From positions 186,001-250,000 of the forward strand of contig NZ_AMSG01000001.1 in assembly GCF_000300875.1 (NCBI RefSeq): a stretch of DNA of 64,000 bases, in the 5' to 3' direction. A model generated the notes under the pieces. It was not told where the DNA came from, did not search any database, and worked only from the letters and a program-made list of their open reading frames with translations. Of the stretch, positions 1 through 64,000 are shown piece by piece. The stretch is from Galbibacter marinus. Its GTDB lineage: Bacteria; Bacteroidota; Bacteroidia; Flavobacteriales; Flavobacteriaceae. The translations under genes and the position numbers were made by a program. Numbering within the stretch: the first letter of the stretch is position 1; every line of letters begins with the position of its first letter.

Positions 1-338
1 GATGGATCAAAAGAATTACCGTAAATACGGTTCTTCAAAAATATCGCAAACAAGGAACTTTTGACAGCCTTCCATACAATCTGGAAGAAGACATCAATGT
101 TTCAACAGAACAGCAAGAAGAATATAGTCTGGATTATCTATTAGGTATCATACAGAGTTTACCTGATAGATACAGACTGACTTTTAACCTCTATGTCCTA
201 GATGGGTATTCCCATAAAGAAATTGCGACCATGCTGGATATATCAGAGGGAACATCGAAATCGAATTTAGCTAGGGCAAAAATGGCCCTAAGAAATAAAA
301 TTGAAGGAAGGGATAACAACAGGGTTCAAACTATTTAG
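1..338 (+). CDS. ECF RNA polymerase sigma factor, C-terminal part (5' truncated by window edge)
   Basis: The reading frame is open from the window edge to a TAG ending at 338, so only about 111 C-terminal residues are present. The visible part fits sigma-70 region 4: a stretch reading IIQSLPDRYRLTFNLYVLDG is followed by YSHKEIATMLDISEGTSKS, the helix-turn-helix that contacts the -35 promoter region, and then a basic tail LARAKMALRNKI. This layout is typical of ECF (group 4) sigma factors. The next gene starts 23 bases downstream on the same strand and looks like its membrane-bound regulator, so the two are probably co-transcribed. Region 2 is outside the window, so the subgroup cannot be named. 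Confidence 0.9.
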   Translation, partial: WIKRITVNTVLQKYRKQGTFDSLPYNLEEDINVSTEQQEEYSLDYLLGIIQSLPDRYRLTFNLYVLDGYSHKEIATMLDISEGTSKSNLARAKMALRNKIEGRDNNRVQTI

Positions 339-361
339 TCACCCGCTATGTATGTAGTAAA

Positions 362-1846
362 ATGGACGAAAGAAAAAACATAGAACGCTTTTTTCAGGAA
401 AAGTTTAAAAACTTTGAGGCTGATTCACCAGAGCACATCTGGGGTAAGATCGATCAGTCCCTGAGCAAAAAAGGCACTAACAGAAAAGTGATTCCACTTT
501 GGTGGAAAATTGCAGGAGCTGCCGCACTATTAGCTGGTGTTTTGTGGACTGGAAACTTATTCCTTAATCCAGAGATCCCCAGTGGCATTCAAAGCGTCAC
601 AGAAACTAACACCAAAGATAGTACCTCCACCGGCCAGTCACAAGAATCTGTGGTTGCTAATGATCAGGATAACCAAACCCCTTCAACAACTAAAGATCAA
701 GATACCAATAGAAGCCTAAGACCAGCAGAAGAAATCCATCCAACCCAAGAGTCAACAAGCCTGCAAGGTGTTGCTCAGACCAAATCAGATAATGATGACA
801 CTTATAACTCATCATTAGGAAAAAAACAGCAGAACAAGGATCAAATCGCCACAGACCAAGCTTTAGCACAAGGGGAACAGAAGACAAATCAAAATCCTGA
901 TAAAAAAGACATAAAAGATCCAAGCACAGGTCAGCGACCAAAAGAATTAAATAACATTTCAGAGGATAGTAGTTGGGCACAAGTCGATGAGTCCGCTAAG
1001 GAAAAAGAAGAAGACAACTTAGACAAACCATCTATATTAGAGGCCATTAAGGAGATGGAGAAATCCAAGCAAGACGCCTTAGCTTCTAACGAAAACAACA
1101 AACGCGATCTTCGCTGGTCAGTTCAACCTAATGTGGCTCCAGTATATTACAATTCCTTAAGTGAAGGTTCTCCACTGAGTCAGCAGTTTGCAGAGAATTC
1201 TAAACAGGGAGATGTCACCATTAGCTTTGGGGTAAATATCGCCTATCAAATAAGTAAAAGGCTCAGCATTCGTTCTGGTCTTAACTCTGTTGATATGGGT
1301 TATGCCACAGACGGCATTGAGTTTGGACCTGCCATAAGTAGCACCAAAGGACACCAGCTCAATGTAAGATTCAACAATGCCCCTGCAGGTGCACCCCAAC
1401 AACCTAACATCGCTCTCTCTGATGGGAAGTCCCCATTATACAATGAAGATAGTGAATTACAAGCGAGGTCTGAGAATACTCACCAAGGAAGTATCAATCA
1501 AAAATTTGGATATTTAGAAATCCCTTTAGAATTAAAATACCGATTGGTTGACACCAAAGTCGGGGTAAATATAATTGGAGGATTTAGCTCCTTATTTTTA
1601 ACGGACAATAAAGTAATCATCAGCAGTAATAACAATTTAAAATCCGAAGTTGGTGAGGCTAGTAACTTAAACGACACTAGTTTCAGTACCAATATTGGAA
1701 TTGGATTGGACTACCAATTCTCCGAGAAATTACTTTTCAACTTAGAACCCATGTTTAAGTATCAAATGGGAACCTTTTCTTCAGATGATGGTGGATTTTC
1801 ACCCTATATGTTAGGAGTGTATACTGGACTCAGCTTTAGCTTCTAA
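362..1846 (+). CDS. Membrane-anchored anti-sigma-like protein with C-terminal outer-membrane beta-barrel
   Basis: The 494-residue protein has four visible parts. Residues 1-42 form a polar, helix-prone segment (ERFFQEKFKNFE, then PEHIWGKIDQSL) resembling anti-sigma cytoplasmic modules. Residues 43-68 form one hydrophobic membrane helix beginning VIPLWWKIAGAAALL. Residues 69-247 are a low-complexity Q/S/T/N/K/E-rich linker. Residues 250-494 alternate polar and hydrophobic residues like a small beta-barrel and end in SFSF, a typical outer-membrane C-terminus. The protein could therefore anchor in the inner membrane, cross the periplasm and sit in the outer membrane. It follows an ECF sigma gene by 23 bases. 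Such proteins are usually annotated only as outer membrane beta-barrel proteins; a similar dual-membrane anti-sigma family (Dma) has been described in Bacteroides. The anti-sigma role is inferred from position and layout. Confidence 0.75.
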   Translation: MDERKNIERFFQEKFKNFEADSPEHIWGKIDQSLSKKGTNRKVIPLWWKIAGAAALLAGVLWTGNLFLNPEIPSGIQSVTETNTKDSTSTGQSQESVVANDQDNQTPSTTKDQDTNRSLRPAEEIHPTQESTSLQGVAQTKSDNDDTYNSSLGKKQQNKDQIATDQALAQGEQKTNQNPDKKDIKDPSTGQRPKELNNISEDSSWAQVDESAKEKEEDNLDKPSILEAIKEMEKSKQDALASNENNKRDLRWSVQPNVAPVYYNSLSEGSPLSQQFAENSKQGDVTISFGVNIAYQISKRLSIRSGLNSVDMGYATDGIEFGPAISSTKGHQLNVRFNNAPAGAPQQPNIALSDGKSPLYNEDSELQARSENTHQGSINQKFGYLEIPLELKYRLVDTKVGVNIIGGFSSLFLTDNKVIISSNNNLKSEVGEASNLNDTSFSTNIGIGLDYQFSEKLLFNLEPMFKYQMGTFSSDDGGFSPYMLGVYTGLSFSF

Positions 1847-1852
1847 GCAAAA

Positions 1853-2602
1853 TCATTTACTATTGCGCTTTTGAAGCGCAGATAATATAAGTGATCTTGT
1901 GCTTTGTTTAAGTGTCTCTGAGTGTTTTACATCCATATTCTGAGTTTTAATAAAGGGCATTACGACCGCTCTCATTCTTCCTGGTGATCCACTAAAAAAC
2001 TCGTAAGAAAAACGCTTTTTATTATCTAAAAACGTAACGGGAACAATTGGAATTTGATGGGCTATAGCCAATTTAAAAGCGCCATCTTTAAAACTATCTA
2101 GAACAATGGAACTATCATCTGGAACGCCTCCTTCAGGAAAAATACAAATACTCAAGCCTTGATTTAACCTTCTTTGAGCTCTTTTATATACCAAAGTTCG
2201 ACTCTGGGGTGAACTTCTATCTACCAGAATACACACTCGTTTATAGAAAAATCCAAAAAGCGGGATTTTAGCCAATTCTTGCTTGCCCACAAATACAAAA
2301 GGGTTCTTTGATACTTTTAGCATCATCATAATATCCATCATAGAGGTGTGGTTAGCCACCAACATATAACTCTTCCCCTTTTCCAAGGGTTCTTGGCGCC
2401 TTACCGTTGGAATAAAAAACATACCGTATAGTATAATAGTTGCCCAGATATTTCTAGCGACCCAGAAGAACTGAGGATAGAAGCGCTCACTTGAGGTTAA
2501 CAAAATAAGTATCGGAAATAATATAACAATTGGTATACTAACCAAAATATAAAACCATATCCTATACAATAACTGTAAAGTAGCCAACAGAAATTTTATC
2601 AT
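1853..2602 (-). CDS. plsC: 1-acyl-sn-glycerol-3-phosphate acyltransferase (PlsC family)
   Basis: This inner-membrane enzyme would transfer an acyl group to lysophosphatidic acid to make phosphatidic acid in phospholipid synthesis. The 249-residue protein starts with one or two hydrophobic helices (about residues 5-37), has the catalytic NHxxxxD box as NHTSMMD at residues 84-90 and the substrate-binding FPEGG at 155-159, the two hallmark PlsC motifs. It converges with the preceding barrel gene, with only 6 bases between stops. Its promoter is divergent from and overlaps that of trpS. The -7 element ends 4 bases before the ATG, so the transcript may be almost leaderless. A lyso-ornithine lipid acyltransferase is an alternative within the same family. 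Confidence 0.85.
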   Translation of the reverse strand: MIKFLLATLQLLYRIWFYILVSIPIVILFPILILLTSSERFYPQFFWVARNIWATIILYGMFFIPTVRRQEPLEKGKSYMLVANHTSMMDIMMMLKVSKNPFVFVGKQELAKIPLFGFFYKRVCILVDRSSPQSRTLVYKRAQRRLNQGLSICIFPEGGVPDDSSIVLDSFKDGAFKLAIAHQIPIVPVTFLDNKKRFSYEFFSGSPGRMRAVVMPFIKTQNMDVKHSETLKQSTRSLILSALQKRNSK

Positions 2603-2606
2603 GAAC

Positions 2607-2639
2607 CAAAAGTAAACATTTGTTATTTACTTTTTACAA
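2607..2639 (-). promoter_or_regulatory. Promoter of plsC
   Basis: On the minus strand TTG (2639-2637), 22 bases, then TACTTTTG (2614-2607), matching the Bacteroidota TTG / TAnnTTTG consensus. The start codon begins 4 bases downstream. Confidence 0.6.
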
Positions 2640-2654
2640 AACACCCTACCTTTG
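2620..2654 (+). promoter_or_regulatory. Promoter of trpS
   Basis: TTG at 2620-2622 and a perfect TAccTTTG at 2647-2654, spaced 24 bases, slightly longer than usual. It overlaps the divergent plsC promoter. The start codon is 119 bases downstream, leaving an untranslated leader of roughly 110 bases. Confidence 0.55.
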
Positions 2655-2663
2655 TATCGTGGG

Positions 2664-2729
2664 TGCCTTGAAGGCAAAAAACTTAAAATAGCTTCACTCA
2701 TGGGAAGCCTTTTAAAGGAATCAACCTAA
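2664..2729 (+). promoter_or_regulatory. Possible structured leader of trpS
   Basis: Four short complementary blocks alternate: GCCTT (2665-2669), AAGGC (2671-2675), GCCTT (2707-2711), AAGG (2715-2718). Block 2 can pair with 1 or 3, and block 4 with 3. A 9-codon reading frame (2700-2729) starts just before block 3. No T-tract follows and the small frame has no Trp codon, so attenuation is only a suggestion. Confidence 0.2.
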
Positions 2730-2773
2730 AGACAACTACCATTACAATTACGATATTTAAAAAGAATAAAATA

Positions 2774-3742
2774 ATGGCAAGAATACTTACTGGAATTCAA
2801 AGTACAGGAACACCTCATTTAGGGAATCTACTTGGAGCGATCATACCAGCTATTGAGTTGGCTCAACAATCCCAGAACGATTCATACCTTTTTATAGCTG
2901 ATTTACATTCCTTGACTCAAATCAAAGACGGAGCCACTCTAAAGGCCAATACTTACGGTGTAGCTGCAGCATGGTTAGCATGTGGATTGGATATCGAAAA
3001 GGTTGTATTCTACAGACAGAGTGATGTTCCACAAACCACAGAACTCACCTGGTATTTAAGCTGTTATTTTCCATTTCAACGTCTCACATTGGCGCATTCC
3101 TTTAAGGATAAGGCTGACCGTTTGGAGGACGTAAACGCCGGGTTGTTTACCTACCCTATGCTCATGGCAGCAGACATATTACTTTACGATGCTGAAATTG
3201 TTCCAGTGGGAAAAGATCAAATGCAACATATTGAAATCACCAGGGATGTAGCCTCTAGAATTAATGCACAACTAGGTGAAATTTTCGTTATTCCAGAAGG
3301 TAAAGTACAACAAGAAACACAATATATCCCAGGTACTGATGGGCATAAGATGAGTAAGTCTAGAAACAATACCATCAACATATTCTTATCCGATAAGGCC
3401 TTGCGCAAACAGGTCATGAGTATTGAGACTGACAGTACGCCATTGGAAGAGCCTAAGAATCCTGATAGTTGTAATGTCTTTGGGCTATATAAACTATTAG
3501 CAGATGTTGACCAAATTAAACAAATGCGCGAAAAATATCTTGCAGGTGGTTTCGGTTATGGTCACGCAAAACAGGAGCTTTATGAATTAATTTTAGAAAA
3601 ATTCAAAACCCAACGAGAGAAATTCAATTATTACATGGAACATTTAGATGAGATTGATGATGCCCTTGCTATTGGAGCTGAAAAGGCTAAACTAGTAGCT
3701 GATGGGGTGTTAAAAAAGGTTAGGACTAAAATGGGTTACTAA
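2774..3742 (+). CDS. trpS: Tryptophanyl-tRNA synthetase
   Basis: This cytoplasmic class I aminoacyl-tRNA synthetase charges tRNA-Trp. The 322-residue length is normal for the bacterial enzyme. The HIGH-type motif appears as PHLGN at residues 14-18 within GIQSTGTPHLGNLLGA, and the second ATP-binding motif is KMSKS at 192-196. The segment PVGKDQMQHIE (about 144-154) is also characteristic of TrpRS. It is transcribed alone between the plsC/trpS promoter region and a hairpin terminator at 3761-3782. The leader of about 110 bases is long for this genome and contains small alternating inverted repeats. Confidence 0.97.
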   Translation: MARILTGIQSTGTPHLGNLLGAIIPAIELAQQSQNDSYLFIADLHSLTQIKDGATLKANTYGVAAAWLACGLDIEKVVFYRQSDVPQTTELTWYLSCYFPFQRLTLAHSFKDKADRLEDVNAGLFTYPMLMAADILLYDAEIVPVGKDQMQHIEITRDVASRINAQLGEIFVIPEGKVQQETQYIPGTDGHKMSKSRNNTINIFLSDKALRKQVMSIETDSTPLEEPKNPDSCNVFGLYKLLADVDQIKQMREKYLAGGFGYGHAKQELYELILEKFKTQREKFNYYMEHLDEIDDALAIGAEKAKLVADGVLKKVRTKMGY

Positions 3743-3760
3743 AACATTCAAAATACTTAT

Positions 3761-3782
3761 CAACCAATAGGTTGTCTTTTTT
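3761..3782 (+). terminator. Rho-independent terminator after trpS
   Basis: Stem CAACC (3761-3765), loop AATA, stem GGTTG (3770-3774), followed by TCTTTTTT (3775-3782), 18 bases after the trpS stop. Confidence 0.7.
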
Positions 3783-3954
3783 ACAAGATCTAGATCAAGA
3801 GTTAAAAAGCTGTCTTATAGTGCATTAAATATGGTATTAGCTTCCTAGAATCATAACCAAATGAAGGCGAAGCTACTAGATCGATTGTAAGAAAAAAAAA
3901 CTGCTTTGTTAATAAATTTAGGAGCAGATAGAGCCAAGACATCCAATTTTTTTA

Positions 3955-3962
3955 CATCTTTG
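3955..3962 (+). promoter_or_regulatory. -7 element of the HU-CCDC81/SPOR gene
   Basis: CATCTTTG matches TAnnTTTG at seven of eight positions and ends 4 bases before the ATG at 3967. A TTG at normal distance was not seen, so confidence is modest. Confidence 0.4.
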
Positions 3963-3966
3963 TGTT

Positions 3967-4914
3967 ATGCGAATTGAAAATTACATCAGCGATTTATTAT
4001 ACAGGTACCAGTGTGTCATCGTACCTGGATTCGGAGCATTTTTAACTCAATATCAAAATGCAAAGGTGCATGGAACTACCAATGCATTCTATCCACCTTC
4101 AAAATCCGTTTCTTTTAATGAACAATTACAATCCAATGACGGTTTGTTGACAAACTATCTAGCTGATGTTTTAAAAATATCCTATGAAGAGGCTTCTAAA
4201 AGGCTCTCCACAGGGGTTTCAAACTGGAAGGTTGCACTTGAAAATGAGGAAAAGCTTGAATTAAGTGGAATCGGAAGTCTATGGCTTAATGAAGAAGGCA
4301 AATTGCTTTTTCAACCTTCTTATCATATTAACTACTTGACAGATTCATTTGGTTTATCTTCATTTGTTTCTCCTGCAGTTCGCAGAGAAGAAATGAAGAA
4401 GGAGGTTATAGAACTAGAAGAAAAAGTTCCAATCGCATTTACTCCTGAGCGAAGAAAAAGTCCATCGTACCTAAAATATGCAGCCGTTGCTCTTTTAGCT
4501 TTGTCAGTAGGAACAGTGGGTTACCGTTATATGAATGAGATGGGAAGCGACCGTATGCAAATGATTCAAACTCAAGCACAACAGCAAATAGAAAGAAACA
4601 TCCAACAAGCTACCTTTTTTGATGCAAGCCCTCTAGAAATGCCATCAGTAACTCTGAAGGTGAAAAAAGAGCCGCTTAAGTACCATATTGTAGCAGGGGC
4701 ATTTAGAGTAGAAGAAAATGCAGACAAAAAAGTTGATGAGCTTAAAGAACAAGGATATAAAGCAATGCGAATCGGTAAAAACAAATACGGCCTTCATCAG
4801 GTGACCTATGCCAGTTTTTCGACCGTTCCACAGGCATTGGAATACTTGAGAACCATTAAGCGGACTGTAGCTTCGGAAGCCTGGCTTTTAGTAGATGAAT
4901 TAGAACAAAATTAG
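3967..4914 (+). CDS. HU-CCDC81 and SPOR domain protein
   Basis: The 315-residue protein has three parts. Residues 1-125 resemble the HU-like CCDC81 module (start RIENYISDLLYRYQCVIVPG, later FYPPSKSVSFN and LSGIGSLWLNEEGKL), a DNA-binding fold related to bacterial HU. Residues 168-188 are a single membrane helix. Residues 236-312 form a SPOR domain (YHIVAGAFRVEENADKKVDEL), a family that binds glycan strands lacking stem peptides, mainly at division septa. Topology therefore puts the HU-like part in the cytoplasm and SPOR in the periplasm, bridging DNA and cell wall. The role is inferred from domains; the combination is widespread in Flavobacteriia but little studied. It appears monocistronic. 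Confidence 0.85.
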   Translation: MRIENYISDLLYRYQCVIVPGFGAFLTQYQNAKVHGTTNAFYPPSKSVSFNEQLQSNDGLLTNYLADVLKISYEEASKRLSTGVSNWKVALENEEKLELSGIGSLWLNEEGKLLFQPSYHINYLTDSFGLSSFVSPAVRREEMKKEVIELEEKVPIAFTPERRKSPSYLKYAAVALLALSVGTVGYRYMNEMGSDRMQMIQTQAQQQIERNIQQATFFDASPLEMPSVTLKVKKEPLKYHIVAGAFRVEENADKKVDELKEQGYKAMRIGKNKYGLHQVTYASFSTVPQALEYLRTIKRTVASEAWLLVDELEQN

Positions 4915-4968
4915 TTCTATTTACAATCACCTTACCCTTAAATAATTAAATATCATTCTATTCAAATT

Positions 4969-5000
4969 ATTACAGTAGAACTCTTTTTAGTACCTGTAAT
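4969..5000. other. Weak inverted repeat between HU-SPOR and hydrolase genes
   Basis: ATTACAG (4969-4975) and CTGTAAT (4994-5000) form a 7-bp stem with an 18-base T-rich loop and no following T-run. It may be a poor terminator of the upstream gene or chance. Confidence 0.25.
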
Positions 5001-5060
5001 TTAATCTATAGGGTTCTTAAAATATTATGTATATTCGTGTAAAACCAAGACGATCAATCA

Positions 5061-6083
5061 ATGAGAAAATTACTTTACCTTTTCGTGTTTTGTCTTCCAT
5101 TAATTTCATTTGGACAAAACAACATCCCTGAGAATTACACCCTACATTCTGATGTTTTATGGGCTGAGCCTAAAGGATATAGCCTGACCATGGATATTTA
5201 TTCTCCAAATAGCCAACAAGAATCCTACCCTGTTCTAATTATCTATCATGGGGGTGGATGGCTGATTAATGACAAATCCATCATGGATCAAATGTCTCAA
5301 TATATTGCTTCGAACTCTAATTACGTGGTTTGTAATGTGGATTACCGCCTTTTAACGGCTAACGACAATACGACCACCATGAATGAAATTATACAAGATG
5401 CAATGGGGGCAGTACTTTGGGTCAAGGACCACATTGCAAAATACAAAGGAAATCCTGATCAAATAGCCGTTACAGGCGATAGCGCTGGTGGTCAATTAGC
5501 TGCGATGGTAGTTAATGCAGCCCAGAATCTTTCAGCAAATAGTTTTGATAGCGATCCAATTGGGTTTACCCCTACTTATATTCCAGAGGGAAAAACCATT
5601 GATCAGCTCATCGAAAATAACACCCTAGAGGTACAAGCGGCTGTATTAAGTTATCCTGCTGTTGACATCTATGCAACGGCGATGGGCGGTTTTGAAAAAG
5701 AATCAAACTTTTTCTGGCAAATGGGCGGCGCTAAAGCACGTTCGATATTTGGAGGTGACATAAATCCAACTTCAAACCCAGAATATTATAAACTTTCCTC
5801 CCCTATCTATACCATACCAAAGGCTAACGAGCGGAAATTACCACCACAATTCTGCCATGTAGGGACAGAGGATCAAACCACCACACCAAGTTCTATCAAA
5901 TCCTATGTTGACGCATTAAAAGAACATGGACAGCAGGTAGAGTACTGGGAGTATCAGGGAAGAAATCACGCCTATTTGGATTCAGGAAGCAATGAGTTTT
6001 TGGGCAATACTTTTGGGGAGGATGCCATAACTCCGATTAAAAAAATTATTGCCTTCCTCGATGGTGTTTTCTATGAAAAATAA
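5061..6083 (+). CDS. Secreted alpha/beta hydrolase (esterase/lipase-like)
   Basis: The 340-residue protein begins with a signal peptide (LLYLFVFCLPLISFGQ, cleavage near residue 19), placing it in the periplasm or outside. It has the oxyanion-hole motif HGGGW at residues 63-67 and the nucleophile elbow GDSAGG with serine 141, as in the hormone-sensitive lipase/BD-FAE group of carboxylesterases. Near the C-terminus, CHVGTEDQTTTP supplies a candidate catalytic Asp, and GRNHAYLD the His. The substrate cannot be told; acetyl or feruloyl esters on carbohydrates, or short lipids, are possible. It lies between the HU-SPOR gene and a thioesterase gene without clear functional link to either. Confidence 0.8.
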   Translation: MRKLLYLFVFCLPLISFGQNNIPENYTLHSDVLWAEPKGYSLTMDIYSPNSQQESYPVLIIYHGGGWLINDKSIMDQMSQYIASNSNYVVCNVDYRLLTANDNTTTMNEIIQDAMGAVLWVKDHIAKYKGNPDQIAVTGDSAGGQLAAMVVNAAQNLSANSFDSDPIGFTPTYIPEGKTIDQLIENNTLEVQAAVLSYPAVDIYATAMGGFEKESNFFWQMGGAKARSIFGGDINPTSNPEYYKLSSPIYTIPKANERKLPPQFCHVGTEDQTTTPSSIKSYVDALKEHGQQVEYWEYQGRNHAYLDSGSNEFLGNTFGEDAITPIKKIIAFLDGVFYEK

Positions 6084-6139
6084 TCAAAGAACAAGTTAAT
6101 TTTATTGGTTAAATTTTATATAATTCAAAGAATTGCAGA

Positions 6140-6147
6140 TATCTTTG
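6140..6147 (+). promoter_or_regulatory. -7 element of the thioesterase gene
   Basis: TATCTTTG is a perfect TAnnTTTG, ending 19 bases before the ATG at 6167. No TTG lies at the usual distance. Confidence 0.5.
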
Positions 6148-6166
6148 CACAAAATATAAAACACAC

Positions 6167-6679
6167 ATGCAAGCAAAGACACCTAAGGAATCTCGTACCA
6201 TCATGACAGATTTGGTTTTACCAAGTGAAACCAATCCTTTAAACAACCTTTTTGGAGGGGAGCTCTTGGCTCGGATGGATCGTGCAGCGAGTATTGCCGC
6301 CCGAAGACATTCTAGAAGAGTAACCGTAACAGCCTCGGTGAACCATGTTGCATTTAATCGTGCAATTCCTTTAGGTAGTGTTGTAACAGTTGAAGCTTGT
6401 GTTTCTAGAGCTTTTAATAGCTCCATGGAGATTTATCTAGATGTTTGGATTGAGGATCGAGAAAACGGCCATAGATCCAAAGCAAATGAGGCGATTTATA
6501 CCTTTGTTGCGGTTGACGATACGGGTAAACCAGTAGCTGTGCCTGCAATCGTACCTGAAACCGATTTAGAAAATGAACGTTTTGATGCTGCCCTAAGAAG
6601 AAAACAGCTCAGTTTAGTACTAGCAGGTAAAATGAAACCGAAAGAGGCGACAGAACTCAAAGCCTTATTTGTAGATTAA
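6167..6679 (+). CDS. Acyl-CoA thioesterase, hotdog fold (YciA/BFIT type)
   Basis: This would hydrolyse acyl-CoA to free fatty acid and CoA in the cytoplasm. The 170-residue protein is one hotdog domain. The first helix motif NPLNNLFGGELLARMDRAA (residues 24-42) carries the N/D and GG features of the YciA/cytosolic acyl-CoA hydrolase group, and VTASVNHVAFNRAIPLGSVV (about 53-72) is the second conserved strand region. The C-terminal tail is basic and helical. It converges on the envC-like gene with 8 bases between stops. A TAnnTTTG element upstream suggests its own promoter. Physiological chain length cannot be inferred. Confidence 0.88.
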   Translation: MQAKTPKESRTIMTDLVLPSETNPLNNLFGGELLARMDRAASIAARRHSRRVTVTASVNHVAFNRAIPLGSVVTVEACVSRAFNSSMEIYLDVWIEDRENGHRSKANEAIYTFVAVDDTGKPVAVPAIVPETDLENERFDAALRRKQLSLVLAGKMKPKEATELKALFVD

Positions 6680-6687
6680 GACTAAGG

Positions 6688-7938
6688 TTACATCCTATAT
6701 ATCCAGTTAGCTGGATTATCCGTTTTGGTATTGTCGTATATCATGAATTTAAGGATGGTTTCGTTGGTACTAGGACTGGTAAAAACCTCCCCTAAATCTT
6801 GCTTAGTGGAGACCTTATCACCTTCACTTACGTAAACTCGGCTCAGATTATTGTACACTGATATATAATTACCATGTTGGACAAGAACAGCTTTGTTTCC
6901 GCCTTTTATGGCTTGTACGGCGATTACTTTTCCTCTGTAAATAGCACGCGCTTTGGAATGGACCTCAGTCGCAATACGTACTCCGTTACTTTGAATGGTC
7001 ACTGACCTTACAATAGGGTGAGGTTGTTTGCCATAACGCATTTTGACAATTCCTTTCTCAACTGGCCAGGGTAATTTACCTTTGTTTGATTTAAAGTCTG
7101 CATCAATGAGTTTAGCCTCTGCGGTTAGAGCAAAGTTGGATGACTTGGATGCCGCTTCTCTCTTTTCAACGGTCGTTTCTTTATTATTGGCATTGGCCTT
7201 AGCGATGGCATCTCGAATCATTTTATCAATCTGACGATCTATCGCATCAGATTCTCTCTGACGTTCTCTAATCTGTGAAGCATATTCGTTCTCCTTGGCT
7301 TTTATACTTGAAATCAATCCTTGTTGGGTATTGAGTTCACGTTGCAATGCCTCCTGTTCTTTTCTGTTTTCTACAATTAAGGATTCCTTCTCTTCCCTTT
7401 GCACAACGAGTCCTTGGTTGAGCTGTTGAAGTTCTGTAGTCTTACTTTGGATTTGATCGGCTTGATCTTTCCTAAAGCTGGTATACTGTTTCATGTACTG
7501 AATCCGCTTGTAGGCTTGCAAAAAATCTTCAGAAGACAACAAAAACATAATCCGGCTTTGTTGGGATTTACTCCGGAAAGATTTTTTGATCATTTCGGCA
7601 TAATCGCCCTTTAATTCTTTTAGATCATCTCTTAATTTAGAGATTTTGTTGATGTTGTTATTTATCTGTCGATTGAGCAGATTCGTTTGGTCATTTGTAA
7701 CTTTAATAAGCTCCTTGCGCATTCTGATTTTGCGATCCAAATCCTCGACATCCTCTAGCACGGTGGTTTTTTCTTTCTTTTTCTGAGAAAGCAATGCGTT
7801 AAACCTTGAAATCTCCTCTTGTAAACGCTCTTTACGCGCCTCTAACTCCAATTGTTCCTCCGATTGACCAAAGACTTGTTGAGTGGTGAAAAAACTCAAC
7901 ATGAGTACGCCTATGATTAAATACCGCTGTTTATTCAT
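6688..7938 (-). CDS. Murein hydrolase activator, EnvC-like (coiled coil plus degenerate LytM domain)
   Basis: The 416-residue secreted protein has a signal peptide (to about residue 24), a long coiled coil (about 27-245, rich in E, K, Q and R) and a C-terminal M23/LytM-like domain (about 285-416). The zinc ligands of active M23 peptidases are missing: the HxxxD site is replaced by SNGVRI and the HxH site by LKFMIYD. It is therefore probably a non-enzymatic activator of cell-wall amidases in division, as EnvC and NlpD are in Escherichia coli. It is the last gene of the leftward envelope operon, and its ATG overlaps the stop of the DUF4292 gene by four bases, suggesting translational coupling. 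Confidence 0.88.
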   Translation of the reverse strand: MNKQRYLIIGVLMLSFFTTQQVFGQSEEQLELEARKERLQEEISRFNALLSQKKKEKTTVLEDVEDLDRKIRMRKELIKVTNDQTNLLNRQINNNINKISKLRDDLKELKGDYAEMIKKSFRSKSQQSRIMFLLSSEDFLQAYKRIQYMKQYTSFRKDQADQIQSKTTELQQLNQGLVVQREEKESLIVENRKEQEALQRELNTQQGLISSIKAKENEYASQIRERQRESDAIDRQIDKMIRDAIAKANANNKETTVEKREAASKSSNFALTAEAKLIDADFKSNKGKLPWPVEKGIVKMRYGKQPHPIVRSVTIQSNGVRIATEVHSKARAIYRGKVIAVQAIKGGNKAVLVQHGNYISVYNNLSRVYVSEGDKVSTKQDLGEVFTSPSTNETILKFMIYDNTKTDNPANWIYRM

Positions 7939-8723
7939 AAGGAGTCCAGTTCTACAGGTTTAAATCCACTAGGAATACTAAATGGGAAATTGAGCTGCCT
8001 ATTAAAGACCACATTATTGTACTCGATGTCAATTTGATTGAGGTTCTTTCTATCGATAGCTTTAATTTCAATCTCATTAGGCAGTATTTTACCCGATACC
8101 TTTTGATAATTTTTATACGTAATACTCAACAGTCTACTCTTAGAGGGTTGAGATATTTGTTGAAGTGTCATTTTAAAATTGGAAGGCTCTAGTAAAAACA
8201 ATGTTTTATATAAGGCGCTTTGTTGAACTGGTTTGAGCTGGTATTGATCGCTAACCGCTGCTGCATAATACTTCTGATCTCTTAAATCAAGAACTGCCTG
8301 ACCTAACAGTAAGTTTTGGACCATCTGAAAATCGAGGTTGGTCCCGAGTAATTCTTCAAGGTAGGAATAATTACCATCAAAATAGGTGTTGTCTAATTTA
8401 TTATAAAATTGTACTTTTTCTGGTGTAATCATGATTTTAACAACCGAAAGTGGCGCACTTAGCCAGATAACTTCATCCTTTTTGATGCGTAAACTTACAG
8501 TCACTCCTTGGGAGCTTTCCCCATCGGAATAATCAATTTTCACCCGTCCAGACATGGTATCAAATTCCAAATCATTTTCGTAATGATTATCGATAATTCG
8601 GCCAGAGCGTAAATCACTTTTAACTTCCCCACCCACAAGCACATTTTTAGATTTACAAGCAGAGTTTGCCAAGATGGCCACAAATACTCCAAGGTAAATT
8701 AATGTCTTTGAAAATTTCTTCAT
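7935..8723 (-). CDS. DUF4292 lipoprotein (LolA/LppX-like fold)
   Basis: The 262-residue protein starts with a lipoprotein signal (MKKFSKTLIYLGVFVAILA, then NSAC with the lipidated Cys at residue 23). The body, with the segment SGRVKIDYSDGESSQGVTVSLRI style of alternating strands cut by LRIKKDEVIWLSAPL, matches DUF4292, which resembles the LolA half-barrel and may carry a lipid or lipoprotein. It lies between a TPR gene (12 bases upstream) and the envC-like gene (4-base overlap), an order that recurs in Flavobacteriia. The envelope location is supported by the lipobox; the lipid-carrier role is only a fold-based guess. Confidence 0.8.
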   Translation of the reverse strand: MKKFSKTLIYLGVFVAILANSACKSKNVLVGGEVKSDLRSGRIIDNHYENDLEFDTMSGRVKIDYSDGESSQGVTVSLRIKKDEVIWLSAPLSVVKIMITPEKVQFYNKLDNTYFDGNYSYLEELLGTNLDFQMVQNLLLGQAVLDLRDQKYYAAAVSDQYQLKPVQQSALYKTLFLLEPSNFKMTLQQISQPSKSRLLSITYKNYQKVSGKILPNEIEIKAIDRKNLNQIDIEYNNVVFNRQLNFPFSIPSGFKPVELDSL

Positions 8724-8735
8724 TTTTCCGCGCTC

Positions 8736-9668
8736 CTAATTATTTATCTTTTCTTGGTAGTAGTCTACCTTCTGCTTATCTCCCAATGCCGTATATGACA
8801 CGACAAATTCTTTATAAAAATTCTTTTCCATCTCACCTGGATCAAGAACATATGACAGTCCGTCTTTTAGAATCTGAATTGCCATCTTATAATTTTGCAA
8901 TTTATTTAAAGACCGTGCCTTATACAAATAGAATATGGGTTGTGTTGGAAAATTATCAATAGCTTCACTACTAAAATGCAATGCCTCAGGGTAATCGGTC
9001 TTCTCAAACTGCATTTCAATCTGATTTTTATATTGCTCTGTAGGTGAATTCAAAGCCTTAGAGGTAGATTTAGTAACACTTTCCTCTGATTTTAACATGG
9101 CTTTTGTTTGCTCGCGCATACGAAGCTTAGTTTGCAGCTGAGTTGCAGCACCTAAATCGATACCTTCTTCCAGCATTTTAACTATAATTTTTTTTGCTTG
9201 TCCTCCCTCTCCTAATTCTATATAAATATCAGCAAGTGTTTTGTAATAATCATTGTCCATTGTTAGCAACACCTCAGCCACCGAAACAGCAGCGTGATAA
9301 TTATGCTGCTTGATTAAGCAGTTTAAAAGAGCATCCTGATACCACACATTAGAAGGATCTGAAGCTGCGGCAACTTCAAAATGTTGCTGGGCTAGGATGT
9401 AATTAGTTTGCTCCATATGATTTAACCCGAGCTCATAGTCCACAACCTCATTGTCCACTTGCAGCTTTTTACATTCCAACAATGCAACAATGGCTCTGTC
9501 ATAATTTTCAATACTCTTTTGCTTTAAAGCCTCAAAAAAATGTTCCTGAAAAGCATCAGAGTTCACCTCCTCACTCAAATCTGCACTCAAGCCATCTTGT
9601 TGTGGAAACCCAACAGAAACGGTTAAAAACAAACACAACACTAGTATTTTACACCGAATTGGTACCAT
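8736..9668 (-). CDS. Periplasmic TPR-repeat protein
   Basis: The 310-residue protein has a signal peptide (KILVLCLFLTVSVGFPQQ) and several helical repeats with TPR spacing, such as YELGLNHMEQTNYILAQQHF, YKTLADIYIELGEGGQAKK and FYLYKARSLNKLQNYKMAI. TPR arrays are protein-binding scaffolds, so it probably assembles partners in the periplasm. It is co-oriented with the nucleotidyltransferase upstream (67 bases) and the DUF4292 lipoprotein downstream (12 bases), implying a shared role in envelope building. No specific family name can be given. Confidence 0.8.
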   Translation of the reverse strand: MVPIRCKILVLCLFLTVSVGFPQQDGLSADLSEEVNSDAFQEHFFEALKQKSIENYDRAIVALLECKKLQVDNEVVDYELGLNHMEQTNYILAQQHFEVAAASDPSNVWYQDALLNCLIKQHNYHAAVSVAEVLLTMDNDYYKTLADIYIELGEGGQAKKIIVKMLEEGIDLGAATQLQTKLRMREQTKAMLKSEESVTKSTSKALNSPTEQYKNQIEMQFEKTDYPEALHFSSEAIDNFPTQPIFYLYKARSLNKLQNYKMAIQILKDGLSYVLDPGEMEKNFYKEFVVSYTALGDKQKVDYYQEKINN

Positions 9669-9725
9669 TTTGATTCTTTTGAGTTTGGATCGTTACAACA
9701 GCATTCTACAGATCAAATAGCCACC

Positions 9726-10736
9726 TTAGTCCAATACGCTATAATCCCCTATGCTGATCTTTGTAAAGTTACCATCAAAAGTCGCAAAATTTCCTATCAT
9801 AGCGTTAGAAAGTTTAGCATTTTTAATTTTTGCATTGGTCTGTATTAAGCTCTCAGCGATTGTGGAGTTTTCTATTGTGGTGTAATCACCTATAGAAACA
9901 TTTGGCCCTATAGTAGAATCCTTTAACACTACACCTTCCCCTATGTAACATGGGGGGATAATAGTGGCATTGTTAAATTGTACAGAATCGGCAACGAGAT
10001 TTTCGTCTTCTGTTTGTAGAAATTCTAAGATTCTTCCATTTGTCTCAACGGTGACCTGTTTATTCCCACAGTCCATCCAGTGATCAACCTTCCCAGGAAC
10101 AAACTTCTTCCCTTTTGCCATTAAAGCCTTTATACCATCGTTGATTTGATATTCTCCACCGTTTTTAATATTGGCATCTAGAACATTTTGAAGCTCAGCT
10201 CTGAGCTCTTCGCCTTTTTTAAAATAGTATATACCAATAACAGCAAGATCAGAAACATAGGTTTCTGGTTTTTCAACCAGTCCAGAGATGTGTCCTTGAT
10301 CATTAAGATCCACTACTCCAAATGCTTCTGGATTCTCTACTTGTTTTACCCAAATAACACTATCAGCACTCTGGTCTAAATTAAAATCTGCTTTAAATAA
10401 GGTGTCTGCATAGGCAATAACACAAGGGCCTGAAAGCGCTTCTTTAGCACACATAATAGCATGTCCTGTCCCAAGTGGTTTGTCTTGATAATAAATACTT
10501 CCTTTAGCTTTTAGACGCTCGGCGATGGCTAAAAGGTTAGTTTCAACCTGCTTACCAAAATCCTCATTGATTATAAAGGCTACTTCATCAATTTCTTGAT
10601 CCAAGACTTTAGCAATATCTTCAACCAATCTTTGAACAATTGGTTTACCTGCAATAGGGATTAAAGGTTTTGGCACAGTTAAGGTATGAGGACGAAGTCT
10701 GGAGCCGCGTCCCGCCATAGGAACTATTATTTTCAT
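9726..10736 (-). CDS. Sugar-phosphate nucleotidyltransferase with left-handed beta-helix tail
   Basis: The enzyme would join NTP and a sugar 1-phosphate to give NDP-sugar. The 336-residue protein has the nucleotide-binding motif GRGSRLRPHT and lysine motif VPKPLIPIAGKP at its start, then LGTGHAIMCAKE and the metal-binding YADT. The C-terminal third has hexapeptide-like repeats (STIGPNVSIGDYTTIENSTI), the left-handed helix of RmlA/GlmU relatives. The ATG at 10736 is preferred; a TTG two codons upstream is in frame but adds nothing. It lies between dut and a TPR gene in the envelope operon, which suggests use in polysaccharide synthesis. The sugar cannot be identified. Confidence 0.85.
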   Translation of the reverse strand: MKIIVPMAGRGSRLRPHTLTVPKPLIPIAGKPIVQRLVEDIAKVLDQEIDEVAFIINEDFGKQVETNLLAIAERLKAKGSIYYQDKPLGTGHAIMCAKEALSGPCVIAYADTLFKADFNLDQSADSVIWVKQVENPEAFGVVDLNDQGHISGLVEKPETYVSDLAVIGIYYFKKGEELRAELQNVLDANIKNGGEYQINDGIKALMAKGKKFVPGKVDHWMDCGNKQVTVETNGRILEFLQTEDENLVADSVQFNNATIIPPCYIGEGVVLKDSTIGPNVSIGDYTTIENSTIAESLIQTNAKIKNAKLSNAMIGNFATFDGNFTKISIGDYSVLD

Positions 10737-10793
10737 TTTCAATTATACTTTACTTTGATACTAAAACTTTAAAATTTGATAATTATTATGCCA

Positions 10794-11228
10794 TTATTTG
10801 GTTCCCGTGCTTCCAAATCCTCCTGAACCTCTATTACTATCGGAAAGCTCAGTGACCACATTCCATGTAATGTGCTGATGAGCTGCAATGACTAACTGAG
10901 CGATTCGCATACCGTTTTCCACCCTAAAAGCCTCGTTGGAAAGATTCACTAGAATGACTCCAATTTCTCCTCTGTAATCTGCGTCGATCGTTCCTGGAGC
11001 ATTCAAAACAGTAATACCATGTTTAGCGGCAAGTCCACTGCGCGGGCGAACCTGTGCTTCGTATCCAACAGGAAGTTCTATAAATAGACCTGTTTTAACA
11101 ATGGCTCTCTCTAAAGGATTCAAAGTAACGGGCTGATCAAGTTCAGCTCTTAAATCCATACCAGCAGAGGCGGCCGTGGCATAGCTCGGCAACTCATGTT
11201 GGGATTTACTGACGATTTTTATTTCCAT
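10794..11228 (-). CDS. dut: dUTP diphosphatase
   Basis: This trimeric enzyme hydrolyses dUTP to dUMP and pyrophosphate, keeping uracil out of DNA and feeding dTMP synthesis. The 144-residue length is standard. All five motifs are present: AGMDLRA (1), RPRSGLA (2), [14 protein letters not shown] (3, with the catalytic Asp and Tyr), RIAQLVI (4) and [10 protein letters not shown] (5, the flexible C-terminal arm). It starts 5 bases after the flippase gene and is probably co-transcribed with it; the dut-nucleotidyltransferase-TPR order seems conserved in the group although dut itself has no envelope role. Confidence 0.97.
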
Positions 11229-11233
11229 AAAGA

Positions 11234-12712
11234 CTATGATTGTTTTCTTGAACGCAGCGATTGTATGAGTCGCTTGAGTTCTTGATTTTCCAATTTATAT
11301 ATCAAAACCAAAAATACTAAAACAAATAGGGTTCCCACAACTATGTTTCGATCAAATACATAAAAACTCAGCGCAGAGAATACTATTGAAACTCCTAGAT
11401 AACTTCCTATTTTCTTTAAGTTGTATGGTATGGGGTAATTTTTTTGTCCATAGTAATACGAAACAAGCATCATGGCACTGTAAGCAATCAGGGTTGCAAT
11501 GGCGGATCCTTTAAAGCTAATCAAAGGGATCAACAAAAAGTTCAGCCCAAGGGTCAAAAAGGCTCCAAAGAGGGAAACATAAGCACCAAAACTTGTTCGG
11601 TCTGTAATTTTATACCATACCGACAGGTTGTGATAAATACCTAGACATAGATTAGCCAGTAATATAAAAGGAACAATCCAAATGGCATCCCAATAAGCAG
11701 GGTTAGGTATGAGTATTAATTTAAATACATCAGAATAAGCAACCACAAATAAAAAAATGAAAGTTCCAAAAATGGTAAAATACAAGGTAGTATCGGCATA
11801 GATTGACTTGGAGTTCTTAGAATTTGCATGGCTAAAAAAGAAAGGCTCCACACCGAGCTTAAATGCTGTCACAAATAAGGTCATAAAGGCGCCTAGTTTA
11901 TAACATGCCGCATAGATTCCAACGGTCTTTTCAGCCACATCTTCTGGTAGAAGATACTTGAGTAAAATCTTATCAAATCCTTCGTTAACTGTATAGGCAA
12001 CCCCTGCAATAAGTACCGGAATAGCATAGCGAATCATTTTCTTCCATATTGCCAAATCAAATTGAATTCCAATTTTAAAGTACATCGGAAGAACAATTAG
12101 AAAAGTAACCAGACTCGCAATAACATTAGCAATGAATATATAGTGTACCTGATTATCAAACACAATCCAATCCCATGTATCGAAGAATGTTGAAGTTGCT
12201 AAGACCTGGGTAAGCGCCAAGAAAAAGAATAGGTTAAACCCTAAATTCACCACCACATTAAAAATCTTTATATAAGAATACCGAAGGGGCATTTCATTGT
12301 TTCGCATCCATGCAAAGGGGATGATACAAAGAGCATCTAAAAATAATATCCAAATTCCATAAACGATAAACTGCACATCGAAATCTAATACAAAGGCAAT
12401 AAAATCTTTCATAATGTAAGCCACCACCAAAAACCCTATAGCAGTCATTAAAATGGAACTAAGCGCGGTAGATTGTACCTTTTCTTTGGATTGATCCTTA
12501 TTCATAAAGCGGAAAAACGCCGTTTCCATTCCATAGGAAAGCACGACATTTCCGATCATTAGATATACGAAAAGGGCAGCATAAATACCATAGTTTTCAG
12601 TAGGTAGTTTATCTGTATAGAGACGAGTTAACACAAAACTTAACAGTCGTGGTAACACCGTTGCTAATCCATATATAAAGGTGTGTTTGAACAGTTTTTG
12701 TAACGCCCCCAA
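11234..12712 (-). CDS. Polysaccharide flippase (Wzx/MATE-like oligosaccharide exporter)
   Basis: The 492-residue protein is almost wholly hydrophobic, with about 12-14 membrane helices, and its start [20 protein letters not shown] is typical of the polysaccharide biosynthesis/oligosaccharide flippase family. It would move lipid-linked oligosaccharides across the inner membrane. It is the first gene of the leftward envelope operon, 5 bases before dut. The start is unusual: no ATG or GTG lies near the N-terminus, an in-frame stop sits seven codons upstream, and a TTG at 12712 is the best candidate. The substrate is unknown. Confidence 0.85.
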
Positions 12713-12774
12713 AGCCCTAAATGTGTTAGTAAATTAAAAAAATTGTGTTGTACATAATTATAATAAGCTTCTTC

Positions 12775-13281
12775 CTATTTTAAAGAAGGCGGTAATTCTC
12801 TATAATGAATCGCACTAGCTGGAATTATATTAGACAGCTTAAAATAACGAGCTTTTCCATTACGGGTATACCTTAGTAATGCTTCATTATCGTTAATTTC
12901 AAATGGTGGAACTACCTGTGCTTTTGGCGGTGTATTTCCAAATTCCTTTTTCGAATCAGCATGTAGGATGATATTGGAAGGCTTAGATTCCATAAATCGA
13001 GCTATATAAACATTATAATCATCTTTTTTAGTAGGCTCCAATGAAGCCACCATTCCCTTATAATAAACGCTGTCTAGCTCAACCTCAGAGTTGTTAAGGT
13101 TCGTTACAGGCAGGTATATATTAACACCCTTTTGAGTATTTGACTCACCGACCGACCATGGCTCAATTCGAACCTCACCATGGGTAAAGGGAAGTTTCTC
13201 CATGAGTTTTTGTGAACTACCACATGCATAAAACCCAAAAATCATTACCCCTAAAGCCAGTAATTTTGCAATATATTTCAT
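12775..13281 (-). CDS. Hypothetical lipoprotein
   Basis: The 168-residue protein has a lipoprotein signal ending FYAC with the lipidated Cys at residue 20. The remainder is beta-rich with no motif I recognise; KGVNIYLPVTNLNNSEVELD suggests an immunoglobulin-like strand pattern. It lies on the same strand downstream of the atp cluster but beyond a strong hairpin, and a TATCTTTA element (seven of eight positions of TAnnTTTG) lies upstream, so it is probably transcribed separately. Location in the outer or inner membrane and function are unknown. Confidence 0.75.
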   Translation of the reverse strand: MKYIAKLLALGVMIFGFYACGSSQKLMEKLPFTHGEVRIEPWSVGESNTQKGVNIYLPVTNLNNSEVELDSVYYKGMVASLEPTKKDDYNVYIARFMESKPSNIILHADSKKEFGNTPPKAQVVPPFEINDNEALLRYTRNGKARYFKLSNIIPASAIHYRELPPSLK

Positions 13282-13373
13282 CTCGAAAATGATTTAATAT
13301 TTAAAGATACAATTTCAAATTTGATACCAAATCGCATCTCAGCTAAATTTAAAAATCATCTAACCCCTAAAAC

Positions 13374-13408
13374 ACTAAATCCGACTCTAAAAAAGAGTCG
13401 GATTTAGT
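13374..13408 (-). terminator. Strong hairpin terminator of the atp operon
   Basis: A perfect 15-bp inverted repeat, ACTAAATCCGACTCT (13374-13388) and its complement (13394-13408), with a 5-base loop, lies 44 bases beyond the atpG stop. On the minus strand it is followed by GTTTTAG, a short T-run. Confidence 0.7.
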
Positions 13409-13452
13409 ATAGTAATCGATATGTAGTATCCTCTCTTAAGGACTCTTACAAT

Positions 13453-14319
13453 TTAATTATTAAGCGCTTCAGCTCCACCAACGATTTCTAGTATCTCATT
13501 AGTAATCGCAGCCTGACGTGCTTTATTGTATGTCAGGGTGAGCTCCGATTTTAATTCCTTAGCATTATCAGTTGCTTTGTGCATTGCTGTCATACGCGCA
13601 CCGTGCTCAGAGGCAAAGGAATCACGAACAGCTTTATACAATTGTGTCTTAAGTGACTTAGGAATTAGGGTCTCTACGATTTCAACTTTTGAAGGCTCGA
13701 AAATATAATCAGCAGCGCTATTTGATAATTCCTCCTGCTCAATTGGCTCAATAGGTAGGAAGTTTTCAGTTTTAACAATTTGAGTAGCTGCATTTTTAAA
13801 GTGGTTGTAAACCAAAAGAATCTTATCGTAAGTTCCTTCGGTATAAACCTCCATCAAACGACGGGTAATATCAGAAGCATTCTCAAAGGTCAAATCATCA
13901 AAAACACTATTGTTATTATGAATTACATAGTATTTCTTGCTTAAGATATCGTTTCCTTTTTTCCCAACTGTCATAAAGCTCACGTTCTTATCAGCATAAG
14001 TTTCATTAGCTAATTTAGAAGCCTGCTTAATCACGTTGGTGTTAAATGCACCACACAATCCTCTATTGGAAGTGATGGCCACTACCAACACATTTTTCAC
14101 ATCTCTTTGCTCTGCGAATACACTACCAGAATCCCCTTCAAGACTCGCACTTACACTTTGTAAAAGTTCAGTAAGCTTATCTGCATAAGGCCTCATGGCA
14201 GTAATAGCATCCTGGGCTTTTTTCAACTTTGCAGCAGATACCATTTTCATGGCACTGGTGATCTGCATGGTTGAACCCACTGATGTAATTCTGTTCCGTA
14301 TTTCTTTTAAATTTGCCAT
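13453..14319 (-). CDS. atpG: ATP synthase F1 subunit gamma
   Basis: The gamma subunit is the rotor shaft inside the alpha3-beta3 head. The 288-residue protein starts MANLKEIRNRITSVGSTMQI, has the conserved ITSNRGLCGAFN segment and the C-terminal helix with TDNAKELKSELTLTYNKARQ. It is the last gene of the atp cluster, 78 bases after atpA, with a perfect hairpin in the gap and a strong hairpin after its stop. The beta and epsilon genes do not follow, as is usual in Bacteroidota where atpD and atpC lie elsewhere. Confidence 0.97.
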   Translation of the reverse strand: MANLKEIRNRITSVGSTMQITSAMKMVSAAKLKKAQDAITAMRPYADKLTELLQSVSASLEGDSGSVFAEQRDVKNVLVVAITSNRGLCGAFNTNVIKQASKLANETYADKNVSFMTVGKKGNDILSKKYYVIHNNNSVFDDLTFENASDITRRLMEVYTEGTYDKILLVYNHFKNAATQIVKTENFLPIEPIEQEELSNSAADYIFEPSKVEIVETLIPKSLKTQLYKAVRDSFASEHGARMTAMHKATDNAKELKSELTLTYNKARQAAITNEILEIVGGAEALNN

Positions 14320-14357
14320 CTTATAAATTAAGAATTGAGTCTCCCTTTAAAGCCGAG

Positions 14358-14381
14358 GTATTCCAGGAGGACCTGGAATAC
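14358..14381 (-). other. Intercistronic hairpin between atpA and atpG
   Basis: GTATTCCAGG (14358-14367) and CCTGGAATAC (14372-14381) form a perfect 10-bp stem with a 4-base loop. No T-run follows on the minus strand, so it looks like an mRNA processing or stability element rather than a terminator. Confidence 0.6.
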
Positions 14382-14397
14382 TTAAACCTTAAATGAT

Positions 14398-15978
14398 TTA
14401 CCCTTTATATTTTTGAGAAAGTTCCTTAGCCACTTGAGTTAGTGTCTGAGTTACCTCATCTGTCAGTTTTCCTGCTTTTAAGGTATCCAATACCACTCTG
14501 TGCTTGGCATTAAGGAATGATAAATAGTCTTTTTCAAACTCCTTCACTTTCTCAACTGGTACATCTCTTAAGAGGTTCTTAGAACCTGCATAGATAATAG
14601 CAACCTGATCTTCGACAGTGTAAGGATCATTTTGAGCTTGTTTAAGGATTTCAACGTTACGTTTTCCTTTTTCAATAACATTCATTGTCGCAGAATCCAA
14701 ATCAGAACCGAACTTAGCAAAAGCTTCTAATTCACGGAACTGTGCTTGGTCAAGTTTCAATGTACCTGCTACTTTTTTCATGGATTTAATCTGAGCAGAT
14801 CCTCCAACACGGGATACAGAAATACCAACGTTAATTGCTGGTCTAACCCCAGAGTTAAATAAATCTGATTCCAAGAATATCTGACCATCGGTAATGGAAA
14901 TTACGTTGGTAGGAATATAAGCAGAAACGTCTCCAGCCTGAGTTTCAATAATAGGAAGTGCTGTAAGTGAACCTCCACCTTTTACGATAGGTTTTAAAGA
15001 CTCAGGGAGATCGTTCATCTCCTTGGCGATATCGTCATCAGCAATTACTTTAGCTGCACGTTCCAAAAGTCTTGAGTGAAGGAAGAAAACGTCTCCAGGA
15101 TATGCCTCACGACCTGGTGGTCTACGAAGCAACAAAGAAACCTCTCTATAGGCAACTGCTTGCTTAGATAAGTCATCATATATAATAAGTGCTGGGCGAC
15201 CAGTATCTCTAAAATACTCTCCAATTGCTGCACCTGCGAATGGCGCATACACTTGCATTGGAGCAGGATCAGAAGCATTAGCCGCAACAATTACGGTATA
15301 AGCAAGTGCTCCTTTATCCTCAAGAGTTTTAGCGATAGCCGCTACTGTAGAAGCTTTTTGACCTATGGCAACATAGATACAAAATACAGGCTCTCCAGCA
15401 TCATAAAATTCTTTTTGATTGATAATGGTATCGATACAAACTGTTGTTTTACCAGTTTGACGGTCACCAATAACCAACTCACGTTGTCCTCTACCCACAG
15501 GAATCATAGCATCAACAGACTTAATTCCAGTTTGTAAAGGCTCTGTAACAGGTTGACGGAAAATAACTCCAGGTGCTTTACGTTCTAAAGGCATTTCGTA
15601 AAGCTCTCCTCCGATTGGACCTTTACCATCTATAGGCTGTCCAAGAGTGTTTACTACACGACCCACCATTTTTTCACCAACTTTAACTGATGCGATTCGC
15701 TGGGTACGCTTTACGGTATCACCTTCTTTAATTTCTTTGGAAGGCCCTAATATTACAATCCCAACATTATCTTCTTCTAGGTTAAGTACCATTCCTTCTA
15801 AACCTGTTTCAAATTCAACAAGTTCTCCATACTGTGCATTGGACAATCCATACACACGAGCGATACCATCCCCTATCTGGAGTACAGTTCCTACTTCGTC
15901 CAATGAAGCTTTAGCTTCAAATCCTGATAGTTGCTTTTTTAATATTGCTGATACCTCAGCAGCTTTAACTTCAGCCAT
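14398..15978 (-). CDS. atpA: ATP synthase F1 subunit alpha
   Basis: The alpha subunit carries the non-catalytic nucleotide sites of F1. The 526-residue length is typical of Bacteroidota. The Walker A motif is GDRQTGKTT at residues 171-179, the Walker B region reads [10 protein letters not shown], and the family signature [17 protein letters not shown] is present. It follows atpH by 59 bases and precedes atpG. Nothing is missing from the active regions. Confidence 0.98.
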
Positions 15979-16037
15979 CTTTTATAGTATTTAAATTGTG
16001 GATGCTTTTTTAGCGATACACCCTGCCTTTATTTCAA

Positions 16038-16589
16038 TTATTGTGCTACGTAAGAGTTATTTACTAAATCTCTTTTCAAATTATTCAATTGGTTTGACAC
16101 ACTTGCATTGTATTGTAAATCTCCTACTCGCAAAATGAATCCACCAATGATAGTTGGGTCAATTTTATTTTCTAGTTTTGCTTTCCCACCAGTTAATTCC
16201 TGGACTTTAAGCAATACTTTGCTTTCTAATTCACCTGACAAAGGTACTGCCGTGGTAACTATAGCTTTATGTTCTCCTTTTAAGGCATCATAAAGTTCAC
16301 TGTATTTCTCAGCGATCGCTTCAATAAGGTTAATACGATTGTTATCTACTAAAAGATTAATCAACCCTTCTGTGGTGGAACTTGTTGAAGAAAAAACCTG
16401 AGTTAAGACAGCCTTTTTATCAGAAAGTTTTACCACTGGACTTTCAAGCAAATGCTGCAGATCAGAGCTCTGTTTAAGTGTGGCAGAGATAGACTTCATG
16501 TCCTGGTTAACCACCTCTAAAGTTTGTTGCTCCTTGGCGTGTGCCAGTACAGCTTTTGCATATCTAATTGCCGCTCTTGTACCTTTCAT
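16038..16589 (-). CDS. atpH: ATP synthase F1 subunit delta
   Basis: The delta (OSCP-type) subunit joins the peripheral stalk to the F1 head. The 183-residue protein starts RAAIRYAKAVLAHAKEQ, the conserved N-terminal helix, and ends with IDPTIIGGFILRVGDLQYNA, the C-terminal family signature (normally IGG-hydrophobic-D). It starts 4 bases after atpF, implying coupled translation of the stalk components. Confidence 0.96.
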   Translation of the reverse strand: MKGTRAAIRYAKAVLAHAKEQQTLEVVNQDMKSISATLKQSSDLQHLLESPVVKLSDKKAVLTQVFSSTSSTTEGLINLLVDNNRINLIEAIAEKYSELYDALKGEHKAIVTTAVPLSGELESKVLLKVQELTGGKAKLENKIDPTIIGGFILRVGDLQYNASVSNQLNNLKRDLVNNSYVAQ

Positions 16590-16593
16590 AATA

Positions 16594-17085
16594 CTAGTTT
16601 AAAGTCACTTGATCCAACATCGTGTCTACCAATTTCAATTGCTTTTCTTGATCAGATAATTGTCCTTTTACAATTTTCTCAGCAATCTCAACTGATAGGC
16701 TAGCTACTTGTTGTTTCAATTCAACAACAGCTGCTTGCTTCTCACCCTCTATAACCACTTGCGCTTGCTTGATAATCTTATCTGCTTGCGTTTGTGCGGT
16801 TTCTTTTGCCTCAGCAATCATTCTTTCCTTGATCTCGCGAGCATCTTTAAGCATAGCGTCTCTTTCAATACGCGCCTCTTGAAGAAGTTTTTCGTTATCC
16901 GCTTTAAGGTTTTCAACTTCTTTACGAGCATCATCAGCAGCATCTAAAGCTCTGTTGATAGATTCTTCTCTACCTCTAACAGCTCCTAAAATAGGAGACC
17001 AAGCATACTTTCTAAGAAGAATAAAAAGAATAGCGAAAACAATTACCGACCAAAATATTAAACTTTCAGGATGTGTAATATTCAT
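16594..17085 (-). CDS. atpF: ATP synthase Fo subunit b
   Basis: The b subunit forms the peripheral stalk. The 163-residue protein has one N-terminal membrane helix (about residues 8-26, FWSVIVFAILFILLRKYAW) and then a long charged coiled coil. It lies 86 bases after atpE, and that gap holds a hairpin, and 4 bases before atpH. Confidence 0.96.
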   Translation of the reverse strand: MNITHPESLIFWSVIVFAILFILLRKYAWSPILGAVRGREESINRALDAADDARKEVENLKADNEKLLQEARIERDAMLKDAREIKERMIAEAKETAQTQADKIIKQAQVVIEGEKQAAVVELKQQVASLSVEIAEKIVKGQLSDQEKQLKLVDTMLDQVTLN

Positions 17086-17127
17086 TATATAAAATATTAA
17101 ATAACGTTTCTAATGTTTAAAGTAAAT

Positions 17128-17154
17128 CATGCTGCAACCAACCGTTACAGCATG
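17128..17154 (-). other. Intercistronic hairpin between atpE and atpF
   Basis: CATGCTG (17128-17134) and CAGCATG (17148-17154) form a 7-bp stem around a 13-base loop. No T-run follows on the minus strand. It sits 18 bases after the atpE stop, where it could protect the atpE mRNA end. Confidence 0.45.
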
Positions 17155-17171
17155 ACTTAATTTTTCAAAAA

Positions 17172-17372
17172 TTACGCTGTAATTAGCGCAACAACTACTG
17201 CGAAAAGTGCAACACCCTCAATAAGTGCAGCAGAAATAATCATAGCAGTTTGAATTTTTGAAGCTGCTTCTGGTTGACGTGCAATAGCATCCATTGCAGC
17301 TCCACCAATTTTACCGATACCAAATCCTGCAGCGATTGCAGCTAATCCAGCTCCTATTCCAGCTAAAATCAT
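17172..17372 (-). CDS. atpE: ATP synthase Fo subunit c
   Basis: This 66-residue proteolipid forms the rotor ring. Two hydrophobic helices flank the polar loop ARQPEAASK (residues 31-39). The ion-binding carboxylate is Glu52 in ALIEGVALF. It is followed by Gly rather than Ser/Thr, and the first helix lacks the Gln used for sodium binding, so proton coupling is likely. It lies 42 bases after atpB. Confidence 0.96.
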   Translation of the reverse strand: MILAGIGAGLAAIAAGFGIGKIGGAAMDAIARQPEAASKIQTAMIISAALIEGVALFAVVVALITA

Positions 17373-17414
17373 AGTTTAAAATTTATATAGTTACTAATTA
17401 AAACTCACAATTAA

Positions 17415-18506
17415 TTAATGGTGCTCCTCAACAGCTTGTCCGATAAACAGTGCTGATAGAAGCGTAAACACATACGCCTGTAAAGCCGCCACTAACAACT
17501 CCAATCCATACATAAACAATGAAAAGGCGATTGATACTGGTGAAATCCAAGCAGTTTCGAAAATAAAAATAAGCGCCATCAAACTCAATATGATGATGTG
17601 CCCTGCGGTCAAGTTTGCAAACAAACGAACCATTAAGGCAAATGGCTTTGTAAACATCCCCAACACCTCCACAGGTATCATAATAGGCAATAACCATTTT
17701 GGAACGCCTGGGGTTGCAAAAATATGACCCCAATAACCTTTATTTCCGCTAAATATGGTAATTAGAAAAGTAATGGTTGCCATTACTCCTGTAAATAATA
17801 AATCATTTGTAAGGGTTCCTTGGAATGGAAAAAACGGAATCAATCCAATTAAGTTCCCTAACCATATCAAAAAGAAAACCGTCAATAAATACGGCATATA
17901 TTTCTGGTATTTTTTTTCTCCTATATTAGGAATTGCAATATCGTCACGAACAAAAAGAATTAACGGCTCTAAAAAGCCTGAAATCCCCTTTGGTGCCCTA
18001 TTGTTCTTTTTATAAGAATTGGCGATAGGAATAAAGACCAACAACATTATTGCTGCAGTGACCATTAAAGTAAAGACATTCTTAGTAATGGAAAAGTTAA
18101 GAGGCCTACTATTGACTACATTTCCTTCTCCCTCAAAAGATACAGTGCCATTGGCATCTGCATAGTAAATCTCATCTTGATAGCGAACAAACTGTTGGCC
18201 ACCACGTTCCACGACAACTTTTCCTTCTTCATCATGATGAAATGCTGAAGACATGAAAGTTACTAGTCCATTATCAGTCCATAAAATAACAGGAAGAGGA
18301 AGCGAAATTGCTTTTCCATTCCAGTCTGCAATATGAAATTCGTGTGAATCACTAATGTGACTATTAATTAATTTTGTCGCATCGAAACTTGTGTCTTCGG
18401 GGGTTTCCGAAGGATGGGTTTGATGATCCTGAGCTATAGCTCCAAAGGAACAAAACAACAATGCTAAATGAAAGAATCTTCTGAACGAATTTCCAACTAT
18501 GATCAT
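17415..18506 (-). CDS. atpB: ATP synthase Fo subunit a, with extended N-terminus
   Basis: Subunit a forms the proton half-channels next to the c-ring. The C-terminal part (about residues 140-363) is the normal membrane domain, with the essential Arg in FALMVRLFANLTAGH. The first ~140 residues are extra compared with enterobacterial AtpB: a signal-like segment (FFHLALLFCSFGAIAQ) and a soluble stretch with His/Glu-rich parts (AFHHDEEGKVVVE). Such an extension is usual in Bacteroidota and would lie in the periplasm. A perfect -7 element lies 42 bases upstream, so atpB can start the atp transcript in addition to read-through from upstream genes. Confidence 0.96.
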   Translation of the reverse strand: MIIVGNSFRRFFHLALLFCSFGAIAQDHQTHPSETPEDTSFDATKLINSHISDSHEFHIADWNGKAISLPLPVILWTDNGLVTFMSSAFHHDEEGKVVVERGGQQFVRYQDEIYYADANGTVSFEGEGNVVNSRPLNFSITKNVFTLMVTAAIMLLVFIPIANSYKKNNRAPKGISGFLEPLILFVRDDIAIPNIGEKKYQKYMPYLLTVFFLIWLGNLIGLIPFFPFQGTLTNDLLFTGVMATITFLITIFSGNKGYWGHIFATPGVPKWLLPIMIPVEVLGMFTKPFALMVRLFANLTAGHIIILSLMALIFIFETAWISPVSIAFSLFMYGLELLVAALQAYVFTLLSALFIGQAVEEHH

Positions 18507-18547
18507 ACCTCTAATTGATAAAATATATGGTCCTCAAAAATTTGCTG

Positions 18548-18555
18548 CAAAGGTA
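18548..18555 (-). promoter_or_regulatory. -7 element upstream of atpB
   Basis: On the minus strand TACCTTTG (18555-18548) is a perfect TAnnTTTG, 41 bases before the atpB start. No TTG lies at the standard distance; the nearest is 30 bases away. Confidence 0.5.
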
Positions 18556-18636
18556 CATCTTTTCTTCATACTAGGAAGCCCTCCACAATTTTTTTTTAGT
18601 TTATCGCTGTAAATCCGTTTTTTTATCAAAAACGCC

Positions 18637-19017
18637 TTATTTTAAGAGTTTTATAACAAGCATGACCTCGATCAAAAGATAGAGGAAATAGGGTACAAAA
18701 AAACTCAAAACAGCTGGTATAGGGTCAAGGAGATCACTTTGTATTAATGGAATCAAAAAAACAATAGCCCCAAGCATCTTAAAACCGCTTAAAGCTAAGA
18801 ATGCAAAGCCCGCTTGTTCAGGATAAATTCCACGTATAAATTTTACGGTAAAATAAATCACTGCTGCAAAACTAGCATGGAATAAATAAATTGCCCAAAG
18901 TGGATAGTAAAAATCAGTTTGAGTAAATAACTGACTTTGAATCAGCCATTGTATCAAATATAATAACAATGCGATGCCAATATATATAAGGATGGAGGAG
19001 AGTAACTTAGATTTCAT
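18637..19017 (-). CDS. Small membrane protein of the atp cluster (DUF6168-like)
   Basis: The 126-residue protein has four predicted membrane helices (about residues 7-24, 38-60, 70-90, 100-124) and almost no soluble part. It lies between the AtpZ-like gene and atpB, the position of a small membrane protein (AtpI-like) in many atp operons. I believe the family is DUF6168 in Flavobacteriia but this is from memory. By position it could help c-ring assembly or Mg2+ supply as proposed for AtpI; nothing in the sequence proves it. Confidence 0.7.
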   Translation of the reverse strand: MKSKLLSSILIYIGIALLLYLIQWLIQSQLFTQTDFYYPLWAIYLFHASFAAVIYFTVKFIRGIYPEQAGFAFLALSGFKMLGAIVFLIPLIQSDLLDPIPAVLSFFVPYFLYLLIEVMLVIKLLK

Positions 19018-19040
19018 AAAAAAATACCGCCATAAACGGC

Positions 19041-19286
19041 TTAGGAATTATCATTTTTATTAATATTCTTTAGTTGCCTAAACACATTGTACAGCGCAGC
19101 AAAAATCGCAAATAGAGAGCACCCGACAGTAAAGGCAGAATACTTGTTCGGGTATTTTTCATCTAACCACACACCCAAATAAGTGCCTGCAGCAATTACA
19201 ATGGCCATTTGCAAACCAATGTTACTAAATCGGATCCAGGTTTTAAGCTGATTTTTCCGTGGAGTTTGCTTCTTTTTGTCCTTCAT
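19041..19286 (-). CDS. AtpZ/AtpI family protein
   Basis: The protein of about 81 residues has a basic N-terminus and two membrane helices, with the family-like motif YLGVWLDEKYPNKYSAFTVG between them. AtpZ/AtpI proteins accompany F-type ATP synthase genes and are proposed to aid Mg2+ entry or c-ring assembly. The ATG at 19286 is chosen over a GTG two codons upstream. Either way the start lies inside the end of the bactofilin gene (overlap of 44 bases, different frame), suggesting coupled translation. Confidence 0.85.
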   Translation of the reverse strand: MKDKKKQTPRKNQLKTWIRFSNIGLQMAIVIAAGTYLGVWLDEKYPNKYSAFTVGCSLFAIFAALYNVFRQLKNINKNDNS

Positions 19287-19665
19287 TAGCACGAACAGAT
19301 TTTAATGATGCTCCTTTCATTGAACATGCAGCATTAAATGTAGCTCCTGGCTCAACAGCAAGTTTACCAACTACTACATCTCCGTCGATCTGCGCACTTC
19401 CCTTTAGACTCAACACATTTTCTACTTTAAGTTCGCCTTCGAATTTACCTTCCACATCAGCATTCATACATTGAATTTTCCCGCTGACCTTTCCTGATTT
19501 TCCGATGACAACTTTACCTTTAGCAGTAATACTACCTTCGAGCTCTCCGTCAATTCTAATGTCGGCCTCTGAGGTAAGGTCTCCTTTAATTTTTGTGTTT
19601 TCAACAATTCTGTTGGTTTGTCCCACTACGGGCTCCATGCGATTTCTCTTTGATTCTGCAAACAT
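19243..19665 (-). CDS. Bactofilin
   Basis: Bactofilins polymerise into cytoskeletal filaments that scaffold cell-wall enzymes. The 140-residue protein has the DUF583 core of right-handed beta-helix repeats (TKIKGDLTSEADIRIDGELE, GKVVIGKSGKVSGKI, AQIDGDVVVGKLAV) at about residues 20-110, flanked by short polar tails. It starts 6 bases after the sprE stop and overlaps the AtpZ gene by 44 bases, so it is embedded in a leftward operon joining gliding, cytoskeleton and ATP synthase genes. Confidence 0.93.
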   Translation of the reverse strand: MFAESKRNRMEPVVGQTNRIVENTKIKGDLTSEADIRIDGELEGSITAKGKVVIGKSGKVSGKIQCMNADVEGKFEGELKVENVLSLKGSAQIDGDVVVGKLAVEPGATFNAACSMKGASLKSVRANEGQKEANSTEKSA

Positions 19666-19671
19666 GACTTT

Positions 19672-22218
19672 TTAATTATTAAGACTTGGGTTAATTTTAG
19701 CTATTTGACTTAAATAACCTTCGAGGTTCTTATAGATTTGGATTTTCTTATAATCGGATGACGAAATTACAAAATTCTCATTGTCAACCAAATAATCTTT
19801 GTTAATGTTTAGTAATTCCGCATACCCCTGAGCACGCAGCTTGGAGGTAAATCCATGAACTGTTACAAATATCGTTTCAGGATTGTATTGATCCTTAGAA
19901 AAAGTGATTTTATCATACGCCAAATCTTCTAAGGATTGTTTAATAGTTCCTTGCAATTTAACAAGATCTGTGGTGTCATTTAAATGAAATGGATAAATTA
20001 ACTTCCAATTGGTAGATTCCCCTTCTTCGAGTTGAAAACCATCATCCTGATATTTAGACAAACTACCCTCTAACAGCTCTTTAGCGTTTTGCCCCTCTGG
20101 GGAATTAGGATAGTTTAATGCGATTTCATTCAAACTGCTTTTATAGGCATCAATTCCGTATAATCTAGCCGTTGCTGTGGCCTTTAGCATCTCAAACTTC
20201 ACCACAATTTCTTCCGCATTAAAACGAGATATATAAACATCACTTTGCTCAATTACATGCTGGTATTTATGGTTTTCAAAATCCTTGTATAACTGCCCAT
20301 AAATAGCTTCAGGGCTACTTTGATCCTGATTCAGGATAAGTGAAGGATTTTTCAAAAGCATCGCATAGCGCGAGTCTGGATACTCCTTAATAATTGCTGT
20401 TTTATAAATTTCAGCTTTTGATGGATCTATTTGTTGATATAATTTAAACAAGTTGTAATTAGAAGGCAATATCAAACGCTCCTCTGGCTGATTTTCTAGT
20501 ACGGTCTCCAATTTGTTTACCGCAAGTTGGTATTCCTGAAACTTCTCCTTATAAAGAAGTCCTAATTGGTAATTTGCAAAATTGCTTTGGGTATTTAAAC
20601 TATCCACAGCCGAATCTCCTACAGGAAGCCTATCCAAATAATAAGCCAACTGATGTAATGGATTTATAGCTATAGAATCCGACTCAGCGACAGCCTGATT
20701 ATCAGAACGAACTGAAAGTCCACCAAATCGCCAGTTATCTTCTAATACGCGATTTCCCCAGGTGGCTTTAAATTCTTGTATCCCGTAGCTTACACTGGTG
20801 GTATTGTAAAAATAAAATTCAACCGCCGGAGGGCTCTCTTGGGAAAAACCATCCATAAAACCTCGTTGTCTACCTCGTCTAGGAGCCACTATTTCTTGCT
20901 TTTCTTTTAACTGCTGTTCTTTGGCAATAAGAGAATCAATATGTCCTTGGTAATAGGCCTCCCTCTGGGCAGGGTTAAGTTGAAGCACTCCTAGAATACT
21001 ATCATTCCTAGAGACCACCTCCTCATACATAATTACATCATCCAGATTATTTCTTTTTCTACTAAGCACCCTATACTCTTTGGTGTTTTCATTAAGATAA
21101 GTGAGGGTGCTATCATAATAGGCTCCCGCCAGTTTATATTTTGAGTTATCAAAGTACATCGTTCCCAAGGCATGGTAATTTCGATATAATAAGCCCCTGT
21201 CATCATGAGCATTTCTCAAAGATTTATTATAGTATATCGCAGCCTGCTCCAATGAATCGTACTGCATGTAATAAAGAGCGTTTAAACGGTATAGCGGGCC
21301 TAAGAAAGGTCTGTTTTCACGATTGCGTTCCATTTTTTCAAGTTCCTCTCTAAGGGTGTAATCCTGTGGCTCAGTTCTAAATTTATTTTTTGTTTTAGCC
21401 ACATATGCATTAATCAAATACACCCTGGGTGTTCTGCGGTTATAATCCAAAATCTTTTCAAAGGCCATATTAGCACTATCGAGCATTCCCTTTTCATTAT
21501 ACAATTGCCCTATGATAAAATTATAACGTCCCTTCTTTTCAAAATCTCTACTTACATTACTGGCGATTTTTAGAGGAATGATAGCACTATCTTTTTGTTC
21601 TAAATTGATATAAGCCTGAGCTAACATAGCATAGGCATCGGTCATGTCCTGATGATGCAGATTACGACCTACGATTCTTTTTAAATTGGTAATGGCCACC
21701 TCCTCATTCTCCATTCGAATATTGGTCTTTTCACGCCAAATTCCTGCTTGGTGAATTAGATCGCTATTGGTATACTTTCTTAAAATGTAATTAAAGGCCT
21801 CAAGTGCAGGGACAAATCGTTGATCATAATAACGCGCTTTTCCTAAAAGTAAATACGCCTGATCGATTTGCGGATTGCGCTCCTTACCGCCAATTTCCAT
21901 ACCGTACTTCTGTATGGCTTTGGTGGCTTTAAGCTCCGCACGCCTAAAATCTGGATTTAACTGGGAAGTGTCTATGATAATCTCCTGACGTATCTCCATG
22001 CGTTCTACAGGAAGAATTTCCCAATAGTTATCTACATAGGAATCAATTAGTGTTTGTTGTCCGTTCTCAAGGGCTAGATGACCATTATAAAGGGTGTTGA
22101 ACTTGGCATTCATAGCATTCCAATTCCTGTTTACAACGGAGTCTTTCTTTGTTGAACAGGCCACAAAAGCTAACAGCACAAGCAGCACACAAAGTGGTAT
22201 TTTAGGGTTTCTAGTCAA
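19672..22218 (-). CDS. sprE: T9SS/gliding lipoprotein SprE (PorW)
   Basis: SprE/PorW is a periplasmic lipoprotein needed for type IX secretion and gliding, where it links parts of the translocon. The 848-residue protein has a lipoprotein signal ending in FVAC (Cys21), directly followed by the family-typical STKKDSVVNRNWNAMNAKFN and NTLYNGHLAL. The rest is a long array of TPR-like helices (for example AYLLLGKARYYDQRFVPALE), with a low-complexity region near residue 450, and ends in a SPOR-like fold region (KITFSKDQYNPETIFVTVHG). It heads the run leading to the atp genes and matches the adhesin operon elsewhere in the window functionally. Assignment rests on the N-terminal pattern and size. Confidence 0.85.
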   Translation of the reverse strand: MTRNPKIPLCVLLVLLAFVACSTKKDSVVNRNWNAMNAKFNTLYNGHLALENGQQTLIDSYVDNYWEILPVERMEIRQEIIIDTSQLNPDFRRAELKATKAIQKYGMEIGGKERNPQIDQAYLLLGKARYYDQRFVPALEAFNYILRKYTNSDLIHQAGIWREKTNIRMENEEVAITNLKRIVGRNLHHQDMTDAYAMLAQAYINLEQKDSAIIPLKIASNVSRDFEKKGRYNFIIGQLYNEKGMLDSANMAFEKILDYNRRTPRVYLINAYVAKTKNKFRTEPQDYTLREELEKMERNRENRPFLGPLYRLNALYYMQYDSLEQAAIYYNKSLRNAHDDRGLLYRNYHALGTMYFDNSKYKLAGAYYDSTLTYLNENTKEYRVLSRKRNNLDDVIMYEEVVSRNDSILGVLQLNPAQREAYYQGHIDSLIAKEQQLKEKQEIVAPRRGRQRGFMDGFSQESPPAVEFYFYNTTSVSYGIQEFKATWGNRVLEDNWRFGGLSVRSDNQAVAESDSIAINPLHQLAYYLDRLPVGDSAVDSLNTQSNFANYQLGLLYKEKFQEYQLAVNKLETVLENQPEERLILPSNYNLFKLYQQIDPSKAEIYKTAIIKEYPDSRYAMLLKNPSLILNQDQSSPEAIYGQLYKDFENHKYQHVIEQSDVYISRFNAEEIVVKFEMLKATATARLYGIDAYKSSLNEIALNYPNSPEGQNAKELLEGSLSKYQDDGFQLEEGESTNWKLIYPFHLNDTTDLVKLQGTIKQSLEDLAYDKITFSKDQYNPETIFVTVHGFTSKLRAQGYAELLNINKDYLVDNENFVISSSDYKKIQIYKNLEGYLSQIAKINPSLNN

Positions 22219-22337
22219 TTAAATAACTTTTTGTTTTAGGCACATTCCCCAAGTATGCTAACCTAAGGAACAAGGTAAAAATACATTATCTTTTGGTTTT
22301 CTTAGGTATGTTGGACAAAATATCCTTGTTTTCAAAC

Positions 22338-23060
22338 CTAGTCCACCAGAGTTTCGTTTAAGATTTCTTCTGAGAAGAAACCTTCTAGATCCCTCAATGT
22401 TCGCTCAGAGGTCTGAATGTCTTTGACGATTTGACCCTTGTTTAACACTACGATTCGCTGACATACTTCGGTCACATGAGCTAAATCGTGACTTGAAATA
22501 AGTAAGGTTACTTCTGGATTATCTTTATAAGTTCCGATTAATTTTTTGAGTCTAATTTGCGTAGATGGATCGAGATTCGCAAAAGGCTCATCGAGAATAA
22601 TCACCTTAGGCTCTCCGATAAATGAAGCGACAATACCCACTTTTTTCTGGTTTCCTTTCGAGAGATCTCTTAGATACTTTTTGCCCTGAAGAATTTCTCC
22701 GTGAAAGAAATCCTCAAAATTTTGTAAAAACAGATCAACATCTTGCTGATTAAGTCCTCTTAACTCTCCAATGAAATAAAAGTATTCCTCTGGGGTTAAA
22801 TATCCAATTAAAAAACTCTCATCGATAAAGGCTGAGGTAAAAGGTTTCCAATCTTCACTCATATCGACTTGGACTTGATTGTTTATTATATGGCCAGTAC
22901 TGGCTTTGATAAGATCCAATAACAGGCTAAAAAAGGTAGTTTTACCAGCTCCATTGTTTCCGACAAGTCCACAAATTTCCCCGCTTGGGATCTCTAAGGA
23001 GTCTATGTTTAGAACCGCTACCTCCTTGTATTTTTTAGTTAATGAATTTACTTGTATCAT
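22338..23060 (-). CDS. ABC transporter ATP-binding protein
   Basis: The 240-residue ATPase would power an exporter. Walker A is GNNGAGKTT (about residues 34-42), the signature motif is LSKGNQKK and Walker B is VIILDEPFANLDP, followed by the H-loop SSHD. The signature has K in place of Q/S but is acceptable for the ABC-2 type. It lies 24 bases after the membrane-protein gene at 23085-24557, which is most likely its permease. The substrate is unknown. Confidence 0.92.
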   Translation of the reverse strand: MIQVNSLTKKYKEVAVLNIDSLEIPSGEICGLVGNNGAGKTTFFSLLLDLIKASTGHIINNQVQVDMSEDWKPFTSAFIDESFLIGYLTPEEYFYFIGELRGLNQQDVDLFLQNFEDFFHGEILQGKKYLRDLSKGNQKKVGIVASFIGEPKVIILDEPFANLDPSTQIRLKKLIGTYKDNPEVTLLISSHDLAHVTEVCQRIVVLNKGQIVKDIQTSERTLRDLEGFFSEEILNETLVD

Positions 23061-23084
23061 GGTGTATAAAGAAAGTTTTAAGAG

Positions 23085-24557
23085 TTAGTTTTTTTGTTTG
23101 TATGCAGCAAGAGTTTTATACTTCTCTGCCTTGTAAACCTTTAGTATAATATCGAACACCTTCTCTTTGAAGGCAAATCCTAGAACGGCTACTAAAAGTA
23201 CTAGGCCGTAACCATAGATAGGACCAATAGTGTAATAACCCAGTGCATATAATAACATAGGTATCACTAATTTTGGGATGGTGAGCAACAAGGTTTTGGC
23301 ATTAAATGCTTGAGAGTCTCCAAAGGCTTTTTTATTACTTGTAAGATCAATAGGAGTTTTCACATAAGCGCCACCCCATAAAACCATATAAGAGTTCACC
23401 CCGATATTATAACATGCACCTACAACTACTGCCAGGTATACCTCCCATCCAAAGTAGAGATAGAAACTCGCCATAACTAGTGAAACTAATGTCGCCATAA
23501 CCATAAGCCACCATTTAGAATTTAAATAATCTCGGTATCGAATGTTCTGACTCATCATAAGTGGGTAATATGAACTATCCCAGCTAGGAACGAATTGTCC
23601 GAAACTAAAGAGGAATCCCCCTGTTACAAATATGGCAGCGAACATTCTCCAAAACGGTCCTTCATACATCTCTAAAGCGCCTGTAAAAAACAGCAGTCCG
23701 TAGAAAACAAATAGAAAGCTAATTAAGGTGTTAGTTTTAGAGCGCTTATTTCTTTTGATGAGTTTAATATCATTTTTAAGGAAAACCCCCACACTTCCAA
23801 AGCGATTTACCCACTGAAGTTGCTCAGTTTTGCCGTCTTTTTGTTTGGTAGCCAGCCCAGAATCTAAATAAAGATTGGATTTAAAATAGTGAAAGGCGAT
23901 TTGATAAAACCCAATCAATAAAAGCACAGGTATAAGTGCCGTAATCGGAGTTTTGTACAAAGAATGGAAAATCGGCCCAGTCCAAAGACTAATATCAAAT
24001 ACTTGGTAATATTGCAATGCACCCAGGATAATAAGAGAACCAATTACAATGAAAAACACCCAATTGATTGCATTGATGAATATATTGATAAAATTATTGC
24101 AAAAAATAAGAGCGCTAATAGCCAAAAACCAAGCAATAACCGCTAAAGCATCATACCCTTTTATTAGAAGTACCACTGTAAAAGGCACAAGGACAAAGGC
24201 ATGAATAATATTAAAGAATGATAGTATGGTTTTCCATAAACTAAAATGGACGATTTTACTCTTTTTAAAAGGTAGGTATAACAAAGGTCTAATATTTACC
24301 ACTGGCATTTTTTGTAGCATATACCTAGCTAATAGATCCATCGCTAAATAATAAATCATAAACCTATTGACCGTCTCTAAAGGTTCTAAGCCCAACTCCT
24401 GTTCAAGAAGAAAATAAATGCTTGTTCCCAAGATGGCAAAACTGACCATCATGTATAGGGCAAAAAACCCCATGAGAATTTTAATAATCAAATTGGAGGA
24501 TAATGAAGCAGACCTAAAAAAGGACTTCCATTGAAGCTGAATGAAGGATGTAAGCAT
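23085..24557 (-). CDS. DUF5687 membrane protein, probable ABC permease
   Basis: The 490-residue protein has about 11-12 membrane helices and matches my recollection of the DUF5687 family, which pairs with ABC ATPases in Bacteroidota. The N-terminal LQWKSFFRSASLSSNL resembles the cytoplasmic start of other ABC-2 permeases. It is transcribed just before the ATPase gene (24-base gap), which supports a two-gene exporter. The substrate is not evident. Confidence 0.82.
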   Translation of the reverse strand: MLTSFIQLQWKSFFRSASLSSNLIIKILMGFFALYMMVSFAILGTSIYFLLEQELGLEPLETVNRFMIYYLAMDLLARYMLQKMPVVNIRPLLYLPFKKSKIVHFSLWKTILSFFNIIHAFVLVPFTVVLLIKGYDALAVIAWFLAISALIFCNNFINIFINAINWVFFIVIGSLIILGALQYYQVFDISLWTGPIFHSLYKTPITALIPVLLLIGFYQIAFHYFKSNLYLDSGLATKQKDGKTEQLQWVNRFGSVGVFLKNDIKLIKRNKRSKTNTLISFLFVFYGLLFFTGALEMYEGPFWRMFAAIFVTGGFLFSFGQFVPSWDSSYYPLMMSQNIRYRDYLNSKWWLMVMATLVSLVMASFYLYFGWEVYLAVVVGACYNIGVNSYMVLWGGAYVKTPIDLTSNKKAFGDSQAFNAKTLLLTIPKLVIPMLLYALGYYTIGPIYGYGLVLLVAVLGFAFKEKVFDIILKVYKAEKYKTLAAYKQKN

Positions 24558-24625
24558 TTGGTTGTTAATTAATGAGTGTTAAAGCTTTCACATATCTATA
24601 GGATTAATGAAAGTCTATAGAGTTA

Positions 24626-24658
24626 CAAAGTAAATATATACATTTAAAACTTTAGCAA
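24626..24658 (-). promoter_or_regulatory. Promoter of the DUF5687/ABC operon
   Basis: On the minus strand TTG (24658-24656), 22 bases, then TTACTTTG (24633-24626), a seven-of-eight match to TAnnTTTG. It gives a leader of about 65 bases. Confidence 0.45.
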
Positions 24659-24706
24659 TTAACACAATTTTTATTAAATCTGGTTTTTAATCGAGTGTAT
24701 ATTCCG

Positions 24707-24714
24707 TATTTTTG
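24707..24714 (+). promoter_or_regulatory. -7 element of the PaaE-like gene
   Basis: TATTTTTG is a perfect TAnnTTTG ending 14 bases before the ATG at 24729. No good TTG lies upstream. Confidence 0.5.
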
Positions 24715-24728
24715 CAAAAAAATTTTGA

Positions 24729-25775
24729 ATGATTCACTTTCATACACTTAAGGTTAAATCGGTAGAAAAAAGTACACCTACCTCCGTGGTGGTCACTTTT
24801 GATATACCAGAGGAATTAAAGGATACTTTCAAATTTATACCCGGGCAACATATCACCATAAAAAAGGAATTGAATTCTCAGGAGCTCCGACGTTCGTATT
24901 CCATTTGTTCTTCTAAAGAGACTGAAGATTTGTCCATTGGAATTAAAGCCATTAAAAATGGTGTTTTCTCTAACTATGCTCAAACAATTCAGGTGGGCGA
25001 TAGCTTTGAGGTTTATCCTCCAGAAGGTCATTTTACCTATGAAACTGTAGATCTAAAAGATCAGAACATTGCAGCCTTTGCTGCAGGTAGTGGAATTACT
25101 CCCATAATGAGTATTATGAAGGATGTTCTTGAAAATACCTCTGCTAAGTTTTTATTGGTTTATGGTAATAAGACTATCACTGAGACCATGTTTCACAAAC
25201 AAATAACCAATTTGTTGGAACAATATCCTGATCGTCTATTTGTGCAATTTATCTATAGCCAAAAAGAAGAGGATAACGCACTCTTTGGTCGAATTGAAAA
25301 ATCTTCGATCAATTTTATGCTCAGAAATAAATTCCATGATGTTCCATTCGGTGCATTCTATCTTTGTGGTCCTGAAGAGATGACCGAAAGTGTAAAAAAT
25401 GTATTGTTGGAAAATGAGATTGCACAAGAAAACATAAAAACTGAGCTCTTTACCACAACCGATGATGATGATTCAGTAGCTGAATCTGTAGAAGGGCAAA
25501 CAGCTGTTACAGTTTTAGTTGATGATGAAGAAAGCAGCTTTATAATGGATCGTAAGAAAAGGGTTCTAGATGCTGTTTTAGAAGAAGATATTGACGCCCC
25601 TTACTCTTGTCAAGGTGGCATATGTAGTAGTTGCGTAGCACGACTCAAAGAAGGGAAGGTAAAAATGGTTAAAAATCAAATTTTAACAGATAGTGAGATC
25701 GAAGAAGGTTTAATTTTAACCTGTCAGGCTCACCCAATTACCCCTAACATCTCCATAGATTATGATGATGTTTAA
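24729..25775 (+). CDS. Ferredoxin-NADP reductase-like flavoprotein with C-terminal 2Fe-2S domain (PaaE type)
   Basis: The 348-residue protein has an FAD domain with the signature RRSYSICS (about residues 54-61), an NAD(P)H domain with AAGSGITPIMSI (about 118-129), and a plant-type 2Fe-2S ferredoxin domain at the C-terminus with the ligand set CQGGICSSC plus a distal Cys in LILTCQAHP. The order FAD-NAD-2Fe-2S is that of the PaaE subunit of phenylacetyl-CoA epoxidase. No other paa genes are in the window, so it may feed electrons to a different oxygenase or desaturase. It is monocistronic, between its own -7 element and a terminator. Confidence 0.9.
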   Translation: MIHFHTLKVKSVEKSTPTSVVVTFDIPEELKDTFKFIPGQHITIKKELNSQELRRSYSICSSKETEDLSIGIKAIKNGVFSNYAQTIQVGDSFEVYPPEGHFTYETVDLKDQNIAAFAAGSGITPIMSIMKDVLENTSAKFLLVYGNKTITETMFHKQITNLLEQYPDRLFVQFIYSQKEEDNALFGRIEKSSINFMLRNKFHDVPFGAFYLCGPEEMTESVKNVLLENEIAQENIKTELFTTTDDDDSVAESVEGQTAVTVLVDDEESSFIMDRKKRVLDAVLEEDIDAPYSCQGGICSSCVARLKEGKVKMVKNQILTDSEIEEGLILTCQAHPITPNISIDYDDV

Positions 25776-25865
25776 AAGAGTTATAAAACGAAATAATCAA
25801 AAGGCGCTTTTAGAGTTTTAAAAGCCTTTAATAAAAATTCGAATATTCCATTTTAGGTATTTTTG

Positions 25866-25904
25866 AACCCCTTGGACATCCAAGGGGTTTATTTATTATT
25901 TTAC
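25866..25904 (+). terminator. Rho-independent terminator after the PaaE-like gene
   Basis: AACCCCTTGG (25866-25875), loop ACAT, CCAAGGGGTT (25880-25889), then the T-rich TATTTATTATTTT. A second imperfect hairpin (AAAGGC...GCCTTT) lies at about 25799-25830. Confidence 0.85.
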
Positions 25905-26681
25905 TCAAAACCATACCGCCACAAAAGTAGCTAGAGGTTTATCTGCGGTTTTTAAAGTTAAGGTGTCTGCCTTTAAACTATAGTGATCTGCTTGTTGTAA
26001 CACCTTCAGGAACTCACTCTCATACGGAACATCCATACAAGCCATTCTAGTGGTAAGCATTTGCGAAAATTTAATTTGATTCTCTCCTTCTAAAGTATAG
26101 CTCCCTGACATCCCATTACAGCCAGTGTTACCATTTACCTTATTGGTATGACTTTTAAGAATAAAATGAGCTTCTTTTGATTGGTTTTCCTTCCTGTGAA
26201 TGGGCTCCCCGTTTAGAGTTTGGAGTTTCCAATACTTTTCGGTGATACTGTAATCGTACCCCTTCTTTCTTAGAATAAACATCTCAGCCAAATCTCCAGT
26301 TATACGGTTACCATCTCCATCTAAGCTAAAAAGCATATTTTCTCCAACCTGATATTGTCTGTGGGCATCATTTTCATCTCCTAATAAGGTGATTTTACTT
26401 CCAGCATCATTCCATTTAAAAGTACCTTTTTCCTTAAATATTTCATTGGTCGCTCCTTGATACTGAGAGGAGAGTTCATATGTTAAATCTGAATGAAGTT
26501 TTAGTTCCATTAGAATTCCCTCACAGTCGGCGCAGGGCAGCAATCCACGATAGACTCCATTCCAATCTAAGGAGTTTTGGCTTGTATCGCCAATAGGTAT
26601 TTGTTGTTGACTCTGCTGTTTTGATTTACATGAACTTGTTATAAATACAAGTACAACTATTACTCTTAGTGCTTTGATCAT
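25905..26681 (-). CDS. Lipoprotein with NlpE-like and META domains
   Basis: The 258-residue protein has a lipoprotein signal with ITSSC (Cys18). Residues 38-135 resemble the NlpE N-terminal domain: DWNGVYRGLLPCADCEGI with CxxC at 50-53, then strands typical of the copper-resistance/NlpE family. Residues 145-258 form a META (HslJ-like) domain with NGNTGCNGMSGSY and TTRMAC. NlpE senses envelope and copper stress in enterobacteria; META domains are found in heat-shock and secreted lipoproteins. The combined protein may report or buffer envelope stress, which is an inference. It converges with the PaaE-like gene. Confidence 0.85.
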   Translation of the reverse strand: MIKALRVIVVLVFITSSCKSKQQSQQQIPIGDTSQNSLDWNGVYRGLLPCADCEGILMELKLHSDLTYELSSQYQGATNEIFKEKGTFKWNDAGSKITLLGDENDAHRQYQVGENMLFSLDGDGNRITGDLAEMFILRKKGYDYSITEKYWKLQTLNGEPIHRKENQSKEAHFILKSHTNKVNGNTGCNGMSGSYTLEGENQIKFSQMLTTRMACMDVPYESEFLKVLQQADHYSLKADTLTLKTADKPLATFVAVWF

Positions 26682-26856
26682 GATATTACGATTTAAAAAT
26701 TATAAGTCGGCATACTGTTTTGAGGGAAGAACACTTTTTAACGTCCTTAAATTACATAAAAATATAATTTAACCTCCCTTTTTTTCCTTTGTTTAAAATC
26801 AAGAGAAAGCAATGTTAATGCCAAAGTTTTAATTGTAGGGATTTTATCTTAGCCGA

Positions 26857-27885
26857 TTAATTTTTAGTAAGTGATACAATTTTGTCCACTACCGCTTCCA
26901 CCTCAATACTTCGCATGACATCCTTATAGGACTCAGGTGCCTTGTTTCCATAAACCGAGGTTGGGATCAGTGGATACTTCTGGCGATCGGAAAGCAAAGA
27001 ATTTGATACTGGTTGTTTATAGGGATAGAAACCAGCGTAAGGATGGGTAACCCCCCAAAGAGTTAACACCTTTACCCCCTGCATAGCTGCTAGGTGTGCA
27101 TTCCCGCTGTCCATGGAAACCATTAAATCCAAATTGGAAATCAATTTTATTTCATCCTCAAAACTAATTTTTCCAAAGGTATAAACCGTATTAGGGTAGC
27201 TATCTGAAAGAAGTTTTAACGCAGGAAGTTCTTTTTTGCCTCCAAAAAGGATGAGTTGATAATCTCCAGTTTTAGAAATGGAATCAATAACTTTCTCCAT
27301 AAGATCCAAAGGGTACATCTTAGTGTCGTGAAATGCAAAAGGAGCAATACCAATCCATTTTTTGGTACTATTTCCGATTATGTTGTACACCTCGGCTGAT
27401 AAAGACTTCTTAGCAGGAAAAACGTCTTTATTTAGATCTACAGTATAACCCAAAGACCGGAAAACATCTGCGTAGCGTTCTGTACTGGTTTTAACTGGCT
27501 TAAATATTTTACCATTGACCAAGGCTCTTTTCTCACTCCTACCCTTATCAATGGTTTTGGAACCCACACCTGAGAAAAGAAAAAAGAACTTTACAATACG
27601 ACTTCTAAGGGATCCATGTAGATCAGCAATGGCATCAAAGTCACGATTCTTAACCTCAGCGTAATAGGCATAAAGACCTTTTACCCCTTTATGTTTACCA
27701 CGAATATCGGCTGGTAATACCTCCACGCCTTCTACCGTCTGAAAAACCGGTTTTAAAAATGATTGCGTTGCCACACTCACCTTTACCCCCGGGTTTTGTT
27801 GTAGCAAGGCTCGAAGTACTGGAACTGCAATAGCGGCATCTCCTACTGCTGAAAATCGAATCGCTAAAATGTGTTTTTTATCCAT
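26857..27885 (-). CDS. Glycosyltransferase family 9 (heptosyltransferase-like)
   Basis: The 342-residue protein would add a sugar to a lipopolysaccharide core or related glycolipid in the cytoplasm. It has the GT9 N-terminal motif IRFSAVGDAAIAVPVLRALL, GT-B fold spacing, and the C-terminal acceptor/donor motif MDSGNAHLAAMQGVKVLTLW containing the conserved GNAHLA. It is 14 bases downstream of the DUF4254 gene in the same direction. The donor sugar is not evident. Confidence 0.88.
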   Translation of the reverse strand: MDKKHILAIRFSAVGDAAIAVPVLRALLQQNPGVKVSVATQSFLKPVFQTVEGVEVLPADIRGKHKGVKGLYAYYAEVKNRDFDAIADLHGSLRSRIVKFFFLFSGVGSKTIDKGRSEKRALVNGKIFKPVKTSTERYADVFRSLGYTVDLNKDVFPAKKSLSAEVYNIIGNSTKKWIGIAPFAFHDTKMYPLDLMEKVIDSISKTGDYQLILFGGKKELPALKLLSDSYPNTVYTFGKISFEDEIKLISNLDLMVSMDSGNAHLAAMQGVKVLTLWGVTHPYAGFYPYKQPVSNSLLSDRQKYPLIPTSVYGNKAPESYKDVMRSIEVEAVVDKIVSLTKN

Positions 27886-27899
27886 CTGTTGGATTGCAA

Positions 27900-28499
27900 C
27901 TATTTTTTGTACAATACTGGGTTTAGCTCCTGGTCATTGTACATTTTCATTTGCTTATAGACTTTCATATACTTATCTCCAGAAGCAATCGCTTCTAAAA
28001 GTTGATCTATGGCCGTAGAAAGATCTTGCTTCTGCTCAAGTAACACTGCAAGTTTAGCTGCACATTTATCTTTGTGCTCCTTAGAGGCATCAGCACGCTC
28101 GGCCTCCTCTGCCATATGGTAAATCTTTAAAGCTAGAATCGACAATCGATCGATGGCCCAAGCTGGAGATTCTGAATTAATAGTAGCATCTGGTTTTGTT
28201 GCTACGTCCTTATATTTGTCTAGAAAATAGCTGTCGATAAATTCGACCATATCGGTTCTGTCTTGATTCGAAGCATCGATTTTTCGCTTAAGCTCAAGGG
28301 CAGCAACCGGGTCAATCTCTGGATCACGAATAATATCTTCATAATGCCATTGTACGGTATCAATCCAATTTTTTCTGTATAACAAATGTTCTATTTTGTC
28401 TTTAGGGTATGGATTTTCAAAACCCTGGTTAACATCGTCCTGTATATGGTATTTGGCTATACTCTTATCAAAAATCTCAAATGCAAATTCGCTAAACAT
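27900..28499 (-). CDS. DUF4254 protein
   Basis: The 199-residue helical protein starts MFSEFAFEIFDKSIAKYH; no catalytic motif is obvious. It matches my recollection of DUF4254, common in Bacteroidota beside GT9 glycosyltransferases, as here (14 bases upstream of one). The ATG at 28499 is preferred over an in-frame one at 28526, because a perfect TATATTTG -7 element at 28531-28524 overlaps the latter. The function is unknown; the conserved pairing suggests a role with glycan assembly. Confidence 0.75.
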   Translation of the reverse strand: MFSEFAFEIFDKSIAKYHIQDDVNQGFENPYPKDKIEHLLYRKNWIDTVQWHYEDIIRDPEIDPVAALELKRKIDASNQDRTDMVEFIDSYFLDKYKDVATKPDATINSESPAWAIDRLSILALKIYHMAEEAERADASKEHKDKCAAKLAVLLEQKQDLSTAIDQLLEAIASGDKYMKVYKQMKMYNDQELNPVLYKK

Positions 28500-28523
28500 A
28501 TAAGGTGTTTTAAAATGAATATA

Positions 28524-28531
28524 CAAATATA
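28524..28531 (-). promoter_or_regulatory. -7 element of the DUF4254/GT9 operon
   Basis: On the minus strand TATATTTG (28531-28524) is a perfect TAnnTTTG. It rules out the upstream ATG at 28526 and supports the start at 28499. It is divergent from the upp promoter. Confidence 0.5.
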
Positions 28532-28564
28532 CTTATTTAAAATCTGCATATACCTAGAATTACC

Positions 28565-28572
28565 TAAATTTG
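28565..28572 (+). promoter_or_regulatory. -7 element of upp
   Basis: TAAATTTG is a perfect TAnnTTTG, 28 bases before the upp ATG. No TTG lies at standard distance. Confidence 0.45.
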
Positions 28573-28600
28573 CAGGAGTTTAGCTCAAAAAACAACCCTT

Positions 28601-29251
28601 ATGCAGGTACATCATCTAGGCAATAAAATCTCTCTTCTTCATCAATTTTTAGCAGAAATAAGAGATGTTACTATACAACAGGACCGCATGCGTTTTAGAC
28701 GTAATATTGAGCGTATAGGTGAGGTTTTAAGCTTAGAATTAAGCTCTTCACTTCACTACAGTGAAAAGACTATCACTACACCTTTAGGGCAAAAGAAAAC
28801 CTATGAGCTAACCGATGAAATTATCGTCTGTTCTATCCTTCGAGCAGGATTAAATCTACATCAAGGAATCTTAAATTATTTTGATCGTGCGGACTCTTCA
28901 TTTGTATCAGCCTATAGAAAGCATACATCTGAGCTAGATTTTGAAATTAAAGTCCAGTATATGGCCACGCAGGATTTTACTGATAAAATTTTAATCCTAG
29001 CTGACCCTATGTTAGCTACAGGGCGATCCCTTGTCGCCGCCTACAAAGCATTAAAATCACAAGGCAAGCCTAAAGAAATCCATATTTTATCTGTTATTGG
29101 TGCTCAACCTGGAATAGCGTTTTTAGAAGAAAATTTCCCAAAGGACACCCATTTATGGATTGCTGATATTGATCCTGAGCTCAATGAAAAAGGGTATATC
29201 GTTCCTGGCCTTGGAGATGCAGGATATTTATCCTATGGTGAAAAACTATAA
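28601..29251 (+). CDS. upp: Uracil phosphoribosyltransferase
   Basis: This cytoplasmic enzyme salvages uracil: uracil plus PRPP gives UMP. The 216-residue protein has the PRPP-binding loop ILADPMLATGRS (residues 132-143), ICSILRAGL-type substrate segment (CSILRAGLN at about 77-85) and the uracil-binding PGLGDAGYLSYGE near the end, where most bacterial enzymes have GDAGDR. The last codons overlap the end of the convergent membrane gene by 6 bases. Confidence 0.95.
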   Translation: MQVHHLGNKISLLHQFLAEIRDVTIQQDRMRFRRNIERIGEVLSLELSSSLHYSEKTITTPLGQKKTYELTDEIIVCSILRAGLNLHQGILNYFDRADSSFVSAYRKHTSELDFEIKVQYMATQDFTDKILILADPMLATGRSLVAAYKALKSQGKPKEIHILSVIGAQPGIAFLEENFPKDTHLWIADIDPELNEKGYIVPGLGDAGYLSYGEKL

Positions 29252-30169
29252 AAATAAAATCAGTATCGGCGCACTGATATATAGCCAAAGAATCAATTCC
29301 TTTAACCAACTCAACTTAATTCGTTCAACGTAGCGCGCTTGTATAACAGCTAGAGGAAATAAAGAAAAAAGAAGTTCTGAGGTATTAGAAACTTCAGAAA
29401 TCAACATTACTGCCACAGCAATAATTAGGGTAATGACCAACAAGATTCCTGGTACACGGGTTTTAAATGATTTACTCTGTTTTTTAAAAGCGAATATTAC
29501 ACACGCCCAGCCTCCCATTGTCACTAAAAATAATAAGGGGACAAAATAGCGTGGATTGGTATAATTCTCAAACTCAAAAGCGATTTGAAAATCTACCAAT
29601 TGAACTACCTTATATAACTGATCTGTTAAATAGAAATAGGTAAAACCCAGTAACGACAAAGCAAATAGGGTTACAAATGGAATAAGCATATTTCTATAAT
29701 CATTCTTTTTATAGAGGAACATGGTAGCAAACACCAACACTAAAAACAGTAATGACCAATTGAAAAAGTAAGTCGCCACTAATGTCCAAAGAGTGGCATC
29801 AAACACTTTGATTTCTACATCTTTACTGGAGCGAACCGAAACCAAACGACGAAAAGCCAAAAGCAGAAAAAATTCTGCCAACAATATATGGGGTTCCATA
29901 AAGATATTGGGAAACAAACAAAACAGTAGCACAAAAAAGAACAAAGCATAGGAATTTCGCTGAGTTAGCTCGTTTTTGCGAACTATAAAATCCACCATAA
30001 TCACGCAAAGTAAAATAACAACAGAACTTTTAAGCATATAAAAGATCATTCCCGCATCTAACACAAAATCCGACGCAAGCACTTGGGCCAATACTAAGAA
30101 CAAAATCAAATACAGAAAGAGGATTATAAAGTTTAAAGGATTAGTTCTTTCAAAAATGCTTGATATCAT
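29246..30169 (-). CDS. Polytopic membrane protein (DUF6427-like)
   Basis: The 307-residue protein has about eight or nine membrane helices with short loops and a basic N-terminal start. It ends in the upp gene (6-base convergent overlap) and starts where the divergent small membrane gene's promoter lies. I think it belongs to DUF6427, commonly next to upp in Flavobacteriia, but this is from memory. No active-site motif is visible and no function can be inferred. Confidence 0.75.
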   Translation of the reverse strand: MISSIFERTNPLNFIILFLYLILFLVLAQVLASDFVLDAGMIFYMLKSSVVILLCVIMVDFIVRKNELTQRNSYALFFFVLLFCLFPNIFMEPHILLAEFFLLLAFRRLVSVRSSKDVEIKVFDATLWTLVATYFFNWSLLFLVLVFATMFLYKKNDYRNMLIPFVTLFALSLLGFTYFYLTDQLYKVVQLVDFQIAFEFENYTNPRYFVPLLFLVTMGGWACVIFAFKKQSKSFKTRVPGILLVITLIIAVAVMLISEVSNTSELLFSLFPLAVIQARYVERIKLSWLKELILWLYISAPILILFL

Positions 30170-30189
30170 GATAGGTTTTTGTATTTTTG
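30160..30189 (+). promoter_or_regulatory. Promoter of the small DUF6341-like gene
   Basis: TTG (30160-30162), 19 bases, TATTTTTG (30182-30189): an exact match to the Bacteroidota consensus including spacing. It overlaps the start of the divergent DUF6427-like gene and excludes the TTG start at 30179. Confidence 0.65.
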
Positions 30190-30217
30190 TGCTGTAAATT
30201 TAATATATCTTTTACTG

Positions 30218-30427
30218 ATGAGAGACTTTTTCTACGGGATTCAGGATTTATTTGAGAACGTATTATTCGTTCCTTTAGAAGCTTTACGCTTTACCAACAG
30301 CTGGTGGATATCAAATATTATAAATGTTATTTTTATAGCAATAGGATTTGCAGCATTCTTTTATTGGATGAAACAGATGAAAAAGTACGACCAAGAAGAG
30401 AAAGACGATTACCAGCCGATCATTTAA
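30218..30427 (+). CDS. Small single-pass membrane protein (DUF6341-like)
   Basis: The 69-residue protein starts MRDFFYGIQDLFENVLFVPLE, has one membrane helix (about residues 30-48) and ends in a charged tail. The ATG at 30218 is chosen because an in-frame TTG at 30179 lies upstream of the -7 element. It resembles the small DUF6341 proteins found next to the membrane protein/upp pair in Flavobacteriia (from memory). Function unknown. It is followed by a strong terminator. Confidence 0.7.
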   Translation: MRDFFYGIQDLFENVLFVPLEALRFTNSWWISNIINVIFIAIGFAAFFYWMKQMKKYDQEEKDDYQPII

Positions 30428-30455
30428 TACGCAAAACAAACGTTTTAAATATACT

Positions 30456-30487
30456 AAAACCCCATAGCTTAGCTGTGGGGTTTTTTA
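30456..30487 (+). terminator. Rho-independent terminator after the small membrane gene
   Basis: AAAACCCCA-T-AGC (30456-30468), loop TTA, GCT-G-TGGGG TTTT (30472-30484), then more T. It has a long stem with one wobble pair, 28 bases after the stop. Confidence 0.85.
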
Positions 30488-30573
30488 GGTTATTCATTTT
30501 TCTGGCCTGAAATATGGATATATCCTAATTCTGATGCTTTACAAAGCTTTATTCTGTCACTTCCCTATACGCC

Positions 30574-30619
30574 ATAAAAAAACCTGCAATATATCGTATT
30601 AAACTTAATATTAGCAGGT
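30574..30619 (-). terminator. Terminator of the Wzz-like gene
   Basis: On the minus strand ACCTGC (30619-30614) pairs with GCAGGT (30587-30582), extended by AATAT/ATATT with one bulge, and is followed by TTTTTTT (to 30575). It lies 42 bases after the stop of the gene at 30661. Confidence 0.7.
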
Positions 30620-30660
30620 ACTTTTATAGTGATTTTATAGTTTTATCAAACTCTATTAAC

Positions 30661-31755
30661 TTAGCTCTTCTTTTTCTTTTCTTCCAGATGAACGCTGGTG
30701 TATTGCTTTAGAAATTTATTTAATTCTAAAATAGAAAGTGCAAAGAGAAGGAGCCCGATAAGTAATAAAGGAATTACAAATTTATACTTTGTAAAGAAAC
30801 CTTTTGCCTCTACCCCTCTTCTTGGGAAATCAGAAATCACGTTTAGAATATTGGATTTACTAGCCTCAAGTTGGTTGAGTTCAACCATCTCTGATTTAAT
30901 CTGATCAATCTTAGTAATTAGCTCCAATTCTCTTGATTGCTGGGCAATTCCCTTATCTCCTAAACTAATACTAGTTCCTTGTAAAGGTTTATCTGCTTCC
31001 TTAATCATAACGTTCTTATAGAGCAGCTGTAAAGAGTCAATCTCTGCAGTTTGTCTAGCTAATACCTCTCTTTGAAGTTCTATATTCTCGGTTTGAGTAT
31101 TTTTTAATTTTAAAAAGTACTGATTAAAAGAAATGGAAGAAATAATAGGTCCTTGTAACTTTTTAGCCACCATAGAGTTCGTGGCCTTTACTATAATGTT
31201 GTGATATTTTGCGTCAAAAGAATTAAAGTTCTCTAAGAACACTTCCATATCAATTGCTTTTCTGGTGGTGGTATCTAAGGTTCTAATAAACTCATCAAAA
31301 AGCCTTACTTTCTGGTTTTCATCAGAATATGATTCTATAGCAAATTCTTTAATGGAAGCAGCTTCAGATACTTCAATACCTAATGATTCTGCCAAAGCAA
31401 CAGAATCCTCTGCACGAGTGAGCTCATTGTAGAAATTAATGTTGTTGTAAAGCTGTTGGGCACTTTGAAAGTTGGGCTCCACTACCATAGTAGAAACATA
31501 GACCGGCTCTTTAGTAATATCAAGGGCAGTACCAAGAGCTACACCTACAACACCTGCAATCACAAATTTTATAAAGTGCTGTTGTATAAAAATTAAAAAT
31601 GAAATGATCCCGACGAAAATTCCATTAAAAATACTGCCGATGAAATTGAAAAGCTTTCTAAAACCATCGCCAATCAATTTAAACAATTGCCCAAGATCAA
31701 TTTCTTCAGAATTGGTGTTATTTGGGCGCTGATTCGATGGAATCTGATCATTCAT
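30661..31755 (-). CDS. Wzz-like membrane protein (polysaccharide chain-length or export family)
   Basis: The 364-residue protein has hydrophobic segments near residues 37-80 and one near 325-345, with a soluble, mostly helical and coiled-coil part between them. Such topology is typical of Wzz/PCP proteins that set glycan chain length in the inner membrane. There is no tyrosine-kinase domain, and no polymerase gene is close. It lies 26 bases after the larger gene at 31782-33461 and has its own terminator; the two probably share a transcript. The family call is topology-based and moderate. Confidence 0.6.
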   Translation of the reverse strand: MNDQIPSNQRPNNTNSEEIDLGQLFKLIGDGFRKLFNFIGSIFNGIFVGIISFLIFIQQHFIKFVIAGVVGVALGTALDITKEPVYVSTMVVEPNFQSAQQLYNNINFYNELTRAEDSVALAESLGIEVSEAASIKEFAIESYSDENQKVRLFDEFIRTLDTTTRKAIDMEVFLENFNSFDAKYHNIIVKATNSMVAKKLQGPIISSISFNQYFLKLKNTQTENIELQREVLARQTAEIDSLQLLYKNVMIKEADKPLQGTSISLGDKGIAQQSRELELITKIDQIKSEMVELNQLEASKSNILNVISDFPRRGVEAKGFFTKYKFVIPLLLIGLLLFALSILELNKFLKQYTSVHLEEKKKKS

Positions 31756-31781
31756 ATCAATTTGTTTAATTTAGTTTATTA

Positions 31782-33461
31782 TTATTTAAAGATTTGTTCT
31801 AAAATTCTTCTTGTTATCAAATAAGTTGGTTTTACACCGGTTATTCCTAAGCCTCCTGAAGCCAACGTACTTCCTGTTTCCAAAGGGTTATCAGAGGCGT
31901 AATACGCATAGCGTACTTTAACATCTGTTGTAATACTCTTACGAATCTTAGAAGCTGCTTGTATCGCTTTTTGATAATGGGCACCTTCCATTTCCAGTCC
32001 AATTACATTCCAGGTACTCTCGTGGAAAAACTTCAACATATCCTTATTCTGTAAGGATGTCCCTAAAACACTGATCATCGTCCCTTCAAACACCTCAAGA
32101 CCTTGATCTTTGAAATCTTCAGCACAAAGTTCATTATGGAAAGGGTAATTATCCGCCGTTCCCTCGAAAATATGCGCATTTGGAATCATTAAATCTCCTT
32201 TTCCACCTTCCAAAATCCCCGCTTTTCCCATAATAGAAATCGAATCCATATTCAGAAAAATATTTTCGCCCTCTGTTTTATAAGGCTTAAGGAATTCATC
32301 TATCGTCTCATAGGCTTGTTCCCCAAAGGCATAATCCATGACAAATAGCACTGGATATTCCTTATTTTTATTTTTATCAAAAGTAAAATTTATTTTCTCA
32401 AAATCAATTTTTCCTGTATCAAAAATTTGAACGTCAATATTTGTACCTGAGCGGTCCTCAATTTCGATCATTCCATTCTTAAGTGCAAAATCTTTTACTT
32501 TTGCTCTAAGATGTGTGTTTTCTGGTTGACTCAAGAGTTCATAAACATCATAAGGATCCTTTTGATTGGCGAATTCCTTTTTCAAAACACTCGAAGCAAA
32601 CAAGCTGTTCATTACCGAGTGCATGTTGGCACTTATAAGGTGAATCGGCCTATGAATTAAATCATTTTTGATGAGTTCTTTCTTAATGGTATTAGCCCAA
32701 ATCTCTCCATGAATATGATGTCCTAGACGTTCTCTTAATACTGGGCTAAAAGTAATGGATCTCTTATGCCCTTCAATGAGTTCTTCAAGGGCGATCTTAC
32801 CCATCCAATAAATGATTTTTAAAAAGCGCTCGGGATCTTCTTTTATGGAAAATACTTTATGTGCGGCCAAGCATTCTTCGAAAGTTCTTCCAATAATACT
32901 AGCGGTATGACTCAGTGCAACTTCGCGTTCTGACTGACTGAGTTTCTTTTTTAAAGCAGCTTCTTCAAGCTTCCTCCAATCGCGATTGGTAGTTCCTTTT
33001 TCCTCAATGTAGACTTTATCTGCAATTTTTTCAGATTCTATAAATAGGAAGGTAAGGTGGGTAAGAATGTCATAAATATCAGAGCGTCCTCGGGTTATTT
33101 CGACATTCATCTGATGCTCGTCAATGCGATAACAATTACGTCTTCTCTTTGGAGGAACAATATTTTTAAAACCAGAATTTTTATAACCCTCTTCTGATGT
33201 TAGGTTTATAAAGGTACATTGTTCAATACCAATAGGTAGCCTGTCTAAAATATATACCAGTCCATTGAGTTCTGTTTTTGAATCTGCAACTGTTCCGTAG
33301 ATTTCAGGTCGTAGTTCCAATAAAGATTCTCTAAGGGTTTCACCAGAGATCCCCATGGGTTTGTAAAAGCCTCTATTAAAAAGATGGCGCATCGCGATAT
33401 ACATTCGTTCGATGGCCCCGGATGCTTCTTGAGCTCGCGTTCTTGATTTAATTTTATTCAT
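31782..33461 (-). CDS. DUF6909-like protein with a possible nucleoside phosphorylase-like C-terminus
   Basis: The 559-residue protein has no signal peptide and is probably cytoplasmic. The N-terminal half is helical with basic stretches (PPKRRRNCYRI). Around residues 405-435 it reads SISIMGKAGILEGGKGDLMI and at 488-496 GLEMEGAHY. Together these resemble the Gly-rich and EMEGA motifs that line the ribose site in the nucleoside phosphorylase/MTAN/AMP nucleosidase fold. YASDNPLE at about 521-528 may be the usual catalytic D near the base. I recall this as DUF6909, an uncharacterised Flavobacteriia family. A promoter element (TAATTTTG) lies just upstream. The enzyme activity is an inference. Confidence 0.6.
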   Translation of the reverse strand: MNKIKSRTRAQEASGAIERMYIAMRHLFNRGFYKPMGISGETLRESLLELRPEIYGTVADSKTELNGLVYILDRLPIGIEQCTFINLTSEEGYKNSGFKNIVPPKRRRNCYRIDEHQMNVEITRGRSDIYDILTHLTFLFIESEKIADKVYIEEKGTTNRDWRKLEEAALKKKLSQSEREVALSHTASIIGRTFEECLAAHKVFSIKEDPERFLKIIYWMGKIALEELIEGHKRSITFSPVLRERLGHHIHGEIWANTIKKELIKNDLIHRPIHLISANMHSVMNSLFASSVLKKEFANQKDPYDVYELLSQPENTHLRAKVKDFALKNGMIEIEDRSGTNIDVQIFDTGKIDFEKINFTFDKNKNKEYPVLFVMDYAFGEQAYETIDEFLKPYKTEGENIFLNMDSISIMGKAGILEGGKGDLMIPNAHIFEGTADNYPFHNELCAEDFKDQGLEVFEGTMISVLGTSLQNKDMLKFFHESTWNVIGLEMEGAHYQKAIQAASKIRKSITTDVKVRYAYYASDNPLETGSTLASGGLGITGVKPTYLITRRILEQIFK

Positions 33462-33477
33462 AAGGTGTTTTACCGTA

Positions 33478-33485
33478 CAAAATTA
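33478..33485 (-). promoter_or_regulatory. -7 element of the DUF6909-like gene
   Basis: On the minus strand TAATTTTG (33485-33478) is a perfect TAnnTTTG, 16 bases before the ATG. No TTG at standard distance. Confidence 0.45.
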
Positions 33486-33580
33486 CAAGTTCTTTTTAAA
33501 AATAGCTATTTTTTACACACATGGCCTACTTTTTACCTTTAAACCAGCTATTAAAAAGAAAAAATGTGAGTTAAAAGGAC

Positions 33581-35080
33581 TTAAGAGTTAGAAATACCCA
33601 GAAGTTCTTCGGCAAGTTTTCGATCATTGGCCAATCGTTGTACTTTGTTCTGACCACCGAGTTTACCTTTGGACTTCATAAGATTTTTAAAGGTATCCTT
33701 TGAAAGGCAATGGATTTTTAGCGGCTGTAAAACTTTGCCTTGAATCAAATCGTAATAATAGCTGTTTTGTTCTTGAACTGACTCATCTAAAATTTTAGCA
33801 AACAAATCTAAATCATTAGGCGGGTTCTCAAACTCTATGAGCCATTGGTGATAAGGAAGTTCATCTGAGGGTGGAGTGATCTGTGGGGCTACGCTAAATT
33901 CATTAACAGTGGCCTTACAGCTATCCAATGCAGTTTTCATCGCCTGTTCTACTTCTTTAGCTATCACATGCTCTCCAAAGGCTGAGATAAAGTGTTTAAT
34001 TCGTCCTGAAACTGTAATGCGATATGGTTTTATAGAGGTAAATACTACTGTATCTCCTAAATTATAACCCCACAATCCAGCGTTGGTTGAGATGATCATA
34101 ACGTAATTAACACCTAATTGTACTGATTCCAATGGAATTCTAGTTGGGTTATCTTCAAAGAAGCGATCTGCTTCCACAAATTCATAAAAAATCCCCGCAT
34201 CTACTAGTAGTAACATTCCTGCGTGCTTCTGCAAGTCTTGATAGGCAAAAAATCCTTCGCTTGCTGGAAAGAGTTCAATAGAGTCTACATGCCTTCCAAT
34301 AAGTTGTTTAAACTTAGCGCGATATGGCTGAAAATTAACACCCCCATAGATAAAAAGATTAAAGTTTTTAAAAACCTCTCCTACATCCTTGGAAGATTTT
34401 TGTTTTATACGCTCAAAATACATTTGAACCCAAGATGGAATCCCGCTAATCACGGTCATATCCTCCTGAATGGTTTCCTCTACTATAGCATCAACCTTAG
34501 TTTCCCAATCATCTATACAGTTGGTTTCCCAACTAGGCATCCTGTTTTTTTGCAAATAAGACGGTACATAATGAGCGACAATTCCAGATAGACGACCCAA
34601 CTTAATCCCATTTTTCTCCGTGAGAATTGGGCTCCCTTGAAGAAAAATCATTTTTCCATCTACAAAGTCTACCTTCCCTGTTTGATGTATATAATTTAAA
34701 ATCGCATCCCGGGCGGCTTTGATATGAAATGGCATAGATTCCTTGGTAATAGGAATATACTTAGCTCCTGAAGTCGTTCCTGAAGTCTTGGCGAAGTAAT
34801 ATGGTAATCCTGGCCAAAGAACAGAATGCTCTCCTTGAACGATGCGATCTACATAAGGTTTTAGCTCTTCATAATCCCGAATGGGAACACGTTGTTTAAA
34901 ATCCTCATAATTTTTTATTTGATCAAAACCGTGATCCCTACCAAATGCTGTTTCTTTGGCAGATTTTACAAGCGAATGAAAGACCTTTTCTTGACTTTGA
35001 ATGGGGTTCTCAATCCAAGCTTGATTCTTGTTATAAACTGTTCTTGCTAATATTTTTGCAGCAAAGGATTTTATCGACAT
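33581..35080 (-). CDS. GH3 family acyl-adenylate-forming protein
   Basis: The 499-residue protein resembles the GH3 family, best known in plants where it links amino acids to hormones through adenylated intermediates. The ATP/AMP-binding motif FAKTSGTTSGAKYIPIT lies at residues 97-113, and the GH3-like SEGFFAY and SGRIKHFISAFGEHV motifs follow. Bacterial members are common in Bacteroidota, with unknown substrates. It starts 3 bases after the M23 peptidase gene on the same strand, so they form an operon. A carboxylate-amine ligase role is likely; the substrate is unknown. Confidence 0.87.
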   Translation of the reverse strand: MSIKSFAAKILARTVYNKNQAWIENPIQSQEKVFHSLVKSAKETAFGRDHGFDQIKNYEDFKQRVPIRDYEELKPYVDRIVQGEHSVLWPGLPYYFAKTSGTTSGAKYIPITKESMPFHIKAARDAILNYIHQTGKVDFVDGKMIFLQGSPILTEKNGIKLGRLSGIVAHYVPSYLQKNRMPSWETNCIDDWETKVDAIVEETIQEDMTVISGIPSWVQMYFERIKQKSSKDVGEVFKNFNLFIYGGVNFQPYRAKFKQLIGRHVDSIELFPASEGFFAYQDLQKHAGMLLLVDAGIFYEFVEADRFFEDNPTRIPLESVQLGVNYVMIISTNAGLWGYNLGDTVVFTSIKPYRITVSGRIKHFISAFGEHVIAKEVEQAMKTALDSCKATVNEFSVAPQITPPSDELPYHQWLIEFENPPNDLDLFAKILDESVQEQNSYYYDLIQGKVLQPLKIHCLSKDTFKNLMKSKGKLGGQNKVQRLANDRKLAEELLGISNS

Positions 35081-35083
35081 AAG

Positions 35084-35953
35084 CTATTGAAAATCTATAT
35101 AATTAGTGGGATCAACTGGATAACCTTCGCTCCAAAGTTCAAAATGCAAATGAGGACCCGTGGTTAGCTCCCCAGTATTACCAATAACTCCAATGACCTG
35201 GCCAGATTTAACCAAGTCTCCCTGTTGAACACTGATAGATGAATTATGCTTGTAGACGGATATTAACCCTGTGTTATGTTCAATGATACAAACATAACCA
35301 GTCTCTGTGGTCCATTCTGCAAAAATAACAATTCCATCTGCAACAGATTTAATCGGACTATCTTCGGGAGCTAAAATATCGACAGCATAATGTCTTTCTT
35401 TAGCATTATATGTCTGGGATAAGGTTCCACTAACTGGTGGAAATAACACTATATCGCTATCAGATGCCGCTCCAGAAAATAAGTTGTATTTATCCTCTGT
35501 TGCAACCTCAGCTCTAAGCAATGAATCTTGATAACTAGGATTCACATTAATTTGCATGGTGTCTTTGGCAAAAGATTCTAATATAGAGTCCTTGTTGATC
35601 TTCTCTGTGGTGATTTCTCCTCTTAAAACCTTTTGAATATTTTGAAAATACATATCATTCGCCCTTAAAGAGGCCGTAAGGGAATCCACCTTATAGGTTA
35701 AATCCACAGCTTCTCTTTTGAGTTTGGTAGATGAATACCCCGGGATGTATTCCCGTAATGGTGTAAAGGCAATCAAAAGGGTGGTAAAAGCGATAATGAA
35801 AACAGAAAACAAGGTCCCTAACACAAATACATTGAGTCGGTTTAATTTAAATGAGAGCTTCTCCTCAAAGGTATCCTCGTTCAAAATAACCAGTCGGTAC
35901 TTGTGAAGCAGCTTCCTTTTAATTTGTTTCCGTTTCTTAATTCTTCTCTCCAT
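35084..35953 (-). CDS. M23 family peptidoglycan peptidase (active)
   Basis: The 289-residue protein begins with basic residues and one membrane helix (about 30-52), then a coiled coil and a C-terminal M23 domain. Zinc and catalytic residues are intact: HYAVD (HxxxD type) and PHLHFE (HxH). It should cut peptidoglycan cross-links on the periplasmic face, in contrast with the inactive LytM-like protein at 6688-7938. The start is set at the ATG of MERRIKKRK, because a perfect -7 element, TATATTTG, overlaps the upstream TTG candidate. The -7 element ends just 6 bases before this ATG. Confidence 0.92.
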   Translation of the reverse strand: MERRIKKRKQIKRKLLHKYRLVILNEDTFEEKLSFKLNRLNVFVLGTLFSVFIIAFTTLLIAFTPLREYIPGYSSTKLKREAVDLTYKVDSLTASLRANDMYFQNIQKVLRGEITTEKINKDSILESFAKDTMQINVNPSYQDSLLRAEVATEDKYNLFSGAASDSDIVLFPPVSGTLSQTYNAKERHYAVDILAPEDSPIKSVADGIVIFAEWTTETGYVCIIEHNTGLISVYKHNSSISVQQGDLVKSGQVIGVIGNTGELTTGPHLHFELWSEGYPVDPTNYIDFQ

Positions 35954-35959
35954 GGTGAG

Positions 35960-35967
35960 CAAATATA
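35960..35967 (-). promoter_or_regulatory. -7 element of the M23/GH3 operon
   Basis: On the minus strand TATATTTG (35967-35960) is a perfect TAnnTTTG, with the ATG 6 bases downstream, so the transcript may be nearly leaderless. Confidence 0.5.
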
Positions 35968-36117
35968 ATTATTAGGAAAATAGCATGATCGCGTTTTAGG
36001 TAAATTTGTGTTTTTTTAACGCAACATCTTTGTTAAATAATAGAATGGAGAATCTTAAACTTCTAAGAAATAGTAATAATTTAAGATAAAAGATGTTTTT
36101 ATTTTTACTTTTCTTAT

Positions 36118-36125
36118 TACCTTTG
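36118..36125 (+). promoter_or_regulatory. -7 element of tatA
   Basis: TACCTTTG is a perfect TAnnTTTG, ending 19 bases before the ATG at 36145. Confidence 0.5.
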
Positions 36126-36144
36126 TTTTCTAAATTTATTGAAA

Positions 36145-36345
36145 ATGATATCATTGAACGTTTTACTAGGAATTGTGGGACCATGGCAAATAGCCGTTGT
36201 AGTAATTTTGGTACTATTACTTTTTGGAGGTAAAAAGATACCTGAATTAATGCGTGGTCTTGGAAGCGGTATCAAAGAGTTTAAAGATGCCACTAAAGAG
36301 GAAGATGAAGCTGCAAAAGCAGAACAAACTAAAGAAAGTAACTAA
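36145..36345 (+). CDS. tatA: Twin-arginine translocase subunit TatA
   Basis: TatA forms the pore that moves folded proteins with twin-arginine leaders across the inner membrane. The 66-residue protein has the short membrane helix GPWQIAVVVILVLLLFG, the hinge GGKKIPELMRGLGSGIKEF that marks TatA/E, and a charged tail. The ATG at 36145 is preferred to an in-frame TTG two codons upstream. It stands alone, without tatC, and is followed by tandem hairpins. The small dehydrogenase subunit at 43505-44059 has an RR leader and might be a client. Confidence 0.95.
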   Translation: MISLNVLLGIVGPWQIAVVVILVLLLFGGKKIPELMRGLGSGIKEFKDATKEEDEAAKAEQTKESN

Positions 36346-36387
36346 CCAACCGTTTTAGGTTTTGGTTGTTTTATCAAAAAGATAAAT

Positions 36388-36426
36388 AAAAGCCTATTGA
36401 CTTTTAAAAAGTGAATAGGCTTTTTT
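36388..36426 (+). terminator. Rho-independent terminator after tatA
   Basis: AAAGCCTATT (36388-36397) pairs with AATAGGCTTT, with inner pairing ACTTTT/AAAAGT after one mismatch, then TTTTTT. A weaker hairpin (AACC..GGTT) lies at about 36345-36370. Confidence 0.8.
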
Positions 36427-36466
36427 ATGCATTTTATTCAATAAGGCTCAGGATGTAATCCTGCCT

Positions 36467-37462
36467 TTATTCTACTTGAGCCACAGGCTCCAGGTGAAAC
36501 TCTAAGGTTTTTAGAACAGCCTCTAACTCAAACATATAATCTCTTTTATTAGTCGAAGGGGCAAAGGTAAACCCTTCAAGGACCACCAAACGATCATTAG
36601 GTACATCCTCTACAATATAATTGATAAAAGGTCCTGCCATGGTAAAGTTTTTAACCTCCCACATTCCTTTGGTTTCAATGGCGGGTCTATCCGCAATCTC
36701 CGCATCAAACACATAAGGAGCATAGGCTTTCTCTGTGATCATATACATTCCCTCTGCCCTTCCTGGTATATACTTCTCTCCAATAGAATCTCTCATTTTA
36801 ACAATAGCGTCAACGCGTGTAGAGTCCTCTGGAATACTGCCAAGGGGCATTTCATAAACCAAGATATTCATGGTCCCTTTAGGGATCTGTCGCTCGATCC
36901 AGAAAAAATTATTTTCATGTTTTGCTATTTTGTACACCGAAGGCATGGTAAGTGAAATACCTAGTTCTTGCTGCAAGTCCGTTTCTCTATTCAAAGATCG
37001 CGTAAACCGCCTTTGATTCTCCGCAATATCATTCTTCTTAAAGGCCGCAATATTCTTTTGTGCAGAACTCGCTATCTTATCCATAATCACCTGTTCTGTT
37101 GGACCTTGAACGATAGCCACCTTTTGCGGCTCTGCATATAGATCCGTCTTTAACCCAGCAACAGCAGCGGTGTCTTTTCGTACGACAAGAATATTTCTGC
37201 TTGACCTTGTATTACCTGTAAAAACTTCGAATGGCATTTGATGAATTGAAAACAGCGGTTCAACCCAAGGTAAACCAATGACTTCAGCAGCATAATATTT
37301 TCTAATGGTATCTCCAACTGCCCCTTTCCACATATCGTTAGTAATAACAACAGAAAGCGAGTTTATTGCGCCAACAGAGCCTGGCAAGTAATCTTTCTTG
37401 CGTTCCTCTTCGCAGGAAACTACTGAAAGTAGTACCAAACAGGCAATTAAAAAATGTCTCAT
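36467..37462 (-). CDS. DUF4837 lipoprotein
   Basis: The 331-residue protein has a lipoprotein signal (MRHFLIACLVLLSVVSC, Cys17) and a mixed alpha/beta body that I associate with DUF4837 in Flavobacteriia. The start at 37462 is preferred because an upstream in-frame ATG at 37504 would overlap the end of the transglycosylase gene and put extra residues before the signal peptide. It lies just downstream of that gene, probably in one transcript. No activity can be assigned. Confidence 0.75.
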   Translation of the reverse strand: MRHFLIACLVLLSVVSCEEERKKDYLPGSVGAINSLSVVITNDMWKGAVGDTIRKYYAAEVIGLPWVEPLFSIHQMPFEVFTGNTRSSRNILVVRKDTAAVAGLKTDLYAEPQKVAIVQGPTEQVIMDKIASSAQKNIAAFKKNDIAENQRRFTRSLNRETDLQQELGISLTMPSVYKIAKHENNFFWIERQIPKGTMNILVYEMPLGSIPEDSTRVDAIVKMRDSIGEKYIPGRAEGMYMITEKAYAPYVFDAEIADRPAIETKGMWEVKNFTMAGPFINYIVEDVPNDRLVVLEGFTFAPSTNKRDYMFELEAVLKTLEFHLEPVAQVE

Positions 37463-37484
37463 TATATTAGGTTTTTGTGTTTCA

Positions 37485-39071
37485 TTAACATTTACATAGC
37501 ACAAGTTTTGTGCCAGGAGTTAATTTACTACCGCTAATATTGTTCCATTCTTGTAGATTTTTAACCGATACCCCAGGGAATTTTTTAGAAATACTCCAAA
37601 GTGAATCTCCACTTCTTACGATGTATTCCTTTTCTGTAGGGGTACTAGAGGTTTTTGTCGAAGTACTCGCTATAGGTTTTTTAGGATAAATTGTAAGGCG
37701 TTGTCCAATTCTAAGATTATTGTTTCTCAATCCATTCCAGCGTTTAATTTCGCTAATACGAACTCCATATTTCTCAGCAATTTTACCCAAATAGTCACCA
37801 CTTTTCACGCGATAACGAATCTGGTCACTACTCTGAACTAATTCTGGTAAGGTTTTTTCTCGTTTTTCTAATTCTTTGTTTACTCGAGCGTAAATAGTAT
37901 CCTCATTAGCGACGAATCTTCCAATGTCTGCAACAGGCAATCGCAACACATAGTTTTCATCGTCAACAAAAGGAATCATATCAAGTTTATAGGAAGGGTT
38001 GAAGAATTGCACCACATCGGTATCGATTTCTAACATTTCTGAAATCTGATCGAAACTGATGAGTTGTTTAACCTTAATGGTATCAGTTTCAAAATAATAA
38101 CCAGCCTCCGTACTAGCAAAGTCTTCAAAGCCATGCTCTTGGGCGTACTCCATGATATACATAGTAGCTAAAAACGCAGGAACATATCCAGCAGTTTCTC
38201 GTGGTAGGTAAGAACGGATATTCCAGTAATTGGTGTATCCTCCACTTCTTCGAATTGCTTTATTTACATTCCCAGGCCCAGAATTATATGCCGCAAGTGC
38301 CAAATCCCAATCTCCAAATATTTTATACAATCTGCCAAGGTATTTCGCTGCTGCTTCGGTAGATTTAATAGGATCACTTCGCTCATCCACATAACTACTT
38401 ACATCTAAACCATAGGCTTTTCCCGTAGTAAACATAAATTGCCAAATACCTGTAGCGCCGACTCTTGATTTGGCTTTAGGATTAAGGGCCGATTCAATTA
38501 CTGCAAGGTATTTGATTTCAAGGGGAATATCATATCGATCTAGCGTCTGCTCAAACAATGGAAAGTAAAACTTACTCCTTGCCATGACCCTTGTTAGAAA
38601 CTCTCGCTTGTTCTTTAGAAACATTTTAATTACGCTCTCCAAAGACTCATTGTACTGTATGTTAAAAGGTGTCTTTTGGTCTAATTTTGCCAAACGCGCC
38701 TTAAGGGTATCGGTTGGTAAATCTATATAATCGACATAGTCGTATTTTAAATTTGAAATGTCTTTATATATAGTATCGTATAAACCAGAATGTAATAGTT
38801 CTTCCAAGAGTAATTGATCCACCTTTTTAGCCTTCGAATAATCTCTTAAGGCATAAAGGGTCGAATCTTGGATAATTCGTTGATGTTTTCCATCGACAAT
38901 TACAGTATCTATTTTTGAAAACAATTCTTCTTGGTCTGAAATCACCTCATCGGATGAAACCAAAAGACTATCTTTAGTTTGAATAATAGTGTTGTCAGCA
39001 GTCACCTGCTCTTGACCAAACCCAACCAGTCCAATAAAACTGATAAGAAAGGTTGTAAAAATGTACTTCAT
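37485..39071 (-). CDS. Membrane-bound lytic transglycosylase with LysM repeats (MltD type)
   Basis: This periplasmic enzyme cleaves glycan strands of peptidoglycan. The 528-residue protein has a signal peptide (to about residue 20), then the SLT-type catalytic domain with the catalytic Glu193 in YLAVIESALNPKAKS and GATGIWQFM, AAYNSGPGNVNKA as further family motifs. Two LysM modules (YRVKSGDYLGKIAEKYG and YIVRSGDSLWSISKKF) at about residues 420-465 and 483-528 bind peptidoglycan. It lies in the same direction as the DUF4837 gene and just downstream of the pgk terminator. Confidence 0.93.
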   Translation of the reverse strand: MKYIFTTFLISFIGLVGFGQEQVTADNTIIQTKDSLLVSSDEVISDQEELFSKIDTVIVDGKHQRIIQDSTLYALRDYSKAKKVDQLLLEELLHSGLYDTIYKDISNLKYDYVDYIDLPTDTLKARLAKLDQKTPFNIQYNESLESVIKMFLKNKREFLTRVMARSKFYFPLFEQTLDRYDIPLEIKYLAVIESALNPKAKSRVGATGIWQFMFTTGKAYGLDVSSYVDERSDPIKSTEAAAKYLGRLYKIFGDWDLALAAYNSGPGNVNKAIRRSGGYTNYWNIRSYLPRETAGYVPAFLATMYIMEYAQEHGFEDFASTEAGYYFETDTIKVKQLISFDQISEMLEIDTDVVQFFNPSYKLDMIPFVDDENYVLRLPVADIGRFVANEDTIYARVNKELEKREKTLPELVQSSDQIRYRVKSGDYLGKIAEKYGVRISEIKRWNGLRNNNLRIGQRLTIYPKKPIASTSTKTSSTPTEKEYIVRSGDSLWSISKKFPGVSVKNLQEWNNISGSKLTPGTKLVLCKC

Positions 39072-39151
39072 GAATCTCTGGAAATTTATTACTTTCTCGA
39101 ACGATTCGTAAAAATCGCATTTTTTTCAAAATAAGACGCCTCAAAAGTGTT

Positions 39152-39188
39152 AAAAAACAAAAGTCTTTCGTTTAAGCGAAAGACTTTT
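39152..39188 (-). terminator. Rho-independent terminator of pgk (upstream of the transglycosylase gene)
   Basis: A perfect 12-bp stem (39159-39170 with 39177-39188: AAAAGTCTTTCG/CGAAAGACTTTT) and a 6-base loop, followed on the minus strand by GTTTTTT. It lies 29 bases after the pgk stop. Confidence 0.9.
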
Positions 39189-39216
39189 AAATTCTATTTA
39201 TTTATGCTCAAATTTC

Positions 39217-40407
39217 TTATTCCAAAATAGCAGCAATTCCAGGGAGTGTTTTTCCTTCCAAACTCTCCAACATTGCACCACCTCCTGTGGAAACATAACT
39301 AACTTTATCTTCAAATCCGAACTGCTTTACTGCAGCTACAGAATCTCCTCCTCCAACAAGTGAAAAAGCACCATCTTTTGTCGCTTGGTCGATATAATTT
39401 CCAATAGCAATTGTTCCCTTGGCAAAACTAGGCATCTCAAAAACACCTATTGGTCCGTTCCAAAGAATGGTTTTAGATTCAAGAATTACTTCTTTAAAAT
39501 TCTCTAAGGTTTTTGGACCTGCATCGAGTCCTTGCCATCCATCTGGAATTTCTTTCACATCTACTATTTGAGTATCTGCATCGTTGTTAAAATCATTGGC
39601 TGCAAGAACATCAACTGGCAAATGAACTTTCACTCCTTTTGCCTGGGCATCTTTAAGAATTCGAAGGGCCAATTCTTGCTTATCATCTTCACATATAGAA
39701 TCTCCAATCTTACCTCCTTGAGCCTTGATAAAGGTATAAGTCATTCCTCCGCCAATAATAAGGTGATCTACTTTATCTAAAATGTTTTCAATTATGGTAA
39801 TTTTAGAAGAAACCTTTGAACCACCTAAAATAGCAGTAACTGGCTTTTCTCCACTCTCCATTACCTTAGCAATGGCTTCGATTTCTTTTGCAAGTAAATA
39901 CCCAAAGCATTTGTTCTGACCAAAATACTTTGCTACTATCGTAGTAGAGGCATGTGCACGGTGAGCTGTACCAAATGCATCATTTACATAAACATCCCCT
40001 AATTTAGAAAGCGCCTCTGCAAAACTTTCCTCGCCTGCTTCTTCTTCTGAATGAAAACGTAAGTTCTCAAGTAATAAGACCTCTCCTGGCTGAAGGTCCT
40101 TAGCAGCTTGTTCAGCATCTTTTCCGATGGACTGATCTACAAATTTTACCTGAACTCCAATAATCTCTGAAACCTTAGCTACGATATGCTTTAAAGATAA
40201 TTCATCACTTTTCTTTCCTTTTGGTCTACCTAAGTGGCTCATTAGAATGGCACTTCCACCTTCTTCTAATACTTTTACAATAGTAGGCTTAGCAGCCTCG
40301 ATTCTAGTGGTATCAGTGACGTTGAAATCACCATCCAAAGGCACGTTAAAATCCACACGAATTAAAGCTTTCTTATTATTGAAATTAAAATCTTCTATAG
40401 TTTTCAT
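39217..40407 (-). CDS. pgk: Phosphoglycerate kinase
   Basis: This glycolytic enzyme makes ATP from 1,3-bisphosphoglycerate. The 396-residue length is standard. The start has the signature [11 protein letters not shown], followed by [10 protein letters not shown], and the C-terminal ATP site reads [11 protein letters not shown] with STGGGAMLE. It is transcribed alone, with its own terminator and a -7 element upstream. Confidence 0.98.
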
Positions 40408-40431
40408 AAATGCAAATAGTTAATTAGACGG

Positions 40432-40439
40432 CAAATTTA
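40432..40439 (-). promoter_or_regulatory. -7 element of pgk
   Basis: On the minus strand TAAATTTG (40439-40432) is a perfect TAnnTTTG, 24 bases before the ATG. Confidence 0.45.
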
Positions 40440-40537
40440 ACTATTTATACTTATCTGAGAAAACAGATCGGTTTTTTAAATCGTTAATTTAGTGATTCAC
40501 AAACCATTTAATCCAATACCGCTTCAGAACTGGTTTT

Positions 40538-40564
40538 TTGACAAATCATTTTAGTTTACATTTG
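40538..40564 (+). promoter_or_regulatory. Promoter of the DNA polymerase III delta' gene
   Basis: TTG (40538-40540), 16 bases, then TACATTTG (40557-40564), a perfect -7 element with slightly short spacing. It gives a leader of about 40 bases. Confidence 0.5.
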
Positions 40565-40610
40565 TACAGCTAAATCAGAAAGTTTACTTTTCAGAAATAA
40601 AGTTTCACAT

Positions 40611-41759
40611 ATGCTTTTCAACGAAGTTTTAGGCCATTCTCACTTAAAAAATCACCTCACCCAGAGTGCTGATAAAGGCCGGATACCACATGCACAATTA
40701 TTTGTGGGTCCAGAGGGAAGCGGTGTTTTACCATTAGCTATCGCATATGCCCAATATGTGCTATGTGGAAATTCATCATCCGAGAATGACAATGGGAATG
40801 CAAGTTGCAACCTTAAATGTAATAACCTCACCCATCCTGATTTGCATTTTGTGTTTCCAGTAACAACTACAGATAAAGTAAAATCGCATCCACTTAGTAG
40901 CAACTTTCTAGAACAGTGGCGATTATTTGTAAAGGATCAGCCCTATGGAAACTTATTCGATTGGTATAAAGTATTAGAGGTAGACAATAAACAGGGAATC
41001 ATCGGAGTGGATGAAGCTCAGGAGGTTGTCAAAACCCTCTCTTTAAAATCATATGAGGGCGGGTATAAGGTCATGATTATTTGGATGGCAGAGCGCATGA
41101 ATATTGCCTCTTCTAACAAACTTCTTAAATTAATTGAAGAACCACCAGAGAAGACTCTTTTAATTCTTATTACTGAGGATGAAACTCAAATTATGCAGAC
41201 CATCTTGTCTCGTTGTCAAATTTTGCGTTTTCCACCGCTGCCCGAAGCGGAAGTCGTCCAAGGATTAATGGATCGTGGACTTAGCGAAAATGAGGCTTTA
41301 AAAATAGCCAACAGCGCCAATGGAAATTTTAACAAAGCGATTGATTTGACCAACAGAGATTCTGAAGATCTTGTTTTTGAAAAATGGTTTGTAAGTTGGG
41401 TACGTACTGCCTTTAGAGCCAAAGGTAACAAAACAGTCATCAGTGATTTAATTACTTGGGGTGAAGAACTCTCTAAAACAGGTAGAGAAACGCAAAAGAA
41501 GTTTCTGCTATTTTGCCTTGATGTCTTTAGACAAGCATTACTAATTAACTATAAGGCAGAGAAACTCACCTATATGGAATTCAGTAGTGAAAATTTCCAA
41601 TTAGAAAAATTTGCCCCCTTTGTTCATGGAGGCAATATTATGGAGATCACTAAGGAACTTGAGGAGGCTATCTATCACATTGAGCGCAATGGAAATGGAA
41701 AAATTATCTTTACGGACCTTTCCATTAAGTTGACGCGATTTTTACACATGAAAGAATAA
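40611..41759 (+). CDS. holB: DNA polymerase III subunit delta' (clamp loader)
   Basis: This subunit of the clamp-loader complex helps place the beta clamp on DNA. The 382-residue protein has the delta'-type degenerate P-loop GPEGSGVL at residues 33-40 (no Lys), a zinc site with Cys52, Cys66 and Cys70 (a fourth ligand is not clear), and the LSRCQILRF segment with the conserved SRC arginine finger. The degenerate P-loop argues against DnaX. It stands alone on the plus strand, convergent with the dehydrogenase gene. Confidence 0.93.
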   Translation: MLFNEVLGHSHLKNHLTQSADKGRIPHAQLFVGPEGSGVLPLAIAYAQYVLCGNSSSENDNGNASCNLKCNNLTHPDLHFVFPVTTTDKVKSHPLSSNFLEQWRLFVKDQPYGNLFDWYKVLEVDNKQGIIGVDEAQEVVKTLSLKSYEGGYKVMIIWMAERMNIASSNKLLKLIEEPPEKTLLILITEDETQIMQTILSRCQILRFPPLPEAEVVQGLMDRGLSENEALKIANSANGNFNKAIDLTNRDSEDLVFEKWFVSWVRTAFRAKGNKTVISDLITWGEELSKTGRETQKKFLLFCLDVFRQALLINYKAEKLTYMEFSSENFQLEKFAPFVHGGNIMEITKELEEAIYHIERNGNGKIIFTDLSIKLTRFLHMKE

Positions 41760-41793
41760 CCTTCTCAAATCTCAAATTAGGTACAAAGAAAAC

Positions 41794-43512
41794 TTATATA
41801 TTACCTTTTTTAGACTCTTTTATAGCATGATCACAGGCTCTAGCCGTCAATGCCATATATGTTAGAGATGGATTTTGGGTGGCTGTAGATGTCATACAAG
41901 CCCCATCAGTTACATAAACGTTTTTACAGGCATGTAATTGGTTCCATTTATTGAGCAAAGATGTTTTAGGATCGTGTCCCATTCTAACACCACCCATTTC
42001 ATGGATATCCAATCCTGGCGCTTTATCAGTAACATCATTGATGGAAATATTTTTAAAACCAGCCGCTTCAAACATTTCAGTGAATTGCTCTATATAATCC
42101 TTTATCATTTTACGATCGTTGTCGTCATAATCCAAATTGATTCGAAGTTGTGGAATGCCGTATTGATCTGTTTTCTCCGGATCTAAACTCAATGTACTTT
42201 CTTCCTTAGGAATAGTTTCTCCCATCATATGAGATCCAACATTCCAATTGCCATAGGTTGGCTTAGTTAAATTCTTCTTTAAATCAGCACCTAATCCTTC
42301 AGAACTCTGCTCAATGCGACGTGAGGCGCCAAATCCTGCAGCATACCCTCTTAAGAAATCTGTTTCTTGCTTATAGACATTTCTAAATCTTGGAATATAG
42401 CCACTTGTCGGTCTTCGCCCAACAGTAGTTTCTTCAAGATTTCCTTCGTACTGAGCGTTTACACTCACGCGGTAGTTATGAAAAGCAACGTATTTACCAA
42501 GAAGTCCATTGTCGTTCCCCAAACCATTAGGGAAACGGTTAGATTTGGAGTTTAATAAGATCATATTGGAGTTAAAAGCGCTCGCGTTTACAAAAATAAC
42601 AGGTGCAAAATACTCCACTGTTTCTTTGCTATGTGCATCGATCACTTTAACACCTGTAGCCTTTTCTTTTGTATCGTCATAAATTATAGAATGCACTACA
42701 GCATTGTGACGCATGGTTAGATTACCTGTTTTTTGAGCCCATGGTAAGGTACTTGAATTACTACTGAAATAGCCTCCAAAAGGACATCCACGACGACAAA
42801 GGTCTCGCGTTTGACACATAGCTCTTCCCTGTTGAATAAATATATCCTTATTCTCTGTGATATGAGCGCAACGTCCGTAAATTACGTGACGCTGATTGTT
42901 ATATTTTTTGGCCACCACATCCCTGAAATATTTCTCGGTACCATTTAGACCCATGGATTTTAAAAACTCTCCATCAGGTAAGGTATCGAGTCCATCATAT
43001 TCACCTGAAATACCAACAAATTTTTCTACATAACTATACCATGGAGCTAAGTCCTTATAGCGTATTGGCCAATCTACAGCAAACCCATCCCGTGCAGGTC
43101 CTTCAAAATCCAAATCTCCTATACGTTGAGTTTGACGGGCCCATAATAGTGACTTCCCTCCTGTTTGGTAACCACGGATCCAATCAAATGGTTTTTCTTG
43201 GATATAGGGCTGTTCTTTGTCTTTGGTGAAGAAATGCTGTGAATCCTCCATAAAATTATAACATTTAGCCGCAATAGGATTTTCCTTTTTTAAATCATAG
43301 GGAACACGGTTGCCGTGTTTAAGTTCCCAAGGCATCATGTTGGTGGTCGGATAATTTTCAATATGCTTGACCTCACGACCACGTTCTAAAACCAGTGTTT
43401 TTAGTCCCTTCTCAGCAAATTCTTTAGCAGCCCATCCACCACTCATACCCGATCCTATAACGATGGCATCATAACTATTTGCTTTTGTACTGTCTATATT
43501 AAAACTAGGCAT
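41794..43512 (-). CDS. GMC-type FAD-dependent sugar dehydrogenase, large subunit
   Basis: The 572-residue protein has the dinucleotide-binding motif VIGSGMSGGWAAKEF (about residues 18-32), the GMC-like GYQTGGKSLLWARQ, and the C-terminal HEMGGVRMG and STATQNPSLTYMA segments with candidate catalytic His/Asn. It fits the gluconate 2-dehydrogenase/FAD-glucose dehydrogenase group. Cys233, Cys239 and Cys243 give C-x5-C-x3-CP, the spacing of the 3Fe-4S ligands I recall for the catalytic subunit of FAD-dependent glucose dehydrogenase. It overlaps the small-subunit gene by 8 bases. There is no signal peptide, fitting export with the small subunit. The substrate (sugar or sugar acid) is unproven. Confidence 0.87.
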   Translation of the reverse strand: MPSFNIDSTKANSYDAIVIGSGMSGGWAAKEFAEKGLKTLVLERGREVKHIENYPTTNMMPWELKHGNRVPYDLKKENPIAAKCYNFMEDSQHFFTKDKEQPYIQEKPFDWIRGYQTGGKSLLWARQTQRIGDLDFEGPARDGFAVDWPIRYKDLAPWYSYVEKFVGISGEYDGLDTLPDGEFLKSMGLNGTEKYFRDVVAKKYNNQRHVIYGRCAHITENKDIFIQQGRAMCQTRDLCRRGCPFGGYFSSNSSTLPWAQKTGNLTMRHNAVVHSIIYDDTKEKATGVKVIDAHSKETVEYFAPVIFVNASAFNSNMILLNSKSNRFPNGLGNDNGLLGKYVAFHNYRVSVNAQYEGNLEETTVGRRPTSGYIPRFRNVYKQETDFLRGYAAGFGASRRIEQSSEGLGADLKKNLTKPTYGNWNVGSHMMGETIPKEESTLSLDPEKTDQYGIPQLRINLDYDDNDRKMIKDYIEQFTEMFEAAGFKNISINDVTDKAPGLDIHEMGGVRMGHDPKTSLLNKWNQLHACKNVYVTDGACMTSTATQNPSLTYMALTARACDHAIKESKKGNI

Positions 43513-44059
43513 TTGTATTAATTTTTTCGTTAGGGTTAATAGTGATTGTTCGATATGAAAAAGCCCCAGGAACTAATTGGTAAGGCATTAGCTTAGTAAG
43601 GTAATACTCCGTGTTTTTATATCCCCAAACGCTTGTATGCTTAGTCGTGTTTAAAAAATCATAAACTGGTTTAGGGGTATCTTCTGCTTCTAAAAGCGAA
43701 GAAAGGATCTCTAAACGCTTTTCCGCATCTAAAGAAACAAAATCATCATAATACCACTCTCTTACTAAAGGGTTAAAACTACGAAGACCAGAGAGAAAAG
43801 AAGCTTGTTGCTCTGGTGAAGCGCAATCATCAATCTGAATCCATATAAAGTTCTGTACTTTAAGGGCGACTCCTCCAGGGGTATCGGTTTCTGGCAATAT
43901 GGTATCGACAATGGATTCTAAAAGGATTTCTTCATCAGTAGTTATCTGTAGTTTATTCAAAACTATAGGAACGCGGTCTGGTGAAAAGTTACAAGAGGGC
44001 ATTAATAACAATCCTCCTGTGACCAATCCAATGTTTCGAAGGGCGGTACGTCTTTTCAT
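43505..44059 (-). CDS. Gluconate 2-dehydrogenase subunit 3-like small subunit
   Basis: The 184-residue protein starts MKRRTALRNIGLVTGGLLL, a twin-arginine leader ending in a lipobox-like LMPSC (Cys23). The body matches the gluconate 2-dehydrogenase subunit 3 (hitchhiker) family, with ILPETDTPGG and the GFRSFN-like region near DDFVSLDAEKR. It is translated with the GMC gene (8-base overlap) and probably carries the large subunit across the membrane through Tat. The usual cytochrome c subunit is not encoded nearby. Upstream lies a non-coding region with an array of dyads. Confidence 0.87.
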   Translation of the reverse strand: MKRRTALRNIGLVTGGLLLMPSCNFSPDRVPIVLNKLQITTDEEILLESIVDTILPETDTPGGVALKVQNFIWIQIDDCASPEQQASFLSGLRSFNPLVREWYYDDFVSLDAEKRLEILSSLLEAEDTPKPVYDFLNTTKHTSVWGYKNTEYYLTKLMPYQLVPGAFSYRTITINPNEKINTNA

Positions 44060-44159
44060 AAAATATAGTAAAAGGTTTTAGTGAAAATCATTTTCCAAAA
44101 AAGTAAATATAAAGAAACCAAGTAAATAATTTAATATGACAGCATTTTTTAACGAATTT

Positions 44160-44355
44160 CCTCTTAGAGGGTGTTTATTTATAGGTCGAAAATGTTCAAT
44201 TCAAACCATAATTCATACTCAAAACACTTAATATTATTATTTACAGTGTTTTACATAAATTAACAGTGTGTCTTTCCTTAGGAAAAGTGTTGAGTTACTA
44301 TTTTTTCCTTCGAAACAGTGTTGCCAACCACATTTTTTCCTTGGAAAAAGTGTAA
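44160..44355. repeat. Helically phased AGTGT/dyad array
   Basis: AGTGT occurs on the plus strand at 44245, 44265, 44286, 44317 and 44349, with intervals of 20, 21, 31 and 32 bases (two or three DNA turns), and inverted as ACACT at 44224, 21 bases before the first. The last three copies each follow a dyad: TTTCCTTAGGAAA (44273-44285), CCTTCGAA (44307-44314) and TTTTTCCTTGGAAAAA (44334-44349). An outlying CCTCTTAGAGG (44160-44170) followed by GTGT has a similar build. The layout suggests binding sites on one DNA face, upstream of the dehydrogenase operon. No regulator is known. Confidence 0.55.
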
Positions 44356-44462
44356 AACCCTTTGTTTACATTAACCTATTTGATAGAAAATAAGTGATAA
44401 GGTTTTTATTATGGCTCAAGGAAATTCAATTATGGATCAATTATAACAATTAGCAAAACTTG

Positions 44463-44496
44463 AAAACAAAAAAACCATCTTAAAAAAGATGGTTTT
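44463..44496 (-). terminator. Terminator after tRNA-Cys
   Basis: An 11-bp stem AAAACCATCTT (44471-44481)/AAGATGGTTTT (44486-44496), loop AAAA, then TTTGTTTT on the minus strand. Confidence 0.8.
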
Positions 44497-44502
44497 TACT
44501 AG

Positions 44503-44573
44503 AGGCATCGAGCGGATTCGAACCGCTGTACAAGGTTTTGCAGACCTCTGCCTAGCCACTCGGCCACAATGCC
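44503..44573 (-). tRNA. tRNA-Cys (GCA)
   Basis: Read on the minus strand the cloverleaf has acceptor GGCATTG/CGATGCC (one G-U pair), the D-arm GCC..GGC, an anticodon arm GAGGT-CTGCAAA-ACCTT with anticodon GCA, the T-arm AGCGG-TTCGAAT-CCGCT, and discriminator T (U73), typical for Cys. CCA is not encoded. It lies 97 bases downstream of folB in the same direction and has its own terminator, so it may be read through from folB. Confidence 0.95.
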
Positions 44574-44670
44574 ATTTAACGGATGGCAAATGTAACAAAA
44601 ATATCGCTCTAAATCCAAAAGACTGTTTTAAAATTATTATAACATTTAAAAGAAGTACCTTTTAAAGAGC

Positions 44671-45030
44671 TTATTGACGACCTAAAGTCATGGTAATGGT
44701 CACTTGTTCTACATTTCCTCCTATGGGTGGGTTGATTTTTGAAACCTCAACAGTGGCCTGATCTGCTATTGCAATTTCATCCAAAATACGATCAATGATT
44801 CTCTTAGCTACATGTTCTAGTAGCTTTGAACGAATCGCCATTTCTTCTTTGACTATTCTGTTGATCTGTACATAATCCACCGTATCACTCAGCTGATCGC
44901 TCTGTGCTGAGGGCTGAAGATTTGCCTTCACAGCAATATCAACTCTGTAATCACTACCTATTTTTCCTTCTTCTACCAAACAGCCGTGATAGGCATATAC
45001 CTGTATATTGGTTAACTTTATAACTCCCAC
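44671..45030 (-). CDS. folB: Dihydroneopterin aldolase
   Basis: This cytoplasmic folate-pathway enzyme cleaves 7,8-dihydroneopterin to glycolaldehyde and the hydroxymethyl pterin. The 119-residue length is normal. The motif YAYHGCLVEEGKIGSDY (catalytic region), the DTVDYVQI segment and VEVSKINPPIGG near the end are family hallmarks. The start codon is GTG (45030), preferred because no ATG lies before the YHGC motif. A consensus promoter lies 16 bases upstream. The tRNA-Cys gene follows on the same strand. Confidence 0.94.
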   Translation of the reverse strand: MGVIKLTNIQVYAYHGCLVEEGKIGSDYRVDIAVKANLQPSAQSDQLSDTVDYVQINRIVKEEMAIRSKLLEHVAKRIIDRILDEIAIADQATVEVSKINPPIGGNVEQVTITMTLGRQ

Positions 45031-45046
45031 TTCTTAAATTTTAATG

Positions 45047-45076
45047 CAAAAATACCATTAAAAATTTATTCCTCAA
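45047..45076 (-). promoter_or_regulatory. Promoter of folB
   Basis: On the minus strand TTG (45076-45074), 19 bases, then TATTTTTG (45054-45047): exact consensus and spacing. A short inverted repeat AACCAT/ATGGTT (45075-45095) overlaps the -33 part and may terminate the preceding sprF transcript. Confidence 0.65.
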
Positions 45077-45123
45077 CCATGAGAAGAAGATGGTTTAATA
45101 CCCTTATGCCCGCCAATAAGGCA

Positions 45124-46089
45124 CTATCGCATCATACAACGACAGTTACTGATACCCTGAAAGATATCCACCCCTAAGGTAATCATATGCGTTCCTGTAC
45201 TATACGCTTGGATTTCATTGGTTATAAGTTGGTATGAATAAGCAAAGTAAAATGCACCTTTTTTCATTCCCATCATTGGACCGATATTCAATGGAGTAAA
45301 AAACTGATCGTTTAAGAATCGGTAACTGATTCCAGCCCAATAGTAGTCTTCAAAATCCCAGAACCTCATTTTCATGTTGACATCCGTGGATGAGCGCCCG
45401 TCACTCTCGAAGAGTTGGTAAAACACACTAGGTTCCCATTCAAATCGAGAGGTGATTTTCTTCTTGTATCGGTATCCGGTATACAGATAATAGTTTCTTA
45501 GAGTATTAGGTTCGTTGATTGCAAAAAGGTCTAATTGTTTGTTTAAAATATTTGAAGCGTTTAGACTTGCAAAGAACCCTCCGCTTCTAAGCAGTACCCC
45601 GACATCAAAGTTATGGTTCGTAGTGGAACGGTTATCCGTGATTCCAGGATCATTTACCCCTGGAGTTCCATCTCCATCGGTATCAAAATCTTTAGCCTCT
45701 AAGCGAAACTGATTAATATTATAAGAAATCCCAAAAGACAGAAAACGATCCTCTTGGTTGTTTAAAGTCAAATGGTGTGCAAAAGAGACCCTGGCTCCCA
45801 TCTGACGAGTATTTCCGTTTTTATCGTTATAAATAAGCCCACCTACTCCTGATTTTTGACCTAATCGGACATCACCAACTAATGTCTGTGTATCTGGGGC
45901 ATCCTTTATTCCTACCCATTGGGTAAGGGCATTTCCACGAATTTTAACGTAATCTCCAATGCCAGCATACACCGGAGATATTACGAACTCATTATCTGCT
46001 AGATACTGTGTGAATGTTGGCAGGGTCATCTCTTGTGCTTGAGTATATAACCCTGCTGTCATTAGTACGATTGCTATATATTTTTTCAT
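45124..46089 (-). CDS. sprF: PorP/SprF family T9SS outer-membrane protein
   Basis: PorP/SprF proteins help deliver or hold T9SS type-B adhesins at the cell surface. The 321-residue protein has a signal peptide (MKKYIAIVLMTAGLYTQAQ) and a beta-barrel pattern with the family-like start PTFTQYLADNEFVISPVYAG. It starts 13 bases after the stop of the giant SprB-like gene, the same order as sprB-sprF in Flavobacterium johnsoniae. The start at 46089 is chosen over an in-frame one at 46143, which would lie inside the giant gene and put extra residues before the signal peptide. Confidence 0.88.
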   Translation of the reverse strand: MKKYIAIVLMTAGLYTQAQEMTLPTFTQYLADNEFVISPVYAGIGDYVKIRGNALTQWVGIKDAPDTQTLVGDVRLGQKSGVGGLIYNDKNGNTRQMGARVSFAHHLTLNNQEDRFLSFGISYNINQFRLEAKDFDTDGDGTPGVNDPGITDNRSTTNHNFDVGVLLRSGGFFASLNASNILNKQLDLFAINEPNTLRNYYLYTGYRYKKKITSRFEWEPSVFYQLFESDGRSSTDVNMKMRFWDFEDYYWAGISYRFLNDQFFTPLNIGPMMGMKKGAFYFAYSYQLITNEIQAYSTGTHMITLGVDIFQGISNCRCMMR

Positions 46090-46102
46090 GAGTTTCAAAA
46101 GT

Positions 46103-49100
46103 TTATCTATACAGAGTAAAGTGACCAACAAATTCTCTATCATCAGTATCTCCGTTTAATTTCATTACATACCAGTAATCACCCGTTGGAAGTTCAGTTC
46201 CATTATATCTTCCATTCCAAGTATCACCTTGGCGTAACTCAGCCACTACACGTCCGTAACGGTCGTAAATTTTGGTAATGATATTGGGGTAATGGAGACT
46301 ATAATTCGATGGCGGCCAATAATCATTTTGGCCATCACCATTAGGGGTGAAAACATTTGGTATTTTGATGTCAATAAATTCCATATCGATCTGTGCGATT
46401 TGCTGACATCCATTGGCATCAACTATCATCACTTGGTACACTCCACTGACTCTAATTACATAACTAGGTTCACTACCCTGAGATACACCATCAACAAAGT
46501 ATTCATAAGGAGCAGTTCCTCCATTTGGATACATGGTAAACTCATTGAGATTGGATTCATTAACAGTAAGTCCTAAAGGTTGAACTGGATCCACAGTAAA
46601 TTGAACCTCACGTTCACAGCCAAAGTATGACACGGTTACTGTGTGTTCTCCTGGTGCCACATTGGTAAACTTGTTATCAAATTGATCTGCACCTCCATCA
46701 AGGGTATAAATTACATCTTCTAAATCTTGCTGACCTATTATGATCTGAACTTCGTTAGCAGCGGCATTACTTACACAAGTTACTCGTACTTCTGCTTGTG
46801 GATTAAGATCTATTGGTTCTTTAAGTGACACCTGTACATGTTGCTGACAACCGTTAGCGTCTCTTACAAATACCACATAGGTTTCTCCTCCTTTAAGGCC
46901 GTTAAAGATTCTTCTGTCTTGTTCAAAGGCATTATTATCTTGCGTATTAACTGCTGTTGAATATGGTGGTGTTCCACCTTGAATAATCAATTCAAAACTT
47001 CCTGTACCATCACCTGTACAATACTCCTCATTAAGCACATTGGCTTTAGCCTCAAGTGGTGGTGGGGCTATAATTTCTTCTTTGAATACGAAAGGATTAC
47101 AACCTCTAGAATCCTGGGCTATAATAGTATAGGTTCCTGGAGCTAAGTCTTCAAAAACATTTTTACTTTGGAATTGATCTAGGTTTGGAGAGATCGCATA
47201 TTGATATTCACCAGTTCCTCCCACTAGCTCTACCTCAATACTTCCTAAATCATCAGTACATACAGGGTTGAATATAACGGGTGCTTTTGCAGTCAATTCA
47301 GCACCTTGATCAATTTGAACTCGAACCTGCTCAAAACAGTCCTCACTATCTACTTGAACAAAGTACACGCCTGATGAAAGACCACTGAAGGTATTTCCAT
47401 CTTGTTTGTCAATTAGTGTTACATTGCGAATCGCATCTATTAAAGTGTATTTATAATTTCCAAGTCCTCCTTTAACATCTACTTTTATATAACCAGTAGC
47501 ATCACCATAACAACTCACATCCGACACCACCGTAGGAGTCAACTCAAGTGGTCGTATTGGAGAAAGTGTTACACTATTTGATACTATTGAAATACACAGG
47601 TTAGAATCCCTAACAAAATACGTATGGATTTGCTCGGAATTTATTACACCAGGAACGTCTATTTGTACCGTATTGCCACTTCCAAAAGAAGTCCAAGGCC
47701 CATTTGCTGAAGTACTGTATTCATATCCGGTTCCTGTTCCTCCAACCGCTGTTAGCTTTAAAGTAGCACCTGTGGTACATGTATTGCTTTTTAGTAAACC
47801 TAATGAAGCTATAACTTGATCAGGTTCAGTAATGGAAACTGGAGTCGTGTCAGAATCACAGCCGTGATTATCAGTAACGGTTACACTATAATTACCAGCA
47901 CCCAAATTGTAAAACACATTTGACTCTTGAGGCGCAGCACTCGACATAATAGCGCCACTTTCATCCAGCCTATTTAAAATATATAAATAGTTAACTGATG
48001 CATCAAAATCAGGTCTACCACCAGTAGCGGTAACCGTAATACTACCTGTATAATCTCCTTCACAAAGCACATCTATTGATGATGATGTTGCGGAAGTAAT
48101 GATTGGATCAGGTTTAACGAATGTTACGGTTTCGAAAATCATACAACCTTCAGCATCTTTCACGTATACATCATAAGTACCCGCTGCAATACCGGTAAAG
48201 GTAAACGTCGTACTAAAGTCTGCTTGGGATGGTACAACACCTGAGTTAACTAGTGCAAACTCATATTCACCCCATCCTCCAGATGCACTTGCAGAAATTT
48301 CTGCGGCATTGTTTTCACAACTCAAATCTTCCACAATAGCGACACTTAAGTCTAATGCTTTTATTGGAGCCTTGATTGTCACAGTATTTGTTGTTTCTGG
48401 ACAGAAAGGGGTCTCTAATGATGTAATTTCAACATAATAATTTCCAGCAGCAACTCCAGCAATTGTAACGATTCCAGGTGCTGTGCCTGTTCCGGTAACT
48501 GAAGTAGAAGTACCAGCACTATTATAAACTTCGTACGTAAAGGCTCCCGTATAATTAGCAACCTCCACAGTGATCTCACCTGTTGCTGTATTATAACAGT
48601 CAATAGGCGAGCTAGCTGTTGCTATAGAAGTTATAAGATCATATGGAGCTACGGTATAGGGTTCAGTAATAAAGAAACATCCCGTAGTCGTATCAGTAAT
48701 CTTAAACACATAATCTCCAGCAGCTGGTAGATTAAAGTTGGCTACCTGTCCTGAAATTGTTTGTGAGGGCCCACTTGGCAGTAATTCTATCACAAATTCA
48801 CCGGAACCACCGTCAATTTCTACACTGACGCTTTCTGAGTTTGAACAAGTAATCGCTGTAACTGGTGTTACATCTACTGTGTTTATTTTCGGTAGTGGGT
48901 TGATACTTTGTATTCTAGTATCAAAACATCCATTAGCGTCCTTAACATATAAGGTATATGTTTCAACATTTCCGGTATCAACCACGTCAAACACATTATT
49001 AGTTTGATAATTAACACCATCAATACTGTATAGATAAGGCGCGGTGCCAGTTGTTGGATCAACTGTTACTGTAATCTGACCTAAAGCAGTAGTGTTACTT

Positions 49101-52100
49101 GGATTACACGCAAATTCTGTTGTCACCGCAGCTGTAAAGTCTAAAGCCACAGGTTCAGTAATGGTTACATTCGTCTCATCAAAACAACCTAGATCCGAAG
49201 TCACTCTTACCACATAATTACCTGCTGGAAGGTCAGTAAACAATCCATTAGTATTGGTCGCAGTAACAGGGCCACTTAGGGTATAGGTATAAGGAGGGTT
49301 TATAGTTGTAGCCGATGTAACAGTAGCCTTTATAGCTCCATCAGTCGCGTCTTTACACGAAACATTAATTTGGTTGCTGATCTCAATTACAGGAAGAACC
49401 GGTGCACTTAATTCCAAATCAATAGCATCATCACAGCCCTCACTATCGACAACGTTAAAGGTATATGTTCCAACTTGATCTAATCCTGTAAAGCTAGAAA
49501 CAGCTCCATTGTTGACCGTAGTTCCATCAGGGAATACAACACTGTAAGTGAAGTTTCCAGATCCGCCATTAGGGTTGATAGTCACTTCACCTGCTACATT
49601 GTTATTAGAAACATCACATGAAATTACCTTATCAATATCATAGCCTAAGCTTATCTCTTCAAATAGAGTAGCAGTATCGGTAAGGGTAATTGAACAATTC
49701 CAATTGTCTGAAATTCTAACCTCATAGGTTCCTGCTCCTAGATTAGTGAACGTGGCAGTATTTCCAGTTTTTGGAGAACCAAAGTCCAGTCCATCTTTAA
49801 TCAATTGGAACGTGTAAGGTCCTCCAGATCCACCAGTAACGTTATCTACTGTAATTTCGCCTGCTAATCCTTCACAATTAGGTGCACTTACTGAAATACT
49901 GCCTGTTATGGCAACTGGTTCAGTAATCTCTTCAGAAGGCAATTGAATTGGACAACCTTTTTGATCAATTACCCAAATTTCATAAGTCCCTGTAGCTAAA
50001 CCTTCAAAACGAGGGTTATCCACATAATTATTGATATCATTTGAATCTGAAATAGGTGAAATACCTACATAGTATTTATAACCACCCCATCCACCTGATG
50101 CATTAATTACCTCAATAATACCATCATTAAGATCGCAAGTTTGAGGAGTCACAGTTGCTGACGCAGTTAATGCTGCCGGTGGTGTTGCAATTGTAAAATT
50201 TCTGGTTTGACTACAAAAAGGAGCATCATCTTGAACTACTTCCACAGTGTAAACACCCGCATCAAATTGATTTATTGTTATGTCGGTATTACCTACACCA
50301 ACAGCAGACTTGATTGCTGTAGAACGATCTCCAACAGTTCCTGTTTGATCATAAACATATATAGTTACACCTCCGGTGTAGGTTGGGTCAACTAGTTCTA
50401 CAGTAATTTCTCCTGTTGCAGAACCTAAACAAACCGCACTTGATACAACATTTAAATTAATATCAAATGTATTAGGATCAGTTAATTCTTCGAAAACTAT
50501 TAATTCACAACCCGTTTCAATATTGACCACCTTAACTTGATAGCTTCCAACTTCTAATCCGGTAAATGTCTCGGTGGTTCCTGTAATAGTTTTCTTTTCT
50601 ATTTGTGTCCCTGCACTATCATATAAATAAAATTCTAAAATTTCTGATGTATGTCCTAAATCTAAGGTAGCATTTACTTGAATAGTCCCATCTCCTCCTT
50701 TACATGTCGGGTTGGTTGGGATAGTTTCTATCTTTTCTAGTTTGTTATATGCTATAACATCAATATCATCAGTGATAGAACATCCATTTTCGTCATAGAC
50801 GTTCACTACAACATTTCCACCTAAAGGATTTGAAACATTGAACTCGGTTTCAACACCGTTTTGAGTTCTATCATCGGTAGTGTCCAAAGGCGTCCCACTA
50901 TCATAAATGAATTCATAGAAATAACCTCCCTCTCCTCCAGTAACACCTGTGACGGTGACCGTAGCCATATTTAGGGTGTTTCCAGTAGTACAGCCAAATT
51001 CCATAACACCTAGGTTCAAACCAGTTAAATTTGCTGGCTGATAAATCGTGGCTTTGACAGGTACTGATTCACAAGCATTAGCTGCAGCGGCAGTAATTAT
51101 AATTTCATATTCAATTCCGGCTACAGCTCCAGCCAATCCTGTAAAAGTTGCTTGATAACCATTTGTAGTATCCGGTTTGATCGTTTGTGGACTTCCACCA
51201 CTAGATACAATTTCAAAAGTAAATGGTCCTACACCATTATCTAAAGCAGTTACAGTAATGGTTCCGTCCGATCCTCCATAACATGTAACATCCGTTGTAA
51301 TAGGTTTTCCTAAAACCTCAGGTATTACCTTTTCAGGCACTTCAATAGTCCTGGAAACCACACAACTAGTTATAGCATCTCTAAGTGTGATGGTATAGAT
51401 ACCTGCCATGTTTGCCTGTGTGAACAATTTTGAATTTGGAGGTATCGAAGTCGCCAAGGGTGTATCTGGTTCCGGGGGAAATCCAACAGGTCCACTAATT
51501 GAGTAGAATATGTTAGTTGAGGCATCCACTGAAGAACCGCCTTTTACTTCAAAGTATATTTGAGCATTTTTACCTCCATCACTTGCACTTTGACAATCTA
51601 AGGCCTCTGTTACTTCTAATTTGGCAAAAGCTAATGGCTCATATATTTCAACATTTGCAGTTCCTGAAACAGTACAACCATTACTGTCTTTTACCATAAT
51701 TTCATAGGTTCCTGTAGAAAGATTGGTAAATACATTTTCATCAGCAAGTCCGTAAGTTGTTCCTCCATCAATAGAATAATAGTATGGCGCTTTACCTTCC
51801 TTAACATCAATTGTTATACTTGAATTACCTTCACAATTGTCTGCTACGACACTCTCAATTTCAGGAGGTTGAGTAATACTTAAAGTTACCTGTCCTATAT
51901 CTTGGGCACAACCGTACTGATCTTGCACTGAAACATGAACAGTAATATTTTCCGCTGTCGGATCCAATATATTCTCAATAGAGACTTCCATAGGATTATC
52001 GGTGGTGGTGATAAAGTCGATAGCAGGGTCATAAGTACCGTCTCCGTCAATATCAAAATTGGTACTGGACAAAATGTAAGTATATTCGCCGCCGCCACCT

Positions 52101-55100
52101 TCAATATCAGGAACCACAATTAAACCAGGGGTTTCACAAGTGATATCCCTTAATTTTTCTGGAGTTCCAGTAATTGGATCTAGTTGTTTAATTCTAATAT
52201 TTTCTGTTGCAGTAACACATGCATCATTTCCTGCATTGTCAATTTGAGTTACTTTCACATAATAATCACCAGGAGCCAATTGGTTTGGAATAATATAAGT
52301 CTCTGGTGATGTAAAAGGAACGTCCGATGCACTGGAAAAAATTGCGGTTGGATTTCCTAATTCGTAAAGCTCGTATCGAATATAAGGCTCTACCGTTGCA
52401 TCATCGTCTTTGAGCGTAAAAGATATTTGACCATCATTTACACCCGCACAAGAAGGCTCATAATTAAGTTCAATCTCCATTGGCAATTCTAACCATTCAT
52501 TAACATCTACGGAGCTTTGACGTATACACCCTCCACCTGAAGAATTGTCCTTAACAAAAAACGTATATGTTCTTCCTGGTACTAATCCAGTAAAAGTATA
52601 CTCATGGGGTCCCTCGTTGGTTGCAGGAGTTGGGGTTGTCCAGCCATTTTCAGGATTGAGAGGATCAAAATTGAACACATCCTCTGTGTAGGTATATTGA
52701 TATCCTGGTATTCCCCTCTGGCCTATAACCGTCACTGAAAGCATATCCGAAGTACAGCTAACTTCCGTGGAGGTGATTTTTATACTTAAATCATCTAGTG
52801 GATACGGAATTAAAAATTTATCAAACTCATAGAAACAAACAACTTCACCTTCAGCGTTAGTGGTTCGTATTGCTGGATAAACCACATCACCAGGAGCATA
52901 GGTACGGAAATCATTGGTTGATACCCAAGTTGGTGAAGGATCGTTTACATCATCTGTGTATTGAACAGTTAAGCCAGGATAGGTTGGCACATTATTTATA
53001 TCAAATCCAAAATCGCCAGGAGTTGCTCCACAATCGGTAATTGTAGGGACAAGTTCCCCACTTAATTCCTCAGGATTTATAATAGCTTCTGACTCATCGT
53101 CACTACAACCATAGTTGTCAGTTACCGTAACTGTATAATTTGCAGCCGGTAAGTTGAAATATGTTGCCGATGTTGCCGTATAGTTTTCCTCAACTTTTAT
53201 ATTATCAGTTTCATTATTAACTACAATTTTATAAGGCCCAACACCTCCGCTGATTTCAATAAGAATTGAACCTGTTTCATCGTGACACTGAGGTTGTGTT
53301 GGCGTTGTTATAACGCTTATAGCATCAAACGCTTTTACAGTTACGGTTTCTTTAAAAAGGCAAGCGCCTGAGCCGTCTTTTACAACAACATCATAAGATC
53401 CTTCGTCCCCTGGATTAACCACATAGGTTGCATCAGGAACAAAACTTGCTCCTCCATCAAAACTATACTGATAATTACCATCACCGCCAGTTGCAGTCAC
53501 TTTAATGGAACCAGCTGTACAAGCTATATGTGTTACATCAATACCAGCATCAAGATCTTCCCTTACAATAACGGTTTGCGTAGCAGCTGAGCAGCCGTAG
53601 CCATCTTTAACAGTAACCTGGTAAGTTCCTGGATCTAAGTTTTTAAACTCATGGTGATTCTCGTCAACATTTGTTGGGTAGAAAACACCACTACCATCAC
53701 TTAGACTGACCGCATAATCTTCATTACCTTTAGTTATTTCTACTTTAATTCCGGGAGTATAAATACCTCCTTCACAGGCTGTAGTCGTTACTTCGAACTC
53801 GATATCGTCAGGTGCAGATATCGTTATTGTATCGGTAATATCATCGCACCCGTTACTATCTTTTGCTCTTACAACATAATCACCAATTGGTAAATTATTG
53901 AATATTTTATTATTTCCATTGGCTACAAAACCATAATCTGCAATTACATTTTCATCAGTGTCTTCCAACTGGTACGTATAACCAGGTGTTCCACCGGTTG
54001 CAGTTATCGCTGTAATTGTAGCAGTAGCTGTATTACAAGTGATTTCTGAAGTGATTTGTGCTGTGACCTCGACGGGATCAGGTTGCACAATTGTAAATGG
54101 TATTTCATCACCACAATCTAGAGTCGGATCGGCAGTTTGATTATCTATATCTCTAACATAAAGTGTGTAATTCCCTGGTCCCAAATTCACTGGAATTTCT
54201 AATGTTTCCTCAGTTGAGTTTCCTAATGGTGTAGCGAAGTTACTATCTAGGCTGTATTCATAACCGCTTGCTCCATAATTGTGCACTGCAATTGTAATTT
54301 TGCTATCCGTTAAAGCATTACAACTTACATCAGTAACTCCAACTAATTCAGCATTAAAGCCTTGATTCTCTTCAACAACCACCTTAATATCTTTAAATAG
54401 TGGACATTTTTCCGGGATTTGTGTAACTAGGATATCATCAATAGCTAAGTCATTTCCATCTTCAACTAAAGAATTGGTTCTAATCACCAAATCAAGTTCT
54501 GTATGGCCATTAGGATTTAAATCAATCGTAAATTCTTCCCACTTATCAGACTTAGGAATAACCCCGGTCAAATCTTCTGCAATAATTGCATCATTACTTG
54601 GGTCTACCAACTGAATTACGATATTTGGATCTCCTTTTAGGGGGTTTGAAGTGGATTCCATTAGGTTATGCCCCCAAATAGAAACCTGTACATCTTGGTT
54701 AGGAAGAAAGTCTTTTATAGGTTTTCTATAGATTACACCCCCCATTCCGGCAACACCACCAATGTTAATGGCTATAAATCGGCCTTCCGGATTACCAGTG
54801 TGATCTCTAACATCTACCCAGTCGCCAAAATCCGTTGCGATTCTTTGTGTTACACTATATTCGCCATCATTAATTCTTGTATCATTTATATCTGATTGTG
54901 AGCCACAATTTCCACCAGGCATCTGATCTTCATAGCAATAAATTAAAGAATCAATACTTGGAATACTTGTATTTGGACCAAATCCAAAATCCTCTACCAG
55001 TAGAACACTAGGTGTTGCTGGTAGGTTACTAACATAATTAATTCTTACATCGTGAGTCCCTGGAGTAACTCCATTAAATACATTTTCAGTTTGTTCCGCA

Positions 55101-58100
55101 CCGAGATTAAGTTGGAAGGTATAATCAAATGTTGAAGGTGAAGCACTTACTGTGATATTTCCTGTACCATCACAATTATAAGCGACCGAAGCCCCAAGTT
55201 CAGGATCTTCAGGTCCTTCTTCAACAGTAATAGGCATAGGACCATAGAAACAGCCACTAGCATCTTTTATATACAATTCATATGTTCCCGGCATTAAATA
55301 TTCAGTTGCTGAAGCCCCATAAGATGATCCTCCATCAAAACTATATTGATATGGTGCAGTTCCTCCTTGTGCATTCGTTATCCTAACATCTGCACCCTGA
55401 GTTGGGTTACACTCTACCAAGGCAGCAACATTAGCGGAAGCTGTTAACTCTTGAGGTTGTACTATAGTGTAAAACAACTTCACGTCACAACCCTGAGAAT
55501 CTTTTACTACGATATTGTAGTTGCCTGATAATAGGTTCTTAAAGACATTTGAACCTTGGAACGTTGTTCCTCCATTAATAGAATATCCTGTATAGTTCCC
55601 AGAACCTCCACCAGCGGTAATGGTAAGAGTTGATTTTGTACCATTACATAAAATATCTGTGTTTGAAGCGGAAACAGTTAGAGGAGGATCGCTGGCAATA
55701 GTAATATCGTATTTAGCTTCACAATAACCTGCTCCCCCTGTGTGATCCCTTACATATACATCATATTCCCCTGCAGTGGTAATCGTTACGGGATTTGTAG
55801 TGGAGAATCCTGTGGGTGTTACCCCATCAGGCACAATAACATATACATAATTCCCATCGCCACCTACTGCCGTTATTGTAACATCAGTAGATGTCCCGCA
55901 TGAAGAAATAGGATTCGCAGAAGCACTTACTTTCAATTCCGGATCAACTGTAATTGATTTCGTGTCCTTACAATTATTTTCATCAGTTACAGTAACCGTG
56001 TATGTTCCCGGATCAAGATCCTTAAAAATTCCTGTTGTATTGGTTAAACCTCCTTTTATAGAATAGCTTAATACTCCCGAACCTGTTCCTGTTGTAACCG
56101 TAGCTGTAATGGTTAACCCTACAGCCTCATTATAGCAAAGATCATTTGCAGTAAGGGTCAACTGGGGAGCAATTGCCGGTTTAATTGTAATTGTAGTGGA
56201 GACAACATCACATTGATTAGCATCAGATACCTCAACAGTATAATCTCCAGCAAGCAATTCTGAGAAAAATCCAGTTCCATTGCTAGCTAATAAGTTACTT
56301 CCTGCATCATATAAATCATAAGTATAACTACCCCAACCTCCGGAAGCAATAATGCTTATTGTTCCTGGGGATGTTGTGCCTGTGTTAGTACAACTTTCAT
56401 GAGTAACCTCTGGTAAACTTAAAATTAATGGTGTTTGCGGCTCTTCAACAGTAATCTCACTTGAATCTGTACAGTTTGTAGTGTTGTCTGTTACTGTAAT
56501 AGTATATTTTCCGGCAGCTAATCCAGTTAAATCAACGGTATTTCCAATTTGGTCAATCCCATTATCAACTGTTGCACCTGTACCATTAGTGATTGTATAA
56601 TTGTAATTCACAGAAAAACCACTTACCGTGAATTGAATTTCACCATCAGAACCACCTACACAACTGACATTGCTAATTAATTTGCCTACAACATTAATTG
56701 GAGTTAATGTTGGAATAGTTAGATTTTCTTCATAAAAGCAACCTTTTTCATCAGTAACTCTAAATATGTAAGTAACACCGGCGGCTAAATCCTCAAAAAC
56801 AGCATTAGTTCCGTTGTCCTTAACCTCAGTAGCCGGACTTATAATTTCGTACTTACTCGCACCCGCCCCACCTGTTACCGAAAGACTCACATCTGATTTG
56901 CTATCAGGGCATTGAACTATACTCATTGTAAAAGCAATATCTGTAGGTGGTGTTAAAGGGTCAAATGTAATCTCGTCTGATTGTTGTATACAATCAGGGC
57001 TATTTTTATCCCTATAACTAGGAGTATATGTGCCTTCGGTTAAACCACCAAACACAGGACTATCTAGCCAAGTCACTCCGTCAATAGAATATTCAAAGGT
57101 ACCCGATCCTCCAGTTGCATTGGTGAATGTAATTTCACCAAGAGTTAAACATGTATAATTACTTGATGGACCGGCATCAGCAGAAATTTGAACTCCTTCA
57201 TCAATGGTTATATATGTTTCAAAATCACAAACTCTATTTCCTTTTTCACCTCTAACAATAACGGTATATTCGCCTGGTGCTAAATTTGTAAAATTTGGGG
57301 TTCCAATAAAATTAACACCATCTAAACTATAAGAAACATTATACTTTTGGTCATTAATCATATTTATAGAAATACTACCGTCATTTGAATCAAAGCAAGT
57401 TTCATCTGTAGGATTGACCTCATACTCTATTACTGGTTCAACCGTAATCTCAACTTCATTTGAAAAACTGTAGCAGTTATTTCTATCAAAAACAACGTAA
57501 CTATAGGTTCCTTGTTCACCTAATTTAACATCAAAAATTTGCCTTGTTTGCTCAACTCCCTGCATCTCACCAGCTGGAATATCGTCAACACTATTATAAC
57601 TAATCGCTGGAGCGGTTGCCCCTACTGCCGGTTCATAACTCCAAATCGCATAGGTGTGTGGTGTTAGTCCTCCCTCAGATTGTACCTGTATATTTCCTTC
57701 CTTACAGGTTACATTTTGAGAAACCTCTGCTTCAATTGATAAGGCTTCCGGTGTTGTTATTGTATATTTTTCAGAAAAGTAACAGCGATCCTCTGTTGTA
57801 ACCTCTACAATATATATGCCTGGATTAAGGTCTTTGAATTCGTGGTGATTGTCATCAACTGCTTCTTGCTTATCAACGATGTCAGCTGTACCTGTGCCAT
57901 TTTTTAAGACATATGTATACCATCCTCTTACATCTCCTACGTTGATGCTAAAGGATCCTTTATCAGTATTACACGTGGGATTTGTAGTGGTAACTGTAAC
58001 ATTAAAATTACTTTTGGTAATGACCTTATTTTCAAATTTAAATAGACATGGTTGTCTATCGCCATCCTCCACGTCTAAATCTGCTTGACGGATGTAAACA

Positions 58101-60565
58101 TTATAAGTTCCTGGATTTTCAATTTCGAATGAACCGACATCTTGCCAAGTAGCAGAATTAGGATTAAAATTCGCACTAGCCAAGGCTATTGCAAACTCAT
58201 AACCCGAACCAACATTTGTGATATCTATGCTCCCATTCGTATTACAAATGATATTCTCTGTTGTAATTTTAGGATCAACGGCGTTTTCATAAGCCTTAAA
58301 ATAATAACGATTAAAGCAATTATTTTGATAGCGAACCTCTAAACGATATTCACCTGGGCCAGAAAGCAAATATTGGTCTACGGTGCCTACTTCATTCCAA
58401 TCACAAGAGCTATCCTTAGTAGGACAATTATCTATAATTGAAGTATGTTCACAACTATCATCTAATTTTTGCCAACTAAACTCTATTGCATCTGGAAAAC
58501 TAACATTAAGCATCCTGTCATCGTTTGTACCACACAAGAAAAATTTAGGTAATTGGGTCCCATCATTTGTGCACGTAACAACCTGATCTGCATAGGGAAT
58601 TAATGGGTTTGTTTCCGTATTTCCTCTATAGACTAAATGAATAATCTCCTCAAAATCCTTGCAGTCCTCAGCATCTGTTTCTTTGGTAACTTTATAGGTG
58701 CCAATATTTGTGGCAGTATAGCTCACGCCAGTTTCACCAGTAAGTATTTCAAAAGTTCCACTACCATTATCTTTATACCACTGATAACGGTCATAACCCG
58801 CACCTGCCGTTAAAACAGCAGTTTCTCCACATAATTCTAGTGTGCGTTCAAAGCTTCCACACATACTAAGGTCTGGCAGAAAGTTTGAGGATCCAGGAAT
58901 TTCAAATAAACAACCTGTTAATCCTAGAATACTATGATCATTAGTAATATCATTCTTATTCAAAACTCCTTGATAGGAAGCATAACCTAGATTACTTATA
59001 ATGTTGGAGCAAGCGTCCCTTAATTTATCACAATCAGGCTGTACGCGCACATTCATTCGTATTGTATAGTCCTGTTCGATTGTTACATTATCGTCGCCTC
59101 CTCTTTCCTTCTCAACATAAATGTCTGGAATTGTAAAAATTATAGTATTGGTGTCGAAGTTAAAATCGTAGGTGATTTCATGCAATACTCCATTAGCCCA
59201 AATAGGTTCAGGCAAGACAAGTTGCTCTTCAAGAAAATCAACATTTAGTGGAAGTACATCCCGTATTGTAAAGTTGGCTCCATCATCATTCCCGATATTA
59301 TCGAAACTAAGGGTATACTGTATGTATTGTCCTAATTCTACCTGTTGACCTTGAATAGAAACATTATCCAAATTATAAACTCCCTTGGCTAATTTGATGT
59401 CTGGTTCAATGATTTCTACATCGAAGGAAGTAAAAAATATATCATATTTATCCTGAGTAGATATTGCTCTAAGAGTTACCCCTGTTTCATCATTAGGAAT
59501 TACATTATTATTGGAGTTACTTATTTCAAACAAATCAACATCCCAACCCAGAGTGTTTTCACTATTAGGGTTTCTGTTTGGATTAATTACACCTCCATTA
59601 CCATTTGTCTCTGATGAAATACTTCCATTGAAAAAATTATTCCAAGGATTTACATTATTGGAGATATTAGTGAAAGTAGACTTACCGTCCGCCTTGATTC
59701 TAAGCTGATCACCGCCAAGTCCACGATCTCCTTCCAAGGTCATTACCCCCATCTTAGCATTTACAGGAAATCCCTCAGGCAATGTTTTAAATCCTTTAAC
59801 AGGAATATTTAATGATTCTTTTGATTTAATCCCAGCATATCCATCAAAAGTGGTTATTTTTTTCCCAACCATGGTTGGGTTTTCATATATAATTACCATA
59901 GACCATCCTCCAGACATCCCTCCTGTCACACCCTTTCCTAAACTTGCTCTTACATTGGCTACAGTATACTCTCCATTAGGATTGGATAATCCTTGAACAA
60001 TTGAAGTTACATCTTTATAACATGCATACGGGCTGTAATCTTTAAAATCAGAATCATCAGAACCATCAAACAGTACCACATCAGCAATTAAACTAGTATA
60101 ATTACCTCCCGGAGCTTTAAATTTTACTTGATCCCAGTCGTCCTCTCGGCCACTGCTTTTCTTATTTCCTTCATTATACTTATAGACAGCGGACCAATAA
60201 AGTCCTGCATAAACTACTTCACTGCATTCCAGATTTGTTATAGACAAACTTGCGCTACTTGAACTGAAGGTAGAATTATCCCCATCAATATCAATATATT
60301 GCATATTAAATCCATCATTGTTATTATTTCCATTATAAGGATCATTTGGATAAACCGGATCTATCCAATCCCAATTCCAATTCCAATATCCCTCTTCATA
60401 TCGATTTACAATATTATTCCCAATAAAGGTGATGTCCCCTTTGATATTATCTTGGTATCGGATCTCAAAATCTTTTTTTACTTGTGCAGATAAAGCAAAA
60501 ATGCCTGCAAAGAATATGCATGCGAAAAGGGTATAGAATTTTAGGGTAAAGTAGTTTCTTTTCAT
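46103..60565 (-). CDS. sprB: Giant SprB-like cell-surface adhesin (4820 residues), T9SS type-B substrate
   Basis: SprB-like adhesins move along the gliding cell surface and attach it to surfaces. The N-terminus is a signal peptide (LFACIFFAGIFALSAQ). Residues to about 390 form a beta-rich head with the typical CSEVVYAGLYWSAVY, then a DUF11-like domain (about 390-560). About 40 diverged repeats of 60-95 residues follow, mostly starting with a conserved Cys and ending in motifs like GTYTVTVTDENNC. A separate ~200-residue domain interrupts them near residues 1850-2055. The last ~90 residues are the CHU_C/type-B sorting domain (IPNVFTPNGDGQNDYW...), which targets T9SS. The adjacent PorP/SprF genes support the assignment; orthology to SprB itself is not proven. 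Confidence 0.9.
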   Translation of the reverse strand: MKRNYFTLKFYTLFACIFFAGIFALSAQVKKDFEIRYQDNIKGDITFIGNNIVNRYEEGYWNWNWDWIDPVYPNDPYNGNNNNDGFNMQYIDIDGDNSTFSSSSASLSITNLECSEVVYAGLYWSAVYKYNEGNKKSSGREDDWDQVKFKAPGGNYTSLIADVVLFDGSDDSDFKDYSPYACYKDVTSIVQGLSNPNGEYTVANVRASLGKGVTGGMSGGWSMVIIYENPTMVGKKITTFDGYAGIKSKESLNIPVKGFKTLPEGFPVNAKMGVMTLEGDRGLGGDQLRIKADGKSTFTNISNNVNPWNNFFNGSISSETNGNGGVINPNRNPNSENTLGWDVDLFEISNSNNNVIPNDETGVTLRAISTQDKYDIFFTSFDVEIIEPDIKLAKGVYNLDNVSIQGQQVELGQYIQYTLSFDNIGNDDGANFTIRDVLPLNVDFLEEQLVLPEPIWANGVLHEITYDFNFDTNTIIFTIPDIYVEKERGGDDNVTIEQDYTIRMNVRVQPDCDKLRDACSNIISNLGYASYQGVLNKNDITNDHSILGLTGCLFEIPGSSNFLPDLSMCGSFERTLELCGETAVLTAGAGYDRYQWYKDNGSGTFEILTGETGVSYTATNIGTYKVTKETDAEDCKDFEEIIHLVYRGNTETNPLIPYADQVVTCTNDGTQLPKFFLCGTNDDRMLNVSFPDAIEFSWQKLDDSCEHTSIIDNCPTKDSSCDWNEVGTVDQYLLSGPGEYRLEVRYQNNCFNRYYFKAYENAVDPKITTENIICNTNGSIDITNVGSGYEFAIALASANFNPNSATWQDVGSFEIENPGTYNVYIRQADLDVEDGDRQPCLFKFENKVITKSNFNVTVTTTNPTCNTDKGSFSINVGDVRGWYTYVLKNGTGTADIVDKQEAVDDNHHEFKDLNPGIYIVEVTTEDRCYFSEKYTITTPEALSIEAEVSQNVTCKEGNIQVQSEGGLTPHTYAIWSYEPAVGATAPAISYNSVDDIPAGEMQGVEQTRQIFDVKLGEQGTYSYVVFDRNNCYSFSNEVEITVEPVIEYEVNPTDETCFDSNDGSISINMINDQKYNVSYSLDGVNFIGTPNFTNLAPGEYTVIVRGEKGNRVCDFETYITIDEGVQISADAGPSSNYTCLTLGEITFTNATGGSGTFEYSIDGVTWLDSPVFGGLTEGTYTPSYRDKNSPDCIQQSDEITFDPLTPPTDIAFTMSIVQCPDSKSDVSLSVTGGAGASKYEIISPATEVKDNGTNAVFEDLAAGVTYIFRVTDEKGCFYEENLTIPTLTPINVVGKLISNVSCVGGSDGEIQFTVSGFSVNYNYTITNGTGATVDNGIDQIGNTVDLTGLAAGKYTITVTDNTTNCTDSSEITVEEPQTPLILSLPEVTHESCTNTGTTSPGTISIIASGGWGSYTYDLYDAGSNLLASNGTGFFSELLAGDYTVEVSDANQCDVVSTTITIKPAIAPQLTLTANDLCYNEAVGLTITATVTTGTGSGVLSYSIKGGLTNTTGIFKDLDPGTYTVTVTDENNCKDTKSITVDPELKVSASANPISSCGTSTDVTITAVGGDGNYVYVIVPDGVTPTGFSTTNPVTITTAGEYDVYVRDHTGGAGYCEAKYDITIASDPPLTVSASNTDILCNGTKSTLTITAGGGSGNYTGYSINGGTTFQGSNVFKNLLSGNYNIVVKDSQGCDVKLFYTIVQPQELTASANVAALVECNPTQGADVRITNAQGGTAPYQYSFDGGSSYGASATEYLMPGTYELYIKDASGCFYGPMPITVEEGPEDPELGASVAYNCDGTGNITVSASPSTFDYTFQLNLGAEQTENVFNGVTPGTHDVRINYVSNLPATPSVLLVEDFGFGPNTSIPSIDSLIYCYEDQMPGGNCGSQSDINDTRINDGEYSVTQRIATDFGDWVDVRDHTGNPEGRFIAINIGGVAGMGGVIYRKPIKDFLPNQDVQVSIWGHNLMESTSNPLKGDPNIVIQLVDPSNDAIIAEDLTGVIPKSDKWEEFTIDLNPNGHTELDLVIRTNSLVEDGNDLAIDDILVTQIPEKCPLFKDIKVVVEENQGFNAELVGVTDVSCNALTDSKITIAVHNYGASGYEYSLDSNFATPLGNSTEETLEIPVNLGPGNYTLYVRDIDNQTADPTLDCGDEIPFTIVQPDPVEVTAQITSEITCNTATATITAITATGGTPGYTYQLEDTDENVIADYGFVANGNNKIFNNLPIGDYVVRAKDSNGCDDITDTITISAPDDIEFEVTTTACEGGIYTPGIKVEITKGNEDYAVSLSDGSGVFYPTNVDENHHEFKNLDPGTYQVTVKDGYGCSAATQTVIVREDLDAGIDVTHIACTAGSIKVTATGGDGNYQYSFDGGASFVPDATYVVNPGDEGSYDVVVKDGSGACLFKETVTVKAFDAISVITTPTQPQCHDETGSILIEISGGVGPYKIVVNNETDNIKVEENYTATSATYFNLPAANYTVTVTDNYGCSDDESEAIINPEELSGELVPTITDCGATPGDFGFDINNVPTYPGLTVQYTDDVNDPSPTWVSTNDFRTYAPGDVVYPAIRTTNAEGEVVCFYEFDKFLIPYPLDDLSIKITSTEVSCTSDMLSVTVIGQRGIPGYQYTYTEDVFNFDPLNPENGWTTPTPATNEGPHEYTFTGLVPGRTYTFFVKDNSSGGGCIRQSSVDVNEWLELPMEIELNYEPSCAGVNDGQISFTLKDDDATVEPYIRYELYELGNPTAIFSSASDVPFTSPETYIIPNQLAPGDYYVKVTQIDNAGNDACVTATENIRIKQLDPITGTPEKLRDITCETPGLIVVPDIEGGGGEYTYILSSTNFDIDGDGTYDPAIDFITTTDNPMEVSIENILDPTAENITVHVSVQDQYGCAQDIGQVTLSITQPPEIESVVADNCEGNSSITIDVKEGKAPYYYSIDGGTTYGLADENVFTNLSTGTYEIMVKDSNGCTVSGTANVEIYEPLAFAKLEVTEALDCQSASDGGKNAQIYFEVKGGSSVDASTNIFYSISGPVGFPPEPDTPLATSIPPNSKLFTQANMAGIYTITLRDAITSCVVSRTIEVPEKVIPEVLGKPITTDVTCYGGSDGTITVTALDNGVGPFTFEIVSSGGSPQTIKPDTTNGYQATFTGLAGAVAGIEYEIIITAAAANACESVPVKATIYQPANLTGLNLGVMEFGCTTGNTLNMATVTVTGVTGGEGGYFYEFIYDSGTPLDTTDDRTQNGVETEFNVSNPLGGNVVVNVYDENGCSITDDIDVIAYNKLEKIETIPTNPTCKGGDGTIQVNATLDLGHTSEILEFYLYDSAGTQIEKKTITGTTETFTGLEVGSYQVKVVNIETGCELIVFEELTDPNTFDINLNVVSSAVCLGSATGEITVELVDPTYTGGVTIYVYDQTGTVGDRSTAIKSAVGVGNTDITINQFDAGVYTVEVVQDDAPFCSQTRNFTIATPPAALTASATVTPQTCDLNDGIIEVINASGGWGGYKYYVGISPISDSNDINNYVDNPRFEGLATGTYEIWVIDQKGCPIQLPSEEITEPVAITGSISVSAPNCEGLAGEITVDNVTGGSGGPYTFQLIKDGLDFGSPKTGNTATFTNLGAGTYEVRISDNWNCSITLTDTATLFEEISLGYDIDKVISCDVSNNNVAGEVTINPNGGSGNFTYSVVFPDGTTVNNGAVSSFTGLDQVGTYTFNVVDSEGCDDAIDLELSAPVLPVIEISNQINVSCKDATDGAIKATVTSATTINPPYTYTLSGPVTATNTNGLFTDLPAGNYVVRVTSDLGCFDETNVTITEPVALDFTAAVTTEFACNPSNTTALGQITVTVDPTTGTAPYLYSIDGVNYQTNNVFDVVDTGNVETYTLYVKDANGCFDTRIQSINPLPKINTVDVTPVTAITCSNSESVSVEIDGGSGEFVIELLPSGPSQTISGQVANFNLPAAGDYVFKITDTTTGCFFITEPYTVAPYDLITSIATASSPIDCYNTATGEITVEVANYTGAFTYEVYNSAGTSTSVTGTGTAPGIVTIAGVAAGNYYVEITSLETPFCPETTNTVTIKAPIKALDLSVAIVEDLSCENNAAEISASASGGWGEYEFALVNSGVVPSQADFSTTFTFTGIAAGTYDVYVKDAEGCMIFETVTFVKPDPIITSATSSSIDVLCEGDYTGSITVTATGGRPDFDASVNYLYILNRLDESGAIMSSAAPQESNVFYNLGAGNYSVTVTDNHGCDSDTTPVSITEPDQVIASLGLLKSNTCTTGATLKLTAVGGTGTGYEYSTSANGPWTSFGSGNTVQIDVPGVINSEQIHTYFVRDSNLCISIVSNSVTLSPIRPLELTPTVVSDVSCYGDATGYIKVDVKGGLGNYKYTLIDAIRNVTLIDKQDGNTFSGLSSGVYFVQVDSEDCFEQVRVQIDQGAELTAKAPVIFNPVCTDDLGSIEVELVGGTGEYQYAISPNLDQFQSKNVFEDLAPGTYTIIAQDSRGCNPFVFKEEIIAPPPLEAKANVLNEEYCTGDGTGSFELIIQGGTPPYSTAVNTQDNNAFEQDRRIFNGLKGGETYVVFVRDANGCQQHVQVSLKEPIDLNPQAEVRVTCVSNAAANEVQIIIGQQDLEDVIYTLDGGADQFDNKFTNVAPGEHTVTVSYFGCEREVQFTVDPVQPLGLTVNESNLNEFTMYPNGGTAPYEYFVDGVSQGSEPSYVIRVSGVYQVMIVDANGCQQIAQIDMEFIDIKIPNVFTPNGDGQNDYWPPSNYSLHYPNIITKIYDRYGRVVAELRQGDTWNGRYNGTELPTGDYWYVMKLNGDTDDREFVGHFTLYR

Positions 60566-60629
60566 AGCTTAAGTTTTGGGGACTTGTTACTATTTGTAAA
60601 ATATGTTTATGTCGTATAACTAAATATGT

Positions 60630-62810
60630 CTACGTACTCTTAATAGGCATAATCCAAATGTCATTTTTAAAATTAACGTTAGACTTATAACTCTTAAGAG
60701 CACTGCTCCAATTGTCAAATTTTCTTAGGTACACATATTTGTATTTGTTTTTCGGGTTTGTATAAATCTCAGCATCATAACCATCTTTCTTTAATTCTTC
60801 AATATACCGATCGGCATTTTTACTATTGGCAAACACATTAGCAATGATATAGTACTGTTTGTTTGAGCGATTGCTGGATTGAATAACAATATCTGTTTTG
60901 CTATAACCATTTTTATCAGAATTAAAGATTCTGTTAACATAGCGGTTCAAACATTGCGAGAGTCCGTTCTGTATATATTGCGAATCAATAGCATTCTTCT
61001 CATTATAATTAGTTAAGACCTCCTCCTTTTTAACTTTTGCAATCAATTGTTGATTGTCGTTTCTTGTTTCAACTTCTTGTTTAGATGGTGCACTGTTTTT
61101 ACTATTGGAATTACTTGCATATGCGGTGTTCGATCCGCTTTGGCGCTCTTGATTATCATTATCGATATTGAGCACCCAAACATCTCCATGGTATTTATCC
61201 ATTATATCGGATATATAGTTACTTCGTGCCTCCTTTAGGTCATCGTATCGCTCTAAATAAACGTAGTTAAGTCCATTATGAGAAAAACTTCCTGAAGCAA
61301 TGCCTTGCTTCTCAAGATCATCCATGAATGATCGCATATAGGTCTCGCCTTTATAAACGTTTGCAATCACGTAAGCTCCATCGTCTACATTGGTTGAGGT
61401 TGTAGCTTTTGAAGCAGTTAATACTTTACTGGAGCCTACGTAAGGCTTGCCAACGGGTTTTGGGGAAACCCTAGTTCGCTTGTTTGGCGATTGAATATTA
61501 TTGTTTGTTTGCTTATTATCAGAACCATTTAAATGAACAAAGTCGGTCTCATACTTCTGCTCGGCAGTTGCATAGGCATTTTCGTCGATTTCCTTCAACA
61601 TATCCACTACCTGCTTCTTCACCTGGTTTTGATTAGGGTTCGATTTATTATCGTTGATAAATTTTAAGATATACGCAAATCGCTTATTGAGATCATTCTT
61701 TCTAGCTTCCTCAATAGAATCTTGGCGGAACATCATCTCATCAATGATCATATTGTTCTCATCCACTAAGTTTTGAAGTCTGGCAATTTCAGCATCCTTC
61801 CCTGTTAAAGAGTCCTTAGGCTCTTCTTCCAATACCAATAGGTTTTCATCATCTAACAAGTCCTCATATACCCTGTTTTCAGTAAGAATAGGTTGGAAAG
61901 AATACGCAAAGTTAATCTCATGGGTAACCCCAAAATTTGAGATCTGATCGCGGATTCCCTTTTCGATAGTATAGCCTAACGAAAGGCGTTTGGTTAAATT
62001 AAAACCGACACCAGCCGCAACACCATAAAACTCATCATAACCCCCTTGAACCCATCCTAGTTTTGGCATGTCCAATATTAAACTGCCGGAAAAAGAAAGG
62101 TCATCATCTCCCATTCTTCGAGCTCTAGTTAAGGCGCTAAACCTAGCATCTTCCAACATACCTACACCATTTTCAAACCGATTGGTATACATTAGGTGAG
62201 CACTGAATGTTTTATCTGCAAACTCCGTTAATGATTCACTTGTTTTAAAATTATAATCAAAGGCGTCCTCTGCATATAAACCTACATCGAAACTGCCTAT
62301 AGATAAATTAATACCTGGTTGGAATGTGAGTAGCGAACCATTTTCCAAATCAGCAATGGTCGGATCATTAGGTTGGTTAGGATTAATATTGCTTTTATCT
62401 ACCCCACTGTTATAATAAGACAGGTTGAATCCAAAAGTCAAATTACTGTTCTGAGATAATCGGACACCATAAGCATAATTGGCAATAGCCCCAAAGTTTG
62501 CAATTGTTCCGAACTTTTGATGGTAGATACTTAGTCCAAGACCTGAACGGTCGCTAATACGTCCTGAATAGCTTCCTAAATACGTTTGGTAATTATCATC
62601 AAAGCTCACCCATTGATTGCGGTGATAGAGGTTTATATACGAATTATCTTCATTGACAGTTGAAAAAGTCGGATTGATTAAAAACCTATTGAATTTCAAT
62701 AGGTTTTGTGCTGGTATATCAATTGAAGCCACAGGAACATCCTCCTGTGCAAAAGCACTGGCGCAACACATTAAGAGTAGCAGGATGTATCTGTTTAAGC
62801 TAAACTTCAT
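60630..62810 (-). CDS. PorP/SprF-family barrel fused to two SPOR-like domains
   Basis: The 726-residue protein has a signal peptide (RYILLLLMCCASAFAQ) and a PorP/SprF-like barrel over about residues 22-310 (LLKFNRFLINPTFSTVNEDN, later GLGLSIYHQKFGTIANFG). A charged, Asn-rich linker follows, then two SPOR-like modules at about 474-553 (DDGAYVIANVYKGETYMRSF) and 650-726 (NKQYYIIANVFANSKNADRY). This would link an outer-membrane T9SS protein to peptidoglycan. It lies between the partial CHU_C protein (4 bases upstream) and the SprB-like gene (64 bases downstream), matching the sprC-sprD-sprB-sprF order as I recall it, where it would be in the sprD position. Confidence 0.82.
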   Translation of the reverse strand: MKFSLNRYILLLLMCCASAFAQEDVPVASIDIPAQNLLKFNRFLINPTFSTVNEDNSYINLYHRNQWVSFDDNYQTYLGSYSGRISDRSGLGLSIYHQKFGTIANFGAIANYAYGVRLSQNSNLTFGFNLSYYNSGVDKSNINPNQPNDPTIADLENGSLLTFQPGINLSIGSFDVGLYAEDAFDYNFKTSESLTEFADKTFSAHLMYTNRFENGVGMLEDARFSALTRARRMGDDDLSFSGSLILDMPKLGWVQGGYDEFYGVAAGVGFNLTKRLSLGYTIEKGIRDQISNFGVTHEINFAYSFQPILTENRVYEDLLDDENLLVLEEEPKDSLTGKDAEIARLQNLVDENNMIIDEMMFRQDSIEEARKNDLNKRFAYILKFINDNKSNPNQNQVKKQVVDMLKEIDENAYATAEQKYETDFVHLNGSDNKQTNNNIQSPNKRTRVSPKPVGKPYVGSSKVLTASKATTSTNVDDGAYVIANVYKGETYMRSFMDDLEKQGIASGSFSHNGLNYVYLERYDDLKEARSNYISDIMDKYHGDVWVLNIDNDNQERQSGSNTAYASNSNSKNSAPSKQEVETRNDNQQLIAKVKKEEVLTNYNEKNAIDSQYIQNGLSQCLNRYVNRIFNSDKNGYSKTDIVIQSSNRSNKQYYIIANVFANSKNADRYIEELKKDGYDAEIYTNPKNKYKYVYLRKFDNWSSALKSYKSNVNFKNDIWIMPIKST

Positions 62811-62814
62811 TTAG

Positions 62815-64000
62815 TTATTTTATAACGGTAATCGTACCTTGTTTTAGGGTTTCTTTTCCTTTAGTTATACTGTAATAATATATCGGTGGTTGACTTCCAC
62901 TTGTTTGTAATATTGAGGATTCTGGCCAGTTGTTTTGATAATCATTGGTAGAGTAAACTCTTGTTCCTGATTGCAAAAATATGTTTACAGTCACATCCTT
63001 TTTATAGGCATAGGTACTTGGAATAATCCAAAGGTCGTTAAACCCATCACCGTTAGGTGTTATCACATTTGGAATTACATAACTTTCCAAATTGGTCACC
63101 TTAAATATTTTGGTAAGTTGGCACTGACCAACTCCAGCGACCAAGGTATATTCACCTTCCTGATGAATTGTGATGCTTCGCTCACTTGAGATAAGTTCAT
63201 TCATGGGATCAAACCATTGATATGAATCCCCTCCTGAGGCTGTAATGGTTTTTGTTTGACCCTCTGGGATTACCACTACATCTGAGACATTTAACTGTAC
63301 AACTGAAGGGTTTAAATCTTCTATGGTAAAAGTATTTGAGCTAAGAGTGCACCCGTAAGCTGTAATCTCCAATTTGTATTTACCGGTGAGATTCGTAGAA
63401 AGTGAAGTGCCTTTCTCAGTCAGTACTACACCATTTCTATACCAGCTATAATCATACTGCGTATCCGTTACAGAGGATTTAATTAAAATGTTATTGCCAT
63501 TATCGCAACGAACATTGCTATCTGCTGAAATTTTTGCTGTGATCGGAAGGCTCAATTTTAATTCTATCGATTCGCTATTTAGTATAATTCCACCTTCGAT
63601 CTCAACCCGAAGAGCATAAGTCCCATTTTTACGCGCATCTGCAATGGAAAGTGTTTTTTCAGTAGCTCCGCTTAATTCTTTGTTGTTGTAAACCCATTGG
63701 TATGAAAATTTATCTAATGTACTCTTCTCAAGCTGGATAGTTTGTTCTCCTTTTACTGCGGTAATGGAAGCTAAGCTCAGTTCTGCACTGGTACTTTCAC
63801 ATGAGGTATATGAACTGGCGTTAATTGTTGCTACATAAGATTCAGGTTCTACAATACTTACCTTATCTGTGGTTCGCTTAACGATACAATCCTCCTGTTG
63901 AGAAATCGTCACATAATAATCCCCAGCGACACTAACCTGTAGTGTCTTCCCTGTTTCTCCTGTAAGTTCGGTTCCATTTCTAAACCATTGGAATGAAGGG
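62815..64000 (-). CDS. T9SS-secreted surface protein with Ig-like repeats and CHU_C sorting domain (5' part beyond window)
   Basis: The frame is open to the window edge, so the N-terminus is missing and the apparent GTG start at 63912 is internal (the frame upstream reads SFQWFRNGTELTG). The visible ~395 residues are Ig/SprB-like repeats with QWFRNG/SYRNG-type strands and paired cysteines, followed by a type-B sorting domain (YVIPNVITPNGDGFNDLWII) at the end. It should be exported by T9SS and retained on the surface. It is the first gene seen of the adhesin operon, 4 bases before the PorP/SprF-SPOR gene, and may be equivalent to sprC by position. Confidence 0.82.
   Translation of the reverse strand, partial: PSFQWFRNGTELTGETGKTLQVSVAGDYYVTISQQEDCIVKRTTDKVSIVEPESYVATINASSYTSCESTSAELSLASITAVKGEQTIQLEKSTLDKFSYQWVYNNKELSGATEKTLSIADARKNGTYALRVEIEGGIILNSESIELKLSLPITAKISADSNVRCDNGNNILIKSSVTDTQYDYSWYRNGVVLTEKGTSLSTNLTGKYKLEITAYGCTLSSNTFTIEDLNPSVVQLNVSDVVVIPEGQTKTITASGGDSYQWFDPMNELISSERSITIHQEGEYTLVAGVGQCQLTKIFKVTNLESYVIPNVITPNGDGFNDLWIIPSTYAYKKDVTVNIFLQSGTRVYSTNDYQNNWPESSILQTSGSQPPIYYYSITKGKETLKQGTITVIK

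Follow-up and report, generated by a model that had tools for sequence, protein, structure and literature searches.

Three repeat units in Galbibacter marinus belong to an array class found upstream of PDC-S01 genes

PDC-S01 proteins (PADLOC; AAA_14, PF13173, plus DUF4143, PF13635) are computational candidates suspected of a role in anti-phage defence. In its passages on such candidates, PMC12988326 reports roughly 39,000 PDC-S01 genes, places PDC-S01 fourth by frequency among the defence candidates of prokaryotes, and describes validation as pending for most of them. The literature passages on PDC-S01 that we drew on make no mention of arrays upstream of the gene, and in searches of open-licence PMC papers we recognised none that describes such arrays. 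By protein fold, the ATPase and following part of PDC-S01 is closest to the archaeal ATPases SSO1545 and PABY2304 and to the STAND NTPases (NLR, CED-4, Avs); unlike these, PDC-S01 has a C-terminal PD-(D/E)XK-like domain.

On the DNA side, the arrays described below resemble the operator arrays of autoregulatory repressors, in which repeated, often dyad sites lie at or upstream of the repressor's own promoter, about three turns apart. They differ from them in that a large ATPase, apparently through its nuclease-like domain, takes the place of a small repressor as the reader, and in that the paralogues examined keep the 32-33 bp period but vary in unit sequence. In type III toxin-antitoxin loci, short tandem toxI repeats lie directly upstream of toxN. 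PDC-S01 genes likewise have a short tandem array directly upstream, but some of these arrays sit at the promoter, and the repeats show covariation with residues of the protein. Here, we analysed a window of 64,000 nucleotides from Galbibacter marinus (contig NZ_AMSG01000001.1, positions 186,001 to 250,000 of the forward strand), which carries an array of the type found upstream of PDC-S01 genes, although a search of the window found no such gene.

The repeat stretch and its surroundings

An earlier note on this DNA had reported five plus-strand AGTGT motifs within 109 bp, together with one inverted copy, and had taken them as a single array. The list of positions (starts at 44245, 44265, 44286, 44317 and 44349, with spacings of 20, 21, 31 and 32) and comparison with shuffled sequences confirmed the motifs, their spacings and the inverted copy. 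Dinucleotide shuffles gave an expectation of about 0.53 AGTGT copies in the 441-bp region, and more than three copies within any 109 bp occurred in 0 of 5000 such shuffles. The five copies form the densest plus-strand cluster of the window, where clusters elsewhere have no more than two, and the motif is not enriched across the whole window (90 copies observed on both strands versus 112 expected). Counting all 5-mers with at least three different letters on a single strand, four comparable clusters occur in the 64 kb, so the AGTGT count is unusual, yet not unique.

Only the last three AGTGT copies sit in a homogeneous array, for which a repeat finder returned a 22-nt unit of roughly ATTTTTTCCTTSGAAAMAGTGT (Table 1). 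The units at 44269, 44300 and 44332 were 73%, 100% and 91% identical to the reference copy, with spacings of 31 and 32 bp between unit ends. The idea of one array of five copies therefore held for the three right-hand copies and not for the two on the left, which are probably not array units, as they are out of the 31-33 bp period and have another 11-nt context (ATTWACAGTGT); the second of them overlaps the first base of unit 1. The dyads that had been described at the last three copies are real and fall in the three 22-nt units, although the middle one is imperfect.

Table 1 Features in and around the repeat stretch (positions within the window)
Feature	Position	Strand	Evidence or remark
Gluconate 2-dehydrogenase subunit 3 family protein, left neighbour	43505..44059	-	PF13618
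Single inverted AGTGT	44224-44228	-	Nothing ties this copy to the array
Two more AGTGT, context ATTWACAGTGT, 20 bp apart	44239..44269	+	Repeat family D3
Array unit 1, TGTCTTTCCTTAGGAAAAGTGT	44269..44290	+	Repeat family D1; R1 match 44272-44356
Array unit 2, ATTTTTTCCTTCGAAACAGTGT	44300..44321	+	Repeat search and R1 match
Array unit 3, ATTTTTTCCTTGGAAAAAGTGT	44332..44353	+	Repeat search and unit matrix
Place where the PDC-S01 gene of relatives would start	44354..44469	+	116 bp, no detectable coding remnant
Intrinsic terminator of tRNA-Cys	44470..44497	-	Right bound of the stretch
tRNA-Cys(GCA), right neighbour	44502..44573	-	Syntenic in three same-genus genomes

The ORF list of the window showed no protein gene of at least 60 aa inside the array stretch. 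The left neighbour is the first gene of a GMC dehydrogenase operon, starting at 44059 on the minus strand, and the subunit was present in 7 of 7 genomes of the genus, its own genome included. A known RNA element was rejected, as the tRNA-Cys alone reached the gathering score when the window was compared with Rfam. The window also encodes a 4820-aa repetitive protein (46103-60565, minus strand), with what we take to be a gliding/T9SS type B-like C-terminus, and directly downstream of it a neighbour (45124-46143, minus strand) whose product is presumably PorP/SprF-like.

A DNA search of the same genome found no second copy of the array, and a loose 19-nt unit pattern allowing 3 mismatches was not commoner there than its reversed control (107 versus 113 places). 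About two dozen other short DNA matches to the array region, 25-65 bases long, were recovered. Those that were aligned (L036, L038, L039, L005 and L042) hit different parts of the query and were taken as chance, with the exception of L038. In the latter, which is a trpE/trpG gap (L038:1520-1542, genome G210), one unit-like stretch, TTTCCTTAGGAAAGTGT, lies at the trpG start without an obvious array, and is chance or a stray site.

Arrays upstream of PDC-S01 genes

When plasmid DNA was searched sensitively with the repeat stretch, the one match was to a Glaesserella parasuis plasmid (L054). It spans 122 bp, with 72% identity, and stops 6 bp short of the start of a gene annotated as 'ATP-binding protein'. 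The product (P0001) has the domains AAA_14 and DUF4143 and matches PADLOC PDC-S01 at 1.8e-186. As judged by eye, DUF4143 genes of the window's own genome and of its relatives have different repeats at the corresponding place.

We gathered PDC-S01 relatives from plasmids and phages, species genomes (the best 80 of 570 loci) and viral contigs, and compared 108 upstream regions of 180 bp, after dropping 8 of 116 loci with a partial match or a short upstream sequence and retaining the near-duplicates L202/L203, L204/L208 and L205-L207. In this set, which includes the best 80 of 570, self-repeat exceeded the 95th percentile of 541 control windows in 75 of the 108 regions, and the lag was 32 (28 cases) or 33 (44 cases) in 72 of these 75. 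A leave-one-out matrix for the AAAARTGT-type unit gave two chained units scoring above 10 in 76 of 108 regions versus 1 of 90 control stretches, with no clear match at the remaining 32 of 108 genes. The lone matching control stretch (27.1, two units) lies over 400 bp ahead of the PDC-S01 gene at L195, and is perhaps a second array.

PDC-S01-type genes with arrays occur in several phyla, and the unit sequences differ from gene to gene. In the relatives, the units mostly point toward their own gene and sit close to it; at L113, L174, L175, L187 and L191 the arrays score best when inverted relative to the gene, with the 32-33 bp period unchanged. A private unit beginning GGATTnnAATCC, at a locus in the window's own genome (L087), has three copies, all at its own gene, and one place with two mismatches elsewhere. 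A subfamily of PDC-S01 from one genus (g293, L294-L315), about 33% identical to P0001, has AAATTGCCTTGTA repeats with a lag of 33 at several loci, and since these loci have the repeats in common, the arrays seem to be conserved within the subfamily.

Other DUF4143 genes had the same period. The best lag was 32 or 33 in 13 of 17 genes of a first set (5 of 22 matches dropped), with a score above 12 in 14 of 17, and in 26 of 29 genes of a second set, with a score above 12 in 11 of 29 versus 6 of 200 controls. In these other clades, the unit sequences are quite different from the PDC-S01 unit, with the 32/33 lag kept.

The window array belongs to the class of PDC-S01 upstream arrays by its period (32-33 bp in the class) and by the match of its units to the aaAttTtCcntcgAAAAAATGTA matrix, although it does not lie directly upstream of a PDC-S01 gene. 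A unit matrix made from 113 units upstream of 44 PDC-S01-type genes, with the window and L054 excluded, gave the three window units a score of 54.6, and the runner-up on either strand of 793,153 bp from the window's genome had 8.1. Unit 3 had the top single-unit score in the 793 kb (22.3 bits; the best outside the array was 15.1). The sequence model R1, made from 20 chosen arrays and holding no coding sequence, matched 44272-44356 at E 2.5e-8 in the same genome, with the next place at E 0.21. When the window array was matched to itself, the best lag was 32, with a score of 18 versus 15 for the best of 50 shuffles. The 31-bp gap is at the short edge of the class, being shared by 3 of 85 gaps in relatives. 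The window array was outscored by 7 of the 108 upstream regions, one of them (L174) by less than 0.1, and by eye its nearest units are those of Actinobacillus vicugnae (L117), Glaesserella (L054) and Runella limosa (L190).

The association was also recovered in the reverse direction. A search of 395 genomes of the phylum with R1 gave 4 distinct places (six rows, three genomes), 3 of which are directly upstream of a PDC-S01 gene (636-649 bits); this search was insensitive, its strict filters having missed the window's own genome, and the 4 places are no census. The exact 19-nt unit pattern was found at 18 stretches of viral contigs, with a PDC-S01 match in 0 of the 18 in the DNA examined around them, indicating that a single 19-nt unit is not specific and that a chain of units is.

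Residue-base covariation and promoter overlap

The PADLOC models for PDC-S01 matched 85 of the 85 proteins in our alignment (A2, from which 4 of 89 eligible proteins were left out). An AlphaFold2 model of the L117 protein, based on 85 relatives, had a mean pLDDT of 93.5. The folds nearest to its ATPase and following part were PABY2304 (2qen, Z 16.9) and SSO1545 (2fna, Z 15.7), then STAND NTPases, and Foldseek listed ORC/Cdc6 among the closest folds.

To compare protein and array, we used the 49 of 85 aligned proteins that had a unit pair above 20 bits, with 312 variable protein columns and 27 unit positions. Among the 8424 pairs, the top four linked residue 387 with positions 3, 5 and 4 (z 11.3, 9.6 and 9.2) and residue 389 with position 7 (z 7.5), by z-scores that ignore the relatedness of the loci. 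The next pair is elsewhere in the protein (residue 223 with position 6, z 7.3), so that 387 and 389 lead, though not alone. Both residues sit in ENL[387]A[389]SL, a helix directly after the EVK strand, which we take to be part of the PD-(D/E)XK motif.

Lysine at residue 387 went with TTT in both units of 14 of 19 loci and in one unit of the other 5, with A(G/C)T in 0 of 19 and no mixed case. For glutamine at the same residue, 12 of 16 loci had A(G/C)T (3 mixed, 1 not), and arginine followed no simple rule (n = 22: 4 AST-type, 1 mixed, 17 not). At residue 389, lysine was accompanied by C in 69 of 98 unit calls and arginine by T in 12 of 14. A held-out set comprised 12 loci, as 35 of 47 proteins, those without a unit pair, were unused. 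In it, residue 387 fitted in 4 of 4 loci for lysine and 2 of 2 for glutamine (L113 with a one-base shift), and the rule for residue 389 failed in both units of L115 and L113 (in L113 via the shift) and in a single unit of both L204 and L293. Ten phylogenetically independent lysine/glutamine pairs could be formed, of which, as judged by eye, 7 contrast as predicted in both units, 2 do so in one of two units (L163 and L179) and 1 goes against the prediction (L189/L170).

The winged-helix region had been our first guess for the array reader and was not favoured by the whole-domain comparison, in which Mantel correlations were weak (0.12-0.17). Given the covariation of two residues of the EVK helix with unit bases, the protein probably reads its own array, and binding through the PD-(D/E)XK-like part is well supported by this comparison of sequences. 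The window units (TTTTCC) would predict that the lost protein had K387 and K389.

The position of the units relative to promoters was analysed in Bacteroidota, whose -7 consensus box is TAnnTTTG. Of 22 Bacteroidota loci with a unit core, 10 have this box beginning at the last T of the TGT of a unit (27 loci entered, inverted-type loci excluded, register chosen after looking), and the control density elsewhere in those loci was 10 per 27,302 bp. The unit with the box is the last before the gene in 8 of the 10 loci (L107, L136, L160, L169, L173, L188, L195 and L196) and lies further upstream in L186 and L189. A count restricted to boxes past the unit end gave no clear excess over shuffles (7 of 16 versus 5.4, and 18 of 28 versus 13.0). 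At the Glaesserella parasuis locus, the last unit contains TTGAAA, which precedes TAAAAT by 17 bp. In the register of the relatives, the window is without a TAnnTTTG box, as are 12 of the 22 relatives themselves.

The overlap of unit and -7 box in 10 of 22 loci fits autorepression, and combined with a private unit found only at its own gene, it makes autorepression the most likely role; we infer that PDC-S01 arrays may mediate it. The nuclease-like motif is conserved in the putative repressor, which this reading does not account for. The operator-like array on one face of the DNA proposed in the earlier note is supported at the level of the class, whose units are at the promoter in relatives and covary with the protein.

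The missing gene and the readings of the array

Neither tblastn nor a profile search found a PDC-S01 match in the window or in its contig (C1), nor did the genome yield any P0001-clade protein at E 1e-60. Downstream of the array, a possible coding remnant resembling the PDC-S01 N-terminus (GTG at 44394, MIRFLLWLKEIQLW) was rejected, as it scored 12.1 bits versus up to 18.1 for random window starts, and nothing supports the short ORF MAQGNSIMDQL (ATG at 44411) as a PDC-S01 remnant. DUF4143 itself is matched eight times in the genome, with six matches above the family cut-off and some being fragments. Split or fragmentary DUF4143 genes were seen at L093/L104 (G000:C7:98421-98896) and L100 (G000:C2:378550-378732), suggesting that decay of such genes may be common in the lineage.

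At the corresponding same-genus loci, judged by eye, no array was found in the three that keep the tRNA-Cys neighbour across a short gap (L012, L013 and L014), nor in three others (L009, L010 and L011), which have no tRNA either in the 1.5 kb compared and share the dehydrogenase side alone. The gap in the window carries roughly 250 bp of extra sequence relative to the same-genus loci, again by eye. As these loci are without both array and gene, the arrival is visible only as lineage-specific extra sequence. Absence from close relatives had been named in the earlier note as the test that would count against the array; the array is indeed absent there, yet it is real and is explained otherwise.

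We consider it likely that the window units (44269-44353) are the promoter-side array of a lost PDC-S01 gene, whose protein would have bound this array and repressed its own synthesis. In relatives, it is the helix behind the PD-(D/E)XK 'EVK' strand with which the PDC-S01 protein would bind its own array. Next to the promoter, one unit would cover the -33/-7 (or -35/-10) region, with cooperativity added by the more distant upstream units at intervals of three helical turns. The protein would then repress its own synthesis until it is released by something, possibly infection. In this lineage, the gene would have been lost and the array left between the tRNA-Cys and the dehydrogenase operon. 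The observations behind this account are the class of the array, its tie to PDC-S01 genes, the period, the covariation, the promoter overlap in part of the arrays and the failure to find a gene here; binding, autorepression, release and deletion of the gene, rather than arrival of the array alone, are the parts that we infer, and no coding remnant speaks for the deletion. A broader proposal, which we put forward tentatively and with somewhat more doubt than belief, is that AAA_14-DUF4143 proteins are self-addressed. The PD-(D/E)XK-like domain of each would recognise, by a simple residue-to-base code, a private array beside its own gene that repeats about every 33 bp, and the array could outlive the gene, as in the window. 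The proposed code pairs lysine at 387 with TTT and glutamine with A(G/C)T, and at 389 lysine with C and arginine with T.

A second orphan was noticed, a three-unit array at L284:1501-1579 (G742:C57:196701-196779) beside small unrelated ORFs, with no PDC-S01 gene within the 14 kb around it. This array bears on an alternative that we regard as unlikely, namely that orphan arrays are under selection, either because they titrate or tame PDC-S01 proteins arriving with plasmids or phages, or because they mark the chromosome as self. The window array is as intact as functional ones by its score of 54.6, which is odd for an old relic whose gene is missing, and PDC-S01 genes do occur on plasmids and viral contigs. 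However, the orthologous place is empty in three same-genus genomes, only two orphans were found here, and recent loss of the gene is the simpler account of the intactness.

It is very unlikely that the array serves the adjoining dehydrogenase operon or the tRNA-Cys. Unit 1 starts 210 bp upstream of the dehydrogenase start codon, and the earlier note had taken this operon as the target of a sugar- or redox-responsive regulator. That assignment was dropped, and the array was rejected as an operator of the dehydrogenase operon, since the three same-genus loci with the same tRNA-Cys and dehydrogenase neighbours are without it and the unit type is tied to PDC-S01 ATPase genes; moreover, most units of relatives face their own gene and lie close to it, which here would be on the other side.

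We likewise give very little credence to an array that acts at PDC-S01 loci as RNA, in the manner of the repeat antitoxins of type III toxin-antitoxin systems, and is no operator. The resemblance to those systems lies in the tandem repeats, about 33 nt long, that directly precede a possible toxin, but the -7 box at the last unit base in 10 of 22 Bacteroidota loci places the units at or upstream of the promoter there. Many units hold dyads, single base positions covary with residues of the nuclease domain, some arrays score best inverted relative to the gene (L113, L174, L187 and L191), and Rfam matched nothing but the tRNA in the window. Least probable is that a plasmid or integrated element left the array behind as iterons or parS-like sites for replication or partition. 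Repeats of this private kind next to an AAA+ ATPase are reminiscent of iterons with their initiator, and ORC/Cdc6 is among the nearest Foldseek folds. However, the arrays are at genes on chromosome-sized contigs of many species and track the promoter, and the window shows no change of GC skew, which stays negative from about 6 to 64 kb with no change of sign around 44.2 kb, so that neither the replication element suggested in the earlier note nor a chromosomal replication origin was retained.

For the family, an array beside most of the genes examined provides a handle on what PDC-S01 proteins bind and how they are controlled, and the two-residue code makes the specificity testable by swaps of residues and units. 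It raises the question of why a protein with a conserved nuclease motif would read its own promoter. Orphan arrays such as the one in Galbibacter marinus may mark sites where PDC-S01 genes have been lost. If the self-addressed reading is true, one of the commonest candidate defence families would be controlled, and perhaps licensed for self versus non-self, by a diversifying cis-array.
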